Shown piece by piece: positions 1 to 64,000 of a stretch of 64,000 bases of DNA (position 1 is the stretch's first letter; each line of letters opens with the position of its first letter). Position numbers and translations under genes: made by a program. Origin of the DNA: Gemmatimonadota bacterium (GTDB taxonomy: Bacteria; Gemmatimonadota; Gemmatimonadetes; Palauibacterales; Palauibacteraceae). The notes below the pieces were generated by a model. That model ran no database searches, was not told where the DNA came from, and was given only the letters and a program-made list of their open reading frames with translations. The DNA lies in contig JAJEEM010000042.1 of assembly GCA_022820995.1 (NCBI GenBank), positions 1-64,000 on the forward strand, written 5' to 3'.

Positions 1-249
1 AAGACGATCGACGCCTTCCGGGTTCACGGACGAGTCGCTGCCACGCTGACCGGGGGTGTCGACGAGGCCCGCCGCACGATGGCGGAGTTGGCGGCCGTCG
101 GGATCAAGTTGGACGAGGTCACGGACCGGCTCCTGGCGGAAGGCGTCGAGAAGTTCGCCGTCCCCTTCGATCGGCTCCTCGCGAGCCTCGCGGAGCGGAT
201 GGCACGGCAGCCGGCCGCGGCCGTCGGGTCAGGGTCCGCTACGCCGTAA
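1..249 (+). CDS. tal: Transaldolase, C-terminal 82 codons (5' end outside window)
   Basis: Frame 1 is open from the first base to a TAA at 247-249. The product resembles the end of bacterial transaldolases: a DAFRVHGRV stretch, a helix with GIKLDEVTDRLLAEGVEKF, then FDRLLASLAERM. Transaldolase moves a dihydroxyacetone unit between sugar phosphates in the non-oxidative pentose phosphate pathway, in the cytosol. The catalytic Schiff-base lysine lies upstream of the window, so it could be a plain transaldolase or the transaldolase part of a fusion. The last 11 bases overlap the 3' end of the convergent dnaJ gene. Confidence 0.8.
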   Translation, partial: KTIDAFRVHGRVAATLTGGVDEARRTMAELAAVGIKLDEVTDRLLAEGVEKFAVPFDRLLASLAERMARQPAAAVGSGSATP

Positions 250-1402
250 ACGCCGCCTTTACTCGCTCCCAGAAGCTCGGATCCTCGCCCCGGCGCGGCT
301 CGGGCGGCGCATCTTCGACCTCTCGGAGCGACTCCAGGATGTCGCGTTGACGCCGGGACAGTTCGCTCGGCGTCCACGTGTGTACCCGCACCAACTGGTC
401 CCCGTGGCCGGCGGCCCGCAAACGCGGCATCCCCTGGCCACGAAGTCTCAGGACCTGCCCCGCCTGGATCCCAGCAGGCACCTTCAGCCGGGCCTGTCCG
501 AGGATCGTCGGCACATCGAGTTCGTCGCCCAGCGCCGCCTGCGAGAACGTGACGGGCAGATCGAGGACGAGGTCGTCGCCCCTGCGCTCGAAGCGATCGT
601 GCGGCTCGACCTCCACCTGCACGATGAGGTCTCCCGCCGGTCCGCCGCGCGGGCCCGCATTGCCGCGCCCGCGCAGCTTCAGGTAGTCGTCGGACGAAAT
701 GCCCGCGGGGATTTCGATGTCGATGGACCGGTCGACCCGCACGCGCCCGGTTCGCTGGCAGTCGCGGCACTCATCCGCGATCCAGTTGCCCTCGCCGCCG
801 CAGGCGGAGCAGGGACGCACCGAAACGAACTGTCCCAGCATCGAACGCTGGACCATGCGAATCTCGCCCGCGCCCTGGCACGTCCCGCACGTCGAAGCCG
901 TGCTCCCCGGCTCGGCGCCCGTCGCATCGCAGCGTTCGCACCGGTCCAGAGCGGAGACGCGGAGCGAGCGCCGGGCCCCCTCGGCCGCCTCTTCCAGCGT
1001 GATCGTGACGGAGACCTTGAGGGTCGAACCGCGGCGCGGCTGGTTCGGGGACCGCGCATCGCCGAAGAGGTCGCCGAAGCCGCCTCCTCCGAAGCCGCCC
1101 CCGCCGAACTCCCGCATGAACACGTCGAACGCGTCCGAGAAGTTGGTGAATCCGGAGAACGGCGCCTCGCCTCCGCCGCCGCGCCGTACGCCGGCCTCGC
1201 CGTACTGGTCGTACAGCTCCCGCTTCCCCGGGTCGCGGAGCACTTCCCACGCCTCCGTCACCTCTTTGAACCGCTCCTCCGCGTCGGACGCGGAATTGCG
1301 GTCCGGATGGTATTCCATGGCGAGGCGCCGGTACGCCCGCTTCAGTTCGTTCGCATCCGCATCCCGGGAGACCCCGAGGAGGTCGTAGTAGTCGCGGCTC
1401 AC
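239..1402 (-). CDS. dnaJ: Chaperone protein DnaJ (Hsp40)
   Basis: This 387-residue protein has the full type I Hsp40 layout. A J-domain with HPD at residues 32-34 is followed by a Gly/Phe-rich linker, a zinc domain with four CxxC motifs (CERC, CGTC, CSAC, CRDC), and the C-terminal substrate-binding domain. It stimulates the ATPase of DnaK and delivers unfolded clients. The first and last zinc motifs deviate slightly from CxxCxGxG (CERCDATG, CRDCQRTG). The GTG start at 1402 overlaps the hrcA stop in a GTGA, so translation is probably coupled. No grpE or dnaK lies beside it, so the usual hrcA-grpE-dnaK-dnaJ order is not kept here. Confidence 0.95.
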   Translation of the reverse strand: MSRDYYDLLGVSRDADANELKRAYRRLAMEYHPDRNSASDAEERFKEVTEAWEVLRDPGKRELYDQYGEAGVRRGGGGEAPFSGFTNFSDAFDVFMREFGGGGFGGGGFGDLFGDARSPNQPRRGSTLKVSVTITLEEAAEGARRSLRVSALDRCERCDATGAEPGSTASTCGTCQGAGEIRMVQRSMLGQFVSVRPCSACGGEGNWIADECRDCQRTGRVRVDRSIDIEIPAGISSDDYLKLRGRGNAGPRGGPAGDLIVQVEVEPHDRFERRGDDLVLDLPVTFSQAALGDELDVPTILGQARLKVPAGIQAGQVLRLRGQGMPRLRAAGHGDQLVRVHTWTPSELSRRQRDILESLREVEDAPPEPRRGEDPSFWERVKAAFTA

Positions 1403-2442
1403 GGGGTCAGCCGCGTCAGAAGATCGGAGGTCCAGTCGACGATGGAGACGACCTTGTCGTACGGCATGCGCGTCGGCCCGATCACGCCGACCGTGCCCTG
1501 GAGGCTGCCGACGGCGTAGTTGGCCGTGACGATGGTCAGATCGTCGAGTTCGGGCTGGCCGTGCTCGGCGCCGATCGTGACATGAGGACCGTCCGAACCG
1601 CCGCGATCCCCCAGCACCGATGCGAGCAACTCCCGGCGCTCCGTGAGGAGCAGGAGTTCGCGCAGGCGCCGGCTCGTCGTGAACTCCGGCTGTTCCGTCA
1701 GCGCCGCGGCACTCCCGAGGTGGATCTCCCGCTCGCGGCGGGCCCAGTCGAAGATGTCCGGACCGCTGTGCACGAAAATGTTCATCAGTTCCTGCGCGCC
1801 GCGGCTGTGGAAATTCAGGTCGCCGAGCCGCTCGCGCAGCGTCGCCTGAATCTCGGAGATGGCGCTGCCCGCCAACCTTTCGTTCAGCGCCTGCGACACC
1901 GCCTGGAGCGTTGCCCTGGGCACCCGCGTCGCCACGTCCACGTAGACGGTGCGAACCACGCCGGACTCGATCGTGAACACCAGGAGCACCTTCTCGCTCG
2001 AAAGCGGCACGAGTTCGAGACGCTCGAGCGTCGCCGTGGCGAGCGTCGGACCCACCGCGAGGCCGAGTTCCCCGGTCAGGAGGCTGAGGACGCGCGCCGC
2101 CTTGTCCATCAGGTCCTCGACACCGCCGGTGTCGGCGTCCCCCAGCTCGCGTTCGATCTTTGCCTGGTCCCGTTTCCGGATGCCGCCCCAGCGCATGAGC
2201 GCGTCGACGTAGTACCGGTACGCCAGGTCCGTGGGAAGCCGTCCGGCGGACGTGTACGGGTGGGTGAGCAGGCCCTTGCTCTCGAGGTCCGCCATCGTGT
2301 TCCGGATCGTCGCAGGCGACACGCCGAGCGCGTACTCCTTCCCGATCCTTCGCGAGCCGGCCGGGGCGGCCGTGCGCACGAAGGAATCGATGACCGCCGC
2401 GAGGACGGCCCGTTCGCGCTGTGTCAGTGTTGGCAGGGTCAT
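1399..2442 (-). CDS. hrcA: Heat-inducible transcription repressor HrcA
   Basis: The 347-residue product has the HrcA plan: an N-terminal winged helix with VSPATIRNTMADLE, then the HrcA-specific GAF-like domain ending in VGVIGPTRMPYDKVV. HrcA binds CIRCE operators and represses chaperone genes in unstressed cells. The ATG at 2442 overlaps the hemW stop (ATGA) and the stop overlaps the dnaJ GTG. The gene is therefore embedded in a long operon rather than heading its own heat-shock operon. I saw no CIRCE inverted repeat in the very short spaces of this operon, so its target operators are probably elsewhere. Confidence 0.95.
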   Translation of the reverse strand: MTLPTLTQRERAVLAAVIDSFVRTAAPAGSRRIGKEYALGVSPATIRNTMADLESKGLLTHPYTSAGRLPTDLAYRYYVDALMRWGGIRKRDQAKIERELGDADTGGVEDLMDKAARVLSLLTGELGLAVGPTLATATLERLELVPLSSEKVLLVFTIESGVVRTVYVDVATRVPRATLQAVSQALNERLAGSAISEIQATLRERLGDLNFHSRGAQELMNIFVHSGPDIFDWARREREIHLGSAAALTEQPEFTTSRRLRELLLLTERRELLASVLGDRGGSDGPHVTIGAEHGQPELDDLTIVTANYAVGSLQGTVGVIGPTRMPYDKVVSIVDWTSDLLTRLTP

Positions 2443-3593
2443 GCTCCCTCAGCCCCGGCGAGTTCGGCGGCGATCGCATCCAGCCGGAGCCAGCCTTCGA
2501 TCGTCGCCATCCAGCGTCCGTTCCGCTCTTCCAGCCACCCGGCCTCGGCCCAGTCGTCGAGGCGGAGTCCGCTCGACGAAGCCTTCTTCACGAAATCGGG
2601 CGCCAAGCCGCGATTCGTACGGAGGCCCAGCCAGATCCGTTCCAGTTCCTCCTCCTGCGGCCCCACGCGCTCCCAGCCTTCGAGCGGGCCCCGGCCCGCC
2701 TGCAGCGCGCGTTCATACCGGTCCCAGCGAAAGACGTTCCAACTGCGGATCGGTGGAAGAAATCCATGCGCGGACGGGCCGAGGGCAAGATACGATGTCC
2801 GGTTCCAGTACGACCAGTTGTGGCGGCACTGTTCTCCCGGCCGGGCGAAGTTGGAAACCTCGTACTGCTCATACCCGGCCGCACGCAGGTCGCGCGACAG
2901 GCGTCGGTACTCGTCGGCGTAGCGCTCCTCGTCCGGCGCTCCCACCCGGCCCAGGCGAATCCACTCGGCCAACGGCGTGCGAGGTTCGACGGTCAGACCG
3001 TACAGACTCAGGTGAGACACGTCGAGAGTGGCCGCCGCTTCCACTTCCGCTCCGAGATCCCGCCTCACTTCCGGGGGCAGGCCGAAGATGAGGTCCACGC
3101 TCACACGTTCGAATCCGGCGTCCATCGCCTCCGCCACGGCGTCCGTGGCCCGGCGCCGGTCGTGAAGCCGGCCCAGCCACGTCAGCACATCATCGTCCAG
3201 CGCCTGCACGCCGAGACTCACCCGGTTCACGCCCGTCGCCCGCCAGCTCGAGCCGAGACGTGCATCGAAGGACGCCGGGTTCGCCTCGGCCGTCCATTCC
3301 GTGTGCACGGGATCGATTCGGAACCAGGCGGAGATCCGCGAGGCCAGCCCCTCCATCCCGGCGGGCCCCATGAGTGAAGGCGTCCCGCCTCCGACGAAAA
3401 TGGTGTCGAGCGTGGCTCCCGGATTCCATCCGTTGCGCTCGAACCACCAGGCGAGTTCGACCTCGATCGCGGCGAGCCAGCGGGAGACCGGCGGATCCGA
3501 CGCGCGCTGGACGGAGAAATCGCAGTAGTGGCAGCGATGCGCGCAGAACGGGAAGTGCACGTACAGGGAGCGCGGCGGGCGCTCGCCGGACAT
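2439..3593 (-). CDS. hemW: HemW, radical SAM heme chaperone / coproporphyrinogen dehydrogenase-like
   Basis: The protein is 384 residues counted from the ATG at 3593, which sits in a TGATG overlap with the dprA stop. Longer in-frame starts upstream would run into dprA. Near the N-terminus lies the radical-SAM cluster CAHRCHYC, giving Cx3Cx2C and followed by DF. The SAM-binding GGGTPS follows, and further on is HNWSYW, matching the HNxxYW pattern of the HemN/HemW group. HemW proteins insert heme and are usually not true HemN oxidases. A 3' overlap with hrcA completes a dprA-hemW-hrcA-dnaJ cluster. Confidence 0.9.
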   Translation of the reverse strand: MSGERPPRSLYVHFPFCAHRCHYCDFSVQRASDPPVSRWLAAIEVELAWWFERNGWNPGATLDTIFVGGGTPSLMGPAGMEGLASRISAWFRIDPVHTEWTAEANPASFDARLGSSWRATGVNRVSLGVQALDDDVLTWLGRLHDRRRATDAVAEAMDAGFERVSVDLIFGLPPEVRRDLGAEVEAAATLDVSHLSLYGLTVEPRTPLAEWIRLGRVGAPDEERYADEYRRLSRDLRAAGYEQYEVSNFARPGEQCRHNWSYWNRTSYLALGPSAHGFLPPIRSWNVFRWDRYERALQAGRGPLEGWERVGPQEEELERIWLGLRTNRGLAPDFVKKASSSGLRLDDWAEAGWLEERNGRWMATIEGWLRLDAIAAELAGAEGA

Positions 3594-4774
3594 CAGCGGC
3601 CGCCCCGCCGCCGGACGGCGGCGAAGTTCCCTCCCGGCCGGCGCTCGACCCACCCTTCGAGCTCCAGCCGCCCCAGTCCGCCGAGCACCTTCGTGACGGG
3701 CATCTCGAGACCCACGGCGAGTTCATCCGGCGAGCGGGGTCCCCGCGAGAGCGCTCGGAGCAGACGCCTGTCGCCGGAGGATCCGTCGACCGCCGGCGCG
3801 GCTCCTTCTTCCGATGGCGGCGCCTGCGGCTCGAGGCACAGCCAGCCCAGGGCATCGAAGACGTCCTGCACGCCGGCCACGAGCCCGGCGCCCTGACGCA
3901 GGAGGCGAAGACACCCGGCCGCGCCCGGATCATCGATCCGCCCGGGCACCGCGAGGACTTCGCGACCCAGGTCCAGGGCATGGTCCGCCGTGTTCAGCGC
4001 CCCGCTCCTTCCGCCCGCCTCCACGACGATGACGCCGCGGGCGAGGGCGGCGATGACCCGGTTGCGGCGCGGGAACGCCGAACGCGTCGGCGGCGCCGAC
4101 GGCTCGAACTCGCTCAGCAGGATGCCGTGCGAACGCATCCTCCGGTACAGGTCCCGGTTCTCCGCGGGGTATTCGCGATCGTGTCCGGTTCCGAGAACCC
4201 CGATGGTCCGCCCGCCGACATCGAGGGCCCCGGCGTGGGCCGCCGCATCGATGCCGTGGGCCATGCCGCTGACCACCGTCCAGCCCCAGCGAGCGAGTTC
4301 TCTTCCCAGCGCGTATGCCGTGCGCAGCCCGTAGGACGACGCGGCCCGCGTGCCCACAACCGCGATCGTCCGCCCGGAGTCCGGCGTCCCGGCGCCGCGC
4401 TTGAAGAGAACGGGGGGCGGATCGGGGAGATCGCGCAGCCTCTCGGGATAGGCGATCTCTCCACAGTCGGTGTACCCCGCCACGGCGAGCCCCTTCGCCC
4501 CGGCTTCGCGCAGCAGCGAGCGCGCCGCCCTCTCGCCGTCGGCGCCGAGGGCCCGGACCGTCCTCGCAGCCGGCACCCGGCGGCCCCGGCCGAGCGCGCG
4601 CAGTTCGTCCGGCGCGGCGCGGCGCGCCTCCGCGAGCGCCGCCGACGCCCCGCCATGGCGGTCGACGAGACGCCGGACGCCGCACGGCCCGATGCCGGGG
4701 GCGCGGGCCAGCATGACGAGCGCCACCAGCTCCCTCTCCAGCGCTCCCCGTTCCGCGGAACGTTGCCCCGTCAC
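3593..4774 (-). CDS. dprA: DNA processing protein DprA (Smf)
   Basis: The product is 393 residues from a GTG at 4774 that overlaps the obgE stop (GTGA). It has an N-terminal helix-hairpin-helix/SAM-like region, then the Rossmann-like DprA core with VGTRAAS, SGMAHGIDAAAH and FPRRNRVIAAL. A winged-helix segment lies at the C-terminus (LLRALSRGPRSPDELAV). DprA protects incoming single-stranded DNA and loads RecA during natural transformation. Longer in-frame reading upstream is only the antisense-like shadow of obgE. Confidence 0.92.
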   Translation of the reverse strand: MTGQRSAERGALERELVALVMLARAPGIGPCGVRRLVDRHGGASAALAEARRAAPDELRALGRGRRVPAARTVRALGADGERAARSLLREAGAKGLAVAGYTDCGEIAYPERLRDLPDPPPVLFKRGAGTPDSGRTIAVVGTRAASSYGLRTAYALGRELARWGWTVVSGMAHGIDAAAHAGALDVGGRTIGVLGTGHDREYPAENRDLYRRMRSHGILLSEFEPSAPPTRSAFPRRNRVIAALARGVIVVEAGGRSGALNTADHALDLGREVLAVPGRIDDPGAAGCLRLLRQGAGLVAGVQDVFDALGWLCLEPQAPPSEEGAAPAVDGSSGDRRLLRALSRGPRSPDELAVGLEMPVTKVLGGLGRLELEGWVERRPGGNFAAVRRRGGR

Positions 4775-5817
4775 GGCCGCCACCCGTCGCTGCTCTCGAA
4801 CGGGTCCGCCTCGGCCTCCTCCGCCGCAGCCTCCTTCTCCCTCTGCACACGCGTCCAGAGACCCTCGAGCGCGCGGTCGAGGCCGGTCCCGGTCACGGCC
4901 GAGATCGTGAACTGGCCCCAGCTCCCGGGAGCATCGACGGACACCGGCGGTTCCGTCGCGACCGGACTCAGATCGGCCTTGGTCAGGAGCACGCAGTGGG
5001 ATATGCCGGCCAGCGCCGCGTCGTGCGCGCGCAGTTCCTCGCGCAGCAGGTCGTACGTCGCCTGCGGGTCTTCGTCGTCCAGCGGCACGAGGAGCGCGAG
5101 GGTGCGCGTGCGTTCGATGTGCCGAAGGAACTGCGTGCCGAGACCGCGCCCCTCGTGCGCTCCCTCGATGATGCCCGGGATGTCCGCCATCACGAACGAG
5201 CGATTCCCGCTCAGCCCCACGACCCCCAGGTTGGGCGCGAGCGTGGAGAAGGGGTAGTCGGCGATCCGCGGCTTCGCCGCCGTTACTCGGGCCAGGAGCG
5301 TCGATTTTCCCGCGTTGGGCTCCCCCACCAGACCCACGTCGGCGATGAGCTTGAGTTCGAGTTCGATGTGCCGCTCCTCCCCCCACTCCCCGGGTTCCCA
5401 TTCGCGCGGCGTCTGCCGCGTGGGCGAAGCGAAGCTTGCGTTGCCCCTTCCCCCGCGACCGCCCCGGGCCACGACGAGTTCATCGCCCTCCTCGAGCAGT
5501 TCGCCGATCCGCTCACCCGTCTCGACGTCGCGCACGAGGGTCCCGAGAGGGACCGGGAGCCGCAGATCCTCACCCGAGGCGCCGTCCCGCTTCTTCCCCT
5601 CCCCGTGTCCGGCGCGGCCGGCCTTGTAGTGCTCGCGGTACGAGTAGTCGAGCAACGTGTCGAGTCGGCGATCCGCTACGAGGATCACGCCGCCGCCGTT
5701 TCCGCCCCGGCCGCCGGCGGGCCCTCCGCGGGGCACCCCCTTCTCGCGACGGAAGGCGACGGCGCCCGCGCCGCCCGCCCCCCCGGTTACGTGTATCCTG
5801 GCTACGTCGACGAACAC
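4771..5817 (-). CDS. obgE: GTPase ObgE/CgtA
   Basis: This 348-residue protein has the glycine-rich Obg fold at the N-terminus (GGAGGAGAVAFRREK, GGPAGGRGGNGG) followed by a TRAFAC GTPase domain. Visible G motifs are G1 GEPNAGKST, G3 DIPG and G4 TKAD. It ends shortly after the G domain without a C-terminal OCT domain. Obg GTPases act in 50S ribosome assembly and stress control. The GTG at 5817 is chosen because GGAGG lies 7 bases upstream. It overlaps the upstream CMD-like gene by 16 bases and dprA by 4. Confidence 0.93.
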   Translation of the reverse strand: MFVDVARIHVTGGAGGAGAVAFRREKGVPRGGPAGGRGGNGGGVILVADRRLDTLLDYSYREHYKAGRAGHGEGKKRDGASGEDLRLPVPLGTLVRDVETGERIGELLEEGDELVVARGGRGGRGNASFASPTRQTPREWEPGEWGEERHIELELKLIADVGLVGEPNAGKSTLLARVTAAKPRIADYPFSTLAPNLGVVGLSGNRSFVMADIPGIIEGAHEGRGLGTQFLRHIERTRTLALLVPLDDEDPQATYDLLREELRAHDAALAGISHCVLLTKADLSPVATEPPVSVDAPGSWGQFTISAVTGTGLDRALEGLWTRVQREKEAAAEEAEADPFESSDGWRP

Positions 5818-6488
5818 GATGCCTCCTCCACGTTCCGCCCCCCGCCTCGTCCCGCACGATCCACGACCCTCCCCCAGAGCGCGAGCAGCCGCGCGGGGTC
5901 TGCCCCCGCGCAACCCTCCGACCCCGCCGGCGCGCGCGCGGCCGCGCGGACTCCGACGCGCAGCGCCGCCTCCACGCGCCCCGGCGGGGTTCCGACGTTC
6001 AGCGCCCCGTGCAGGTGGGCGCGGAGCTGCCGCTCGTGCCCGGCCGCGGCCAGCAGCGCCACGATGCACAGTTCGCGCATCTCCGCGGAGAGCCCGGAGC
6101 GCGACAGCGTGCGCCCATATCCATGCTCGACCATCCAGACGTCCAGGTCCGGGTGCAGCTGGCGCACGTGGTCGCGAAGCGGTTCGTACACATCCCCATA
6201 CACGGCCCGGCACAGCACCTCCCCGTCTCCGGACGGATCCTCCGGCGCCACCGCCCCGGCGGTCTCGCCGCCCGTGATTTCCCTCCACGCAATGAAGGCG
6301 TTGAGCACGACGGGGAAACCCACGAAGAGGTGCGCCTGCAGCAGCACCTCCTCGACCTCAACGCGGGCTGCGTGCGCGGCGGCGGCCTCGAGCGCCGACC
6401 GCCATCCCCCCGCGTTCGGGCGCGCGAGAGCGGCCGAGAGCTCGACGAGCACCCCTGTTCGTTCGTCGAGTCCCACCTCAGCCCCCAT
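5802..6488 (-). CDS. Carboxymuconolactone decarboxylase-like (AhpD/CMD superfamily) protein
   Basis: The protein is 228 residues from the ATG at 6488, 11 bases inside the end of the upstream asparaginase-like gene. It has two weakly repeated all-helical halves. The first contains EVLLQAHLFVGFPVVLNAF; the second contains RELCIVALLAAAGHERQLRAH followed by HGALNVG, which is the CMD signature. It lacks the CxxC redox motif of AhpD peroxidase partners, so a peroxidase role is not supported. The substrate is unknown. The very tight packing in front of obgE suggests co-translation, not necessarily shared function. Confidence 0.75.
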   Translation of the reverse strand: MGAEVGLDERTGVLVELSAALARPNAGGWRSALEAAAAHAARVEVEEVLLQAHLFVGFPVVLNAFIAWREITGGETAGAVAPEDPSGDGEVLCRAVYGDVYEPLRDHVRQLHPDLDVWMVEHGYGRTLSRSGLSAEMRELCIVALLAAAGHERQLRAHLHGALNVGTPPGRVEAALRVGVRAAARAPAGSEGCAGADPARLLALWGRVVDRAGRGGGRNVEEASCSST

Positions 6489-7464
6489 GTGGTTCCACCG
6501 ACAGCACGCCGACCTCCTTCCCGCACGTGTTCCGGACCACGGGGCGCGCGAAGCTCTCCAGCTGCCCGACCTCCGCGGGCGCGAGCAACGACAGCGTCGC
6601 AAGCGCGTGCACGACCGCCGGCCCCAGTGGCCGCGTGGCCCCATCCAGCACCTTGAAGGCCGCACCCCACCCCCCCTCGGCGCTCGCGAGGCAGAAGACT
6701 CCTTCCGCCCCTTCCTTGGCGAGAATCCGACCCGAACTCGCCTGCATCAGGTTCGCGGAGAGTGCCGTGGGTCCCGACACCAATGTCGGATGCGTCGTCA
6801 TCGCGGTCACAACGGATCGCACGGCCGCCTCCGACGAGGCGCCGAACTCCGCGAACGCCCGCGCCATGTCCCGGAGGGAAAGGGCCGGGGTCGGCAGCCC
6901 GCAGCCATCCGTCCCCCACGGCAGGCGCTCGCAGTCTTCACCCAGCCACGCCGAGAGCTCCCGCCGGATCTCGCCCTGCAGCGGGTGCTCCGGTTGGTGG
7001 TAGCCCGCCACGGGCCAGCCGCGGGCGACACAGAGGGCCAGCAGCGCCGCATGCTGACCCGAACAGTTGTTGTGGATCCGTCCCGGCAGACGCCCCGCCC
7101 GATCCATCCCCCGGGCCGCTCCGTCGTCGAACGGCCGGTGCGGTCCGCATGCGAACATCTCCGGCGCCAGTTCCACCGCGTCGATCACCGACTGCACGAC
7201 CTGCAGGTGTCGCGGGGTGCCGTGATGGGATGCGCACGCCAGCGCAAGCGCCTCCGCCCCGAGCCCGAGGCGTCCGAGCACGCCGTCCCGGACGACCGGG
7301 AGGATCTGAAGCGGTTTCATCGAAGAACGCCAGAAGGCCGTCAGTTGGGCGTCGCCGAAGGCGTGGCGGCGACCCGGGGAACCGGCTTCGTGGACGATGC
7401 CGTACACGAGATGCGACGATTCCCGCGTTCCGGCCCGATCCAACGTGACGCGGATCGGTTCCAT
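6478..7464 (-). CDS. Asparaginase II-like (AnsA2/COG4448 family) protein
   Basis: The 328-residue product carries the features of the Asparaginase_II family, which is unrelated to E. coli AnsB. These are an early SSMKPLQ motif, CASHHGTP, the strongly conserved HNNCSGQHAALL and GTDGCGLPTPALSL. Members hydrolyse asparagine to aspartate and ammonia or are uncharacterised amidohydrolases. The ATG at 7464 forms a TGATG overlap with the upstream DUF2064 gene, which fixes the start; reading further upstream only shadows that gene. No signal peptide is seen, so it is probably cytosolic. Confidence 0.85.
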   Translation of the reverse strand: MEPIRVTLDRAGTRESSHLVYGIVHEAGSPGRRHAFGDAQLTAFWRSSMKPLQILPVVRDGVLGRLGLGAEALALACASHHGTPRHLQVVQSVIDAVELAPEMFACGPHRPFDDGAARGMDRAGRLPGRIHNNCSGQHAALLALCVARGWPVAGYHQPEHPLQGEIRRELSAWLGEDCERLPWGTDGCGLPTPALSLRDMARAFAEFGASSEAAVRSVVTAMTTHPTLVSGPTALSANLMQASSGRILAKEGAEGVFCLASAEGGWGAAFKVLDGATRPLGPAVVHALATLSLLAPAEVGQLESFARPVVRNTCGKEVGVLSVEPHGG

Positions 7465-8150
7465 CACCCCTCCGCGGCGGTCGGCGGCGCGAGCCGGGCC
7501 CAGGCTCCGGCGGTCGCGCTCCCTTCGGTCAGGTCGCCGGCCATGCGCGCGAGGTCCGCCGGACGGTCCACATCGTACCAGGGCGGCAGTTCTGCACAAT
7601 CGAGCCGCAGCGACGCGGCGCGCGCGCGCGTCCAGGCGAACAGCCCGGACGTCGACCACGGGGCTCCGGCGAAGAGACCGCGGGCCCGCGGCCACGCCGA
7701 CCCGCGCAGTCCAACCGCGTAGTATCCGCCGTCCAGGCTCGGGCCAAGGGCCACCGGGCCGCCCACCAGCGCGTCGAAGGCCCGCACGACGAAGTCGAGG
7801 GGGAGGGTCGGATGGTCGCTTCCGACCGCAACCGCGCAATCCACGCCCTCGTCGAAGGCGCGGTTGAACGCCATCTCGAGCCGGTCACCGAGCGAACCCT
7901 CGGGTTGGAGCCGGATTCGAGTCGCGGGGTATCGCGAGCCCAGGCGCTCCATCGCCCCAGGACGATCGGGCACCCACAGTTCCGCGGGGATCCCGTCCGG
8001 CGCGAGCTTCATGGCGTCGTCGAGGAACGCCTCGTACAGGACGGCGCTCTCCTCCCCTGTCAGTTCGGGCTGGAGGCGCGTCTTGACGTAGCCCGGCTCG
8101 GGCAGGCGGCCGAAGACGAGGAGTCTTCGACACGAACGTTTCCGGTTCAA
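7464..8150 (-). CDS. DUF2064/TIGR04282-family glycosyltransferase
   Basis: The protein is 228 residues with a GT-A-like nucleotide-sugar fold. The N-terminus has LLVFGRLPEPGYVKTRL, the family signature. A central AVAVGSDHPTLP carries the DxD-like acidic motif, and GPSLDGGYYAVGL follows. Some members are linked to arsenosugar synthesis, but many lie in arsenic-unrelated settings. No ars gene is nearby, so the acceptor cannot be stated. Its stop overlaps the asparaginase-like start. Confidence 0.8.
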   Translation of the reverse strand: MNRKRSCRRLLVFGRLPEPGYVKTRLQPELTGEESAVLYEAFLDDAMKLAPDGIPAELWVPDRPGAMERLGSRYPATRIRLQPEGSLGDRLEMAFNRAFDEGVDCAVAVGSDHPTLPLDFVVRAFDALVGGPVALGPSLDGGYYAVGLRGSAWPRARGLFAGAPWSTSGLFAWTRARAASLRLDCAELPPWYDVDRPADLARMAGDLTEGSATAGAWARLAPPTAAEG

Positions 8151-8180
8151 GGCAGGGGGTTCAGGCGCACCGACGGGCTG

Positions 8181-8618
8181 CTAGCGGGTGTTGACCTCGA
8201 TCACTCCGCCCTCCGCCCCCGGCCGGCGATAGCGGACCGGAACCATGCTCTGATGGTAGAGCCGGATCGACACGATTTCCTCGGCGGGAATCCGCCGCAG
8301 CGTCGTGACCGCGTCATTCAGATTGAAATCGCCATCCACGACCAGCATCGGCACGTAGTAGTCCTGCGTCTGCCGCCCGAACAGGTTGGAATTGTCGTTA
8401 CCGCCCCGGAAGCCGATCCGGTCCTCGAAGATGATCAGTTCCCGGTGATGGGTGAGCGCCTCGTAGGCCGACCGATATCCGGCGTCGCGGATCTCGCTGC
8501 CGGTGATGATGAGCCTGGTGTACGTCCCGGGGCGAGGGTTGCTGGCGCACGCCATTGCCGCCATCAGAGCCATCGTGGTTGCAATCACGGCCGACCGTCG
8601 CGTGCGCTCTCTCATCAC
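8181..8618 (-). CDS. Small lipoprotein with a TonB-receptor plug-like domain
   Basis: The 145-residue product starts with a signal peptide ending in a lipobox-like MAAMACAS, so Cys24 would be lipidated. The rest resembles the end of a TonB-dependent receptor plug: MLVVDGDFNLNDAVTTLRRI, PAEEIVSIRLYHQSMV, then GGVIEVNTR. No beta-barrel follows, so it cannot be a transporter alone. It may be a free-standing plug relative common in Gemmatimonadota/Bacteroidota-type proteomes, with unknown function. It lies 71 bases downstream of the ctp protease and 30 bases upstream of the DUF2064 gene. Confidence 0.65.
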   Translation of the reverse strand: MMRERTRRSAVIATTMALMAAMACASNPRPGTYTRLIITGSEIRDAGYRSAYEALTHHRELIIFEDRIGFRGGNDNSNLFGRQTQDYYVPMLVVDGDFNLNDAVTTLRRIPAEEIVSIRLYHQSMVPVRYRRPGAEGGVIEVNTR

Positions 8619-8689
8619 TCGTCTCCTCGCCTCTTGAATCGCCCTGCGGCGTCCTGCCCTACCGGTGTCGTATCGCCACCAGCAGCCTG

Positions 8690-10348
8690 CTAGTGATCCC
8701 CGTCGGACTGCCCGCTCTCCGCGCCGTCCGTCCCCCGCGCCTCGGCGACACGCGCCGCGACGGTGAGCAGCGCTTCCGGCGAATCGGCCTCCATCAGAAG
8801 ATCGATTGCGACCTGGATCTGCGCGTCGCGCACGGCCCGGCTACGGAGCTGCGGCACCTCCCCGAACTCCGCGCCGGCCAGCTCATCCGCGATCAGCCAG
8901 TCGACGTAGGTCCGCGACTGGTCGAAGAGTTCCCTCTCGACCTCGGCTCCCGCTTCCACGAGCGCCGCCCAGACTTCTTCGCGCATCCCCTGCGTGACGG
9001 AGAAACCCTCGTTGAAATCGTGATCGTTCGAATACCCGACCGCCCACCGGAAGACGACGTTCCGCGGGATCGCGCCCGAGCGCGTGGCGAGACGCCGCAG
9101 TTCCTGTTCCTCGGTGGAGAGCGTGTCGCGGTAGACGATCAGGTCCGGCGTAATCCCGCCGCCCCCGTACACCGTCCGACCGCCCGTCGTCGTGAACTCC
9201 TCCCGGTCTTCCGGCTCCGACGCCGCCGCGATCGGCTCGCCGGAGATTGCCACGGCGTTCGCCGCCAGGTTGCGGAGGGCGCTCTCGCGGTCGAAGTCCC
9301 TGGTGATGGAGCGCCCGGCGGGCGTGTACCAGCGGGCGGTCGTGACCTTCATGCTGTTGTCCCCGGAGAGCCGATACAGCGTCTGCACGGAGCCCTTGCC
9401 GAACGTCGTCGTGCCCACGACGACCGCGCGGTCGTGGTCCTGCAGCGCACCGGCGACGATCTCCGAGGCGCTCGCGCTGAGGCCGTCCACCACGACGACG
9501 ACGGGGATGCCGGCATAGCGGTCGCCGCTCGAGGCCCGGAACTGGTAGTTCTGTTCATCGAGACGCGAACGCGTCTCCACTACGGCGGCCCCGCGCTCCA
9601 GGAAGAGGTCCGTGACGTCGATGCCCTCGGGCAGCAGGCCACCCGGGTTCCGCCGCAGGTCGAGGATCAGTCCGCTTGCGCCCTGTTCGATGAGCCGGTC
9701 CAGCGTCGCGACGAGTTCCTCCTGCGCCTGGCGGCTGAACCCACGCAGCGTGACATAGCCGATCTCGTCGTCCAGGATGAACCCCTGCGCCTGGGCGACC
9801 TGGATGACGTCGCGCACGATGCGGATCGAGAGCGGAAGATCCACGCCCACGCGCGCGATCGTGATGTTGACCGGGGCCCCCTTCTCGCCGCGCAGCGTGT
9901 CCACGGCCTTGTCCACCGACCAGCCCTCGGCCGATTCACCCTCGACCTCGATGATGCGGTCGCCGACCTCGAGCCCCTCGCGAAGGGCCGGCGAGTTCGG
10001 GAGCACCTGAACGACGGTGATCCAGTCGTCCTTCACGTCGATCCGGACGCCGAGTCCACCGTAGTTGCCCGTCGTCGTGAGACGAAGGTCCTCGGAATCC
10101 CGGGGTTCCAGGAACGTCGTGTAGGGGTCGCCCAGATTCTCGAGCATCCCGTCGATCGCCATCCGGTACAGCTCCTCCGGCGGGATCTCGTCGACGAAGC
10201 GGGCGGAGATCAGGCGGTGGATTTCATCCAGCAGCCGACGGCTTTCCCCGCCGCTGGCGGCGGCGCTCTGGTTTATCAGCCAGCCGCCGGTCGCGAGGGC
10301 GATGGCGCCGACCAGCACTCCGGTCGTCCAGGATCGCTCCAGTCTCAT
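8690..10348 (-). CDS. S41 carboxy-terminal processing protease (CtpA/Prc-like)
   Basis: The protein is 552 residues with an N-terminal signal/anchor, then a PDZ domain (GLGVRIDVKDD, ALREGLEVGDRIIEVEG) and an S41 serine-lysine protease core. The nucleophile is in GLSASASEIVAGAL and the general-base lysine in TTFGKGSVQT. A C-terminal helical extension of about 150 residues follows. Such enzymes cut periplasmic proteins from the C-terminus and act in envelope quality control. It is separated from tmk upstream by 85 bases, so it may have its own promoter. Confidence 0.92.
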   Translation of the reverse strand: MRLERSWTTGVLVGAIALATGGWLINQSAAASGGESRRLLDEIHRLISARFVDEIPPEELYRMAIDGMLENLGDPYTTFLEPRDSEDLRLTTTGNYGGLGVRIDVKDDWITVVQVLPNSPALREGLEVGDRIIEVEGESAEGWSVDKAVDTLRGEKGAPVNITIARVGVDLPLSIRIVRDVIQVAQAQGFILDDEIGYVTLRGFSRQAQEELVATLDRLIEQGASGLILDLRRNPGGLLPEGIDVTDLFLERGAAVVETRSRLDEQNYQFRASSGDRYAGIPVVVVVDGLSASASEIVAGALQDHDRAVVVGTTTFGKGSVQTLYRLSGDNSMKVTTARWYTPAGRSITRDFDRESALRNLAANAVAISGEPIAAASEPEDREEFTTTGGRTVYGGGGITPDLIVYRDTLSTEEQELRRLATRSGAIPRNVVFRWAVGYSNDHDFNEGFSVTQGMREEVWAALVEAGAEVERELFDQSRTYVDWLIADELAGAEFGEVPQLRSRAVRDAQIQVAIDLLMEADSPEALLTVAARVAEARGTDGAESGQSDGDH

Positions 10349-10433
10349 GCATCCTCCGTGGTGGCAGCCCCGTATCTCATCGGGCCGCGTTCGAGCGGCA
10401 CTCCGCCGCTACCGTCAATGTCACACGACACCG

Positions 10434-11114
10434 TCAACGGGGAAAGTTCGCCGCCCCGAAACGATCCGGGAATCGCTCCTCCAGAAGCTCCAGAATCCGG
10501 CCTTCCACCTCATCCGGCGTCCCCGAGCCGTCGACGACCGCGATCCCCTCTTCCGCTGCCGCGAACTCCCGATACCCTTCCCGCACGCGCTCGCGGAACG
10601 ATCGTTTCTCGAGCTCGATTCGGTCGGGAGCGGGCCCGAAGAAGGCCAGCTGCCCGGGGTCCTCCTCATCCTGCCACTGGCGACCCAATCCCACCTTCAC
10701 CGGTACGTCGAGCACGAGATAGAGATCCGGAAGGAGACCGCCCGTCGCGGCGCGGGTGACCTGTTCGATCGTCTTCGCCGCGACTCCGCGCGCCCACCCC
10801 TGGTAAACCCGCGTGGAAAGCTCGAAGCGGTCACAGAGGACGACCTCGCCACGCTTCAGCGCGGGCCGGATCACCTCCTCGACGTGGGCGCGGCGGGAGG
10901 CCGAGAAAAGCAGGAGTTCGGCGATCCCGTCGAGCCGCAGCTCCGGCCGGTCGAGGAGCACGCTCCGAATCGCTTCCGCCGCCGCCGTGCCCCCGGGTTC
11001 CCGCGTCACCGTGTGGGGCATGCCGGACGCGGCCAGCCGCTCGGCCAGCCGGCCGATCTGCAGCGACTTTCCCGCCCCCTCGGGCCCCTCGAATACGAGG
11101 AAGCGCCCCGTCAT
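10434..11114 (-). CDS. tmk: Thymidylate kinase
   Basis: The 226-residue enzyme has a P-loop GPEGAGKS at residues 10-17, the dTMP-binding REPGGT, and a VLCDRFELST motif in place of the usual DRYxxS. It phosphorylates dTMP to dTDP in DNA precursor synthesis. The ATG at 11114 directly abuts the stop of the inositol phosphate synthase gene, with no spacer, so the two are co-transcribed and probably coupled. The lid region (RQWQDEEDPGQLAFF) is of unremarkable length. Confidence 0.93.
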   Translation of the reverse strand: MTGRFLVFEGPEGAGKSLQIGRLAERLAASGMPHTVTREPGGTAAAEAIRSVLLDRPELRLDGIAELLLFSASRRAHVEEVIRPALKRGEVVLCDRFELSTRVYQGWARGVAAKTIEQVTRAATGGLLPDLYLVLDVPVKVGLGRQWQDEEDPGQLAFFGPAPDRIELEKRSFRERVREGYREFAAAEEGIAVVDGSGTPDEVEGRILELLEERFPDRFGAANFPR

Positions 11115-12437
11115 TCAGTCGTAGTACTCCACGCCGAGGTGGGTGATCTGTTCCTCCCCCCTCAGCCAGCGCAACGTGTTCTTGAGTTTCCAGTGCTGGA
11201 TGAAAATGTCGTGTTCCGGATACAGGTCCGGAGCCGTCTGCGGCGCCTTGAAGTAGAAGGACAGCCATTCCTGGACTCCCGACAGTCCGGAGCGCGCCGC
11301 GAGGTCGAGAAAGAGCGCCAGATCCAGGACGATGGGCGCGGCCAGAATGGAGTCGCGGCACAGAAAATCGATCTTGATCTGCATGCCGTACCCCATCCAG
11401 CCGAATATGTCGAGATTATCCCAGCCTTCCTTGTTGTCACCGCGCGGCGGATAGTAGTTGATGCGGACCTTGTGATACATCTCTCCATAGAGATCCGGAT
11501 ACATGTCCGGCTGCAGGATATATTCGAGAGCCCCGAGCTTCGATTCTTCCTTCGTCTTGAAACTCTCCGGGTCGTCGAGCACCTCGCCGTCCCGGTTGCC
11601 GAGGATATTCGTCGAGAACCAGCCGTTGAGGCCGAGCATGCGCGCCTTGAGTCCCGGAGCCAGAATCGTCTTCATCAGCGTCTGGCCGGTCTTGAAGTCC
11701 TTCCCCGCGATCGCGACGCCCCGGTCGGCGGCGAGCGAGAGAAGCGCGGGGATGTCGCAGGTCAGATTCGGCGCCCCGTTCGCGAACGGCACCCCCTCCA
11801 TGAGCGCGGCCCACGCATAGAGCATCGAGGGCGCGATGTCCGGATGGTCCTCCTCCATCGCGCGCTCGAAGGAGGCCGGGCTGTCGTGCACCGGGCTCGC
11901 CTTCATGAAGATCTCGGTCGACGCCGCCCACACCATGACGAGGCGGTCGCAGCCGTGCTCCGCCTTGAACCGGCGGATGTCCTCGCGGAGCTGCTCGGCG
12001 AGTTCCCGCTTGTTCGCGCCGGTCTTCACGTTCGAACCGTCGAGCTTCTTCACGTAGGCGCGGTCGAAGGCGGCCGGCATCGGTTCGATTCCCCGCATGA
12101 AGTCCGCGAGCGGATCGATGTCCTCCGGCCGGAGGACGCCGCACACCTTGGCGGACTCGTAGGCGTTGTCGGGGATCGGATCCCAAGCGCCGAAAACGAG
12201 GTCGTCCAGTTCGGCCAGCGGCACGAAGTCGCGGATGAACGGGGTGCGGTTCTCCGTCCGCTTCCCGAGCCGGATCGTGTTCATCTGCGTGAGCGATCCG
12301 ATGGGCCGGTTCCGTCCCCGGCGCGCCGCCTCCACGCCCGCGATGAAGGTGGTCGAGACCGCTCCGAGCCCTACGAGGAGAACGCCGAGCGTCCCCTCGG
12401 CGGGGGCAATGGTTGCAGGTGATCTATCCGAGTCCAC
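11115..12437 (-). CDS. ino1: Inositol-3-phosphate synthase (Ino1 family)
   Basis: The 440-residue product has an N-terminal NAD-binding segment (VLLVGLGAVSTTFIAGVEA) and the long insertion domain typical of myo-inositol-1-phosphate synthases. IAGKDFKTGQT carries the catalytic-site lysines, and NGWFSTNILGNRDG follows. It converts glucose-6-phosphate to 1L-myo-inositol-1-phosphate. The next gene upstream is a CDP-alcohol phosphatidyltransferase, separated by only 25 bases, which suggests that the inositol phosphate goes into phosphatidylinositol-type lipids. Its stop abuts tmk. Confidence 0.93.
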   Translation of the reverse strand: MDSDRSPATIAPAEGTLGVLLVGLGAVSTTFIAGVEAARRGRNRPIGSLTQMNTIRLGKRTENRTPFIRDFVPLAELDDLVFGAWDPIPDNAYESAKVCGVLRPEDIDPLADFMRGIEPMPAAFDRAYVKKLDGSNVKTGANKRELAEQLREDIRRFKAEHGCDRLVMVWAASTEIFMKASPVHDSPASFERAMEEDHPDIAPSMLYAWAALMEGVPFANGAPNLTCDIPALLSLAADRGVAIAGKDFKTGQTLMKTILAPGLKARMLGLNGWFSTNILGNRDGEVLDDPESFKTKEESKLGALEYILQPDMYPDLYGEMYHKVRINYYPPRGDNKEGWDNLDIFGWMGYGMQIKIDFLCRDSILAAPIVLDLALFLDLAARSGLSGVQEWLSFYFKAPQTAPDLYPEHDIFIQHWKLKNTLRWLRGEEQITHLGVEYYD

Positions 12438-12462
12438 GATGCTGGTTCACTCCGTGTCTGGT

Positions 12463-13119
12463 TCAGTTCGACTGCCGGGGCGGCTCCCCATCGGGCCGCG
12501 TATTCCGGTACACCCACCAGATCCGCTGGAAGGCGGTCAGGTTGGTGAGAATCGCGAGGACGATGATCACGACCCTCAGCACGAGACCCTGGTGGCCGAA
12601 CATGGTCGTCTCACCGAAGATGAGCGCGGCGAAGCCGATCAGGATGACCCGTTCCGGGCGCTGCATGAGCCCGACGTAGCAGGCGATGCCGAGCGCCTCC
12701 GCCCGGGCGCGGGTGTAGCTGATCATGAGCGAGCCGGCGAGCGCGAGCACGATCCAGTAGATCATCCCCACGTCGCCCAGTTCGAGACGGTAATCGTTGT
12801 ACAGGGAGAGGAGTCCCAGGTACACGACGATCTCGGACAGCCGGTCGAGCGTCGAGTCGTAGAAGGCGCCGAAGGACGAGGCGAGTCCCGTGCGGCGCGC
12901 GACCGTGCCATCGAACAGGTCGAACACGCCGCCGAGGAGGACGAGAAAGCCGGCCGTGCTCACATGATGCTGATGAAAGAAGTAACCGGAACTGCAGGTG
13001 ATGACGAAGCCGAGCGTGCTGATGACGTTGGGGTGAACGCGGCGTCTCGTGAGCCACGCCATGGCCGGCTCGAAGATCGCGCGCAGCGCGCGTTCCCCCA
13101 GGTCGCGGGCCGCCTTCAT
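12463..13119 (-). CDS. CDP-alcohol phosphatidyltransferase, probable phosphatidylinositol (phosphate) synthase
   Basis: This 218-residue integral membrane protein has the complete family signature DGTVAR-x8-G-x3-D-x3-D, beginning near residue 68, with about six hydrophobic helices. The family joins a CDP-activated lipid to an alcohol. Placement just upstream of ino1 points to inositol-1-phosphate or inositol as acceptor, giving phosphatidylinositol phosphate; that substrate is inferred from context only. The ATG at 13119 overlaps the stop of the upstream ylbF-like gene (ATGA). Longer in-frame reading upstream is a shadow of that gene. Confidence 0.85.
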   Translation of the reverse strand: MKAARDLGERALRAIFEPAMAWLTRRRVHPNVISTLGFVITCSSGYFFHQHHVSTAGFLVLLGGVFDLFDGTVARRTGLASSFGAFYDSTLDRLSEIVVYLGLLSLYNDYRLELGDVGMIYWIVLALAGSLMISYTRARAEALGIACYVGLMQRPERVILIGFAALIFGETTMFGHQGLVLRVVIIVLAILTNLTAFQRIWWVYRNTRPDGEPPRQSN

Positions 13120-13484
13120 GTCGGGAGGATGATCCTGCTTTCCTCGCCCTTCCGGACCCCCTCGCCGATCGCCCGATCCACCCGCTCCATGAGCTTCTCG
13201 AAGTTCGCCTGAGAGGAGATGAGGGCCTGGTAGCGGGTGCTCGTCTGGACCTTCTCCTGCAGTTCGGCGAACTCCCGTTCCTGCTCTTCGCTCGGCTGCT
13301 CGCCGCGGCCGACCGCCTCCATGAGTGTGCTCTGCAGGTCGCGCAGGCGGTTGAGCAGTTCCGTCGCGTCGCGATCCTCGTCGATCTCGCGGCGGGCCGC
13401 GCGCAGGTAGGCGTATTCGGGCAACCGGGAGATGATGCGCCCTACCTCCTGCGCCTTCTCCAGCATGCGGTCTCGCTCGTCCAT
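13116..13484 (-). CDS. YlbF/YmcA (Com_YlbF) family protein
   Basis: The 122-residue product is almost entirely helical and charged, starting MDERDRMLEKAQEVGRII. This matches the YlbF/YmcA family, whose Bacillus members form a complex acting on RNase Y and on competence/biofilm control. The ATG at 13484 is preferred over an upstream in-frame start because family homology begins there. No Fe-S cysteines are present, unlike the Bacillus complex. It is the first gene of the ylbF-CDP-alcohol transferase-ino1-tmk run. Confidence 0.75.
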   Translation of the reverse strand: MDERDRMLEKAQEVGRIISRLPEYAYLRAARREIDEDRDATELLNRLRDLQSTLMEAVGRGEQPSEEQEREFAELQEKVQTSTRYQALISSQANFEKLMERVDRAIGEGVRKGEESRIILPT

Positions 13485-13614
13485 GTCTCCGGCTCGAAAC
13501 GGAATCGGGAAGCACTCCGGGCCGACGCGTCGGGTCGGCAGCGGGCGGAGGCGCGAATCGTCCGGCCCTTCCCCGCTCGCCATCCGCAGGCCCGGGCCGA
13601 CGATTCGCCGCCCG

Positions 13615-13620
13615 AGTATA
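13615..13620 (-). promoter_or_regulatory. Probable -10 element for the ylbF-ino1-tmk operon
   Basis: On the minus strand the spacer reads TTATACT within an otherwise very GC-rich stretch. TATACT is a good -10 match, about 130 bases upstream of the ylbF start. No convincing TTGACA-like -35 is seen at 16-18 bases, so this is only a moderate promoter call. The rest of the 192-base spacer between this gene and the AbiEii gene shows nothing I can name. Confidence 0.4.
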
Positions 13621-13676
13621 ACCCGGCCCCGACCCCCACGCGACTTGAGAGGAGGCGGCCGCGAGGGCTCCGACGC

Positions 13677-14534
13677 TCAGCCGGAATCCGGCAGGCCACC
13701 GGCGATCCCTGCGACGTACTCGGTCACGGCGATCCATACCTCGTCAAACTCGCGTTCGGCGCCCGGGGGAAGCAGGTTCGCGAGGCTTCGCTCCCAGTCC
13801 GCACGGAACTCGTTCTCCCGCGCAATCATGCGATCCACGCTGCCCGCTTTCACCTCGACATCTCTTGCCGCGAGTTTCGAGGGCAGGCCGACCCGCACCT
13901 CCTCCGCATCCACGAGTCGTCCGAGCTCGAAAATATCATACAGATCCCGCGATACCGCGTAGATCCGCTGTCCGAGGACGGCCCTGATCTTCTCGGACAT
14001 CACCTCCTCAAGCCGGTAGCACCTAATCTGCACGTCTCCGAGGTCGGCGCGGTCCGAAAACGGGTGGAAGACGGAACGTGAGACCGACTCGAACACCAGC
14101 ACCTCGTTCCTGGTGATGTCGAGTCGAAGACCCGAGGGCTCGCCCCGCGTTCGGTGTGGGCCTCGCCAGTAGATCGAGAGGCGGAGACTCTCTCGCCCGT
14201 ACTCGTCGCTGATGATGCGGGATCTGGGGGCTGCGGCTGAAAAGTCGATTCCGGCGGGCTCTTGAACGGCCCCCAGAGCCTCGGCCACGGCCTCCTCGAA
14301 CCCTGCCTGCCCGATCCACTCCGCCGCCGTGAAATCGAGATCTTCCGAGAACCGGTACTCCGGAAAATAGCATTTGCGCAGGCACGTTCCGCCCTTGAAC
14401 GCGAGCCGTCCGTCAAGGCCGGGGTGGCTCGCAAGCCCGCGCAGCGCCCAGCCGAGCGCGTGGTCGAGTTCCACGATTCGGGGCTCGACGCCCGCAACGC
14501 GGGCCAGACGACGAATCTCGGCGTCGCGGATCAT
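13677..14534 (-). CDS. abiEii: AbiEii/AbiGii-family nucleotidyltransferase toxin
   Basis: The 285-residue protein is a DNA polymerase beta-like nucleotidyltransferase. Visible are FKGGTCLRKCYF and then FSEDLDF, giving the GG-T...S-x-D-x-D catalytic pattern. The type IV toxin motif MSEKIRAV...RDLYDIFEL follows. AbiEii toxins transfer nucleotides to tRNA or other acceptors and stop growth or block phage. The ATG at 14534 overlaps the antitoxin stop (ATGA), which makes this start more likely than one 42 codons upstream. It is the second gene of the AbiE pair. Confidence 0.9.
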   Translation of the reverse strand: MIRDAEIRRLARVAGVEPRIVELDHALGWALRGLASHPGLDGRLAFKGGTCLRKCYFPEYRFSEDLDFTAAEWIGQAGFEEAVAEALGAVQEPAGIDFSAAAPRSRIISDEYGRESLRLSIYWRGPHRTRGEPSGLRLDITRNEVLVFESVSRSVFHPFSDRADLGDVQIRCYRLEEVMSEKIRAVLGQRIYAVSRDLYDIFELGRLVDAEEVRVGLPSKLAARDVEVKAGSVDRMIARENEFRADWERSLANLLPPGAEREFDEVWIAVTEYVAGIAGGLPDSG

Positions 14535-15367
14535 TCGTGGGCGTGGAGGCCCTTCTCCGGGAGGTTGACCTCGATTCGCCACCGGGTGGCGATCCGGTGG
14601 GGCTTTCGCGGCGTGGATGGGTCGAGTCTGCTCAGCCCGGCGGTCAGCAGGCCCCGCCATTTCTCCAGCGTCCTACGTCCCGGAGGATGGCGCAACTCCA
14701 GCGTCTCCACGAGGAATCCGAGTCGTTTCACTGCAGCGCCGGAACCGAATCTGCGGAGGTACGTCGTCATCCCGTCCCAGTCGAAGTCTCCGTCGCCTGC
14801 CCGCAGCGCCCGCGCAACTTCCCCTGTGCCGCCGCCGAGATCCGGTCGATCGACACAATCGAGAAGCGTCTTCTCCCGGTTCGTAACCCGGAGAGTCCAG
14901 TCGCCGACGCGATATCCGTGGCTCCCGAAGAACTTCCGAGATTTCACCCGCACGATCCGAAACCGCATCCCGAGGATCTCCGGCGACCGGTTTTCCTTCC
15001 GCGACGTCGTCTGAACGTAAGTGATGCGAGGTACCTGCTCGGTGAGGTTCCAGTAGTCCAGGGCCGACCAGTAGGCGACCTGGCCGGGTTTCACGAGGTG
15101 GTGCGCGATGACGTGGGCGTCCTCCGTCCACGTTCGTTCGGGACCCGCTTCGAGGGGGATGATGAGGTATTTCCCCTTCTCCAGACGTTCGAGCCAACCC
15201 TTCTCGACGAGCCGCCCGAGGGCGTCTCGCACGGCCCGGCGCGGCTTGTTGAGATCCGGCAGGGCGTACGCGTCTTCCGTGACGAAGATCTGCTTTCCCG
15301 CCGCCGCCAGCGTCGTAAGCAGTCTCGCGTCCGCATCGCTGAGAGCAACTACATTTTGATTCGTCAT
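14531..15367 (-). CDS. abiEi: AbiEi-family type IV antitoxin / autorepressor
   Basis: The 278-residue product starts with a winged-helix segment (RRAVRDALGRLVEKGWLERLEKGKYLI) and continues into the AbiEi domain with PGQVAYWSALDYWNLTEQVP and VTNREKTLLDCVDRP. AbiEi antitoxins counter AbiEii without stable contact and repress their own promoter by binding inverted repeats. An interrupted inverted repeat of this kind overlaps the start codon. The gene begins 47 bases after the prmC stop, so read-through from prfA-prmC is possible. Confidence 0.88.
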   Translation of the reverse strand: MTNQNVVALSDADARLLTTLAAAGKQIFVTEDAYALPDLNKPRRAVRDALGRLVEKGWLERLEKGKYLIIPLEAGPERTWTEDAHVIAHHLVKPGQVAYWSALDYWNLTEQVPRITYVQTTSRKENRSPEILGMRFRIVRVKSRKFFGSHGYRVGDWTLRVTNREKTLLDCVDRPDLGGGTGEVARALRAGDGDFDWDGMTTYLRRFGSGAAVKRLGFLVETLELRHPPGRRTLEKWRGLLTAGLSRLDPSTPRKPHRIATRWRIEVNLPEKGLHAHE

Positions 15368-15402
15368 TACCGTTCGTTATGGCGTTATTGACGCATCAAA
15401 AT
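15353..15402. promoter_or_regulatory. Interrupted inverted repeat at the abiE start (probable AbiEi operator)
   Basis: ATTTTGATTCGTCA at 15353-15366 is matched by TGACGCATCAAAAT at 15389-15402. These are 14-base arms with one mismatch, 22 bases apart. The left arm covers the first codons of abiEi. Between the arms are two direct CGTTAT repeats at 15375-15380 and 15383-15388. The AT-rich arms stand out in this GC-rich DNA. Characterised AbiEi proteins bind two inverted repeats at their promoter, which this matches; binding here is inferred. Confidence 0.7.
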
Positions 15403-15414
15403 ATGCTAGGCCAG

Positions 15415-16362
15415 TCACGAACCTTCAACTTGTGGGTTCGGTGTACCGTCGGGGCAACCGTCGGCCTTCCGCGCGCTCGCGAAGCGGGGCCGACCTGCGA
15501 GGTCCGTCCCGATTCGGGCATCGGAGAGCAAGGCTTCGGCCTCGAGGAGGCTGAGAACGGCGGAGCCTTGCGACATCCCGATCTCGAGGAACAGCGCGCC
15601 GCCTTCACGGAGCCGCGCCGGGGCGCCCGCCACCACGGGTCGAATGACTTCCAGTCCATCTTCCCCGCCGTCCAGCGCGACGCGAGGCTCGCCGTCGCGG
15701 ACGACGGGGTCGAGGTCGGTCCATTCCGAGGTCGTGACGTAGGGTGGGTTGGAGATGATGAGGTCGAACCGTTCGTCCGGCCCGAGGGCGGACCAGATGT
15801 CGGGAGGGCAGGCGCGCAGTTCGAGGTTCTCGACGTCCGCGCGGCGAACGTTTTCGCGGGCGAGTTCGAGCGCCTCCTCGGACACGTCGAGCCCGACGAC
15901 GCGGCCGGCGATCCCCTCGTCGAGGAGTGCGATCGCGATGGCGCCCGACCCGACGCCGATATCGAGCGCCTCGACCGGCCCGCTCCGGTCGCGGTACCAG
16001 GCGGCGACGAGGTCGAGCAGTTGCTCGGTCTCGGGCCGCGGAACGAGGGCGCGGCCATCCGACACGAGGCGAACGCGCCGGAAGTCGACCGTGCCCTCGA
16101 TGTGCTGGAGCGGCTGCCCCTCGAGACGGCGGGAGACGGTGCGCGCCACCGATGCCGCGCCGGCCGGATCGACCCGCTCTCCGCCGGAGACGCCCAGTTC
16201 GCCCCGCGACAGGCCGAGCGCCGCGGCCACGAGCCGCTCGGCTTCGACCCTCGGAGCCTCCAGTCCGGCCAGTTCGAGTTCGCGCCGTACGCCGTGCACG
16301 ATCTCGCGGCGCGTCGGGCCCGCCGGGCGGCGCCCCGCACCGCCCGGGCGCGGTTCCGTCAC
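15415..16362 (-). CDS. prmC: Peptide chain release factor N5-glutamine methyltransferase PrmC
   Basis: The 315-residue protein has an N-terminal helical domain and a class I SAM methyltransferase domain (ALDIGVGSGAIAIALL). The catalytic NPPY motif (LIISNPPYV) is also present. PrmC methylates the glutamine of the GGQ motif in release factors. Its gene directly follows prfA, which encodes its substrate, and the GTG at 16362 overlaps the prfA stop in a GTGA. A competing open frame on the same strand (stop near 15396) lacks these motifs and is a shadow. Confidence 0.95.
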   Translation of the reverse strand: MTEPRPGGAGRRPAGPTRREIVHGVRRELELAGLEAPRVEAERLVAAALGLSRGELGVSGGERVDPAGAASVARTVSRRLEGQPLQHIEGTVDFRRVRLVSDGRALVPRPETEQLLDLVAAWYRDRSGPVEALDIGVGSGAIAIALLDEGIAGRVVGLDVSEEALELARENVRRADVENLELRACPPDIWSALGPDERFDLIISNPPYVTTSEWTDLDPVVRDGEPRVALDGGEDGLEVIRPVVAGAPARLREGGALFLEIGMSQGSAVLSLLEAEALLSDARIGTDLAGRPRFASARKADGCPDGTPNPQVEGS

Positions 16363-17447
16363 CCGCCCGCCGCCGCCATTCGCTCCTCCGTTCCGGCGAG
16401 CCGCAGCGCCTCGACAACTTCGTCCAGGTCGCCGGCGAGGATCGCCTCCAGCCGGTGGCTCGTGAAGTGGATGCGATGGTCCGTCACGCGGTTCTGCGGG
16501 AAGTTGTACGTCCGGATCTTCATCGAGCGGTCACCGGTTCCCACCTGCGTGCGCCGCTCGCGGGCCCGTTCCGCCTCCTGCTCGGCGACGAGCCGGTCGA
16601 GCAGCCGACTCCGCAGAACCTTGAGCGCGCGGGCCTTGTTTTTGTGCTGTGACTTCTCGTCCTGGCACGACACCACGAGCCCGGTCGGGCGGTGCGTGAT
16701 CCGCACCGCGGAGTCCGTCGTGTTCACGGACTGCCCGCCGGGTCCGGAGGAACGGAAGACGTCGATCTTCAGGTCGGCGGGATCGACTTCGATGTCCACC
16801 TCCTCCGCCTCCGGGAGGACCGCGACCGTCGCCGCCGACGTATGTACCCGGCCCTGGCTCTCCGTTTCCGGCACGCGCTGGACGCGGTGGACGCCGGACT
16901 CGTAGCGAAGACGGCCGTAGGCATCGGACCCGCGCACGACGAAGACGATCTCCTTGACCCCCCCGAGCGCGCCCTCGCTGGTGCTGATGAGTTCCACGTC
17001 CCAGCCGGACTCCGCGGCGAAGCGCGCATACATCCGGTACAGGTCCGCCGCGAAGAGTGCAGCCTCGTCCCCGCCCGTCCCCGCGCGGATCTCCACCACG
17101 GCGGGCCGGTCGTCCAGCGGGTCCTTCGGCACCAGGAGTCGGCGAAGTTCTTCCCGCGCTTCCTCGCGCTCGGCCTCCAGATCGGCGACCTCGGCCGCGG
17201 CCATCTCGGCCAGCTCGCCGTCCGACTCCGCCGCGACTTCCCGGGCCTGGCGCAGATCGTCGAGGAGCTTGAAGTGGCGCTCCGCCGCGCGCGCCACCGG
17301 CTCCAGCGCGGAGTGTTCGCGCGCGACATCGCGCAGGAGGGCCATGTCCGACAGCACCTCGGGCTCCGCCATCCGGCGCGCCAGCGCCTCGTACCGCTCG
17401 GCGGCGTCGCGCAGGCGATCCTCGAGGGTGTCCCGATCCGACATCAT
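16359..17447 (-). CDS. prfA: Peptide chain release factor 1
   Basis: The 362-residue product shows the class I release factor plan: an N-terminal helical domain, the core with GTGGDEAALFA, and the peptidyl-tRNA hydrolysis motif GGQ in SSGPGGQSVNTTDSAV. RF1 reads UAA and UAG stops. It is downstream of rpmE, separated by a terminator-like hairpin, and overlaps prmC by 4 bases, giving the common order rpmE-prfA-prmC. Confidence 0.97.
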   Translation of the reverse strand: MMSDRDTLEDRLRDAAERYEALARRMAEPEVLSDMALLRDVAREHSALEPVARAAERHFKLLDDLRQAREVAAESDGELAEMAAAEVADLEAEREEAREELRRLLVPKDPLDDRPAVVEIRAGTGGDEAALFAADLYRMYARFAAESGWDVELISTSEGALGGVKEIVFVVRGSDAYGRLRYESGVHRVQRVPETESQGRVHTSAATVAVLPEAEEVDIEVDPADLKIDVFRSSGPGGQSVNTTDSAVRITHRPTGLVVSCQDEKSQHKNKARALKVLRSRLLDRLVAEQEAERARERRTQVGTGDRSMKIRTYNFPQNRVTDHRIHFTSHRLEAILAGDLDEVVEALRLAGTEERMAAAGG

Positions 17448-17481
17448 CGTTCCTGCTCGTTCTCTACTCGTTCCCTACATG

Positions 17482-17507
17482 AAAACGGGGTCCGCGAGGA
17501 ACCCCGT
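17482..17507 (-). terminator. Hairpin terminator between rpmE and prfA
   Basis: On the minus strand ACGGGGT, a 9-base loop, ACCCCGT is followed by TTTTC. The stem is 7 bp (17485-17491 with 17501-17507) and the T run is short. It would end or attenuate rpmE transcripts before prfA. Confidence 0.6.
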
Positions 17508-17545
17508 CATTTGGAAGGCAGGTTCGAGCGCCAGGCGCTTCCGGC

Positions 17546-17830
17546 TCAGGCATCGACCGCCGCGGCCTCCTCCTCGACGGCCTCCTCCGCCGCCTGCTCC
17601 TTCGTCTCCGCCTTCGCACCGCCGCGGGCCTTTCCGTCGCCGTACTTGGCGAGGAAACGCTCCACCCGCCCCGCGGTGTCGACGAGCTTCTGCCGCCCGG
17701 TGAAGAAGGGGTGACAATGCGAACAGATCTCGACGTGGATCTCGCCCACGGTCGAGGCGGCCTCCGTCTCCCGGCCGCACGCACAGGTGATCTTCGCGGG
17801 TGCGTACTCCGGATGTATGCCTGCCTTCAT
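17546..17830 (-). CDS. rpmE: 50S ribosomal protein L31
   Basis: The 94-residue protein starts [11 protein letters not shown], the standard L31 opening, with zinc ligands in ITCACG and [11 protein letters not shown] and then the family [17 protein letters not shown]. This is the zinc-binding C+ form. After the family's usual end near residue 68 there is an extra tail of about 25 residues, rich in Ala, Glu and Lys. The start is set by homology and by GGGGAAG upstream. Confidence 0.93.
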
Positions 17831-17889
17831 GTCTTCCCCACGCGCTGGGTTGCCTGCCTCCGTCGGAGGCGTCTGCGGAACAGCCATGT

Positions 17890-17919
17890 AATCTAGCCGC
17901 GACGGCACGACGGCTGCAA
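17890..17919 (-). promoter_or_regulatory. Probable promoter of rpmE
   Basis: On the minus strand TTGCAG (17914-17919) and TAGATT (17890-17895) are separated by 18 bases. Transcription would start near 17883, leaving a leader of about 50 bases before rpmE. It is a fair sigma-70-type match. Confidence 0.4.
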
Positions 17920-18017
17920 ACGGGGCCGGTGACGCGGCTCCCGCCAGGATCCGTTCCCCGCCCGGATCGCGTTCCGGAATCGTGCGTTCGCCGGCGAGGG
18001 TGCGTAGACTCCCCGCC

Positions 18018-18515
18018 ATGACCCGGGATACGCTGATCGTCCTCCTCGATTTCCACTACCGGGCCCGCGACGGAACGCTGGACGCCGTCGAGCGGCTCGC
18101 GCCCGAGGATTTCCGCCGAGACCTGGGGGGCAGCTTCGGATCCATCCGCGACACGCTCGCCCACGTCGTGTCCGCCGAATGGGTGTGGTGCTCGCGCTGG
18201 GAGGGACACTTCCCGACGGAGCATCTGCCTGCCGACGACTTCGAGACGGCGGGCGACCTGCGCGCGCGCTGGCTGGAGGAGGAGGCACGTGTCCGCCGAT
18301 TCGTCGCGGGACTCGGCCCGGAGGACATCCACCGCGTGATGGAGTACCGGTTCTTCGATGGCGAAAAGATGCGTGTCGTCTTCTGGCACATGTTGCAGCA
18401 CGTGGTCAACCACGCGACCTACCACCGCGGACAGGTGACGACGATGCTCCGCCAACTCGGCGCCGATCCGCCCCGGAACCAGGGCCTCATCGGCTTCCAT
18501 CTGGAGCAGGTCTAG
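18018..18515 (+). CDS. DinB-family four-helix metalloprotein
   Basis: The 165-residue product is a DinB/YfiT-type helical bundle. The likely metal ligands are His49 ([11 protein letters not shown]) and His132 and His136 ([12 protein letters not shown]). DinB-like proteins include thiol-dependent S-transferases, for example for bacillithiol, and many uncharacterised members. The start at 18018 is preferred over one 12 codons upstream because the family helix begins at MTRDTL. It is divergent from rpmE and shows no operon partner. Confidence 0.82.
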
Positions 18516-18568
18516 CGCAGCGGGGGCTCGGCGCCCTCGGTGGCTCGCGGAGCTTCTGCGACGCAACT

Positions 18569-21091
18569 CTAGTTGGGCGTCAGCATCATCCGGTCCGCGA
18601 CGGCCGCCTCGACCTTCGCTCGCGAGTAGTAGAGCGGGAAGAAGCGGTCCTTTGCCCAGCCCTCGAACAGGTTCCGGTACATGGGATCGTCGGGGTCTCC
18701 CCCCTGCCCCGGCGTGTTCGTGAACACCGCCGTGTCCCAATCCCCCGCCTCCGCGATGATCCGGAAGGAGGGGCCCGAGGTCTGGTTGTCTCCGCCTCCC
18801 GTCTGGTTCACGGTGAAGCCGTTGCCTCCGCGCGGGAGCGGGCCCACCTCGAGCTGCTCGCGCATCTCGGCGTTCACGATCCCGGACAGCGGGTGCCGGA
18901 ACCGGGCGTGCTTGAAGCGCACGTCGCCGTAGCGCCACGGGTCGCCGCCGAAGCGATCCTCCAGTCCGTCGAGGGCGTCGGCCAGCGTGCGGGCGAGGAA
19001 GGCGTCGCGGCCCGCCACGGGATCCCCGTCTCCGAGCGGCGCGAACCAGGCGGGCGGCGATCCGAGCCAGTCGATGATCTTCTTCATGGAAAGCCGGCCG
19101 AGCGACGAGCGGACTTCGGCGGGAACGACGAGCGGCACCATCTGTCTCTGGAGCTCACGCTCCCACGACACGTAGATCGCGGCCTCGCGGGACTCGGGAG
19201 CGAGCGCGAAATCCCAGTCGAGCAGCTCGCCTCGCGCCGCCTCCGCCCCCGGGGGCAGGTCGACGCCGCGCAGCATCGGCACCAGCGAGCGCGCCGGGAG
19301 CGACACGTAGTCCGTCGCGAGCTGCATCATCTCCGCCATCGTGAAGCGCTTGCCCGACGCGAGGACTTCGTCGATGCGCGCGCTCCGGAACGGGTCGCTC
19401 CAGCTCCAGCCGACGGCGTCGCGGTGCTCGTAGCCGGGCGGGACGAGGTTCTGGTTCGCCGTCGACCAGAAGCCCTTCTCCGGGTTGAACACGTGCGGCT
19501 TGTGCCGGATTTCGAGGTAGCCGTCCCACTCGTAGCGGCCGTCCCCCGGCACCGGGACGAGACCCGACCAGTTGCGGCGGATGGGCGCGATCCCCACGGA
19601 CTGCCAGCCGATGTTCCCGTCCACATCGGCCCACACCATGTTCTCGCCGGGGATGTTCGAGTAGTTGCAGGCGTCCCGGAACTCCTCCCACGTCTTCGCC
19701 TGGTTCATGCGCAGGCTCGCGAGGTACGGCGCGCCGCCGATCTCCATCCACCCCGCGCGCACCGCGTAGGCGAGATCGTTGTCCCGGTCCTCGTACACGA
19801 CGGGTCCGTGCCGCGTGTACCGGTGCCGGACCCGCTCGGCCGCGCGCCCTTCGACCGGGATCTCATCGTCGATGACCCGCATCGCCTCCCAGTCTCCGCC
19901 GTACCAGTAGCGGTCCGGGTCATCCGGGTGCGTGCGGTAGACGTAGAGATCCTCGGCGTCGGTCTGGAAGACGGTGAGCCCCCACGCACCGTGCCCGTTG
20001 TGCCCGATCGAGATGCCCGGGAGGACCGGCTCGCCCCCGCCGATCACGTTCCAGCCCGGTCCGACGAGGTGGACGAGATAGCGCAGCGACGGGGCCGCCT
20101 GCACCCGGTGCGGATCGTTCGCCATCAGCGCGTGGCCGCTCAGCGTGCGGCTCCCCGCCACGACCCAGTTGTTGCTTCCCGTCCCCATCCGCTCCGCTTC
20201 GAGGCGTCCCGCTTCCCAGGCTGCCGCCTCCCGGGCTTCCGCTTCGAGCGTCCGCAGGGCGAAGGCCTCCCCGTCGGAGGCGGTGGCGCGGAAGCGGGGC
20301 TCGATGTCCTCGGGCTGGAAGCGGATGGACCCGCGGAAAGCCCGGTACACGTCGAGGATCTCGGGCCGGAGGAGCGAGCCGTCGATCGCGGGATCGAGAT
20401 CTATGTCCGGCTCCCCGGGGTGGAAATAGGAGACTTCCTTCACCTTCTCCGCCCCCACCGCCGCGACGGCGATCCCCAGATCCAGCTCCTGCCCGATGTT
20501 CATGAGCAGGCCCTGGTGGCGGGAGATGACGACGTCCGGGGTCCACGGCTGCGGACGGATCCCGAGCATCTCGAACTCGACCGGAAGGAGATCGGGGTCG
20601 CGTTCCGTCTCGGCAATGTACGCGTTGATCCCGTCCGTGAAGGCCCGGATGATCTCGGCGCCGCGCGGGTGGTAGTGATTCAGTTCCGCTTCCAGGTCGC
20701 CGCGGAAGCGGAACAGCCGCGCGCCGCGGTCGCGCTCCAGCTCACGGGGACCGAGGATTTCGGAGACCGTGCCCGTGGCCTGGCGCCGCCAGAGTTCGAA
20801 CTGGAAGAGGCGGTCACGCGCGGCGCTGTACCCCTGCGCGAAGAAGAGGTCGTGCTCCGTCTCTGCGTAGATGTGGCTGACGCCCCACAGATCCTTGAGG
20901 ATCTCGACTCCGGCCTCGAGCCCGGGGACCCGCAACGTTTCCGTCTCGGTCGCTTCGAACGCGGCGACCCGGTCCGGGACGCCGGCCCGAAGGTCGTCGA
21001 CGGTCGGCGCGGCGGGAGGGTGTCCGCCGGAGCCCCGCAGGACCGGCAGCAGGAGGATGAGCGCGAACAGCGTGACGGATCGAACCCGCAT
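18569..21091 (-). CDS. Penicillin acylase-family (S45, Ntn hydrolase) secreted amidase
   Basis: The 840-residue precursor has a signal peptide, an alpha-chain region with GVSHIYAETEHDLFFAQGY and RLFQFELWRRQATG, and the self-cleavage site GTGSNNW. In this site Ser306 becomes the N-terminal nucleophile of the beta chain. The family cleaves acyl amides such as beta-lactam side chains, acyl-homoserine lactones or other N-acyl compounds; the substrate cannot be read here. Export to the periplasm is expected. It stands alone, convergent with the DinB gene. Confidence 0.9.
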   Translation of the reverse strand: MRVRSVTLFALILLLPVLRGSGGHPPAAPTVDDLRAGVPDRVAAFEATETETLRVPGLEAGVEILKDLWGVSHIYAETEHDLFFAQGYSAARDRLFQFELWRRQATGTVSEILGPRELERDRGARLFRFRGDLEAELNHYHPRGAEIIRAFTDGINAYIAETERDPDLLPVEFEMLGIRPQPWTPDVVISRHQGLLMNIGQELDLGIAVAAVGAEKVKEVSYFHPGEPDIDLDPAIDGSLLRPEILDVYRAFRGSIRFQPEDIEPRFRATASDGEAFALRTLEAEAREAAAWEAGRLEAERMGTGSNNWVVAGSRTLSGHALMANDPHRVQAAPSLRYLVHLVGPGWNVIGGGEPVLPGISIGHNGHGAWGLTVFQTDAEDLYVYRTHPDDPDRYWYGGDWEAMRVIDDEIPVEGRAAERVRHRYTRHGPVVYEDRDNDLAYAVRAGWMEIGGAPYLASLRMNQAKTWEEFRDACNYSNIPGENMVWADVDGNIGWQSVGIAPIRRNWSGLVPVPGDGRYEWDGYLEIRHKPHVFNPEKGFWSTANQNLVPPGYEHRDAVGWSWSDPFRSARIDEVLASGKRFTMAEMMQLATDYVSLPARSLVPMLRGVDLPPGAEAARGELLDWDFALAPESREAAIYVSWERELQRQMVPLVVPAEVRSSLGRLSMKKIIDWLGSPPAWFAPLGDGDPVAGRDAFLARTLADALDGLEDRFGGDPWRYGDVRFKHARFRHPLSGIVNAEMREQLEVGPLPRGGNGFTVNQTGGGDNQTSGPSFRIIAEAGDWDTAVFTNTPGQGGDPDDPMYRNLFEGWAKDRFFPLYYSRAKVEAAVADRMMLTPN

Positions 21092-21129
21092 CGGATTTCT
21101 CCCTGGGTGGTCTTCTCTCGTGAGTCCGG

Positions 21130-21972
21130 CTACGACCCCGTGGCTTTCTTCTTCTCCGGCTCGGTCCCGGCCTCGTTTTCGGCTTCGGCCTCCGTCCCGT
21201 CGGACCCCGAGACGCTCGCCTTGAGCGCGGCCATGAGGTCGATGACCTTCGCCGTCGTTTCCTCCTCGACCGGCGCGGTGATCTCCGTCCCGTCGGCTAC
21301 CTTGCGCTCGATCGCCGCGAGCATGCGCTGCCCGACCTCATCCTCGTACTTCGACGGGTCGAAGTTCTCCGAGGCGATCTGCTCGATCAGTTGTACGGCG
21401 AGGCCAAGTTCCGCGTCGGCGACCTCGCCCTCTCCCGACGGCACGTCGTCGAGCGCCCGCACCTCATGCGCGTAGTGCAGCTGTTCGAGAACGAGGTGAT
21501 CCCCGACCGGCCGTACGAGGACGAGATACTGCTTGCCGCGCGCCGCGTACTTCGCGAGGGCGGCCCAGCCCGTCTTCTTCATGGCGGCGCCGAGGAGCCG
21601 GTATGCCTTGTCCCCTCCGTGCGCAGGCCCGAGGTAGTACGTCTTCCCGATATACGCCCGTTCGACCTGGTCCAGCGGCACGAACTCGACGATCTCGACC
21701 GCCTGCGTCGCCTCCGCCTCGAGCGCCTTCAGTTCCTCCGGCTTGAAGGTCACGTACTGGTCCTTCGCGAACTGGTATCCCTTGATGAGATCGCTCCGCA
21801 GGACCGGCTCCCCCGTCTTCGCATCCACGTACTGCTGCTTCACGCGGGTCCCGTCGGGCGAAAGGAAGTTGAAGCGGACCTTCTGCGAGTTTTCGGCGGA
21901 CGAGTAGAGCTGGCACGGGATCGAAACGAGCCCGAACGAGATCGTCGCCGTTGCGATGGGTCGAGGTGACAT
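21130..21972 (-). CDS. ku: Non-homologous end-joining protein Ku
   Basis: The 280-residue protein begins with the Ku core opening (TATISFGLVSIPCQLYS) and contains GYQFAKDQYV and the ring-forming beta-barrel region. It ends with a Glu/Lys-rich tail like the extensions that recruit LigD. Bacterial Ku binds DNA ends as a homodimer and brings in LigD. The gene is divergent from ligD, with 168 bases between the two start codons, so the repair pair is probably co-regulated. Confidence 0.95.
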   Translation of the reverse strand: MSPRPIATATISFGLVSIPCQLYSSAENSQKVRFNFLSPDGTRVKQQYVDAKTGEPVLRSDLIKGYQFAKDQYVTFKPEELKALEAEATQAVEIVEFVPLDQVERAYIGKTYYLGPAHGGDKAYRLLGAAMKKTGWAALAKYAARGKQYLVLVRPVGDHLVLEQLHYAHEVRALDDVPSGEGEVADAELGLAVQLIEQIASENFDPSKYEDEVGQRMLAAIERKVADGTEITAPVEEETTAKVIDLMAALKASVSGSDGTEAEAENEAGTEPEKKKATGS

Positions 21973-22050
21973 CCTGCGCCTCTCCGTGTGCGCGCCGAAC
22001 CGCCCGGCGCGGCGTCAGCCCCCGGGCGTGATGCCGGACCGGGGGGCCGA

Positions 22051-22056
22051 ATTATA
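22051..22056 (-). promoter_or_regulatory. Probable -10 element for ku
   Basis: A perfect TATAAT lies on the minus strand about 80 bases upstream of the ku ATG, in a GC-rich spacer. The -35 region is poor. No clear ligD promoter is seen on the other strand. Confidence 0.4.
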
Positions 22057-22140
22057 GGTTCCGGGCCGGATCGTGCATACCGCTCCGGCCGTCCGCCGCC
22101 CGGATGGTCGAAAACAGCGTCGAAAGTCAGGGCCGCGAGC

Positions 22141-24777
22141 ATGCCCCGAGGAAAACTCGAGGAATACCGGGAGAAACGCGCTTCCGAGCGTACGCCGGAG
22201 CCCTTCGGCGGCGCGCCGGGGACGGGGGTCGGCGTGTTCGTCGTCCAGCTGCACGCGGCGACGCGCCGGCACTACGACCTCCGCCTGGAGATCGGGGGCG
22301 TCCTCGTCTCGTGGGCCGTCCCGAAGGGCATCTCCCCCGACCCGGCGGACAAGAAGCTCGCGATGCACGTCGAGGACCACCCGATCGAGTACATCGAGTT
22401 CGAAGGCGTGATTCCGAAGGGCGAGTACGGCGGGGGCGAGATGATCGTGTGGGACATCGGCCGCTGCATCATGCTCGAGGATCCGGAGGAGGGACTGGAG
22501 ACGGGCAAGCTCCTGTTCGAGCTTCGGGGGCATAAGCTCAAAGGCGTGTGGACGCTCGTGCGGCTGGCGAAGGGGGAGACCGGCAAGGAGTGGCTCCTCA
22601 TCCGCGAGCGGCGAGGCGGGCACCCGATCCTCGAGGACGGATCGCTCCCGGAGACGTCCATCCTGTCGGGACTCACGGTCGAGGAGATGGCCGAGCGCGA
22701 GCGCGGCTGGTATCCGGGGGAGGATCTGACTGTGGCCCTCGAGCGGGCCGGCGCGCCCGAGCGCCCGGTCGACCCCGCCGACGTGCGGTTCATGCTCGCC
22801 CAGCCCCGGGAGGAAGCGTTCGACGATCCCGCCTGGCACTTCGAGCTGAAACTCGATGGCTACCGCATGCTGGCCTCGGCCGTCGACGGAGCGGCCAGCC
22901 TCCTGACCCGGAACGGACACGACGCGCTTCCGACGTTTCCCGATATCGCCGGCGCTCTCCGCAAACTCCCCTTCCGGCGCGTGGTTCTGGACGGGGAGGT
23001 CGTCGTTCACGACGCCGCGGGCTACCCCAGCTTCCGGCGCCTGCAGAAGCGGGCCAGACTCTCGCGCCCACCGGATGTGCGGCACGCCTCGTTCGAGGCG
23101 CCGGCCAGCTTCTACGCCTTCGACCTGCTCGCCTTCGACGACCGCGATCTGCGCGATCTCCCGCTCTCCGAGCGGCGCGCCCTCCTGCGCGGCGTGGTGC
23201 CCGAGGCCGGCCCGATCCGGTTCAGCGAACACTTCGAGGAGTGCGGGAAGGCCCTCTTCCGGCAGGTGCAGGAGATGGGACTCGAGGGGATCATGGCCAA
23301 GCGCGCCGACTCCCGGTACACCGGCGGCCGCTCCCCCGACTGGCGGAAGATCCACGCCGCGCGCGAGGCCCGTTTCGTCATCCTCGGCTTCACGAGTCCC
23401 GCCGGCTCGCGGACGGGCTTCGGCGCGCTCCACCTCGGCGCGTACGGCCCCGCCGACAACGCATCGGGGACCGCCGGCGACGACGACGGCCTCGCTCTCC
23501 ATTACGTCGGCCGCGTGGGAACGGGCTTCGACGACGAGACGCTGGCGAAACTCCGGACCCGGCTCGACGCGCTGGAGTCGGCCGCACCCGCATTCGCGAC
23601 GCCGGCCCCCGCCGGAGACGACCACACCTGGGTCGAACCCGAACTCGTGGCGGAGATCCGCTACAAGGAAATCACGGAGGGAGGCCTGCTCCGACACGCC
23701 GTCTTCCTCGGAGTCCTGCCGACCCCGGAGGAGGAATCCGGGGAGGACAAATCCGGGGACGAGGATCGCCAATACGTGGTTCCCACCGATTGCCGGCTAC
23801 CCCGGGATCCGCGCGCGGCGCTGGCCGATCCCGTGCGCGTGGACACGTCCCCCCCGCCCGTCGAGGAGTTGCAGCTCTCGAACCTCGGCAAGGTTTTCTG
23901 GCCGGGCGAGGGGTACACGAAGGGCGACCTGATCGCGTACTACCGGGACATCGCCCCGTGGATGCTGAAGTTCCTCGAAGACCGGCCCCTGGTGCTCACC
24001 CGGTATCCGGACGGGATCGACGGGAAGTCCTTTTTCCAGAAGAACGCGCCGGGGTTCCAGCCCGAGTGGGTGCGCACGGAGGCGATCTGGAGCCGCGGCT
24101 CCGAGCGCGACATCCACTATTTCATCGCCGACGACCCGGCGGTGCTCGTGTACATCGCGAACCTCGGCGCGATTCCGCTCCACGTGTGGGCGAGCCGCGT
24201 CGGGAGCCTGGACCGCCCCGACTGGTGCCTCCTCGACCTCGACCCCAAGCACAAGCGGGACGGCGAGGAGGTGTACGCCCCGTTCCGGGACGTGATCGAC
24301 GTGGCGCGCGCGATCGGCGCGCTGTGCGAGGAGATCGGGCTCCCGAGCTATCCGAAGACGAGCGGCTCGTCCGGGATCCACGTGATGATTCCGCTCGGCG
24401 GCCGGCTCGACTACGAACAGTCGCGCACCCTCGCGCAACTGCTCGCGACGGCGGTGGTGGCAGAGATCCCCGACCGGGCCACGATCGTCCGGAACCCCTC
24501 GCGGCGCGAAGGCAGGGTCTACATCGATTACGTGCAGAACGGGCGCGGGAGGCTCGTCGTGGCGCCGTATTCCGTGCGGTCGCGCGCGGGGGCCACCGTG
24601 TCCGCGCCGCTGCGCTGGGCGGAAGTGAAGGAGGGACTCTCGATGGAAGACTTCACGATCCGGACGATGCCGGAGCGCGCCCGATCGCTGGACCCCGATC
24701 CGCTGCTCCGCGTGCTGTCCGAGGAGCCCGATCTCATGGCCGCGCTCGACGCGCTGCAGCGGAGGATCGGCGGGTGA
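22141..24777 (+). CDS. ligD: Multifunctional DNA ligase D (phosphoesterase-ligase-polymerase)
   Basis: The 878-residue protein carries all three LigD domains in the order phosphoesterase, ligase, polymerase. The 3'-phosphoesterase domain has HAATRRHYDLRLE and AVPKGIS. The ATP-dependent ligase has the KLDGYR adenylation motif with Lys237. The AEP-type polymerase/primase has LDLDPK and SGSSGIHV. It trims, fills and seals broken ends held by Ku. The ATG at 22141 (MPRGKLEEYREKR) is the family start. The stop overlaps the next gene (GTGA). Confidence 0.95.
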   Translation: MPRGKLEEYREKRASERTPEPFGGAPGTGVGVFVVQLHAATRRHYDLRLEIGGVLVSWAVPKGISPDPADKKLAMHVEDHPIEYIEFEGVIPKGEYGGGEMIVWDIGRCIMLEDPEEGLETGKLLFELRGHKLKGVWTLVRLAKGETGKEWLLIRERRGGHPILEDGSLPETSILSGLTVEEMAERERGWYPGEDLTVALERAGAPERPVDPADVRFMLAQPREEAFDDPAWHFELKLDGYRMLASAVDGAASLLTRNGHDALPTFPDIAGALRKLPFRRVVLDGEVVVHDAAGYPSFRRLQKRARLSRPPDVRHASFEAPASFYAFDLLAFDDRDLRDLPLSERRALLRGVVPEAGPIRFSEHFEECGKALFRQVQEMGLEGIMAKRADSRYTGGRSPDWRKIHAAREARFVILGFTSPAGSRTGFGALHLGAYGPADNASGTAGDDDGLALHYVGRVGTGFDDETLAKLRTRLDALESAAPAFATPAPAGDDHTWVEPELVAEIRYKEITEGGLLRHAVFLGVLPTPEEESGEDKSGDEDRQYVVPTDCRLPRDPRAALADPVRVDTSPPPVEELQLSNLGKVFWPGEGYTKGDLIAYYRDIAPWMLKFLEDRPLVLTRYPDGIDGKSFFQKNAPGFQPEWVRTEAIWSRGSERDIHYFIADDPAVLVYIANLGAIPLHVWASRVGSLDRPDWCLLDLDPKHKRDGEEVYAPFRDVIDVARAIGALCEEIGLPSYPKTSGSSGIHVMIPLGGRLDYEQSRTLAQLLATAVVAEIPDRATIVRNPSRREGRVYIDYVQNGRGRLVVAPYSVRSRAGATVSAPLRWAEVKEGLSMEDFTIRTMPERARSLDPDPLLRVLSEEPDLMAALDALQRRIGG

Positions 24778-25958
24778 GCGGGCCGGAGGGCCAGGGCCGC
24801 GCCTCGCCCGGACGGCTGGCCGGGATTCCGGGGTTCGACATCGACGGCGTGGCGCGGGCGGCGGAGGGCGATCCCGGCATCCTCCGGCTCGAGAACCTGG
24901 ACACCGACCTGAGGCCGCCCGAGGCGGCCGCGGCCGCCACCCGTGCGGCGCTCGAATCGCCGGCCGCCAACAGCTACCTGCCGTTCACGGGCCGGGCCGG
25001 CCTTCGCGCGGCGGCCGCGCGGCACGTCGGCCGGCTCGCCGGACGGAGCTACGATCCGGACCGGGAGTGCGTGATCACGGCGGGCGGCACGGAGGGCCTG
25101 TTCAACGCCCTGCTCGCCTCGGTGGACCCGGGCGACGAGGTGATCCTCACCGACCCCACGTACGCCGGCATGCTCCAGCGCGTGCGGCTGGCCGGCGCGG
25201 CCCCGCGGCTCGCGCCCTGGCGGTTCGATCCGGCGGCGGGCTGGCGGCTCGACCTCGACGCCCTCGCCGCCCGCATCGGCAACCGCACCCGGGCGCTCTT
25301 CATCATGAACCCGTCCATGCCGTCCGGCGGCGTTCTCGACGCCGACGACTGGCGGACGGTCGCGGAGCTGTGCGAGCGCCACGACCTGTGGCTCCTCTAC
25401 AACGCCGCGATGGAGCGCATCCTCTACGATCGCCGCCCGTACCTGCACCCGGCTTCGCTCCCCGGAATGCGCGAGCGGACGCTCACCATCGGCTCGGTCT
25501 CGAAGGAGTACCGCATGATCGGCTGGCGGGTGGGCTGGATCGTGGGTCCCGCCGAGGTTCTCGCCGACGTCGCCAAGGTCGGCATCTACAACGTCGTGAC
25601 CGGAGTCGGGATCGGGCAGCCCGGCGCCCTGGCTGCCCTCACGGCTTCCGACGAAGCGGAGGACGTGGCGGCGAGCGTGGCGCGCTGGGAGCGACGGCGC
25701 GACGCGGTGCTCGAAGCGCTTCGGGACTACCCCGTCCGGCCCGCCGCGGGCGGCTGGTCGCTCCTCGTCGACACCCGGTCTCTGAGTCTCACGGCCCGCG
25801 ATCTTTCCGGCCGGCTGCTGGCCCGGGCGGCCGTCGCGGCCACTCCAATGGACGCCTGGGGCGGCCCCGACGGGGAGTACCAACTCCGCCTCGTCTTCAG
25901 CAACGAATCCGTCGCCCGGCTCCAAACCCTCGGCGATCGTTTCGCCCGCGTTCTGTAG
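24774..25958 (+). CDS. PLP-dependent class I/II aminotransferase
   Basis: The 394-residue product is a fold-type I aminotransferase. It has AGGTEGLFNALL, a DPTYAGM region, NPSMPSGG in place of NPxNPTG, and GSVSKEYRMIGWRVGW with the PLP lysine. In the position that usually carries the PLP-anchoring aspartate, the motif reads LLYNAAMERI with Asn. The substrate is unknown. The GTG at 24774 overlaps the ligD stop, so it is translated with the repair gene although no shared role is obvious. Confidence 0.82.
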   Translation: MSGPEGQGRASPGRLAGIPGFDIDGVARAAEGDPGILRLENLDTDLRPPEAAAAATRAALESPAANSYLPFTGRAGLRAAAARHVGRLAGRSYDPDRECVITAGGTEGLFNALLASVDPGDEVILTDPTYAGMLQRVRLAGAAPRLAPWRFDPAAGWRLDLDALAARIGNRTRALFIMNPSMPSGGVLDADDWRTVAELCERHDLWLLYNAAMERILYDRRPYLHPASLPGMRERTLTIGSVSKEYRMIGWRVGWIVGPAEVLADVAKVGIYNVVTGVGIGQPGALAALTASDEAEDVAASVARWERRRDAVLEALRDYPVRPAAGGWSLLVDTRSLSLTARDLSGRLLARAAVAATPMDAWGGPDGEYQLRLVFSNESVARLQTLGDRFARVL

Positions 25959-26044
25959 GGCCGGAGAGTCGTGTCTTCCAGATCGCCTCCCTAACCTCGT
26001 CGGCCGGACAGGCCAGCAAGATTGGAGCCTTCGTTGCATATTGT

Positions 26045-26072
26045 TGTCAGAAATATAATTTTGTTTCTGACA
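26045..26072 (+). promoter_or_regulatory. Palindrome enclosing a TATAAT box upstream of the DUF6088 gene
   Basis: TGTCAGAAA (26045-26053) and TTTCTGACA (26064-26072) form a perfect 9-bp inverted repeat. The 10-base loop starts with TATAAT at 26054-26059. The surroundings are AT-rich, unlike the flanking genes. The layout fits an operator over a promoter that the downstream antitoxin-like protein could bind. No good -35 is visible at standard spacing. Confidence 0.6.
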
Positions 26073-26106
26073 CATTATCGCTAAACTGAATCGGGAGGGC
26101 TTGAGC

Positions 26107-26703
26107 ATGGCCAGCTTGCCGCAGCGCATCGTGAAGCATGCCGCGACGCTGCCGGAAGGAGCGCTGGTCTGCCCAAACGCTCTGCTTCACCTGGGGAACC
26201 GTCCGGCCGTGGACCAGGCGTTGTCACGTCTCGCGCGCCGAGGGCAACTCCTGCGAGTCTGTCGCGGTGTCTATACGCGACCCATCGAGACCCGGTTCGG
26301 ACTTCGGGCACCCAGCGTCGAGACGGTTATTGGAGCGCTGGCCGCGTTGTGGGACGAGACCATCGTCCCCAGCGGGGGGGCTGCGGCGAATGTGCTCGGT
26401 TGCACCACACAGGTCCCCGTACAGCCGGTGTATCTGACATCGGGACCAAGCCGGACGTTGCGGCTAAGCGCACAGGTAATCCGGCTGCGTCGTGCTCCGC
26501 GCTGGCAGCTTGTGGCGCCGGGACGACCGGCCGGACTGGCGGTCCGCGCCCTGGCCTGGCTGGGCCCCGACGAAGTCGACGAGGGGCTTGAGGCCATCAA
26601 GCGTGCGTTATCCCCGGAAGATATCGCGGAGCTGGCGGCCAAACGTGCGGTCCTGCCGTCCTGGATCGCGACGCCGGTGAGTAAACTGGCCGCTCGCATG
26701 TAA
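26107..26703 (+). CDS. DUF6088 / AbiEi-like antitoxin-type protein, solitary
   Basis: The 198-residue protein begins with a winged-helix-like segment (ALSRLARRGQLLRVCRGVYTRP), then VPSGGAAANVLGCTTQVPVQ and YLTSGPSRTLRL. This matches DUF6088 proteins, which resemble AbiEi antitoxins and often sit beside AbiEii-type toxins. The ATG at 26107 has GGAGG at good spacing; a TTG two codons upstream is less likely. No intact partner toxin follows. It may be an orphan antitoxin or a free regulator acting on the palindrome upstream. Confidence 0.75.
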   Translation: MASLPQRIVKHAATLPEGALVCPNALLHLGNRPAVDQALSRLARRGQLLRVCRGVYTRPIETRFGLRAPSVETVIGALAALWDETIVPSGGAAANVLGCTTQVPVQPVYLTSGPSRTLRLSAQVIRLRRAPRWQLVAPGRPAGLAVRALAWLGPDEVDEGLEAIKRALSPEDIAELAAKRAVLPSWIATPVSKLAARM

Positions 26704-26772
26704 GCGTTGGTTTCGATCGCTGCCGGCCAGCGACATGCGCGGCGGCGTCGGTCGCTGGCGAGGTTAGGTCGG

Positions 26773-26868
26773 TTGAGCGTTGGCGCCTACGCCCAATGGA
26801 TCAAGGAGCAGTTCGAGCGGCTGCGGAGAATCGTCGCGGGCCCCGACGACGCTGGTCTTTCCGGCTAA
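26773..26868 (+). pseudogene. Possible C-terminal remnant of a lost gene after the DUF6088 gene
   Basis: About 31 codons before a TAA at 26866-26868 read like real protein (AYAQWIKEQFERLRRIV), with protein-like codon use. I do not recognise the family. The position just after an antitoxin-like gene makes a degraded toxin partner a reasonable guess, but this is a guess. The remaining 26704-26772 shows nothing. Confidence 0.25.
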
Positions 26869-26945
26869 CCCGAAAGACGTAAGGCGAGCAGCTTGGGCCA
26901 CAGGTCTCGACGTTCGAACGCACTCGACCCGTCGGACATCCAGAG
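26865..26945 (-). pseudogene. Deleted second copy of the glutaminyl-peptide cyclotransferase C-terminus
   Basis: The minus strand reads LWMSDGSSAFERRD joined directly to LWPKLLALRLSG and a stop. The intact cyclotransferase gene has LWMSDGSSALERRD and, 92 codons later, LWPKLLALRIEQ. The fragment is therefore an in-frame 276-base deletion derivative of that gene's 3' half. No start or signal peptide is present. It lies just downstream of higA, so the HigBA module sits between the intact gene and this broken copy. Confidence 0.8.
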
Positions 26946-26946
26946 C
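26903..26946. repeat. Direct repeat, copy A (inside the cyclotransferase fragment)
   Basis: These 44 bases match 28008-28051 in the intact cyclotransferase gene at 42 of 44 positions, in the same orientation. The next 20 bases toward 26884 match 27713-27732 of the gene at 17 of 20 positions. Confidence 0.85.
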
Positions 26947-26971
26947 GACGCCGTCGCCGTTCGGATGCCCC

Positions 26972-27277
26972 TCAGGCGGTCTCGTAGCGTCTGACGTGGA
27001 TTTCTCCAGCGCGCGCCCGCATCCGCGCGGCGTCGTACCAGGCTTGCATGCGCAGCAGCATGTCCATGCTCACCGCAAAAGCCTTCTCGAGGCGCAGCGC
27101 CATCTCCGGCGAAAGCGAGGCGCGGCCGTTGAGCAAGTCGGAGAGGGTTGCCCGACGAACCCCCAGAATCTCCGCCGCCCTCGTAACGCTCAGGCCCAGA
27201 TCCTCGATGACCTCCGTCCGGATGAAATCGCCCGGATGAGAAGGCGTCATACCTACCTTGATCTCGTTGGCAGCCAT
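26972..27277 (-). CDS. higA: HigA-family addiction module antitoxin
   Basis: The 101-residue protein is a HigA/XRE antitoxin. It has MTPSHPGDFIRTEVIEDLGLS, then the helix-turn-helix SVTRAAEILGVRRATLSDLLNG and SPEMALRLEKAFAVS. It neutralises HigB and represses the operon. The ATG at 27277 overlaps the higB stop (TGATG), giving the toxin-first order typical of higBA. Confidence 0.93.
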   Translation of the reverse strand: MAANEIKVGMTPSHPGDFIRTEVIEDLGLSVTRAAEILGVRRATLSDLLNGRASLSPEMALRLEKAFAVSMDMLLRMQAWYDAARMRARAGEIHVRRYETA

Positions 27278-27567
27278 CAGTGATAGTCCTCCAGGTTCAG
27301 GAGGTGGATGGAGTTGTCCCGCACCTCAAACGTAATCCGCCAGTTCCTCGATACCGAGATGCTCCATTCCCCGTGTCGATCGCCCGCAAGCTTGTGTACA
27401 CGCCACCCCGGCGGAGCTTCAGCCAGAAAGCTCGCCAAGTCGTCGGCAAGAATCAGCGCCGTCAATACGTTGCGAATGCGACCTGCCTGATCGTGCCGTA
27501 GAAACCGCGCGTCGTCCGCCACGATGAGTCTCCGTAACCCCCGATGGCGGACGGAACGAATGATCAT
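27277..27567 (-). CDS. higB: HigB-family (RelE fold) mRNA-interferase toxin
   Basis: The 96-residue product starts MIIRSVRHRGLRRL and contains GWRVHKLAGDRHGEWSISVS and WRITFEV. This is the HigB type of RelE/ParE toxin that cuts mRNA on the ribosome. It precedes higA and overlaps it by one base. The start matches the family start exactly, although a promoter lies almost directly on it, so the transcript probably has little or no leader. Confidence 0.92.
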   Translation of the reverse strand: MIIRSVRHRGLRRLIVADDARFLRHDQAGRIRNVLTALILADDLASFLAEAPPGWRVHKLAGDRHGEWSISVSRNWRITFEVRDNSIHLLNLEDYH

Positions 27568-27573
27568 GCCCAG

Positions 27574-27602
27574 AATGTACGGCCATACCGTTCACCTGCC
27601 AA
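27574..27602 (-). promoter_or_regulatory. higBA promoter with overlapping palindrome
   Basis: On the minus strand TTGGCA (27597-27602) and TACATT (27574-27579) are spaced by 17 bases. A near-perfect palindrome GTACGGCCATAC (27577-27588) overlaps the -10, as expected of a HigA operator. The expected start of transcription is at or within a few bases of the higB ATG (27567). Confidence 0.65.
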
Positions 27603-27687
27603 AACCCTCTAAGTCGCGAGCGTCGACGTCCGGACGGCAGGCGAGCATGAAGCCGCAGGACAGCGCGAGGAAGATCTTCGTGGCCAC
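27592..27687 (-). pseudogene. Truncated lipoprotein gene: signal peptide plus 14 residues
   Basis: A GTG at 27687, 7 bases after the cyclotransferase stop, opens a 31-codon frame. It reads VATKIFLALSCGFMLAC then RPDVDARDLEGFGR and a stop. The first part is a clear type II signal peptide with lipobox MLAC. The mature part is too short to be a domain, and it runs into the higBA promoter. It looks like the start of the next operon gene, cut off where the HigBA module now lies. A very small functional lipoprotein cannot be excluded. Confidence 0.5.
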
Positions 27688-27693
27688 GCTCCC

Positions 27694-28485
27694 CTATTGC
27701 TCGATCCGCAGGGCCAGGAGCTTCGGCCACAGTTTGCCGGTGACGAGGAAGACGCCGGTTTCCGGGACGTAGGCGATGCCGTTGAGGACGGCCTCGGGAT
27801 CGCCGGGGCGGCGGGCGCTCAGGGGGACGCTCGACAGGTCGATCTCGCCGAGGACTTCGCCGGTGGCCTTGTGGATCCGCACGATGATGTCCGTCTGGTA
27901 GACGTTGGCGTAGATCCAGTCGCCCACGCACTCCAGTTCGTTCAGCCGACGCTGCGGAGACCCGTCGCGCGTGACCTCGACCGTCTCCGTGACCGCGAAC
28001 GTCCGCGGGTCCCGACGTTCGAGCGCACTCGACCCGTCGGACATCCAGAGCACCTCGCCATCGTAGCAGAGCCCCCAGCCTTCGCCCTCGTAGGCGTACT
28101 CCCGGAGAACCTCGAGGGTCTCCGCGTCGTAGACGAAGGCCCGGCCGGCCTTCCAGGTCAGTTGAACGAGTTCGGAGTCCACCCGCGCGAGACCCTCCCC
28201 GAACAGGGCGGAGTCCACCGCGACCCGGGCCTGGACCTCTCCCGTGGGCACGTCCACGCGCCTCACGCCGGACTCTCCGTAGCGGCCGGTGCTCTCGAGG
28301 AGGTGTCCGTCGTGGAAGAGGAGCCCCTGGGTGTACGCCGCCGGATCGTGCGGGAACGTCCCGAGGATCTCGTACTCGATGGCAGGCACCGCCGAGGACG
28401 TGCAGCCGGTCAGCGCGCAAAGCGCCAGCGTCCACAGTCCGCGGGAGCCGGCTCGCCGCGTCGGCCGCGGTGTCATTTTTCGCAT
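27694..28485 (-). CDS. Glutaminyl-peptide cyclotransferase (plant/bacterial five-bladed propeller type)
   Basis: The 263-residue lipoprotein has a lipobox LTGC followed by FPHDPAAYTQGLLFHDGHLLESTGRYGESGVRR, a signature split here over the family's first blade. Later motifs include GEGWGLCYDG, LNELECVGDWIYANVYQTD and LNGIAYVPETG. This is the Glu_cyclase_2 family that forms N-terminal pyroglutamate on exported proteins. It follows the FAD enzyme after 10 bases and is probably third in an S9-FAD-cyclotransferase operon. Part of it is duplicated 1 kb away. Confidence 0.9.
   Translation of the reverse strand: MRKMTPRPTRRAGSRGLWTLALCALTGCTSSAVPAIEYEILGTFPHDPAAYTQGLLFHDGHLLESTGRYGESGVRRVDVPTGEVQARVAVDSALFGEGLARVDSELVQLTWKAGRAFVYDAETLEVLREYAYEGEGWGLCYDGEVLWMSDGSSALERRDPRTFAVTETVEVTRDGSPQRRLNELECVGDWIYANVYQTDIIVRIHKATGEVLGEIDLSSVPLSARRPGDPEAVLNGIAYVPETGVFLVTGKLWPKLLALRIEQ
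28008..28051. repeat. Direct repeat, copy B (inside the intact cyclotransferase gene)
   Basis: This is the gene-internal partner of 26903-26946, with 2 mismatches in 44 bases. It encodes LWMSDGSSALERRD on the minus strand. Confidence 0.85.
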
Positions 28486-28495
28486 CGTCGCGGCA

Positions 28496-30463
28496 TCAGA
28501 TCAGATCGAGGACCGTTTCCACGGCGCGGCGACCCTCCGCGGACGCGCCGGTCCAGTTCTGGTGCCCCCGCAACTCGGAATGTCCGATCGCGACGCGTCC
28601 GAAGGGCTCGCGAATCACATCCGGAGGGGCCGGAGCCCCGTGGCGTCCGAAGAAGAAGCCGGGTCCGGGCGCCACGTAGGCGTGCCCCCAGCGGTTGAGC
28701 ACGAGGCCGGCGATATCCTCCGCCGGATCGAAGCCGCCCTCGGCGAAGAGTTCGACCATCTGCGCCCGCAGCCGCCGTTCGTAGTCCGCGAAGGACGCGC
28801 TCAGCATCTCCGTGCGGCCCGCCATCCCCTGGTCCGCCGGCGAAGCCCCCGGCGACTCGAAGGTGATGTAGAAGGTCAGCATCGTCGGGTGATCCGGGGC
28901 GTGGACCGGCCGGTAGTCTCCCGCATACATGGGCCGCCGGATGTTGCACGAGAAGCCGAGATCGCCCTCGTAGAAGCAGCCGGCGATCCCCAGGCGGTCG
29001 AGGAAGCGCCAGTTCCGGAGCGCCACGTTCGCGACGAGGATCGGCCCGTGGCGGAAGCTCTCGTAGGCGGCGCGATGTCCGTCCGGCAGGTCGGCCGCAA
29101 TGTAGCGGTTCATCCAGCCTCCACTCGCGAGCACGACCGCGTCCGCCTCGACCGACCAGGCGCGGCCCTCGTGAACGTAGGTCGCACGCGCGCGGCCATC
29201 GCCGGCCCCGGCGTGGCGCACGTCGATCGCGGTGCATCCCATCCGCAGCCGCACGGGCTGCTCCGGCCGGTCGAGGGCGCCGAAGTCGATCGCTCCGTTG
29301 AGCACGTCGCCGAGCGTGCGTTCGCCCGCGATCCCGTCCGGGACGACATCCTTCACGAAGTAGCGGGCAATCCCCGCGTTCCCGCCCGGGAAGGAGTGGA
29401 AGGTCATGCCGTCGTAGCGGGAGGGGAGCCCGAAACCGGGGAGGTCGAAGTGCATCCCCCACCAGGCGGAGATCGCGTCGCACCCGAGTCCGATGATGCT
29501 GGCGAGGATCGGGTCGACGTACGCCGTGACCTCGGGCGGCAGGCCGAGCACGTCCTCGTAGTAGGCCTTGAGCGTCATGCCGTCGAGCCACGGCCCGGGA
29601 TTGTCCGGGCCCCCGGGCGCGTCCGGAGGCACGTGGTCCGTCACGCGCGCGTTCCGCCAGCGTTCGAAGCCCTCCCGCACCTCCGGCGTCCACGGCGCGC
29701 GGGACATGTCCCCGAAGAGACCGCCGACCCAGCCGCCCGAACCGCCGGACCAGCCGGGACGCCCGCCGCCGCGCGTCCCGCCGAAATAGTGCCCAATGGA
29801 GAACTGGTCCTGCACCCAGTGCATGAAACCGTAGTTCTCGAGCGGCGCCTTCACCTGGCCCGCGTCCGGCGCGTACTCGAACTCGCGCGGGATGCCCAGC
29901 GTCGTGAAATAGTCGTCCGGCTCTCCAGTGGGCGGGCGTATGCCGAAGTCGTTGGATCCCTGCGGCCCGGCCAGGAGCACCCCGTCGACCATCATGTCGT
30001 TCCGTTTCGCCTCGCCGCCGAACACGGGGTGGTTCTCGATGACGAGACAGCGTCCGGACGGCCGATGCCGCTTGAAGTGGTGTGCGGCCGAGAGGCCCGC
30101 GAGGCCGCCGCCCACGATCACGACGTCGAAGCGTTCCCCGGTGTCCGTGACCTCCCCGCCCGGAACCCGTCCATCGCGGACCCGGTGTGCGTCACGGACG
30201 ACCTCCGGCGTATTTCCGTGGGAGGGCGCATAGTCCCCGACGCCGCCCGGGCCGTACCAGTCCGGCCCGAGCGCGTCGGACCACGGATCCGATGCCATCC
30301 CCGGGACCGCGCCGGCGCTCGCGCCCCCGGAGCCGCCCGGCCCGCACCCAATGAGCGCGGAGCCCGCGATCCCCGCCCCCGCCAACTGGACGAAGTCGCG
30401 GCGCGTAATCTCCCGGTCGAGTCCGAGTTCCCCGTCCGACCGGCGGATCCTGCCGCGGCTCAT
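28496..30463 (-). CDS. Tat-exported FAD-dependent dehydrogenase (spermidine dehydrogenase SpdH-like)
   Basis: The 655-residue protein opens with a twin-arginine signal (ITRRDFVQLAGAGIAGSALIGCG) whose end also looks like a lipobox. It then has an FAD-binding DVVIVGGGLAGLSAAHHF, with NAD(P)-binding-like and substrate domains and a C-terminal GHQNWTGASAEGRRA. The start and layout resemble SpdH-type amine dehydrogenases. The substrate is inferred from overall likeness only. It is 7 bases downstream of an S9 peptidase gene. Confidence 0.78.
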   Translation of the reverse strand: MSRGRIRRSDGELGLDREITRRDFVQLAGAGIAGSALIGCGPGGSGGASAGAVPGMASDPWSDALGPDWYGPGGVGDYAPSHGNTPEVVRDAHRVRDGRVPGGEVTDTGERFDVVIVGGGLAGLSAAHHFKRHRPSGRCLVIENHPVFGGEAKRNDMMVDGVLLAGPQGSNDFGIRPPTGEPDDYFTTLGIPREFEYAPDAGQVKAPLENYGFMHWVQDQFSIGHYFGGTRGGGRPGWSGGSGGWVGGLFGDMSRAPWTPEVREGFERWRNARVTDHVPPDAPGGPDNPGPWLDGMTLKAYYEDVLGLPPEVTAYVDPILASIIGLGCDAISAWWGMHFDLPGFGLPSRYDGMTFHSFPGGNAGIARYFVKDVVPDGIAGERTLGDVLNGAIDFGALDRPEQPVRLRMGCTAIDVRHAGAGDGRARATYVHEGRAWSVEADAVVLASGGWMNRYIAADLPDGHRAAYESFRHGPILVANVALRNWRFLDRLGIAGCFYEGDLGFSCNIRRPMYAGDYRPVHAPDHPTMLTFYITFESPGASPADQGMAGRTEMLSASFADYERRLRAQMVELFAEGGFDPAEDIAGLVLNRWGHAYVAPGPGFFFGRHGAPAPPDVIREPFGRVAIGHSELRGHQNWTGASAEGRRAVETVLDLI

Positions 30464-30470
30464 CGCGTCC

Positions 30471-32528
30471 TCACTGCGTCGTCGTCCCGGTCGGCCGGTA
30501 GCGCTCGAACCAGGCGAGGATGTGCTGCACCTTGCTGATGAGTCCGCTCGGACGGGCGCCGATGCTGTGGTTCGCCTCGGGGATCCGCACGAGCACCGAC
30601 GGCACCTTCCGGATCCGCAGCGCCTGGTAGAACTGCTCCGACTCCGACATCGGCGTCCGCCAGTCGACCTCGCCCGTGATGAGCATCGTCGGCGTCGTCA
30701 CGTTCGCGATGTGGTGGACCGGCGAGCGCTCCATGTAGTGCTCGAGGTTGTCCCACGGCGCGCCCGGGAACCAGTAGTTCATGCCGCTCGAACCGCCCAT
30801 GTCCGCCGTAAGGACCCAGCTGTACCAGTTGATGACGGGCTTCTGCGACGCGGCGGCGGCGAAGCGGTCCGTGTGCGTCACGATCCAGGCCGTCAGCACC
30901 CCGCCGCCGGATCCTCCGGTCACGAAGAGCTGCTCTTCATCGATGTATCCGCGCGAAATCACTTCATCGACGCCCGACATCAGGTCGTCGAAGTCGTAGC
31001 TCGGATAGGCGTGGTGGATCTCGTTCCCGAAGTCCTCGCCATAGCTGGTGCTCCCGCGCGGGTTCGTGTAGAGGACGACGTAGCCCGCCGTGGCGAACAG
31101 CTGGACTTCCGCGCTGAAGCGGTCCCCGTAGTTGGCGAACGGGCCGCCGTGGATCTCGAGCAGGAGCGGATACTTGCGGCTCGGGTCGAAGTCCGGCGGC
31201 TTCACGATCCAGCCCTGGATGTCGAGCCCGTCATGCGAGGACTTGTACCAGACCTCCTCCGTCTCCCCGATCGCCTTCTGCGCGAAGAGATCCTCGTTCA
31301 GGTGCGTGAGGCGCTGCCAGTCGCCGCTCCGGTTCGTGACCGCGAGGTCCGCGGGGTGGTCCGGCGTCCCGTAGGTGAAGGCGAAACGGTCGTTCCCGGA
31401 GGTGGAGAAGGTGCCGCCTCCATAGGGACGACCGATCGACAGGCCCTGAACGCTGGAGACGATATCCGTCACGGTCCCGTCGAGGTCGACGTGGGCGAGT
31501 CGCGTGTTCCCCTCGGTGTCGTACTGGAAGAACAGCCCCCCTCCGTCGCTCGCCCAGTGCAGGTTCCCGATCGAGCGGTCGAGGTCGTCGGCGATGAGGC
31601 GCGAGCCGGACCCGTCCCGGCTCATCACGTACAGCTTCGATACCTGGTGCCCCAGGAATCGGTCATCGTAGCCCGTGTAGGCGATCATGCCACCGTCGGG
31701 CGACACCGTCGGACTCGAGTCGGGCCCGCGCCGGTCGGTCAGCTGCCGCACCGCGCCGTCCGCCACTGAGAACTCGAAGATCTCGGAGTCCCGCACGTAC
31801 TCCCAGTCGTCGCGCCGGGTGGCCGAGATCAGCAGGTGCTGCGAATCGGGCGTCCACTCGGGCGCCCCGCCGTGGTTGTAGGGGCCGTGCGTGACCTGCC
31901 GGGGCGTCCCCCCCTCGGCGGGAAGGACGAAGACGTGGGAGTATCCGACCGGCAGGAAGCCCTGGCTGTCCGACCGGTAATAGAGCCGCTCGTACGTCGT
32001 GGCGGGGGGCGCCCACGTCGCGCCTTCCGGCTTCGCGGGCATCCGCGCGAAGGGCGGCGGCGGGTCCGGGACGAACATGCTGAAGGCGATCATGCTCCCG
32101 TCGGGGGACCACGAGAGCCCGCCCGGGCCTCGTTCCAGCTGCGTGAGCAGGGCCGTCTGTCCGGTGTCCATCCAGCGCAGGTAGAGCTGCGACTTCCCGT
32201 GTTCGTCGCTTGCGACGTAGAGGAGCCGCGTGCCGTCCGGCGACCAGCGCGGCGACGAGAAGTTCTTCTGGCCGGTGAGGAGCGGACGGTGGTCCGAACC
32301 GTCGTAATCGACGATCCACAGGTTGCTTCGCTGACGGTCCCTCATGATGTCCATCGAGGACCGCACATAGACGACCCGGGAACCGTCGGGCGAGATCCTG
32401 GGATCGCCGGCGACTTCGAGTTCGAAGACGTCCGCCGGGCCGAAGTGGTCCGGATCCCGCTCCTGCCCGGCGAGCGGTGCGGCGGTGACGAGGATGGCGA
32501 GCGCGAGCGCGGTGGTTGACGACCTCAT
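30471..32528 (-). CDS. Secreted S9 family prolyl oligopeptidase-type peptidase
   Basis: The 685-residue protein has a signal peptide ending near LAGQ, an N-terminal beta-propeller with repeated WSPDG motifs, and a C-terminal alpha/beta hydrolase. The catalytic triad is Ser540 (GGSGGG), Asp in GEVDWRTP and His in EANHSIG. It would cleave peptides in the periplasm. It heads the operon that continues with the FAD enzyme and cyclotransferase. Confidence 0.93.
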   Translation of the reverse strand: MRSSTTALALAILVTAAPLAGQERDPDHFGPADVFELEVAGDPRISPDGSRVVYVRSSMDIMRDRQRSNLWIVDYDGSDHRPLLTGQKNFSSPRWSPDGTRLLYVASDEHGKSQLYLRWMDTGQTALLTQLERGPGGLSWSPDGSMIAFSMFVPDPPPPFARMPAKPEGATWAPPATTYERLYYRSDSQGFLPVGYSHVFVLPAEGGTPRQVTHGPYNHGGAPEWTPDSQHLLISATRRDDWEYVRDSEIFEFSVADGAVRQLTDRRGPDSSPTVSPDGGMIAYTGYDDRFLGHQVSKLYVMSRDGSGSRLIADDLDRSIGNLHWASDGGGLFFQYDTEGNTRLAHVDLDGTVTDIVSSVQGLSIGRPYGGGTFSTSGNDRFAFTYGTPDHPADLAVTNRSGDWQRLTHLNEDLFAQKAIGETEEVWYKSSHDGLDIQGWIVKPPDFDPSRKYPLLLEIHGGPFANYGDRFSAEVQLFATAGYVVLYTNPRGSTSYGEDFGNEIHHAYPSYDFDDLMSGVDEVISRGYIDEEQLFVTGGSGGGVLTAWIVTHTDRFAAAASQKPVINWYSWVLTADMGGSSGMNYWFPGAPWDNLEHYMERSPVHHIANVTTPTMLITGEVDWRTPMSESEQFYQALRIRKVPSVLVRIPEANHSIGARPSGLISKVQHILAWFERYRPTGTTTQ

Positions 32529-32617
32529 GGTTCCTCCTGGACAGCTTTCGATCTCTGCGGGACGTCCCGTGACAGTTCAAGGTAGCGCCTTTCCCGCAGC
32601 CGGATAGGTTGCGCGGC

Positions 32618-33715
<1,098 letters not shown>

Positions 33716-33763
33716 TCGGCCCTGCGCGCCGCATTCCGCCGATAGCGGCGCGAACCCCCGTCG

Positions 33764-34318
33764 CTACCGGTCGTGGTCCAGAATGGGGAGATAGGCCTTC
33801 CAGGGCCCGACCTCGTCCTCGAACCGGTGCGCGACGACCCGCACGATCTGGGCGATATGGTTGAGGTCGTGTACGGCCCAGGTGGTGAGCAGTTGCCGCA
33901 GCGTGACCTCGCCCAGCGCCGGGTGAAGTCCGCCCGCGTCCAGATCGACCTCGCCCTCCAGCACTTCCCGCAGCGCCGCGAGTCCGGTCTCGCGCAGGGT
34001 CTCGAACTCGGTGAGCAGTTCATCGAGCGAGCGGCCCCGGGTTCGCTCGACGTGCGCGAAGCGGTCGAAAGGCGGAAACGCCCGCTCGCGGCCGTGTTCG
34101 AGAATCCACCGCGCCCGCGGAATCCAGTCGTCGATCTCGCCCTGAATGAGATGTCCGAGCACGCTGAAGGGGCTGAACGTCCCCTCCCCCTCATCCGCGT
34201 GCAGCAGGCCGGCCGGCAGATCCTCGAGCAGCACGCGCACCGTCCCCGGGGTACGCGAGAGGAGCGTGAGGATCTCCTCCGCCAATTGCCCATCGCTCAC
34301 GAGAACGTCTTCCGTCAC
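33764..34318 (-). CDS. DinB-superfamily protein (DUF664-like)
   Basis: The 184-residue product is a helical bundle with the DinB-type arrangement. His residues occur at FSVLGHLIQGE, and in TWAVHDLNHIAQIVR near the end, the usual metal-ligand spots. It is convergent with mtnA and divergent from the MTHFR-like gene. No substrate can be named; it differs from the DinB protein at 18018 and is not a recent duplicate. Confidence 0.8.
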   Translation of the reverse strand: MTEDVLVSDGQLAEEILTLLSRTPGTVRVLLEDLPAGLLHADEGEGTFSPFSVLGHLIQGEIDDWIPRARWILEHGRERAFPPFDRFAHVERTRGRSLDELLTEFETLRETGLAALREVLEGEVDLDAGGLHPALGEVTLRQLLTTWAVHDLNHIAQIVRVVAHRFEDEVGPWKAYLPILDHDR

Positions 34319-34509
34319 CCGGTTCCTCCGTCAAGTGTCGTCGCAGTACCACACGGGGCCGGCCCGCGTTGCCGTCGCCCGCGGGACCCGGCCCGAAACG
34401 GAACGCGGCCGCCGCCGCTTTGCAACGGGGCTCGGGATGTGCATCCTCTCCCGGTCCGTGAACCGATCCGAAGCTGGAACCACCTGCGCGCAAGGCAGGA
34501 TTCTCCGTC

Positions 34510-35412
34510 GTGAACGAACCGCCAATCCATACGGGAACGTCCTCGGAGAGCCGCTTCGTCCGGCGGCTGCGGGGAGACGAGCCGACGATGACGGTCGAAC
34601 TTCGGCCGCCGCGGAGCGGGCTCAGCCGCGGCGGCGCGATGGACATGTGGATCGACCTCTCCCACGCTATTCGGGGTCTCGCGGCGCGCGACGCGTTCCT
34701 CATGCTCACGGACAGCGCGGTGGGCGAGGAGGAGGAGGAGAACCTCCAACACCTGACGGCCAACCTCGCGAACGAGGTCGAACCGTGGCGCGTCGTTCCC
34801 TTCCTGACCTGTCTCCACCCGCTCGACTACTGCCTGCGCTACGGCGACCGGGCGCGGGCGCGCGGCGTGGAGAGCCTCACCGTGACGGGGGGCGACCGCG
34901 TGCGCGGAGCCGACCGTTGCGTGCCCCACGGCTACATGCTTCGACGGCGGCTTCGGGAACGGGCGAAGGGACTGTCGCTCGGCGGCTGGGTCAACCTCCA
35001 CCGCCCGGTCGCCGAGCAGATCGGTTTCGCGACGGCCCCGGACTTCGAGGCGGATTATTACCTCACACAGGTCGTTTCCCACCACGATCTGGCGCGGGCG
35101 GAGCGCTGGCTGGAGGGCGCGGAGCGCGAGGGTCTCGAGATTCCGGGCTCGTTCGGCGTCTTCTACTACCGGAACGGCCGCCGGACGGTGTTGGAACGGC
35201 TATCCCGCTTCTTCCCCGTACCGGTGGAAGCCGTGGCTTCGGCCTTCGAGGCGGGAGTCACGCCGGAGCTGCACTGCGCGGAGACGATCGTCGCCCTCCG
35301 GCGTCTGGGGGCGGCGCACGCCTACCTGTGCAACCTCCCCCCGCACGCCGCCGCCACCCGGTTCGACCGCATCATGGCCGAGGTCGCCCGGCTTGAAGCG
35401 GACCGTGACTGA
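34510..35412 (+). CDS. Divergent methylenetetrahydrofolate reductase-like protein
   Basis: The 300-residue protein follows the MTHFR barrel plan. MTVELRPPRSG stands where MetF has EFFPP. It also has VVPFLTCLHPLDYCLRYGD, GVESLTVTGGD for the usual LRGD, and DFEADYYLTQVVSH for the ITQLFFD strand. The acidic residue of the first motif is kept, but several flavin and folate contacts look changed. The true reaction is uncertain. The GTG at 34510 has AGGA 9 bases upstream. The 191-base divergent spacer before it holds nothing I can name. Confidence 0.65.
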   Translation: MNEPPIHTGTSSESRFVRRLRGDEPTMTVELRPPRSGLSRGGAMDMWIDLSHAIRGLAARDAFLMLTDSAVGEEEEENLQHLTANLANEVEPWRVVPFLTCLHPLDYCLRYGDRARARGVESLTVTGGDRVRGADRCVPHGYMLRRRLRERAKGLSLGGWVNLHRPVAEQIGFATAPDFEADYYLTQVVSHHDLARAERWLEGAEREGLEIPGSFGVFYYRNGRRTVLERLSRFFPVPVEAVASAFEAGVTPELHCAETIVALRRLGAAHAYLCNLPPHAAATRFDRIMAEVARLEADRD

Positions 35413-35453
35413 GCCGGAATCCGCCTGACCCGGAAGGCGCGGCGAGATCCGCC

Positions 35454-35852
35454 CTATTCCGTCGCGTCGATGCGGCTCAGCTTGCCGGGCCACTCGAGGA
35501 TCTGCGAGTCCGCCGTCAACAGTTGGTGTCCTTCGAGAGCCGTCGCCACGATCAGCCGATCGGCCGGATCGCCGCGCAGGCCGGTAAGCAGCCCGGCCCG
35601 CACGCCGATGAGACCGCTGACCGGGATCTCGACGAGCCCCTGCGCGAGAAGTTCGCGACGCCACGCCTCCGGGTCCGCCAAGAGATCGAACCGCCCCGAG
35701 TGGACGCGCATGGCAACCTCCCAGAAGGAGATGGCCGAGACCGCGGCGCGTCTCTGCGGCAATGCACGCTCGATCGTACGCCGCGCCCGCCGCCCGAGAC
35801 GACGATCTCCACTTCTGAGCCATAGCAGGACGTGCGTGTCGAGCAGGATCAA
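35454..35852 (-). CDS. vapC: VapC-like PIN-domain ribonuclease toxin
   Basis: The 132-residue PIN domain has its four acidic sites: LLDTHVLLW at the start, FWEVAM in the middle, and DPADRLIVATA and TADSQI near the end. VapC toxins cut tRNA or rRNA. The TTG at 35852 gives M-ILLDTHV and overlaps the antitoxin stop in TTGA, a better start than the in-frame codon 12 positions upstream, which would lie inside vapB. Confidence 0.9.
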   Translation of the reverse strand: MILLDTHVLLWLRSGDRRLGRRARRTIERALPQRRAAVSAISFWEVAMRVHSGRFDLLADPEAWRRELLAQGLVEIPVSGLIGVRAGLLTGLRGDPADRLIVATALEGHQLLTADSQILEWPGKLSRIDATE

Positions 35853-36130
35853 AAGAGGTCGTCCTCGTCGTCCCCGTCGTCCCACCACTCCCGGGGCATC
35901 GGCCCCACGATATCGCCCCGGATCCGGATGATGTCGCGATCTCGCCCGAACCAGGACTCCGGTGTCTCGTCGCAGGGAACGAGCTTCGACACGGGGCGGC
36001 CGTGCTTCGTGATGACGATCTCTTCGCCGGTCTCGGCGACCTCATCCATGAGCTTCAGACATTTCGCTTTGAACTCCGATGCCTTGATGGTCCGCGGGAC
36101 GCCCGCGGGCCCCTCGTGATCTGCTTCCAT
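35849..36130 (-). CDS. vapB: Phd/YefM-type antitoxin paired with VapC
   Basis: The 93-residue protein has the Phd/YefM N-terminus (IKASEFKAKCLKLMDEVAETGEEIVITKHGRPVSKLVP) that binds DNA. An acidic tail (WWDDGDDEDDLF) would bind the toxin. It represses its own promoter, where two palindromes are seen upstream, and is co-translated with vapC. Confidence 0.9.
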   Translation of the reverse strand: MEADHEGPAGVPRTIKASEFKAKCLKLMDEVAETGEEIVITKHGRPVSKLVPCDETPESWFGRDRDIIRIRGDIVGPMPREWWDDGDDEDDLF

Positions 36131-36171
36131 CCGTCCGCTCCGAGTCTGTCCGACGCCTTCAACGTACCCTC

Positions 36172-36200
36172 AATAGAACCATGGTCACGACCATGGTCAA
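36172..36200 (-). promoter_or_regulatory. vapBC promoter with twin palindromic operator
   Basis: On the minus strand TTGACC (36195-36200) and TCTATT (36172-36177) are 17 bases apart. The spacer and -35 hold ACCATGGT (36178-36185) and GACCATGGTC (36189-36198), both palindromic. The shared 10-base unit ACCATGGTCA repeats every 12 bases. The predicted leader is about 35 bases. Confidence 0.7.
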
Positions 36201-36329
36201 CTCATCCTCGAGGCGGCGCCCGGAGCCGACACAGCGGTTGGGCCGCGTGAAGTGTTACCCGACCGTCGACGCCGTTTACGGGCACGCTTGATGCCTCGGT
36301 CACAACCCCAGCACGAGGAAGATCCGAAG

Positions 36330-37283
36330 ATGTTCACTCGACGCGACTGGCTCCGTTCCACCGCCGCCGCGGGCGCGGCCCTCTCCCTCAACCCCCGCAT
36401 CCTGCGCGCGTTCGCGAACCAGGAGATGATCACGCGGCCCATCCCCTCCACCGGCGAGGAGTTGCCGATCGTCGGCCTGGGCAGTTCTGCGACCTTCCAG
36501 CGCGTGGCGCGGGGCGACGACGTGACGCAGCTGGAAGAAGTCATGCAGGCGCTGGTAGATGGCGGCGGGTCGGTTTTCGACACGGCTCCCAGCTACGGCT
36601 CCTCCGAGGACGTGGCGGGCGACATCTGCCAGAGACTCGGGATCTCCGACCGCGTCTTCTGGGCCACGAAGGTGAACGTGGCCGGACGGGGCGGCGGGTC
36701 CGCGGATCCGGAGGAGGCGCGGGCCCAGATCGAACGGTCGTTCGAATACTTCGGCGTCCCCGTCATCGACTGCATCCAGGTCCATAATCTGGGCGATCCG
36801 CCGGTGCAGGTGGGGATCCTCGAGGAGCTGAAGGCGGCCGGGCGCGTCCGCTACATCGGCATCACCTCCACGAGCAAGCGGCAGTATCCGGCGCTCATTC
36901 AGTCCATGCAGGACTATCCGCTCGACTTCATCGGCATCGACTACGCGGTGGACAACGTGAGCGCCGCCGAGGAGATCCTGCCGCTCGCCGCCGAGCGGCA
37001 GATCGGCGTGCTCGTGTACGTGCCGTTCGGGCGCAGCCGGCTGTGGTCGCGGGTCGGCGACCGCGAGGTGCCGGAGTGGGCGAGCGAGTTCGACGCCCAT
37101 TCGTGGGCCCAGTTCTTCATCAAGTTCGCGGCCGCGCACCCCGCCGTGACCGTGGTGACGCCGGCGACGAGCCGTGCGGAACACATGGTGGACAACCTCG
37201 GCGGCGGGATGGGCCGACTCCCCGACGACGACCAGCAGCAACGCATGATCGAGTTCGTGAACCAGCTCCCGGAAGCCGGCTGA
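36330..37283 (+). CDS. Tat-exported aldo/keto reductase
   Basis: The 317-residue product begins MFTRRDWLRSTAAAGAALSL, a twin-arginine signal, so it is folded with its cofactor before export. The AKR tetrad is visible: Asp and Tyr in FDTAPSYGSSED, Lys in WATKVNV, His in IQVHNL. An NADPH-dependent enzyme outside the cytoplasm is unusual, so it may hold a tightly bound cofactor. The ATG at 36330 is chosen because the Tat motif starts there. It is monocistronic and convergent with the BNR protein. Confidence 0.85.
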   Translation: MFTRRDWLRSTAAAGAALSLNPRILRAFANQEMITRPIPSTGEELPIVGLGSSATFQRVARGDDVTQLEEVMQALVDGGGSVFDTAPSYGSSEDVAGDICQRLGISDRVFWATKVNVAGRGGGSADPEEARAQIERSFEYFGVPVIDCIQVHNLGDPPVQVGILEELKAAGRVRYIGITSTSKRQYPALIQSMQDYPLDFIGIDYAVDNVSAAEEILPLAAERQIGVLVYVPFGRSRLWSRVGDREVPEWASEFDAHSWAQFFIKFAAAHPAVTVVTPATSRAEHMVDNLGGGMGRLPDDDQQQRMIEFVNQLPEAG

Positions 37284-37307
37284 ACGACCGGCCCGGGAAG
37301 ATTTTAA

Positions 37308-37357
37308 CGGAGGCCCGGGAGGACGTTCCCGCGGGAACGCGCCCCCCGGGCCTTCCG
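37308..37357. terminator. Nested hairpin between convergent genes
   Basis: CGGAGGCCCGGG (37308-37319) pairs with CCCGGGCCTTCCG (37345-37357) with one bulged base. Inside it is a perfect 16-base palindrome CGTTCCCGCGGGAACG (37324-37339). It lies between the stops of the aldo/keto reductase and the BNR protein genes and could stop transcription from both sides. Neither strand has a T run right after the stem. Confidence 0.5.
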
Positions 37358-37361
37358 CCGT

Positions 37362-40300
37362 TCAGGAGACGAGTTCGATCGACTCGTCCGCCGGGTCCAC
37401 CGGCGCCAGCCCCAGCCGCTCGAGTTCGCGGTTCACCGCCGCCAGCTCCACCCGCCAGACCTCCTCGAGGCGGGTCGTGTAGCCCTCGAGTTCGGCCACC
37501 ATGATCTCGAACACCTCATACATGCCGCTCCCGGGCCGACCATCGCCGCGCTCCGACATCGAGAGCAGGTTCGCGAGCCGGTTGTTCACCCGGATCGGGA
37601 AGTTCAGCGGATCCTGGTTGCTCCGGTTCCGCACCTGGTAGATGTCCCCCTCCACCGCGGACGCGGCCGCCTGCAGTGCGTCCGCGGCGTCCGCGAGCGC
37701 GGCGTCGTCCGACGCTTCCAGCCGGTCGTCGAGTTGCGACTTCACGCGCCGGATGGCGATCACGGCCGAGTTGGCCTCATGCACCCGCGCCCGGATCCGC
37801 ATCCCGAACTCGAACTGCTCCGCCAGGTCCTCGTCCGTCACGCCCTCGATCCAGGGATGCCGGGCGACCTCGACCTCCGTCGTTCGCACCTCGCCATCCG
37901 CGGTCAGCCGCACCGTGTACGTCCCCGGCGGCACGGCGGGCGACATCGTGCGCACGCCCCACAGGATCATGCCGGGGAAGGTCGCGGCGGGCGCGGTTCG
38001 CAGGTCCCACTGCAGCATGTTGAGCCCCGCTTCGGCCGGCATCGCGGGTCCGGCCCAGCGGTCGCGGGCCGGGGTCGGCGCCGCCTCGCCTTCGGCGGCC
38101 GTCGAGTCTCCCTCCGCGGCCGGGTCCGGACGCGCAGCCGGCTCGTAGGTGCGCAGCACGGCACCCGACGCGTCCAGAATGTCGAGCCTGGCCTCCTGCG
38201 GCGCGTCCCGGAGCCACCACGAGAGCGTCACGCCGTTGGCGGAGCGGTACGCGGTGGCCGGATCGAAGAGCGCGACGGCCTCCTCCGTCAGCCCGGGGCG
38301 GGCCTGCCGCAGCGGCGCCAGGTTGTCGAGCACCCAGAACCCGCGGCCGTGGCTCGCGATCGCCAGTTCGTTGCGCTCCACGATGACGTCCGAAACGGGC
38401 AGGTCCGGGAACCCTGGGTTCAACTCCTGCCAGTTCGCCCCGTCGTCGTACGACACGTACATGCCGTGCTGCGTCCCGGCGTACAGCAACCCTTCCCGGT
38501 TCGGGTCCTCGCGAACGGCGTGCACGTAGGCGTCCTCCCGGATCCCGTCCACGATCTTCGTCCAGCTCGCCCCGTAGTCGTCCGTCTTCCAGATGTAGGG
38601 CGAGAGATCGTTCAGGAGCGGCTTCCGCACGGAGACATACGCGCGGCCCGCCTCGAACGCCGACGCGTCGATCTGGCTCACGCGGCCGAAGTCCGGCATG
38701 TCCGGCGGCGTCACGTCCGCCCACGTCGCGCCGCCGTCGCGCGTCACGTGGACGAGACCGTCGTCCGACCCCGTCCAGATCACGTCGATGTCCACCTTGC
38801 CCGGTCCGACCGAGAAGATCGTGGCGTAGACCTCCGGCCCGTTCATGTCGCCGGTGATCGGTCCGCCGGAATGGCCGAGCGTCATCGGATCGGCGCGCGT
38901 GAGGTCGCCGCTGATCGCCTCCCAGTCGTCACCCCCGTTCGTCGTCCTCCAGAGCCGGTTCGACGACGTGTAGAGGACGTTCGGGTCGAGGGGGGAGAAG
39001 ATGATGGGGAACGTCCACTGCCAGCGTTCGACCATCTCGCTCGCCGGCTCGCCCGAGTAGAACCAGGGATAGGGGTTCACCTCGCGCGACGTGCCGAGGC
39101 GCCGGTTGAAGCGGTCGAGGTACCGCCCGTTGTTCGTCCCCGAGAAGAAGACGTCGAGATCCTTCGGGTCCGGCGCGATGTAGCCGGGTTCCCCGCCGCC
39201 GGCCCGGTACGCGACGTCCATCGATCCCTCGGTGATGCTGCGGGGCTCCCCGCCGAAGGGCGGCGCCGCGCCGAAGCCGAACCGGTTCGCGTTCCAGGCC
39301 GAGGGCAGGCAGAGCGTCGAGTTGTCCTGCTGCGAGCCGCAGACGTGGAAGGGCACGTGGGCCGTCGTCACGCCGTGGTAGAACTGCGCGGTCGAAAACT
39401 CCTGGTCCGTCCAGTGCTGCCCCGTGTCGAAGCTGACCGCCCCGCCCCCGTCGTTCGCCACGATGAGGTGCGCGGGGTCCTCCGGGCTGATCCAGAAGTC
39501 GTGGAAGTCGCCGTGCGTTCCGTTGTTGATGACCTCGTACGTCTCGCCGCCGTCGGTCGAGTGGAAGAGCGACGTGTTCTGGACGTACACGACATCGGGA
39601 TCGTGGTGGTCGGCGAACACGTGCGTGTAGTAGAAAGCCCGCTGCCGGATGCGGCGCTCGTCGTTGACGAGTTCCCAGGTGCCGCCGCCGTCGTCGCTGC
39701 GGAACAACCCCCCGTCCGCATGCTCGAACAGGGCGTATACGCGCCCCGAGTTCGCGCTCGACACCGCGAGCCCGATCCGCCCCACGACCCCCGACTCCGG
39801 CATGCCGGGGTTCCGCGTGATCTCCGTCCAGGTGTCGCCGCCGTCGGTACTCTTGAACATCCCGCTTCCGGGCCCCCCGGAGGACATCGTGTATTCCTTG
39901 CGGAAGGCCTCCCACAGCGCCGCGTAGATCACGTCGGGGTTGTTCCGGTCGAGCGCGATGTCGATCGCCCCCGTGCGCACGTCGCGGAAGAGGATGCGCT
40001 CCCAGGTGTCGCCGCCGTCCGTGCTCCGGAAGAGGCCACGCTCTTCGCTCGGCCCGCCGTATTTTCCGAACGATGCGACATAGATGATGTTCGGATCCGT
40101 GGGATGGATGCGGATCTTGGCGATCGCGTGGGATTCGGAGAACCCGATGTGCTCCCACGTTTCCCCCGCATCGCGGCTCCGGTAGAGGCCGTCCCCCGGC
40201 ATGATGTTGCCGCGGATGCAGGTTTCGCCGGTGCCGATGAAGACGAGGTCCGGATCGGTCTCGGAGACGGCGACCGCCCCGACCGAGGCGGAGGTGATCT

Positions 40301-40601
40301 TGAAGTCGGTGACCGGGAACCAGTTCTCCCCCCCGTCGGTCGTCTTCCACAGTCCCCCGCCGGTGGCGCCGAAGTAGCCCTCAAGCGGCCGCCCGACGAC
40401 GCCGCTCGTGGCGATGGAGCGCCCGCCCCGATCCGGACCGAGGTTTCGCCAGCGGTAGCCCGCGAGAAACGCGGAATCCAGCGTGACCGCTCCCGGGGCG
40501 ACTTCCTGCGCCGCCAGCGGGCTCGAGTCGACGGGGCCGGCGAACGGGACGAACAGGGAAAGTGCCAGCAGCGAAGAGAACTGACGCGCGATGCGGTTCA
40601 T
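37362..40601 (-). CDS. Secreted sortilin/VPS10-like BNR-repeat protein
   Basis: The 1079-residue protein has a signal peptide, then many BNR/sialidase-type Asp-box repeats (STDGGDTW, SRDAGETW, TTDGGENW, TRDGGATW) forming one or two large beta-propellers. A C-terminal region with helices (EGVTDEDLAEQFEFGMRIRARV) follows. Such proteins are common in Gemmatimonadota and Bacteroidota and are often called glycosyl hydrolases, but catalysis is unproven. The ATG at 40601 is preferred because the signal peptide begins there. Confidence 0.88.
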   Translation of the reverse strand: MNRIARQFSSLLALSLFVPFAGPVDSSPLAAQEVAPGAVTLDSAFLAGYRWRNLGPDRGGRSIATSGVVGRPLEGYFGATGGGLWKTTDGGENWFPVTDFKITSASVGAVAVSETDPDLVFIGTGETCIRGNIMPGDGLYRSRDAGETWEHIGFSESHAIAKIRIHPTDPNIIYVASFGKYGGPSEERGLFRSTDGGDTWERILFRDVRTGAIDIALDRNNPDVIYAALWEAFRKEYTMSSGGPGSGMFKSTDGGDTWTEITRNPGMPESGVVGRIGLAVSSANSGRVYALFEHADGGLFRSDDGGGTWELVNDERRIRQRAFYYTHVFADHHDPDVVYVQNTSLFHSTDGGETYEVINNGTHGDFHDFWISPEDPAHLIVANDGGGAVSFDTGQHWTDQEFSTAQFYHGVTTAHVPFHVCGSQQDNSTLCLPSAWNANRFGFGAAPPFGGEPRSITEGSMDVAYRAGGGEPGYIAPDPKDLDVFFSGTNNGRYLDRFNRRLGTSREVNPYPWFYSGEPASEMVERWQWTFPIIFSPLDPNVLYTSSNRLWRTTNGGDDWEAISGDLTRADPMTLGHSGGPITGDMNGPEVYATIFSVGPGKVDIDVIWTGSDDGLVHVTRDGGATWADVTPPDMPDFGRVSQIDASAFEAGRAYVSVRKPLLNDLSPYIWKTDDYGASWTKIVDGIREDAYVHAVREDPNREGLLYAGTQHGMYVSYDDGANWQELNPGFPDLPVSDVIVERNELAIASHGRGFWVLDNLAPLRQARPGLTEEAVALFDPATAYRSANGVTLSWWLRDAPQEARLDILDASGAVLRTYEPAARPDPAAEGDSTAAEGEAAPTPARDRWAGPAMPAEAGLNMLQWDLRTAPAATFPGMILWGVRTMSPAVPPGTYTVRLTADGEVRTTEVEVARHPWIEGVTDEDLAEQFEFGMRIRARVHEANSAVIAIRRVKSQLDDRLEASDDAALADAADALQAAASAVEGDIYQVRNRSNQDPLNFPIRVNNRLANLLSMSERGDGRPGSGMYEVFEIMVAELEGYTTRLEEVWRVELAAVNRELERLGLAPVDPADESIELVS

Positions 40602-40705
40602 GGCGTGGCTCCGGGAACGGGACGGTCGACAGCCGCGAGGGATCATTCGCCAAGATAGGCACCGATTCCGCGCCGATGGAAGGTGACCGGCGCGGCTCGA
40701 AGACA

Positions 40706-41935
40706 TCAGTTCCCTCCAGCCCCCCCCGCAGCGGCGTCCGCCGGCAGTTGGAGCGGGAACATCACGACGGACTCCACGCCGAGTTCATCTTCCCGAGTGC
40801 CGAGGATATAGTCGGAGCCGACCTCCCACACATACAGGCCGGGCACCGGTTCCGCGTGACACAGGAAATCGCCGTCGGGCTCGAACACAAGCCAGCCCGC
40901 GGACTCCCGCGGCTTCGGGTACCGGGCGACCCAGATGCGCCCGTCCCGACCTGCCACGAGTCGGCTCACAGCGGGGAAGCGGTCGGCGACGGGACGATCC
41001 TCGCTCACCATGAGGTCGGTGACAGGGCTCCGGCCCTCCCGCTGTCCGCCGCGGCCATCCAGGTAATCCTCTCGCCAGGCGCGCACGTGGGTCGCCGAAA
41101 CACCCCTGTCTTCGTCGGTCCAGCGGATGATCCGCCGCAACCGGAACTCCGCGTCCAGTAACCGGACCTCCGGGTCGCGGCCGTTGGCCACCCCCACCGT
41201 CGCGCCCGTCGCATCGATGGAGGCGTCGGCCTCGAACAGAGGGTCGAGAACCAGGTTGATGGGGCCGCTCGGCGGACCGTAGCGGCGCCCCTCCAGGGTC
41301 ATCAGGGTGCCGACCAGGTCCCCGTCCGGCGTGTGCGCATCGACAAGAACATCCTGCGGCGTGCGGTAGTCGTCGCCTCCCCCTTCTCTGCGCACGTTCA
41401 CGGAGTAGCCGTTCGACAACACCCCGCCGCCGCGGCTCGGATTCGCGTACGCGGGGGTGGGCCGGACCCGCCGGACGAACTCGCCGGCGGCCGTGAAGAT
41501 GTTGAAGTACCAGGGCCGCAGGTTGCCCACCCAGAGGGTGTCCCCGGGGAGCGCCCACATGAGGTGCGGACTGCGAAACTCGCCGGGCCCCTCGCCTTCC
41601 CTTCCCATCGACCGGAGGTACTCCCCGGCCGGGCTGAAGATGCGAACGCTCGCCGTCCCCCTGTCGGCCACGGCGACCGAACCGTCCGAAAGGCGTGCAA
41701 CGCCCCGCACGAGATCGAACTCGTAACGCACATCGCCGACCACGCCCCCCACCTCGAACATCGGCTCGCCCACCGTACAGCGCCGGTCGCGGCTGAAGGG
41801 ATCGCTCGTCGCGATGGCGACCTCGGCGCTGTCGATGACCGAAGAGCGGGCGAATCCGGCATCCTCTCGACCGCAGGCCGACGCGAGCACGCCGAGCGCC
41901 GTCGCCAGCAGCAGCCGAGAGGACGTCCGAATCAT
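40706..41935 (-). CDS. Six-bladed beta-propeller lipoprotein
   Basis: The 409-residue protein has a lipoprotein signal with lipobox LASAC. NHL-like blades follow, such as GVARLSDGSVAVADRGTASVRIFSPAGEYLRSMGREGEGPGEF split over the first two blades, and later LVAGRDGRIWVARYP. The role is probably binding at the outer membrane; no catalytic motif is seen. It is upstream of the BNR gene by 104 bases and may share its transcript. Confidence 0.82.
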   Translation of the reverse strand: MIRTSSRLLLATALGVLASACGREDAGFARSSVIDSAEVAIATSDPFSRDRRCTVGEPMFEVGGVVGDVRYEFDLVRGVARLSDGSVAVADRGTASVRIFSPAGEYLRSMGREGEGPGEFRSPHLMWALPGDTLWVGNLRPWYFNIFTAAGEFVRRVRPTPAYANPSRGGGVLSNGYSVNVRREGGGDDYRTPQDVLVDAHTPDGDLVGTLMTLEGRRYGPPSGPINLVLDPLFEADASIDATGATVGVANGRDPEVRLLDAEFRLRRIIRWTDEDRGVSATHVRAWREDYLDGRGGQREGRSPVTDLMVSEDRPVADRFPAVSRLVAGRDGRIWVARYPKPRESAGWLVFEPDGDFLCHAEPVPGLYVWEVGSDYILGTREDELGVESVVMFPLQLPADAAAGGAGGN

Positions 41936-42065
41936 GTCGCGTACTCCCGTGGCGGAGTGTCGATGGACGGTGAGGAGCCGTTATCGAGACCCACGTATCC
42001 GGCCAGCCGGCGGTTTCGGAGTTCCCTCCTCGCGCGTGTCTTGCACGGAGGGAGTATCTTGCCGG

Positions 42066-42962
42066 ATGAACGCGATGCGCGGCAGTGCGCGGAAACTGGC
42101 GGAGGCGGTCTGGGGAGTCGGGCGCGGCCGGGCGAAGGTCGGCTACCTCGGGCCTCCCGGAACCTTCAGCCAGCAGGCGGCGATGACGTACGATCCGATG
42201 GCGCGGCACGTGCCGTTCGGGGACATCGCGAGCGTCGTGCGGGCGGCGGAGGTGGGGGACATCGACGAGGCGATCGTCCCGCTGGAGAACAGCACGGAAG
42301 GCCCCGTCACCCTGACGACCGACATCCTCGTCCACCACACGGACCTCCGAATCCGGCGTGAAGTCGTCCTTCCGATCCACCACTGTCTGCTGACCGAGGG
42401 CGACGTCGATTTCCACCAGGTAAGGGTCGTCTACTCTCACCCGCAGGCGCTCGCCCAGTGCCGGGACTATCTGGCGCGCCGGCTTCCGAGGGCGGAACCC
42501 ATCGCCTCGCTGAGCACCGTGCGGGCCGTGCAGGACATGCAGATCCACGGGCGGGGGGCGGCGGCCATATCGAGCATGCGGGCGGCCGAGGCTCTCCGCG
42601 CCTTCGTGCGCGAAGGCCACATCGAGGACATCCCCGGGAACCGAACCCGGTTCGTCGTGCTGGCGCCCGAGGATCACGAGCCGACGGGGAAGGACAAGAC
42701 CTCGATCTGCTTCGACTTCGAAGCCGACGGTCCGGGCACGCTCTACCTGTCGCTCGGCGAGCTGGCGGAGCGGCGGATCAACATGTTGAAGATCGAATCG
42801 CGCCCCGCGAAGAGCAGCCTCGGACGGTACATCTTCCTCATCGATTTCGACGGGCACCGTACCGACCGGTTCGTAGCGCAGGCGCTGGACGGAATCAGGG
42901 AGCGCGCGTCGTCCTTCAAGATCCTGGGATCCTATCCGAAGGCGCCGACACCGAAAGCCTGA
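42066..42962 (+). CDS. pheA: Prephenate dehydratase (monofunctional, with ACT domain)
   Basis: The 298-residue enzyme has VGYLGPPGTFSQQAA, VPLENSTEGPV, and the catalytic TRF in GNRTRFVVL. A regulatory ACT domain follows with the IESRP phenylalanine-binding motif. It makes phenylpyruvate for phenylalanine synthesis. There is no chorismate mutase domain. The start at 42066 may alternatively be the ATG three codons later. Confidence 0.94.
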   Translation: MNAMRGSARKLAEAVWGVGRGRAKVGYLGPPGTFSQQAAMTYDPMARHVPFGDIASVVRAAEVGDIDEAIVPLENSTEGPVTLTTDILVHHTDLRIRREVVLPIHHCLLTEGDVDFHQVRVVYSHPQALAQCRDYLARRLPRAEPIASLSTVRAVQDMQIHGRGAAAISSMRAAEALRAFVREGHIEDIPGNRTRFVVLAPEDHEPTGKDKTSICFDFEADGPGTLYLSLGELAERRINMLKIESRPAKSSLGRYIFLIDFDGHRTDRFVAQALDGIRERASSFKILGSYPKAPTPKA

Positions 42963-42975
42963 GAAATCCCGATGG

Positions 42976-44367
42976 TTATCGGGCGGTTCTCGGCGGCGTT
43001 CCCAGTCGCGTCAGATTCGTCCCGAGGACTCCCTCCACGGCGGCGGCCCGAGCGAGGAGTTCGAGATCCGAGCCGGAGCGTCCCATCAGCTGCAGGCCGA
43101 CCGGCATGCCTTCTCCGTCCAGCCCGGCGGGAAGCGAGATCGCGCACATGTCGAGCATGCTGGCGGCGCACGTACCGGAGAGCATGGCGCGGTTGGCCTT
43201 CCGGTAGGCGTTGAGTCGGGCGAGCGCCGCGAGCGGCGGCGGCGAGATCGGGAGCGTGGGCGCGGCGAGGAGATGCATCCGTTCCGCATCGAGCCGGGCG
43301 TGAAGGTCGGCCGAGAGCCGGCGGCGTTGCTGGTGAGCGGCGATATACTCGAGCGCCGGCACCCCGCTCGCCGCTTCGAGCCGCGTGCCGATGATCGGAT
43401 CCAGGAGTGGGATCCAGTCGGGCAACTCGCGTTGGAGGAACTCCACGAACTCGGGTTGGACGATGGGTCCGGTGAGGTAGCGTTCCGCCGCTTCGTCCAA
43501 CTCGGGAGCCTCGAATTCGACCACATCCGCGCCGGCCGCGCGAAGCTCGTCCAGCGCACCCTCGGCCGCGGCCGCGATCGCGGAATCCGCATCCGTCCAC
43601 AAACGGGAAGCGGGAACCCCGATCCTCAGCCCCGAAACATCTCCCGGGACCAGGTCGACCGGCGCGTCGCCGGTTCCCGCGAGCGGGTCGATGGCGCGGA
43701 AGGCGTAGCGCAGGTCCTCCACGGTGTGGGCGAGCATCCCCACCGTGTCGAGCGATGGGCTGAGGGGGACGACGCCGGTCGTCGGCCAGCGGCCGGTGGT
43801 GGGTCGCAGGCCCACGACGCCGGTCGCCGACGCGGGGATGCGGATCGAGCCCCCCGTGTCCGTGCCGAGGGCGATCCGGGCCGAACCTTCCCACAGACTC
43901 ACCCCGGCGCCCGCGGACGACCCTCCGGGGGCCCGGTGCTCGACCGGATCCCACGGGTTCACGGGCGTCCCCGTGTTGGGGTTCAGCCCGACCCCGCCGA
44001 AGGCGAACTCGACGGTGTGCGTCTTGCCGGTGAACATCGCGCCCATCCGGCGCAGCGACGCCACGAGGAACCCTTCGGGCCGGGCGGGGAGCGCCCGCTT
44101 CGTGCCGGCGTACAGCGGGTATCCGTCGAGGGCATAGAGATCCTTGACGGATACCGCGACGCCGGCGAGGGGGCCCGGATCGTCGCCGCGGGCGGCGGCG
44201 GCGTCGATGGCGTCGGCCTGCCGCCGCAGCGCCCCGGCGTCGAAGGCGATATACGCGTCGAGATCGCCGGCTTCGTGGCGACGGATCGCCGTTTCGGCCT
44301 CCCGCCTCGCTCCCCCGCGACCCGTTCGGACGTCCGCCGCGACGCGCCGGATGGGGGCGCGAGTCAT
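42976..44367 (-). CDS. Amidase signature family protein
   Basis: The 463-residue enzyme has the Ser-cisSer-Lys triad: Lys in VAVSVKDLY, cis-Ser in APGGSSAGAGVS and the nucleophile Ser in GTDTGGSIRIPAS. It resembles GatA and other amidases, but no gatB or gatC is near and the C-terminal half is not clearly GatA-like, so a free amidase is more likely. No signal peptide is seen. It follows the outer-membrane barrel gene by 4 bases. Confidence 0.9.
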   Translation of the reverse strand: MTRAPIRRVAADVRTGRGGARREAETAIRRHEAGDLDAYIAFDAGALRRQADAIDAAAARGDDPGPLAGVAVSVKDLYALDGYPLYAGTKRALPARPEGFLVASLRRMGAMFTGKTHTVEFAFGGVGLNPNTGTPVNPWDPVEHRAPGGSSAGAGVSLWEGSARIALGTDTGGSIRIPASATGVVGLRPTTGRWPTTGVVPLSPSLDTVGMLAHTVEDLRYAFRAIDPLAGTGDAPVDLVPGDVSGLRIGVPASRLWTDADSAIAAAAEGALDELRAAGADVVEFEAPELDEAAERYLTGPIVQPEFVEFLQRELPDWIPLLDPIIGTRLEAASGVPALEYIAAHQQRRRLSADLHARLDAERMHLLAAPTLPISPPPLAALARLNAYRKANRAMLSGTCAASMLDMCAISLPAGLDGEGMPVGLQLMGRSGSDLELLARAAAVEGVLGTNLTRLGTPPRTAR

Positions 44368-44371
44368 TTTG

Positions 44372-45337
44372 CTAGAGCCGATATTTCAAGTTGGCGCTCA
44401 CCGCCCAGTATCCCAGGCGAGTGAAGTCCAGCGTGGAGGTGAAGGGCGTCACGCCGTCCGCGTGTACCGGGGCGTGGCTGCGGATCGTCGTCCACTGCTC
44501 GTCCACGCTCACGTCGGGCGTCTGCACCCACCGGCCCTTGAGGCCGATCGAGACCTGGTCGGAGAGGGCGTAGTCCACGCCGGCCAGGAGCTGGAATCCC
44601 AGTCCGATCTTCGACACATCCGTCGTCAGCTCGCTGACCGTTCCCGCCGCGGCGCGCTGCCAGTCGGGCGAGGCGCCGGGATCGGCGCGCGACCCCCCGA
44701 AGACCTCGAGATAGCCCTCCGCGATCGACTTGCGCGCAAAGCCGAGGTAATAGCGATAGGCGACCTGGGAGAGTCCCCCGCCAACCCCGAGATAGGGCGT
44801 CAGGCGGCCCCCGGTCGGCACGGACCAGGTGAGGTTGGCGAAGAACTGCCGCCCCCGGAACTCGGAGATGTCCGCCCACGGCGGCCGCGCGGGGCTCCAT
44901 TCCGTCTCCTTGCCCGTGATCGCGGCTCCCGCCTGCGTGCCCAGCGTCAGGAGCGTGTTATGGATGACCTGGTGCCGCTGGAGCGCTTCCACCTCGATGC
45001 CGAGCGGCCCCAGCGCGTATCCGACGGCAAAGCCGCCGGTCAATCCCATCTCCGGGTTGAACGAGTACAGGCCGCCCAGTTCGGTGCCCGCGAGGCAGCC
45101 CGCATCCCGCGGCGCGTCGGCGAGGCTGGGGTAGAGCAGCCGGTCGCAACGGGTGGGGCTGTTGGGCCCGGACAGCGCCGCCTCGGTGCCGGCGCCCTGG
45201 GCGAACCCCACGTCCGTCGAAAGGTAGAGCCCGCGCGCACCCTGCGCGGAAAGAGTCGACGCCGCGGCGAGCATCGCTGCGGCGAGGAGGGTCCCGGCCG
45301 CGAAGATCCGGCGCCGGCTTGAACCCGAGTATCGCAT
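44372..45337 (-). CDS. Outer-membrane beta-barrel protein
   Basis: The 321-residue precursor has a signal peptide cut near LSAQG. Alternating beta-strands follow, with aromatic strand ends (GGFAVGYALGPLGIEVEALQ, TPYLGVGGGLSQVAYRYYLG) and a C-terminal strand ending in L (WAVSANLKYRL), as expected for BAM-assembled barrels. It resembles OmpA/OmpX-type opacity proteins. Function is unknown. The ATG at 45337 is fixed by the signal peptide. Confidence 0.8.
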   Translation of the reverse strand: MRYSGSSRRRIFAAGTLLAAAMLAAASTLSAQGARGLYLSTDVGFAQGAGTEAALSGPNSPTRCDRLLYPSLADAPRDAGCLAGTELGGLYSFNPEMGLTGGFAVGYALGPLGIEVEALQRHQVIHNTLLTLGTQAGAAITGKETEWSPARPPWADISEFRGRQFFANLTWSVPTGGRLTPYLGVGGGLSQVAYRYYLGFARKSIAEGYLEVFGGSRADPGASPDWQRAAAGTVSELTTDVSKIGLGFQLLAGVDYALSDQVSIGLKGRWVQTPDVSVDEQWTTIRSHAPVHADGVTPFTSTLDFTRLGYWAVSANLKYRL

Positions 45338-45444
45338 GATCGTTCCTGCTCTCGTACGGAGTTGGCCGCTGCTTCCACGGGGAGGCAGCGGGAATGCCAA
45401 TCTGTCGATTAGAAAATATGCGGTAGCGGGCAGGAGGGGGCCAG

Positions 45445-47289
45445 CTAAAGCCGTTCGAGCACTGCAGCGGCCCGATCCACCTCGTTTCCGGGCGTGCTGA
45501 CGAGCGCGCCCGCCACATGGGGCCGGATCGCATCCAGCACCTCGCGAGCCACGTCGACACCCTCCCGCGCGGCCGCCTCGGCTCCGCGCTCCTGCGCCCG
45601 CGCCATTCGCTTCAGCACATCGGGCGGCACGTCGACGCCCGGCACCTCGTGCGCCAGGAACTCCGCGTTCTCCAGCGACATCGGGGGCCAGAGACCCGCG
45701 AGGAGCGGCACGCCGAAGTCCTCGATCTCGCGTACGAAGGCGAGGAACTTCTCCGGGTTGAAGATGGGCTGCGTCACGGCGAAGTCCGCGCCCGCCTCGG
45801 CCTTCCAGGCAAAGCGCCGAATCTCTTCCTCCGCGTCGACGGCGCCGGGGTTCACGGCGACGCCCTTCACGAACGACGTCGGGGCCCCGATCGAACTCCC
45901 TCCCGGATCGAGGCCGAGGTTGAGCTGCCGGACGATGTTCGTGAGTCCGATGCTGTCGATATCGTACACGCCGCCCGTGTCGTACGGGCCGCCGCGCGGG
46001 GGGTCGCCGGTGATGAGAAAGACGTTGCGGAGACCCGCCGCGGCGGCGCCGAGGAGATCGCTGAGCATGCCGAGCATGTTGCGGTCGCGGCAGCTGTAGT
46101 GCGGGACCGCCTCCATGCCGAGTTCGCGTTCGATGACGATGGCGGCGGGGAGCGAGGCGATGCGGCTCCGGTGGGCGGGGCCGTCGACGATATGAACGGT
46201 GTGCACGCCGGCGTCGCGGAGCCGGCCGGCTCCCGCCACCAGTTCGCCCGGGTCCCACCCGTGGGGCGGCGTCAACTCCACCGCCCCGACGAACTCGCCG
46301 CGCGCGAGACGGCGTCCGAGCGCCGAGCGGTCCGCGAGCGGGGGCGGTTCGGTCGCCGCCTGGCCGGCGGCCTCGCTCGGAGAGGCGACGGACACGCGGG
46401 CCGTCCCCGGTCCGTGCGTCCCGAGCAGCGTCGCCGTCAGCCGCGTGTGCTCGGGGGACGTGCCGCAGCACCCTCCCACGAAGCGGGCGCCGGCCCCCGC
46501 CATGCGCCGGGCGTAGCGGGCCATGTATTCCGGACTCGCGAGATAGATCTTCCGGTCCCCGATGTCGCGCGGCAGCCCCGCGTTGGGCAGCGCGGAGACC
46601 GGCCGCGACGTCGCCGCCACCATCCGCTCCACCCCGAACAGCATCGAGGACGGGCCGACCGAGCAGTTGAGGCCGATGACGTCGGCCCCCGCCCCTTCCA
46701 GCGCCGCCGCCGCAGCTTCGATCGTGGCGCCGTACTCCGTGTGGCCCGCGTCTCCGAAGGTCATCTGCGCGAAGACCGGCGCCTCCCCCGCGACCTTCCG
46801 CACCGCCCGCACGGCCTGCACCAGTTCGTCGAGGTCGGAGAACGTCTCGAGCATGAAGCCGTCGACGCCGCCTTCCGCGAGCCCGGCGACCTGTCTCCCG
46901 AAGAGGTCGGTCGCCTCGTCCACCGACGTGGGCCCCCAGGGTTCGATGCGGATGCCGAGCGGGCCGATCGCCCCGAGCACCTCGGCCCGCTCTCCGGCCG
47001 CCTGTCGGGCCAGGCGCGCGGCCGTCGCGTTGATTTCGCGCACCGACGGCTCGAGGCCGAACGGCTCAAGTTTGACGGGGTTCGCGCCGAAGGTGTTCGT
47101 CTCGATGAGCTGCGCCCCGGCCCGGACGTAGTCGGCGTGGACGCCGAGGACGAGGTCGGGCTCCGAGAGGTTCAGTTCGTCGTAGCACTGGTTGACGAAG
47201 ACGCCGCTCTCGTAGAGCACCGACCCCATCGCGCCATCGATCAGGTGAACCCCGTCTCCGGCGATCCACTCCCGCAGCCGGTCGCTCAT
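45445..47289 (-). CDS. Bifunctional homocysteine S-methyltransferase / methylenetetrahydrofolate reductase
   Basis: The 614-residue fusion has an N-terminal homocysteine methyltransferase domain with zinc cysteines in IGLNCSVG and [13 protein letters not shown] MetF-like barrel starts near residue 330 ([34 protein letters not shown]). This architecture is known from YitJ-type proteins. It makes methyl-THF and can move methyl groups to homocysteine. The ATG overlaps the metH stop (ATGA), so it belongs to the SAM-II controlled operon. Confidence 0.93.
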
Positions 47290-50200
47290 GTCGCCTCCGG
47301 ATCCCGGTCGTACGCGAGGTTGGGCGAGAGGCGTCGCTCCGCCTCGGCGAGGGAGACCCCGCTCCGCTCGGCGTAGTCCTCCACCTGGTCGAGTCCGATG
47401 CGGCCGAGACCGAAGTAGCGGGCCTCCGGCCGCGCGAAGTACCACCCGGACACCGAGGCGGCGGGGTGCATGGCGTAGTTCTCGGTGAGAGCGATCCCGA
47501 TACGGCGCTCCACCTCGAGCAGGTCGAAGAGGAGCGCCTTCTGGGAGTGGTCGGGGCACGCCGGGTAGCCGGGGGCCGGCCGGATGCCGACGTAGCGCTC
47601 CGCGATCCGGGCTTCGTTGTCGAGCGCTTCGTCCCGGGCGTATCCCCAGAGGTCCGTCCGCACGATCTCGTGCAGGCGCTCGGCCAGCCCCTCGGCGAGC
47701 CGGTCGGCGAGGGATTTCGCGAGGAGGCTCCGGTAATCGTCCGCCGTCGCCTCGAAGCGCGCGCAGAGCGCCTCCAGACCGATCCCTGCCGTCACGGCGA
47801 AGGCGCCGCTCCAATCGGCGGCGCCGGCCGCCTCGGGCAGGACGAAATCGGCCAGGCTGACGTTCGCGCCGGCCGAGCGGTCCATCTGCTGCCGCAGGTG
47901 CGGCACCCGCAGCAGCTCGCGCCGGCCGCTTTCCGGGGAGAAGAGGACCAGGTCGTCCCCCCGCGCCGCGGCCGGATACAGCCCCGCGACCGCGCGCGCC
48001 GTCAGGGACCCGTCGGCGATGATCCGGTCGAGCAGCCCGCGGGCGTCATCGTACAGCGACCGCGCCGCCGCCCCCCGTTCGGGATGGTCGAGCAGTCCCG
48101 GGAAGCGACCCTTCATTTCCCAGGTCCGGAAGAAGGGAGTCCAGTCGATGTATTCGACCAGTTCCTCCAGCGGGAACGGGTCGTACACGTGCACGCCGGG
48201 TTCCCGGGGGGCCGGCACCGCCACGGCCGCGTCGACCGGGAGCCGGTTCGCGCGGGCCCGCTCGAGCGTCGCGAGCGGGCGCCTCCCGTCCCGGTACTCC
48301 GCCCGCACGCGCCGGTACTCGGCGCGCGTCCGCTCCACGAAGTCGGCTCCGCCGTCGTCGCCCAGCAGCTTCCCCACGACCCCGACGGCCCGCGAGGCGT
48401 CGAGCACGTGCACGGTCGCCCCCGAGTACCGCTCCTCGATCTTGACGGCGGTGTGCTTCCGGGAGGTCGTCGCGCCTCCGATGAGGAGCGGCACCGCGAA
48501 CTCCTGCCGTTCCATCTCGCTCGCCACCCGCACCATCTCATCCAGCGACGGCGTGATCAGGCCGCTGAGCCCGATCACGTCCGCGCCGTGGGCCCTCGCC
48601 TCCGCAAGGATGCGGTCCGGGGGGACCATGACGCCGAGATCCACGGTGTCGTAGCCGTTACACTGCAGCACGACGCCGACGATGTTCTTCCCGATGTCGT
48701 GGACGTCCCCCTTCACCGTCGCGAGGAGAATCGTCCCCTTCCCCTTCCGGACCACCCCTTCGGAACCCGGGTTCGCGCCCCCCTCGGAGGTCGCCAGTGC
48801 CGCCTTCTCCGCCTCGAGGTGAGGGACGAGGAAGGCGACGGCCCGCTTCATCACGCGCGCCGATTTCACGACCTGGGGCAGGAACATGCGACCGCTCCCG
48901 AACAGGTCGCCGACGCGGTTCATCCCCGCCATGAGCGGCCCCTCGATGACCTCGAGCGCTTTGCCGTACAGGAGACGGGCCTCCTCGGCGTCCTCTTCGA
49001 TGTGTTCGACGATCCCCTCCACGAGCGCGTGCTCGAGCCGCGCCTCGACGCCCTCCGAACGCCAGGCGTCGTCCAGCCGGGTCTCGATCCCCTCGTCACG
49101 GATCCGGCCCGCGAGGTCCGTGAGCCGCTCTGTTGCGTCGGGCCGGCGGGCGAGCAGGACATCCTCCACCGCTTCGAGCAGTTCCGGGTCGATGTCGTCG
49201 TAGAGCGGAAGCCGCCCCGCGTTCACGATCCCCATGTCGAGTCCGGCCGCGATCGCGTGGTACAGGAAGGCCGTGTGCATCGCCTCCCTCACGGCGTCGT
49301 TTCCCCGATAGGAGAACGAGATGTTGCTGATTCCGCCGCTCGTCAGCGCGCCCGGGAGTTCGTTCTTGATCCGGCGGACGGCTTCGATGAAGGCGACCCC
49401 GTACTCGTCGTGCTCCTCGATTCCGGTCCCGACGGCGAAGACGTTGGGATCGAAGATGATCTCCCCCGGGCGGAACCCGGCGCCGAGCAGGAGGCGGTAG
49501 GCGCGGGCGCAGATCTCCAGCTTGCGGTCCACCGTGTCCGCCTGTCCGCGTTCGTCGAAGGCCATGACGATGACACCGGCCCCGTAGCGGCGGATGGGGG
49601 CCGCCTGCTCGAGAAACGCCTCCTCTCCCTCCTTGAGCGAGATCGAGTTCACGACCGCCCTTCCCTGCGTACACTTCAGCCCCGCCTCGATGACCTCCCA
49701 GCGCGAGGAGTCGATGACCGTCGGGACGCGGGCGATGTCGGGCTCCGCCGCGATGAGGTTCAGGAAGCGCGTCATCGCGGCCTCGGAGTCCAGGAGGCCC
49801 TCGTCCATGTTCACGTCGAGAAGCTGCGCGCCGTTCAGGACCTGGTCGCGCGCGACCTCGACCGCCTCGTCGAAATCGTCCTCCCGGATCAGCCGCGCGA
49901 AGCGGGCCGAGCCCGTGACGTTCGTGCGCTCGCCGATGTTCACGAACAGCGTGTCGGGCCGGATCGCCAGCGGCTCGAGACCCGAGAAGCGGGGCAACGG
50001 CTCGATCGCGGGCACCGGCCGCGTCGGCACCCCGTTCATGCGATCGGCGATCGCCCGGATGTGTTCCGGCTCCGTCCCGCAGCAGCCGCCGACGACGTTG
50101 AGGAGCCCGCGATCCGCGAAGTTCCCCAGCAAATCGGCCATGTGGGCGGGCGTATCGTCGTAGCCGCCGAACTCGTTCGGGAGGCCCGCGTTCGGGTGGC

Positions 50201-51041
50201 AGCTGACGGGGACGTCGGCCACCGCGGAGAGTTCGGCGACGTAGGGCTCGAGTTCCCCGGCTCCGAGCGCGCAGTTGAGACCGACGAAAAGGGGGTCGGC
50301 GTGACGGATCGAGAGCCAGAACGCCTCGACCGTCTGCCCCGAGAGCGTGCGTCCCGACAGGTCCGTGATCGTCCCCGACACGGCGATGGGGAGGGCCTCG
50401 CCAAGCTCCGCGCCGAGTTCGAGGATGCCATGGATCGCGGCCTTCGCGTTGAGCGTGTCGAACACCGTCTCGACGAGCAGCACGTCGGCGCCGCCCTCCA
50501 GCAGCCCCTCCGCCTGAGCGCGGTACGCGGCGGCCAGTTCATCGAACGTGACGGCGCGAAAGGCGGGGTCCTCCACGTCCGGAGAGAGGGACGCCGTCCG
50601 GTTCGTCGGACCCAGGCTCCCGAGCACGAAGCGGGGACGGGTCGGGTCCCTGCGCGTGACGTCGTCGGCGGCCCGGCGTGCGAGCCGCGCGGCCGCCACG
50701 TTGAGTTCGCGGATCAGCCGCGCGTTGCCGTGTTCCGGCGAGATGCCGTAGTCCGCCTGGGAGATGGCCTGGGCGTTGAAGGTGTTCGTCGTGATGAAAT
50801 CGGCCCCGGCCTCCAGGTAGCTGCGGTGGAGGGACGCGATGTCGTCGGGACGGGTGAGGCACAGCACGTCGTGGTTCCCGAACAGAGGCCGGGGATGGTC
50901 CGCGAGCGGACCCGCGCGGTAGGCCGCCTCGTCGAGGTCAAGCCGCTGGATCATCGTTCCCGTGCCGCCATCCATCAGGAGGATGCGCCGATCGAGCGCC
51001 TCCCGAATCTGTGCGACCCGTTTTCTTCGGCCTTCGGACAC
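47286..51041 (-). CDS. metH: Cobalamin-dependent methionine synthase MetH
   Basis: The 1251-residue enzyme has all MetH modules. These are homocysteine binding (zinc motif [12 protein letters not shown]), pterin binding ([12 protein letters not shown]), the B12 cap and Rossmann domain with DVHDIGKN (axial His781), and the C-terminal activation domain with [12 protein letters not shown]. The GTG at 51041 is chosen because GGGGTG lies 6 bases before it. A GTG at 51050 would sit on the terminator T run. A SAM-II-like riboswitch and terminator lie just upstream. Confidence 0.96.
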
Positions 51042-51053
51042 GACGTTCACCCC

Positions 51054-51091
51054 AAAAAAAAGCCCGGCCGCCAAAGAATCGCGCCCGGGGC
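51054..51091 (-). terminator. Intrinsic terminator in the metH leader
   Basis: On the minus strand GCCCCGG (51085-51091) and CCGGGC (51062-51067) form a GC-rich stem with one bulge, extended inside by CGC/GCG. It is followed at once by eight T residues (51061-51054), ending 12 bases before the metH start. Placed right after the SAM-II-like aptamer, it is the expected expression platform for transcription control. Confidence 0.75.
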
Positions 51092-51093
51092 GT

Positions 51094-51146
51094 GGCTCTT
51101 TAGCGATTGTTTTGCGTGGCTGCAATCCGCCTCAAATCACCACGTC
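51094..51146 (-). ncRNA. SAM-II-like riboswitch upstream of metH
   Basis: The minus-strand RNA has the SAM-II features in order: P1 CGUGG (51140-51144), UGAUUUG (51133-51139), P2 GAUUG (51123-51127), then GCAG, P1' CCACG (51115-51119), CAAAA, P2' CAAUC (51105-51109) and the conserved GCUAAAG (51098-51104). Both stems pair perfectly and form an H-type pseudoknot. The sequence closely resembles SAM-II (SAM_alpha) elements that I know mainly from Alphaproteobacteria. It should lower metH operon expression when S-adenosylmethionine is plentiful. Confidence 0.85.
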
Positions 51147-51248
51147 CGGGTTCCCCCGGCGAACCTGAAACTAGCGCTCTTGCAACGCCGACGAAACTTG
51201 AATCGGACACCATTAAACGATGTCGCGCGAAGATGTGTCTGGCCTTAC

Positions 51249-54047
51249 ATGAAAAACTGGCGCCTGGCGGGCCGCGCGGTGCTCCTCCCCGCGGCTCTCG
51301 CGATAAACGGAGTGGGGTGGGGGCTTCACGGGCAGCAGGAGGGGCTCTCACCGCCCGAAGGACCCGAGGCGACCGTCTTCAGCGGAGGCGTGCGCCCGGC
51401 GGCCGTGGACGCGGTGCGTCGCGAGGGCGCGCTCTCGATCGACGGCCGGCTCGACGATCCGGCATGGCAGCCGGCCCCCATCATCACCGACTTCGTCCAG
51501 GGCGTCCCGCTGGAGGGCGCGGAGCCGTCCGAGCCGACCGAGGTCCGGGTCGTGTTCGACGACGGCGCGCTCTACGTCGCCGCCCGCATGTACGAGAGCG
51601 ACCCGAGCGTGATCCGGGCGCGCCTCACCCGTCGGGATGAAAGGGGTTCCTTCGATTCCTTCAAGCTCTCCCTCGATCCGAACCGGGACGGGCTGACCGG
51701 CTACGAGTTCGAGGTCAGCGCCGCCGGCGCCGAGACGGACCGTTACCTGTTCGGCGATACCCAGGAAGACGTGAACTGGGACGCGATCTGGGACTCCGCG
51801 GTGCAGGTCGACGACCTCGGGTGGACGGTCGAGATGCGGATTCCGCTCTCGCAGATCCGCTACGAGGCCCGCGCCGGCATGCAGACGTGGGGCATCAACT
51901 TCGAGCGGCGGCGTCTCGAAACGAACGAGACGGACTACTTCGCCCTGCAGTCGCGCACGACGCGCGGGCGCGTGAGCCAGTTCGGCACCATCGACGGGCT
52001 CCAGCTCGCGAGCGCGAGCCGCAGGTTCGAGGTTCGGCCCTTCGCCGTCTCCCAGTACCACACCGCCCCGGCGACGCCCGGAAACCCGCTGTTCGACGGG
52101 ACCGAGATGGAGCCTCGCGGCGGTCTCGACATGAGCATGGGGATCGGCTCCGCCTTCAGCCTCGATGCGACGGTCTACCCCGACTTCGGCCAGGTGGAGG
52201 TGGATCCCGAGGTCATCAACCTCACGGCCTTCGAGACCTTCTTCCCCGAGAAGCGTCCCTTCTTCGTGCGCGACGCGCAGATCTTCACCTTCGCGGGCTC
52301 GCGCGGCGGCCGCATGGGCGGCGGGAAGGCGCTCTTCTTCAGCCGCCGGATCGGACGGGAACCGCGAGGGTCCGGGCCCTACGACGCGGACTTCCACGAA
52401 GCGCCCCACCTCACGTCGATCCTGGGAGCCGCGAAGCTCACGGGCAGAACCCGGAGCGGCCTCTCCGTAGGCGCCCTGGCGGCGGTCACCGGACAGGAGA
52501 TGGGGCAGGCGTTTTTTGCCCGGGATGATTCCCTGGGAAGGTTCGTCGCCGAGCCCCAGGCCGAGCATGCGGTCGTTCGGCTGCAGCAGGACTTCCGCGG
52601 GGGTGCGAGCAAGGTCGGCGTCATCGGGACCGGACTCAAACGGGAACTCCCGGGCGATGAGTCGTTCGATTTCCTCCCCTCGGAGGCGTTCAGCTTCGGA
52701 CTCGACTTCGAACATCAGTGGGGCGGGGCCCGCGGTCGCGATTTTCGCCTGTGGGGCTTCTATTCGGGCAGTCTCGTCCAGGGTTCGAGCGAGGCCCTCA
52801 CGCGGCTTCAGCGGAATCCGACCCACTACTTCCAGCGCCCCGACGCGACGTACCTCGCGGTCGACTCCACCGCCACTTCCATGTTCGGGAGCGACTGGCG
52901 GGTGCAGCTCGAGAAGGAGGGCGAGCACTGGACCTGGGGCACATGGGCGGGCCAGCAGACGCCGGGCTTCGAGGTCAACGACTTCGGTTTCCTCACCAGT
53001 GGCGAGCGGCTCGACGTGGGGGCCCGCATCGGATACCGGGAGATCAGGCCGGGCAACCTGTTCCGGAACTACAACATCAGCCTCTTCACCTTTCACAATT
53101 TCCGTCATTCGCTGCTGGAGAAGGTGCGGGGTCCGGACCATTTCCGCCGGTCCTACGACACGGGCGCGGCGTGGATGAGCGGCAGGTTCACCTTCCTCAA
53201 CAACTGGGCGTTCAACCTCAACTTCTCCTATTCGCCGGAATCGCAGTCCGACACGCAGACCCGCGGCGGTCCGCTCATGACGGAACCCGCCGAGTTCAAC
53301 GTGCGGGTGGACGCGAACACGGATCGGAGCCGGTCGTTCCACGTGTCGCCGCGCTTCTCGTACCGCGTGGCGGCGCAGGGACGGGGGCACGACTTCAACA
53401 CGGGCCTGAACATCTCCTACCGGCCGCTTCCGAACTGGCGGTTCTCGCTGAACCCGAACTACACGGACAGGCGGGATGCGGCGCAGTACGTGACGCGGAC
53501 GAGCACCCTCGACTACCTGCCGACATACGGGACGCGATACCTGTTCGGAGACCTCCAGCGTACGGGATTCTCGATGGAGACCCGGCTGAACGTGTCCTTC
53601 ACGCCCGACATCAGCCTCCAGCTCTATGCGCAGCCGCTCCTCACCGCGGGCGACTATCTCGGCTATCGACAGCTGGAGGCCCCCGGATCGTTCGACTTCG
53701 TCGAATACGCCGAGGGGCGGGCCTACCGCTTCAACGGCGTCGTGACCGGCTGCACGGACGGGACGACGTGCGCCTTCGACGGTTCGCGCTACTTCGACTT
53801 CGACGGCGACGGCACGCTGGACTACTCCACCCGCGACCGCGACTTCAACATTCGTTCGCTGCGCGGCAACGCCGTGTTCCGCTGGGAGTATCGCCCGGGT
53901 TCCGAACTCTTCCTCGTGTGGCAGCACGCGCGCCGCGAGAGCGTCCTGCTCGGCAATTTCGACCTCAATCGAGACCTGGAAGGGTTGTTCTTCGCGCCGG
54001 CGGAGAACGTCTTCATCGTCAAGGTGAGTCACTACCTCTCCATCTGA
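51249..54047 (+). CDS. DUF5916 outer-membrane-type protein with N-terminal CBM9-like domain
   Basis: The 932-residue protein has a signal peptide, a carbohydrate-binding family 9-like domain (LSIDGRLDDPAWQPAP, VRVVFDDGALYVAARMYE) and the DUF5916 region with ETFFPEKRPFFVRD. A long beta-strand-rich C-terminus that looks like an outer-membrane barrel follows. Members are widespread in Bacteroidota and Gemmatimonadota; their job is unknown. It is divergent from metH, and the spacer also contains the riboswitch on the other strand. Confidence 0.88.
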   Translation: MKNWRLAGRAVLLPAALAINGVGWGLHGQQEGLSPPEGPEATVFSGGVRPAAVDAVRREGALSIDGRLDDPAWQPAPIITDFVQGVPLEGAEPSEPTEVRVVFDDGALYVAARMYESDPSVIRARLTRRDERGSFDSFKLSLDPNRDGLTGYEFEVSAAGAETDRYLFGDTQEDVNWDAIWDSAVQVDDLGWTVEMRIPLSQIRYEARAGMQTWGINFERRRLETNETDYFALQSRTTRGRVSQFGTIDGLQLASASRRFEVRPFAVSQYHTAPATPGNPLFDGTEMEPRGGLDMSMGIGSAFSLDATVYPDFGQVEVDPEVINLTAFETFFPEKRPFFVRDAQIFTFAGSRGGRMGGGKALFFSRRIGREPRGSGPYDADFHEAPHLTSILGAAKLTGRTRSGLSVGALAAVTGQEMGQAFFARDDSLGRFVAEPQAEHAVVRLQQDFRGGASKVGVIGTGLKRELPGDESFDFLPSEAFSFGLDFEHQWGGARGRDFRLWGFYSGSLVQGSSEALTRLQRNPTHYFQRPDATYLAVDSTATSMFGSDWRVQLEKEGEHWTWGTWAGQQTPGFEVNDFGFLTSGERLDVGARIGYREIRPGNLFRNYNISLFTFHNFRHSLLEKVRGPDHFRRSYDTGAAWMSGRFTFLNNWAFNLNFSYSPESQSDTQTRGGPLMTEPAEFNVRVDANTDRSRSFHVSPRFSYRVAAQGRGHDFNTGLNISYRPLPNWRFSLNPNYTDRRDAAQYVTRTSTLDYLPTYGTRYLFGDLQRTGFSMETRLNVSFTPDISLQLYAQPLLTAGDYLGYRQLEAPGSFDFVEYAEGRAYRFNGVVTGCTDGTTCAFDGSRYFDFDGDGTLDYSTRDRDFNIRSLRGNAVFRWEYRPGSELFLVWQHARRESVLLGNFDLNRDLEGLFFAPAENVFIVKVSHYLSI

Positions 54048-54223
54048 CCTCTCCCGCCGGGCCCGGATTCTGGCGCGACCGGTGCGGCAACGGCTAACGT
54101 CCCGCTACCCGACCGGGTCTTCCCGCGCTTCCGGACCCCGATCCGTACGGGGCGCCCGTGACAGGGCCGGAACGGGCCCGGGCAATCAGTTGCGGAGCGA
54201 CCCACCCCACGGAGCCGAGCGCC

Positions 54224-55381
54224 TTGTCGACGAGTCCTCTGTGCCTGACGGACGTCACGCTGCGGGAGATCGAACTCCCGCTTCGGGAGCGGTTCATCAT
54301 CTCTTCCGGATGGGTCGAGAACCGCCGGATCCTTCTGCTCGAACTCCGCGACGAGAGCGGCGCCACGGCCTGGTCGGAGTGCGTGTGCGGGGAGGAGCCG
54401 AACTATTCCCCCGAGACCGTGGACACGGCGCGGCTGGCGTTGCGGCGATGGCTGCTGCCGCGGGTGCTGGGGCGGGAACTCGAGGGCCCGGAGGCGGTCA
54501 AGCCCCTTCTGGACGCGGGCGTTCAGGGTCACCCGATGGCCAAGGCCGCGATCGAGATGGGAATCTGGGGCCTGAGCGCCGAAGTCGGGGGCGTCTCGCT
54601 GTCGAAACTCGTCGGCGGGACCCGGGACCGGGTGGCGACGGGCATCTCGCTCGGCCTCCAGCCTTCGCCCGCCGCCCTCGTCGAGAAGGCGCGGCAGGCG
54701 GTCGACCAGGGCTACGGAAAGGTCAAGCTCAAGATCAGCCCGGAGAAGGACATCGAGTACGTCGCGACGGTGCGCGAGGCGCTGGGGCCCGACCGTGACC
54801 TCGCCGTCGACGCGAACGCCGCGTACACGCTGGACGACGCGGACCGCCTGGCGGAACTCGACGCGTTCGGCCTGATCATGATCGAGCAGCCGCTGGCGGC
54901 CGGCGACCTCGTGCGCCATGCCCGTCTCCAGGAACGGCTCTCCACCCCCGTCTGCCTCGACGAGTCGATCGTGGACCCGGCGTCATGCGAGGACATGCTG
55001 GCGCTCGGCAGCGGGCGGATCGTGAACATCAAGCCGGGCCGCGTCGGCGGATTCCGGAACTCCCGGAAGATCCACGACATTTCGGCACGGGCCGGGGTTC
55101 CGGTCTGGTGCGGGGGGATGCTCGAGAGCGGGATCGGGCGGGCCTACAACGTCGCGCTGGCTTCGATGCCGAACTTCCGGCTTCCCGGCGACCTGTCGCC
55201 GAGCGCCCGCTACTGGGAACGCGACATCGTCACCCCGGAGTGGACGATGAGCGCGGATGGCTTCGTGACGGTGCCGCGCGACCGGCCCGGGATCGGCGTC
55301 GAGGTGAACGTCGCGCGCGTGGAAGCGCTGACGCGACGGAGCGAGACGATCGCCGCCGCCGGCGTCCGCGTTCCGGCGTGA
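54224..55381 (+). CDS. menC: o-Succinylbenzoate synthase / N-succinylamino acid racemase family enolase
   Basis: The 385-residue enzyme is an enolase-superfamily muconate-lactonizing subgroup member. Visible are the catalytic KVKLK, metal ligands in DLAVDANAAYT, MIEQPL and CLDESI, and the second lysine in NIKPGRVGG. The group includes OSBS (menaquinone) and N-succinylamino acid racemase. The adjacent GNAT gene and lack of other men genes favour the racemase role. The TTG at 54224 has GGAG 9 bases upstream; a GTG at 54158 is the alternative start. Confidence 0.85.
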   Translation: MSTSPLCLTDVTLREIELPLRERFIISSGWVENRRILLLELRDESGATAWSECVCGEEPNYSPETVDTARLALRRWLLPRVLGRELEGPEAVKPLLDAGVQGHPMAKAAIEMGIWGLSAEVGGVSLSKLVGGTRDRVATGISLGLQPSPAALVEKARQAVDQGYGKVKLKISPEKDIEYVATVREALGPDRDLAVDANAAYTLDDADRLAELDAFGLIMIEQPLAAGDLVRHARLQERLSTPVCLDESIVDPASCEDMLALGSGRIVNIKPGRVGGFRNSRKIHDISARAGVPVWCGGMLESGIGRAYNVALASMPNFRLPGDLSPSARYWERDIVTPEWTMSADGFVTVPRDRPGIGVEVNVARVEALTRRSETIAAAGVRVPA

Positions 55382-56190
55382 TGGAGTTTCGCGCGCTCGA
55401 GACGCTCGAGGAGTGGCGTGCCTGCGTACGGCTTCAGGAGATGACGTGGGGCGAGGGGTTCGCCGACATCGTTCCCGCGTCCGTCCTCCAGGTCTCGCGG
55501 AAGATCGGCGGCTTTGCGGGCGGAGCGTTCGAGGACGGGCGCATGATCGGCTTCGTCTATTCCCTGCTTGGACGGTTCGAGGGCGTCCCGTCCCACTGGT
55601 CGCACATGCTGGCCGTCGAGCCGGCCGCGCGCGGGCGGGGCCTGGGCCGCGACCTGAAGCTCTTTCAGCGGGAGTCTGTCCGTTCCGACGGCATCCGCAC
55701 CATCTTCTGGACGTACGACCCAATGGTCGCGCGCAACGCACACTTGAACCTGAACCGGCTCGGTGCGACGGTGCTTCGCTACGCGCCGAACATGTACGGC
55801 GCGGATACGGGGAGCCCCTTGCACGCGGGGGGGGAAACCGACCGGTTCATCGTGCGCTGGGATCTCGACGGCCCGGAGACCCGCCGGGCCCTCGACGACG
55901 GATCCCGGCGCTCTGCCCGGCGGCTCCACGTGCCGCTTCCGGATCCGGCCTGCGTGGTGCCCCGGCCGGGAGGGGGCGGGGCGGCGGATGTCGGACTGCC
56001 CGGCGGCGACGAGGTCTTCGTCGAGGTTCCGGCGGATGTCGAATCGCTGCCACCCGACGGGTCGCTCGTGCGGTGGCGCGAAACGGTGCGGGACGCGTTC
56101 CTGGCCTATCTCAGGAGGGGATATGCGGTGGAGAGCCTTGTCAGAAATCCCTCGGCGAACCGGTGTTTCTATGTCCTGCGCCGCAGCTGA
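55381..56190 (+). CDS. GNAT-superfamily acyltransferase paired with the OSBS/NSAR enzyme
   Basis: The 269-residue protein has a GNAT core with HMLAVEPAARGRGLGRDLK (acyl-CoA binding) and FWTYDPMVARNAHLNLNRLGA. This is a COG3375-like pattern seen next to N-succinylamino acid racemases, where a GNAT enzyme succinylates amino acids. The ATG overlaps the preceding stop (TGATG), strongly implying shared work. The donor and acceptor are inferred, not shown. Confidence 0.8.
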   Translation: MEFRALETLEEWRACVRLQEMTWGEGFADIVPASVLQVSRKIGGFAGGAFEDGRMIGFVYSLLGRFEGVPSHWSHMLAVEPAARGRGLGRDLKLFQRESVRSDGIRTIFWTYDPMVARNAHLNLNRLGATVLRYAPNMYGADTGSPLHAGGETDRFIVRWDLDGPETRRALDDGSRRSARRLHVPLPDPACVVPRPGGGGAADVGLPGGDEVFVEVPADVESLPPDGSLVRWRETVRDAFLAYLRRGYAVESLVRNPSANRCFYVLRRS

Positions 56191-58321
56191 CCACAGGAGC
56201 CCGCCGACCGCGGCGTCCCGCGGACGGATGTGGGCGGCCGGCATTCTGGGGCTCCTCGCTCCTCTCGCTCCGTCCGCCGCGTCGGCTCAGAGCCCGTATT
56301 CCGTCGAGGACATCCTCTCCGCGCCCTTCGCGACGGATCTCACCGCCGCACCGGTCGGGGCCGCTTTCGCCTGGGTCCGTTACGACCGTGGCGTCCGCAA
56401 CCTCTGGGTCGCCGAGGGCCCGGAGTACGTGGGTCGCCGGCTCACGAACTGGACCGAGGACGACGGCCAGGATCTTTCCCAGCTCCGGTTCACGCCCGAC
56501 GGGCGTCAGGTCATCTTCGTGCGCGGAGGCGGGCCGAACCGGTCGGGCGAGATCCCGAACCCGCGCTCCGATCCCGAACCGGCCACGCAGATGGTGTGGG
56601 TGGCGGGGCTCGACGGGACCTCGAGGCCGCTCGCCGAAGGGAGTGCCCCGGCGATCGCGCCGGACGGACGCACGCTCGCGTTCCTCAACCGCGGCCAGAT
56701 CTTCACGCTCACGCTCGATGGCTCGTCGCCCCCCGGTCCGCTCCTCCGCATCCGCGGGAGCGCGAGTTCGCTGGCCTGGTCTCCCGCCGGCGACCGGCTG
56801 GCCTTCGTCAGCAACCGCGGGGATCACGCGTTCGTCGGCATCTTCTCGCTGGACGATCGGTCGGTCCGCTATCTGGATCCGAGCCTGGATCGCGACGGCA
56901 GTCCCACGTGGGCGCCGGACGGCTCGGCCATCGCGTTCATCCGCGTCCCGAACGAGGGGGCGCAGCTGCCCTTCTCGCCGCTCCGCAGCGCCCTGCCGTG
57001 GTCGATCCGGGTGGCGGACCCCGCCACGGGCGAGGCGCGCGACGTGTGGAAGGCTCCGCCCGGACGAGGCAGCGCCTTTCAGGCCATGACCGGCCCCTCC
57101 CTGATCTGGCTCGCCACCGACCGGCTCGTCTTCCCCTGGGAACGGGAGGGCTGGCACCAGCTCTACTCCGTTTCGGTCGCGGGCGGCGGGGCGACGCACC
57201 TCACGCCGGGCGCGTTCGAAGTCGAATCCGTGCTTCCGTCGCCGGACGGAGAGTCCGTCTACTACGTCTCCAACGCGGACGACATCGACCGCCGCCACGT
57301 GTGGCGGGTGACCGCCGACGGGCCGCCGGAAGCGATGACGTCGGGGAACGGCATCGAGTGGAATCCCGCCGTCACTCCGGACGGCGTCCTCGCGTTCCTC
57401 GCCGCCGACGGCCGGACCCCGGCCCACGCCGAGGTGGATGCGGGGGGAGAACGGCGCCCCTTCGTCGACGGATTCATGCCGGATGCCTTCCCTTTCGAGA
57501 ACCTCGTGGAGCCGCGGCAGGTGACCTTCGAGTCCGAGGACGGAATTCTGATCCACGGACAGCTCTTCCTCCCGCCCGTCTCGGTGGAGGGCGGGCGGCA
57601 CCCGGCCGCGATCTTCTTCCACGGCGGGTCGAGGCGGCAGATGCTCCTCGGCTGGCACTACATGCGCTACTACCACAACGTGTACGCCCTGAACCAGTAC
57701 CTGGCGAGCCGGGGCTACGTCGTCCTCTCCGTGAACTATCGCAGCGGCACCGGCTACGGGCTCGAGTTCAGGGAGGCGCTGAACTACGGCGCCCGGGGCG
57801 CGAGCGAATACCGCGATGTCGTCGCCGCGGCGCGGTTCCTCGGGGAACGGGATGATGTGGACGCGACGCGGGTCGGGCTCTGGGGCGGCTCCTACGGCGG
57901 CTACCTCACGGCCCTCGGCCTCGCGCGAAACTCGGATCTCTTCGCGGCGGGCGTCGACATTCACGGCGTCCACGACTGGAACATGGTCATCCGCAACTTC
58001 GTGCCGTCCTACCAGCCGGAGACGCGCGAGGCCTTCGCCCGGCTCGCCTTCGAATCCTCGCCGATGGCGTGGATCGACGGCTGGCGCTCCCCGGTGCTTC
58101 TCATCCACGGCGACGACGACCGCAACGTGCCGTTCTCGGAATCCGTCGACCTCATCGAGTCGCTGCGGAGGCGCGGCGTCGAGGTCGAGCAACTCGTCTT
58201 CCCGGACGAGGTCCACGGCTTCCTCCTGCACCGGAACTGGGTCACCGCCTTCGAGCGGTCCGCCGAATTCATGGATGCGCACCTTCGAGGGACCCCCGCC
58301 ACGGGAGGCGCGAAGCCGTGA
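56171..58321 (+). CDS. Secreted S9 family peptidase
   Basis: The 716-residue protein has a signal peptide ending SAASAQ and a WSPAG/TWAPDG-type propeller with DPP4-like blades. An alpha/beta hydrolase with Ser574 (GGSYGGYL), Asp in HGDDDRNVP and His in DEVHGF follows. The start could be ATG 56171, which overlaps the GNAT gene by 20 bases, or ATG 56228, just before the hydrophobic segment. Sequence differs much from the S9 protein at 30471. Confidence 0.9.
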   Translation: MSCAAADHRSPPTAASRGRMWAAGILGLLAPLAPSAASAQSPYSVEDILSAPFATDLTAAPVGAAFAWVRYDRGVRNLWVAEGPEYVGRRLTNWTEDDGQDLSQLRFTPDGRQVIFVRGGGPNRSGEIPNPRSDPEPATQMVWVAGLDGTSRPLAEGSAPAIAPDGRTLAFLNRGQIFTLTLDGSSPPGPLLRIRGSASSLAWSPAGDRLAFVSNRGDHAFVGIFSLDDRSVRYLDPSLDRDGSPTWAPDGSAIAFIRVPNEGAQLPFSPLRSALPWSIRVADPATGEARDVWKAPPGRGSAFQAMTGPSLIWLATDRLVFPWEREGWHQLYSVSVAGGGATHLTPGAFEVESVLPSPDGESVYYVSNADDIDRRHVWRVTADGPPEAMTSGNGIEWNPAVTPDGVLAFLAADGRTPAHAEVDAGGERRPFVDGFMPDAFPFENLVEPRQVTFESEDGILIHGQLFLPPVSVEGGRHPAAIFFHGGSRRQMLLGWHYMRYYHNVYALNQYLASRGYVVLSVNYRSGTGYGLEFREALNYGARGASEYRDVVAAARFLGERDDVDATRVGLWGGSYGGYLTALGLARNSDLFAAGVDIHGVHDWNMVIRNFVPSYQPETREAFARLAFESSPMAWIDGWRSPVLLIHGDDDRNVPFSESVDLIESLRRRGVEVEQLVFPDEVHGFLLHRNWVTAFERSAEFMDAHLRGTPATGGAKP

Positions 58322-59097
58322 CCGCCCGCGTCGCGGGACAGCTTGCGCTCGTCACGGGAGCGAGTTCGGGAATCGGCGAGGCCATCGCCCGCCGCCTCGC
58401 CGATGACGGCGCGAACCTCGTGCTCTGGGCCCGCAGGGCGGAGCGACTCACGCGCCTCGCGGAAGCGATCACGGCGCAGAGCGGGGTCTCCGTGGAGATC
58501 GGCGCCGTCGATATCCGCGACCGCGACGCCGTCCGGGGGGAGGCGGAGCGGATCGGCGCCGCACTCGGCGTCCCCGACATCCTGGTCAACAACGCGGGCC
58601 TCGCCGCCGGCATGGCGCTCGTCCAGGACGCCGAGGTCGACGACTGGGACCGGATGATCGACACGAACGTGAAGGGACTCCTCTACGTCACGCGCGCCTT
58701 CCTCCCCGCCATGGTCGAGCGCGATTCGGGACACGTCGTCAACATCGGCAGCATCACCGGCCGACAGGTCTACCCCCGCGGGAGCGTGTACGCCGCCACG
58801 AAGTACGCCGTGCAGGCGATCACCGAGGGGACGAACCTCGACGTCCTCGGCTCCGGCGTCCGCGTGTCGGGCGTCCACCCGGGTCTCGTCGAAACGGAGT
58901 TCGCGCTCGTGCGCTTCAAGGGGGACGAGGACCGCGCGCGAGGCACCTACGAGGGGCTGCAGCCCCTGACGGGGGCGGACGTCGCCGAGGTCGTGTCCTA
59001 CGTCGTGAACGCCCCGCCCCACATCAACCTCGCCGACGTCGTCGTGTTCGGGCCAAGCCAGGGGAGCGTACACCACTTCCACCGCGAAGGGGGCTGA
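58318..59097 (+). CDS. Short-chain dehydrogenase/reductase (YdfG-like)
   Basis: The 259-residue enzyme has TGASSGIG for NAD(P) binding, NNAGLA, Ser in NIGSITG and the YxxxK pair in VYAATKYAV. It resembles YdfG-type hydroxy acid dehydrogenases with broad substrates. The GTG overlaps the S9 stop (GTGA), so it ends the menC-GNAT-S9-SDR run. The substrate is unknown. Confidence 0.9.
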   Translation: MTARVAGQLALVTGASSGIGEAIARRLADDGANLVLWARRAERLTRLAEAITAQSGVSVEIGAVDIRDRDAVRGEAERIGAALGVPDILVNNAGLAAGMALVQDAEVDDWDRMIDTNVKGLLYVTRAFLPAMVERDSGHVVNIGSITGRQVYPRGSVYAATKYAVQAITEGTNLDVLGSGVRVSGVHPGLVETEFALVRFKGDEDRARGTYEGLQPLTGADVAEVVSYVVNAPPHINLADVVVFGPSQGSVHHFHREGG

Positions 59098-59110
59098 ACC
59101 TCCACCTCCC

Positions 59111-59152
59111 TTGCGCCGTTCCGATATATCGGATAGTATTTCGATATATCGA
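59111..59152 (+). promoter_or_regulatory. padR promoter flanked by two palindromes
   Basis: TTGCGC (59111-59116) and TAGTAT (59134-59139) are 17 bases apart. CCGATATATCGG (59121-59132) and TCGATATATCGA (59141-59152) are perfect palindromes with the shared core CGATATATCG, set 20 bases apart and bracketing the -10. PadR proteins often repress their own gene from such sites. Confidence 0.7.
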
Positions 59153-59178
59153 GACCGGTCGGAAGCGGGGGAAGATAG

Positions 59179-59757
59179 ATGTTCACGAGCAAGGATGGAT
59201 TCGGCGCCTGGGCAAACTGTTGCGGCCCGGGCGTGTTTCGTTTCGGCGGGGGACTCGGGGGCAATCGGCGCGTGGTTCGGAAGGGCGAGCTGAAGTTCGT
59301 CCTTCTCCGCCTGCTCTCCGACGAACCCATGCACGGCTACGAGCTGATGCGGCGGCTGGAGGAGGAGTCCGGCGGCCTCTACACTCCGAGTCCGGGCTCC
59401 GTCTACCCTACCCTGCAGCTGCTCGAGGACCAGGGGTACGTGTCGTCGACACAGGAGGACGGGAAGCGCGTCTACCGGCTGACCTCCACGGGCCGCGATT
59501 TCCTCCGGGAGCACCGCTCCCGCACCCGCGACATCTTCGGCCGCTTCGTCAACATGGGCGAGCGCTTTACCGGGTCCGCGATGCGCGACGTGACGCGCTC
59601 GTTCATTCACCTCGCCCAGGTGAGCTTCGAGCGCGCGACGGGCGGACAGGGCGATCCCGAGACGCTGGCGAGAGTGAAGTCGATTCTGGACCGCGCGGCG
59701 CGCGAGATCGAGAGCGCGTGGCCGGAGCCCGGGACCGCAGCCTCGCGGGAGGGTTGA
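59179..59757 (+). CDS. PadR family transcriptional regulator
   Basis: The 192-residue protein has a PadR winged helix (LKFVLLRLLSDEPMHGYELMRRLEEESG, then SPGSVYPTLQLLEDQGYVS) and a C-terminal helical dimer domain of the Vir-like kind. The N-terminal extension includes CCGPG and a Gly-rich patch. The leader would be about 30 bases. It is followed after 3 bases by a small protein gene that it probably controls. Confidence 0.9.
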   Translation: MFTSKDGFGAWANCCGPGVFRFGGGLGGNRRVVRKGELKFVLLRLLSDEPMHGYELMRRLEEESGGLYTPSPGSVYPTLQLLEDQGYVSSTQEDGKRVYRLTSTGRDFLREHRSRTRDIFGRFVNMGERFTGSAMRDVTRSFIHLAQVSFERATGGQGDPETLARVKSILDRAAREIESAWPEPGTAASREG

Positions 59758-59760
59758 GCG

Positions 59761-60258
59761 ATGTTCGAGATCGTCTTCCTGGGAGGCATCGCCGCCGTGA
59801 TCTACCGCAAACGCGTGCGCGCCGGCGACTGGAGCCGGGGCGACTTCCATCGCGTCCTCGTCGCCGTGGGTCGCGCGGTGAGCCGTGCGGTGGCGACCGT
59901 GTCGAGATCCTGGCCCGGCCTCCTGCGACAGTGCGCGGCCGATTTGAAGAGCCTTGCGCGCGACATGACGGGCGTCGTCCGGGTCGGGACCCGGAAACCG
60001 CGTGCCCGCCGGATCCGGCACTCTCGCGTCAAGGTACCCGTGGCGGACGTCGCCGCGCCGGTCGAAGCCGCGACGAGAGCGGAGAGCCGGATCTTCGCCC
60101 GACTTCAGCGCCGCTACGTCGCCGGCAGGATCAGCTTCTCCGAGTACGTGGAGGGAGTACGGCGTCTCCGAAACGAAAACGCCGCGCTTCGGGGCCTGGG
60201 CGGCCCGGCACCGCCGCGGTCGGACGGCGAGACCGGGAGGCTGGCGGCCGAGCGCTGA
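59761..60258 (+). CDS. Small protein with N-terminal hydrophobic segment and SHOCT-like tail
   Basis: I do not recognise this 165-residue protein as a named family. It starts with a hydrophobic stretch (MFEIVFLGGIAAVIY), so it is probably membrane-attached, continues with a basic middle, and ends with FARLQRRYVAGRISFSEYVEGVRRL. The ending resembles a SHOCT-type C-terminal motif. It is in an operon with padR. PadR operons often carry small membrane partners, so it may be the target of that regulation. Confidence 0.55.
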   Translation: MFEIVFLGGIAAVIYRKRVRAGDWSRGDFHRVLVAVGRAVSRAVATVSRSWPGLLRQCAADLKSLARDMTGVVRVGTRKPRARRIRHSRVKVPVADVAAPVEAATRAESRIFARLQRRYVAGRISFSEYVEGVRRLRNENAALRGLGGPAPPRSDGETGRLAAER

Positions 60259-60283
60259 CCGCCCCGGGCCGTCGCCGGGGCGG
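60259..60283. terminator. Strong hairpin between convergent padR operon and agcS
   Basis: CCGCCCCGG (60259-60267) and CCGGGGCGG (60275-60283) make a perfect 9-bp stem with a 7-base loop, starting directly after the upstream stop. There is no T run, so it may be a stabilising or a weak terminator hairpin. Confidence 0.5.
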
Positions 60284-60315
60284 AGCGGCAGCCGCCGTTC
60301 GGGCGCGACGCCACG

Positions 60316-62013
60316 CTAGTGCTTGCGGTGCCGCTCCCACGGAGTCCGGGTGAAGTAGGACTCCGTCATCTCCCTGATCTGAGGCGCGAGGAAAATCAGC
60401 GCGATCAGGTTCGGGATGATGACGATGGCGAGGAAGATGTCCCCCAGCGACCACACCACGGCGAGCGGCAGCACGGCCCCGACGAAGTGCATCGCGACGA
60501 ACACGAGCTTGTACGGGATGATCGCGCTTGGCCCGAAAAGGTAGTTCGCGCAGCGGTCGCCGTAGTAACTCCATGAGATCGCGGTCGAGATCGCGAACAG
60601 GAAGACCGAGAAGATCACGATGTAGTGACCCCAGTCGCCGAGCGGCGACAGGCCGCGCTGGAAGCCCATCTGCGTGAGGGGCGCGCCGGTCTCGTAGGCC
60701 TGCCCGTAGAGGACGGCCAGCTCCCGCCCGTCATCGGCGATCGCGACGGACCGCGCCGGGTCGACGGCCCCGCTGAACGGCTGCGTCTGCGCCTCGTCCT
60801 CGAACAGCTGCGGCACGGAGACCTCGTGCCACGCGAGGTGGGGCTCGCTCGTCACGCCCGGCCGCCCGAGCGTATAGCGGATCGTTCCCGTGGGCTCCGT
60901 GGGCACGGAGCTTCCGCCCTCGTCGAGCACCACGTAGCTGATGTCCCCGCCCTCCAGCTGGATCGCGGTCGGGATCTGCGAGTTCCAGGCGCCGGTCATG
61001 ATGATGACCAGTGCGGTCATCGTGACGATGACGATCGTGTCGATGAACGGCTCGAGCAGCGCGACGACGCCCTCGGAGACCGGTTCGTCCGTCTTCGCCG
61101 CCGCGTGCGCGATCGGCGCGGAGCCCTGCCCCGCCTCGTTCGAGAACAGTCCGCGCCGCACGCCCCACATGAGCGTGACGAGGAACGCGCCGACGCCCGT
61201 GCCCGCCACGCCGGCGGTCGGGTTGAAGGCCTCGCGGAAGATGATCGCGAAGGTCTCCGGCACCTGACCGAGGTTCAGGATGATGATGATCATGGCGGCG
61301 GTCACGTAGACGATCGCCATGAACGGAGCCAGGATGCTGGTCACGCGGCCGATGCGCTTGATGCCTCCCAGGATCACCAGGGCGACGATCGTCGAGGTCG
61401 TGAGGCCGGTGATCCAGGTGGCGATCCCGAACTCGGCGAGCATCGCGTCCGCGACCGTATTGGCCTGGTTCGCGTTCCCCGTCATGAACGCCGTCATCCC
61501 CAGCATGACGGCGAAGAACGCCGCCACTGGCTTCCAGCGCGGACCGAGCCCCTTCTCGATGTAGTACATCGGTCCGCCCGACACCTTCCCGCTGTATTTC
61601 GCCGACGATTCGTCGACTTCGCGGTACTTCTGCGCCAGCGTGACCTCGCTGTACTTCGTCGCCATGCCGAGGAAGGCGGTCATCCACATCCAGAAGAGCG
61701 CCCCCGGCCCCCCGAGGTGGATGGCGATCGCGGCGCCGGCGATGTTCCCGATGCCGACCGTGGCGCTGAGCGCGGTGGTCAGCGCCTGGAAATGGGATAC
61801 GTCGCCCGGATCGTTCGGGTCGTCGTATCGGCCCGTGGCCACGGCGACGCCGTGCGCGAACTTGCGGATCTGCGGCAGGCCGAGCCGGAGGGTGAGATAG
61901 GTCCCGATCCCGAGGAGGAGCAGGACCTGAAGCGTCAGGCGCTCTCCTCCGATCGTGATCCCGAACTGCGCGACGTTCCGGTCGAGCCAATCTACGATTG
62001 TGGCGAAGTCCAT
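60316..62013 (-). CDS. Alanine/glycine:cation symporter family (AGCS) transporter
   Basis: The 565-residue membrane protein has ALSATVGIGNIAGAAIAI, GGPMYYIEKGLG, GVRRGLFSNEAGQGSAPIAHAAA and about ten helices typical of sodium/alanine symporters. Between later helices there is an inserted hydrophilic stretch of about 100 residues (from PTAIQLEGGD to YETGAPLTQMG), probably outside the membrane. The substrate is probably alanine or glycine by family. No regulatory element is seen in the 235-base space upstream. Confidence 0.93.
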   Translation of the reverse strand: MDFATIVDWLDRNVAQFGITIGGERLTLQVLLLLGIGTYLTLRLGLPQIRKFAHGVAVATGRYDDPNDPGDVSHFQALTTALSATVGIGNIAGAAIAIHLGGPGALFWMWMTAFLGMATKYSEVTLAQKYREVDESSAKYSGKVSGGPMYYIEKGLGPRWKPVAAFFAVMLGMTAFMTGNANQANTVADAMLAEFGIATWITGLTTSTIVALVILGGIKRIGRVTSILAPFMAIVYVTAAMIIIILNLGQVPETFAIIFREAFNPTAGVAGTGVGAFLVTLMWGVRRGLFSNEAGQGSAPIAHAAAKTDEPVSEGVVALLEPFIDTIVIVTMTALVIIMTGAWNSQIPTAIQLEGGDISYVVLDEGGSSVPTEPTGTIRYTLGRPGVTSEPHLAWHEVSVPQLFEDEAQTQPFSGAVDPARSVAIADDGRELAVLYGQAYETGAPLTQMGFQRGLSPLGDWGHYIVIFSVFLFAISTAISWSYYGDRCANYLFGPSAIIPYKLVFVAMHFVGAVLPLAVVWSLGDIFLAIVIIPNLIALIFLAPQIREMTESYFTRTPWERHRKH

Positions 62014-62248
62014 GCGTTGTCCCCGTTAGCGACGAGTGTGCGGGAGGAGGGCTGAGTTTGGCCCCGCGCCGCTGAGGCTGCAACGGGTAGGAGACGCGGC
62101 GGGGTCGCGGAAGGAGACGGCGGCGGGGTGTGTCGCGCGCCTCACGGTACCGTAACTTCGTTCGCGCTCCGGCTCCGCCGGCGCCCCGCCGCACCCGAAC
62201 CCCGGCCGTGACGAGAACCCCCGCTGAAGCAGGGAGACAAAGAGGAAC

Positions 62249-64000
62249 GTGGGTCCAGACAACCGAATCCCCCACCGCATCGGGCGGCTGTGGGAACTCG
62301 CGAACGACCTCTCGTGGACGTGGAATCCGGAGGCCCCGGCCCTCTTCCGGGCCATCGATCCGCCGCTGTGGCGCCGGACGCGGCACAATCCCGTGGCGCT
62401 GTTGCGAACCGTCGGAGCCGAGCGCCTTCGCAGCGTGGCCGAAGATCCTGTCTTCCTCCGGAGATACGACGCGGCGATGGACGTTCGGCGTGACGCCGTG
62501 GCCGTCGGTCACGCGCGGGAAGCCGGGACAGCGGGGCGCGCCGACGACATCGGGACGGACGCCACCCCGACCTGGTTCGACGCGCGCTATCCCGCCTTCC
62601 GCGACCTCCCGGTGGCGTACTTCTGCGCGGAATTCGCGTTGCACGAGTCCATCCCCATCTACTCCGGGGGACTCGGCGTGCTCGCGGGGGACCATCTCAA
62701 GGCTGCGTCGGAACTGGGGGTCCCCCTCGTCGGCGTCGGGCTGATGTACGCGCACGGCTACTTCGACCAGACGCTGGGGTCGGACGGCTGGCAGGACGAT
62801 GCGGACGACCCGCTCGACCCCGACCTGACCCCGCTGGAGCGGTTGCAGGGCGTGGACGGCGTCCCCTGGCTCGCTTCGATCCGCGGCGGGGGACGCCGCA
62901 TCCATATCGGGGCGTGGAGGCTGCGTGTGGGGCGCGTCTCGCTGTACCTCCTCGACACGGATATCGAGGAGAACGATCCCGCCGACCGGGGCCTCTCCCA
63001 CCAGCTCTACGCGGGCGGCGCGGATCACCGGCTGCGGCAGGAAGCGATCCTCGGCGTCGGCGGCGTGCGCGTGCTCGCTGCGCTCGGAATCGAGCCCGGG
63101 GCGTGGCACGCGAACGAGGGACACGCGGCGTTCATGATGGTGGAGCGCGTGCGCTGGCTGATGCGGGACGGCCGGTCATTCGAGGACGCGCTGTCCCGGG
63201 TCCGGGCCTCGACCGTCTTCACGACGCATACGCCCGTATCCGCGGGACACGACGTGTTCTCCCACGCGCAGATGCGCGAATGGATCGGCGAGACGTTCTG
63301 GGAAGAGATCCCCCACCGCGAGGAGTTGCTGGCACTCGGTCTCCATCCGGACGACGAGGCGCGGGACCGGTTCCACATGACGGCGGCGGCGATCCGGCTG
63401 TCGCGACGCGTCAACGGCGTCTCCGCGAGGCACGGGCGCGTGACCCGGGAAATCTGGCGCGGCCTCTGGGGGGACCGTGCGGCCGGAGAGGTACCGATCC
63501 GGCACGTGACGAACGGGGTCCACCTCGCCACGTGGATGAGCGATGACATCGCCGGTCTCCTGGACGAATGGCTGCCCGCCGGGTGGCGATGCACGGACAA
63601 CGAAGCGATGTGGCGCGCGGTGCGCGACGTGCCGGCGCAGGCGCTGTGGCGCGTGCGGCGCCGGCTGAAGCTCCGGCTCCTCGACCTGATGCGCGACGAG
63701 GCCAGGCGCCGGTGGCCCGGCCACTGGCCGGAGTCGGCCCACCTCGCCGGAGCCGGCACGCTGATGAGCCCCGAGCCGCTCACGATCGGATTCGCGCGGC
63801 GCTTCGCGACCTACAAGCGCGCGGACCTCATCTTCCGCGACCGTGAACGCCTGCTGGCGCTGCTCTCGGACCCCGCCCGTCCCGTGCAGTTGATCTTCGC
63901 CGGCAAGGCGCACCCGAGGGACGACGACGGCAAGCGCGTCCTCCAGCGCGTGTACGAGCATACGCGCGATCCGGAGTTCGAGGGGAGAATCGCCTTTCTC
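62249..64000 (+). CDS. glgP: Alpha-glucan phosphorylase, N-terminal 584 codons (3' end outside window)
   Basis: The open frame starts at GTG 62249 and runs to the last base. It opens with a DUF3417-type segment (GRLWELANDLSWTWNPEAP), then YFCAEFALHESIPIYSGGLGVLAGD, WHANEGHAAF, TTHTPVSAGHD and TIGFARRFATYKRA. This is the TIGR02094-type glycogen/starch phosphorylase, which releases glucose-1-phosphate. The PLP lysine lies beyond the window. The 235-base spacer upstream (62014-62248) has only a short ACGGTACCGT palindrome near 62146. Confidence 0.92.
   Translation, partial: MGPDNRIPHRIGRLWELANDLSWTWNPEAPALFRAIDPPLWRRTRHNPVALLRTVGAERLRSVAEDPVFLRRYDAAMDVRRDAVAVGHAREAGTAGRADDIGTDATPTWFDARYPAFRDLPVAYFCAEFALHESIPIYSGGLGVLAGDHLKAASELGVPLVGVGLMYAHGYFDQTLGSDGWQDDADDPLDPDLTPLERLQGVDGVPWLASIRGGGRRIHIGAWRLRVGRVSLYLLDTDIEENDPADRGLSHQLYAGGADHRLRQEAILGVGGVRVLAALGIEPGAWHANEGHAAFMMVERVRWLMRDGRSFEDALSRVRASTVFTTHTPVSAGHDVFSHAQMREWIGETFWEEIPHREELLALGLHPDDEARDRFHMTAAAIRLSRRVNGVSARHGRVTREIWRGLWGDRAAGEVPIRHVTNGVHLATWMSDDIAGLLDEWLPAGWRCTDNEAMWRAVRDVPAQALWRVRRRLKLRLLDLMRDEARRRWPGHWPESAHLAGAGTLMSPEPLTIGFARRFATYKRADLIFRDRERLLALLSDPARPVQLIFAGKAHPRDDDGKRVLQRVYEHTRDPEFEGRIAFL

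Follow-up and report, generated by a model that had tools for sequence, protein, structure and literature searches.

We find that a genuine SAM-II riboswitch, ordinary as an aptamer to judge by its sequence and presumably SAM-binding, occupies positions 51153–51080 of the minus strand in the 64,000-nucleotide stretch of Gemmatimonadota DNA analyzed here (the window). It is followed by an intrinsic terminator and an operon for methionine synthesis. We consider it likely that this element is an OFF switch of the metH/HMT-MTHFR operon acting by transcription attenuation, in which the pairing of UCGCUAAAGAG with UUCUUUGGCGG serves as the antiterminator.

A SAM-II riboswitch ahead of metH had been proposed from the sequence-only reading of this locus, and covariance-model searching bears this out. 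The match to RF00521 (SAM_alpha, SAM-II) scored 45.7 bits against a cutoff of 36 (E = 4.3e-7; Rfam cmscan over 64 kb), and was the only Rfam match above the gathering cutoff in the whole window. It is also the single copy of the family in the 3.7-Mb genome (genome-wide E = 5.9e-9). The leader contains the perfect stems CGUGG/CCACG and GAUUG/CAAUC and the core motifs UGAUUUG and GCUAAAG, all as previously read. Thus, a score above the cutoff is joined by P1, an H-type pseudoknot (P2), the core UGAUUUG...GCUAAA, and a location before genes of the methionine/SAM pathway. Because the RF00521 model holds only P1 and leaves the pseudoknot unscored, the perfect pseudoknot is support beyond the score itself. 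Both helices are 100% paired in 12 distinct relatives, where they are identical throughout. The stems are therefore conserved, but no covariation in P1 or the pseudoknot was found within the genus among these 12; with no sequence variation, the genus-level stems are uninformative on this point.

The terminator hairpin begins 8 bases past GCUAAAG and is followed by a C and then U8, matching the earlier description of a hairpin and eight T residues. A simple terminator scanner applied to the window did not include this hairpin among its calls, probably owing to a stem mismatch and a loop over the scanner's limit. Terminator-like hairpins with a U-tract were present in 65 of the 82 Gemmatimonadota SAM-II leaders, compared with 22% of dinucleotide shuffles, and so are not there by chance. 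Terminator coupling had been thought to extend the SAM-II mechanism; this does not hold. Many SAM-II representatives with putative intrinsic terminators were reported by Corbino (2005, PMC1273637), and terminators have been the usual SAM-II partner in reports since 2005–2007 (PMC1273637; Barrick and Breaker 2007, PMC2258182). SAM-driven Rho-independent termination was also predicted in 2022 for the S. meliloti metZ SAM-II (PMC9373788), and 26 of 30 alphaproteobacterial SAM-II leaders that we examined have an intrinsic terminator. Upstream of the aptamer, CAAGTTT...CTAGTTT (window 51168–51200, minus strand) is kept in most Palauibacter leaders despite variable neighboring sequence. A simple scan found no sigma-70 consensus match at this element, which we regard as a promoter candidate from its conservation; transcription would start at about 51162–51158.

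The gene behind the leader is metH, as had been read (NF007024, 1895 bits; cutoff, 1497). Its start is most plausibly GTG 51041. The same GTG is common to close relatives, which places the metH frame and the GGGG preceding it behind the U-tract. The second gene, described earlier as a methyltransferase fused to MTHFR, belongs to the known bifunctional family NF006396 (628 bits) and overlaps the metH stop by 4 nt. MetH relatives at 88 to 95% identity come from Candidatus Palauibacter and from MAGs whose titles read Gemmatimonadales bacterium or Gemmatimonadetes bacterium, in keeping with the host phylum suggested at the outset. The host is a marine bacterium belonging to Ca. Palauibacter.

Table 1. 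Features of the SAM-II leader and the operon behind it, in window coordinates.
Feature	Position	Strand	Remarks
Promoter-like -10 element TAGTTT	51168..51173	-	Putative; kept ahead of the aptamer in most Palauibacter leaders
SAM-II aptamer	51080..51153	-	RF00521
P1 5' strand CGUGG	51140..51144	-	Partner 51119-51115; no change in 12 distinct relatives
Pseudoknot (P2) 5' strand GAUUG	51123..51127	-	Partner 51109-51105; invariant in 12 distinct relatives
P1 3' strand CCACG	51115..51119	-	Partner 51144-51140; invariant in 12 distinct relatives
Pseudoknot (P2) 3' strand CAAUC	51105..51109	-	Partner 51127-51123; invariant in 12 distinct relatives
Candidate antiterminator 5' strand UCGCUAAAGAG	51096..51106	-	Contains the conserved SAM-II GCUAAA; 11 bp with 51078-51068
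Second P1 3'-strand copy CCACG	51091..51095	-	Possible alternative partner of CGUGG; not above swap control
Intrinsic terminator hairpin	51063..51089	-	-17.3 kcal/mol; a single compensatory change (G-C to A-U) seen in a relative
Candidate antiterminator 3' strand UUCUUUGGCGG	51068..51078	-	Within the terminator loop and 3' arm
U8 tract	51054..51061	-	Read from the sequence
metH, cobalamin-dependent methionine synthase	47286..51041	-	1251 aa; NCBIfam NF007024, TIGR02082; five Pfam domains
Bifunctional homocysteine S-methyltransferase/MTHFR (HMT-MTHFR)	45445..47289	-	614 aa; NF006396, 628 bits (cutoff 453)

The candidate antiterminator, which was absent from the sequence-only reading, surfaced on folding of the growing window transcript. 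It includes the CGCUAAAGA pairing, involving 51077–51073, and would form in place of the pseudoknot as well as the terminator. At low SAM, UCGCUAAAGAG in the aptamer would be left unoccupied and would pair with UUCUUUGGCGG as the RNA exits the polymerase. This would take away the terminator loop and inner 3' arm, and the polymerase would continue into metH. SAM binding would sequester the UCGCUAAAGAG strand in the pseudoknot, allowing the terminator hairpin to fold and transcription to end at U8. The conformation of P2 changes when the metX SAM-II RNA binds SAM (PMC10907184; PMC5352136), which supports such a switch because the antiterminator strand belongs to P2.

Comparative evidence shows that the competing pairing is enriched across the phylum. 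Among 41 thinned Gemmatimonadota leaders, 13 showed at least 6 bp between the aptamer CUAAA strand and the terminator apex plus 3' arm (0.98 expected), and 10 showed at least 9 bp (0.06 expected). Expected counts were derived from 364 unrelated Gemmatimonadota terminators, with the apex and 3' arm alone scored. This background was drawn from twenty stretches of 20 kb each plus the retrieved loci. Both leader strands were masked after 12 background matches in a first version looked like antisense SAM-II leaders. The p-values for enrichment are optimistic even after thinning, as the sequences are related. Four distant relatives with other flanks show pairing of the same kind: GUCGCUAAAAAGC with GCUUUUUGGCGAC in G050, GCUAAAACGC with GCGUUUUAGC in G207, UGCUAAAAGG with CUUUUUGGCA in G384, and CGCUAAAACG with CGUUUUGGCG in G330. 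At the unconstrained flanking positions, native combinations are paired more often than shuffled ones (64% versus 56%; 0/2000 shuffles), and a swap test also favored the native combinations (p 0.02). Within the genus, the pairing has no double compensatory change. The CGCUAAA/terminator-apex pairing occurs in only about one-third of the terminator-bearing Gemmatimonadota leaders. A second pairing type, in which AAAnGCC pairs with the last part of the 3' arm plus the U-tract, was enriched too, reaching at least 7 bp in 16 of the 41 thinned leaders (3.0 expected); it was also scored in 23 of 26 alphaproteobacterial leaders, a set that has no background control. The test of apex and 3' arm took the place of an earlier complementarity test in which the U-tract was counted as well and A-rich/U-rich pairing acted as a confounder.

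An attenuator with a different antiterminator was our first idea, and is now a doubtful one, kept as a rival. Here, CGUGG (51144–51140) and the CCCGG upstream of it would pair with the second CCACG...CCGGG (51095–51084), removing the terminator 5' arm. No Palauibacter leader lacks the second CCACG, and only two (G089 and G321, without the upstream CCGG extension) depart from the CCGG-A-CGUGG context. The helix, which appears in minimum-energy folds, scores -14.1 kcal/mol by itself; the best structure that contains it has -28.2 kcal/mol. However, it coexists with the terminator in most folds, and so need not antiterminate. Furthermore, across the phylum, swapped arms are at least as complementary to the aptamer as the native ones, such that the genus-level conservation of the repeat is not matched by a phylum-level signal.

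For the UCGCUAAAGAG/UUCUUUGGCGG antiterminator, local stability is favorable: in the window, its hairpin has -20.2 kcal/mol compared with -17.3 to -18.0 kcal/mol for the terminator. Its probability is approximately 0.5 to 1.0 at 3' ends 51070–51066, with assumed starts at 51162–51158. When the full leader is folded at equilibrium with nested structures, the terminator is favored even without SAM for most assumed starts. Across 34 leaders, the apo terminator probability was not below that obtained with unrelated terminators. We therefore set aside equilibrium apo/holo folding as proof of switching, its outcome being negative or dependent on the start. Since the antiterminator dominates only when the 3' end is at about 51070–51066, a kinetic decision must be assumed.

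Ordinary SAM-II translation control, in which the aptamer would mask the ribosome binding site and the terminator would be constitutive or unrelated, is very improbable at this locus. Such masking is the textbook account for the metX SAM-II RNA (PMC10907184), and in other Gemmatimonadota leaders (L050 and L008) the start codon lies right behind the aptamer, without a terminator. In the window, however, the GGGG before the metH start is located past the U-tract, some 45 nt from GCUAAAG, and falls outside every predicted aptamer helix; moreover, a strong terminator that was never relieved would silence the methionine synthase operon. Least credible of all is a decayed aptamer that no longer binds SAM, with the hairpin as a plain leader attenuator: the best alphaproteobacterial copies do score higher (up to 76.8 bits, against 45.7 here), but every conserved core letter and both stems are in place and do not vary among 12 distinct relatives, and SAM-II adjoins methionine genes throughout the phylum.

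The presence of SAM-II in Gemmatimonadota, put forward earlier as an extension of its range, is real, but it is phylum-wide and not peculiar to this locus. Matches over the cutoff were found in 221 of 395 Gemmatimonadota genomes, in 56 of 142 genomes of Alphaproteobacteria (the class of Salipiger), and in 2 of 118 of Bacteroidota (the phylum of Pedobacter). At a looser threshold (E <= 0.001), 92 of 138 Gemmatimonadota genera have a match. SAM-II is thus as common in Gemmatimonadota as in Alphaproteobacteria, Rfam's namesake group, and there it mostly precedes metH. Among 81 Gemmatimonadota leaders taken from the best-scoring RF00521 matches, metH is the commonest following gene (47/81), and the HMT-MTHFR and MTHFR groups jointly account for about 15. 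Others include a MetX-Hom frame, homoserine dehydrogenase, and O-acetylhomoserine sulfhydrylase. Targets listed for SAM_alpha in Proteobacteria are metY, metA, metX, metC, hom, and metW, with metH absent (PMC4239095). Our search of the open-access literature, which did not take in Rfam species lists and is weak evidence of absence, found no report of SAM-II in Gemmatimonadota and no experiment on this RNA.

Several of these leaders differ in their genes or architecture. Eight (L158, L162, L181, L185, L186, L195, L197, and L198) are linked to a divergent metH, with approximately 38 to 41% identity in the homocysteine domain and 28% in the cobalamin part. One leader is followed by a 745-aa frame comprising MetX (homoserine acetyltransferase) and homoserine dehydrogenase, a possible fusion (L199:1104-3338), and another by a 469-aa frame with a ThiS/MoaD-like domain at its end (L182:1250-2656). 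L046 and L047 (the places of L003 and L004), among the highest-scoring SAM-II copies of the phylum, read CUAAAAUGGACGCG and have a GCGCCUG/CAGGCGC hairpin after the aptamer without a U-tract; the frame downstream of L047, from a simple ORF call, has no Pfam or NCBIfam name. In L050, L007, L008, L011, L014, and L016, the aptamer runs straight into the start codon (CUAAAACGCCAGGAUG or a similar sequence) and there is no terminator, so that these copies look like translation-type switches. The L050 copy reads into HMT-MTHFR.

Whether Gemmatimonadota evolved their own phylum-specific SAM-II platform is, in our judgment, an evenly balanced question. In such a platform, the ligand-binding CGCUAAA would double as the antiterminator by pairing with a complementary UUU(A/G)GCG that forms part of the loop and inner 3' arm in the adjacent terminator, and this fusion of aptamer and terminator would be a main control of methionine synthase in the phylum. 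If true, the sensing strand would also be the antiterminator strand, meaning that the expression platform has been rebuilt. This would be a compact case of one aptamer gaining different output wiring in different phyla, and would offer a simple sequence rule for recognition. The output wiring is probably a new variant, and the candidate antiterminator is the only part of the mechanism that may be new.

The closest known system is the alphaproteobacterial SAM-II (metA motif), with which the window element shares the aptamer, a compact H-type pseudoknot, a nearby downstream terminator, methionine-pathway targets, and a presumed OFF logic. The window element differs in having metH as its target. 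The terminator also starts about 5 to 9 nt after CUAAA in Gemmatimonadota, compared with mostly 13 to 23 nt in alphaproteobacterial leaders, and CGCUAAA/terminator-apex pairing was found in none of the 26 terminator-bearing leaders from that class. The S. meliloti metZ SAM-II (PMC9373788) is similar in that SAM binding is predicted to permit a Rho-independent terminator, but concerns another gene in another lineage. SAM-II long loops RF01726 (Bacteroidetes, marine; PMC2864571) is a divergent SAM-II group that likewise occurs outside Alphaproteobacteria, whereas the window element fits the ordinary RF00521 model.
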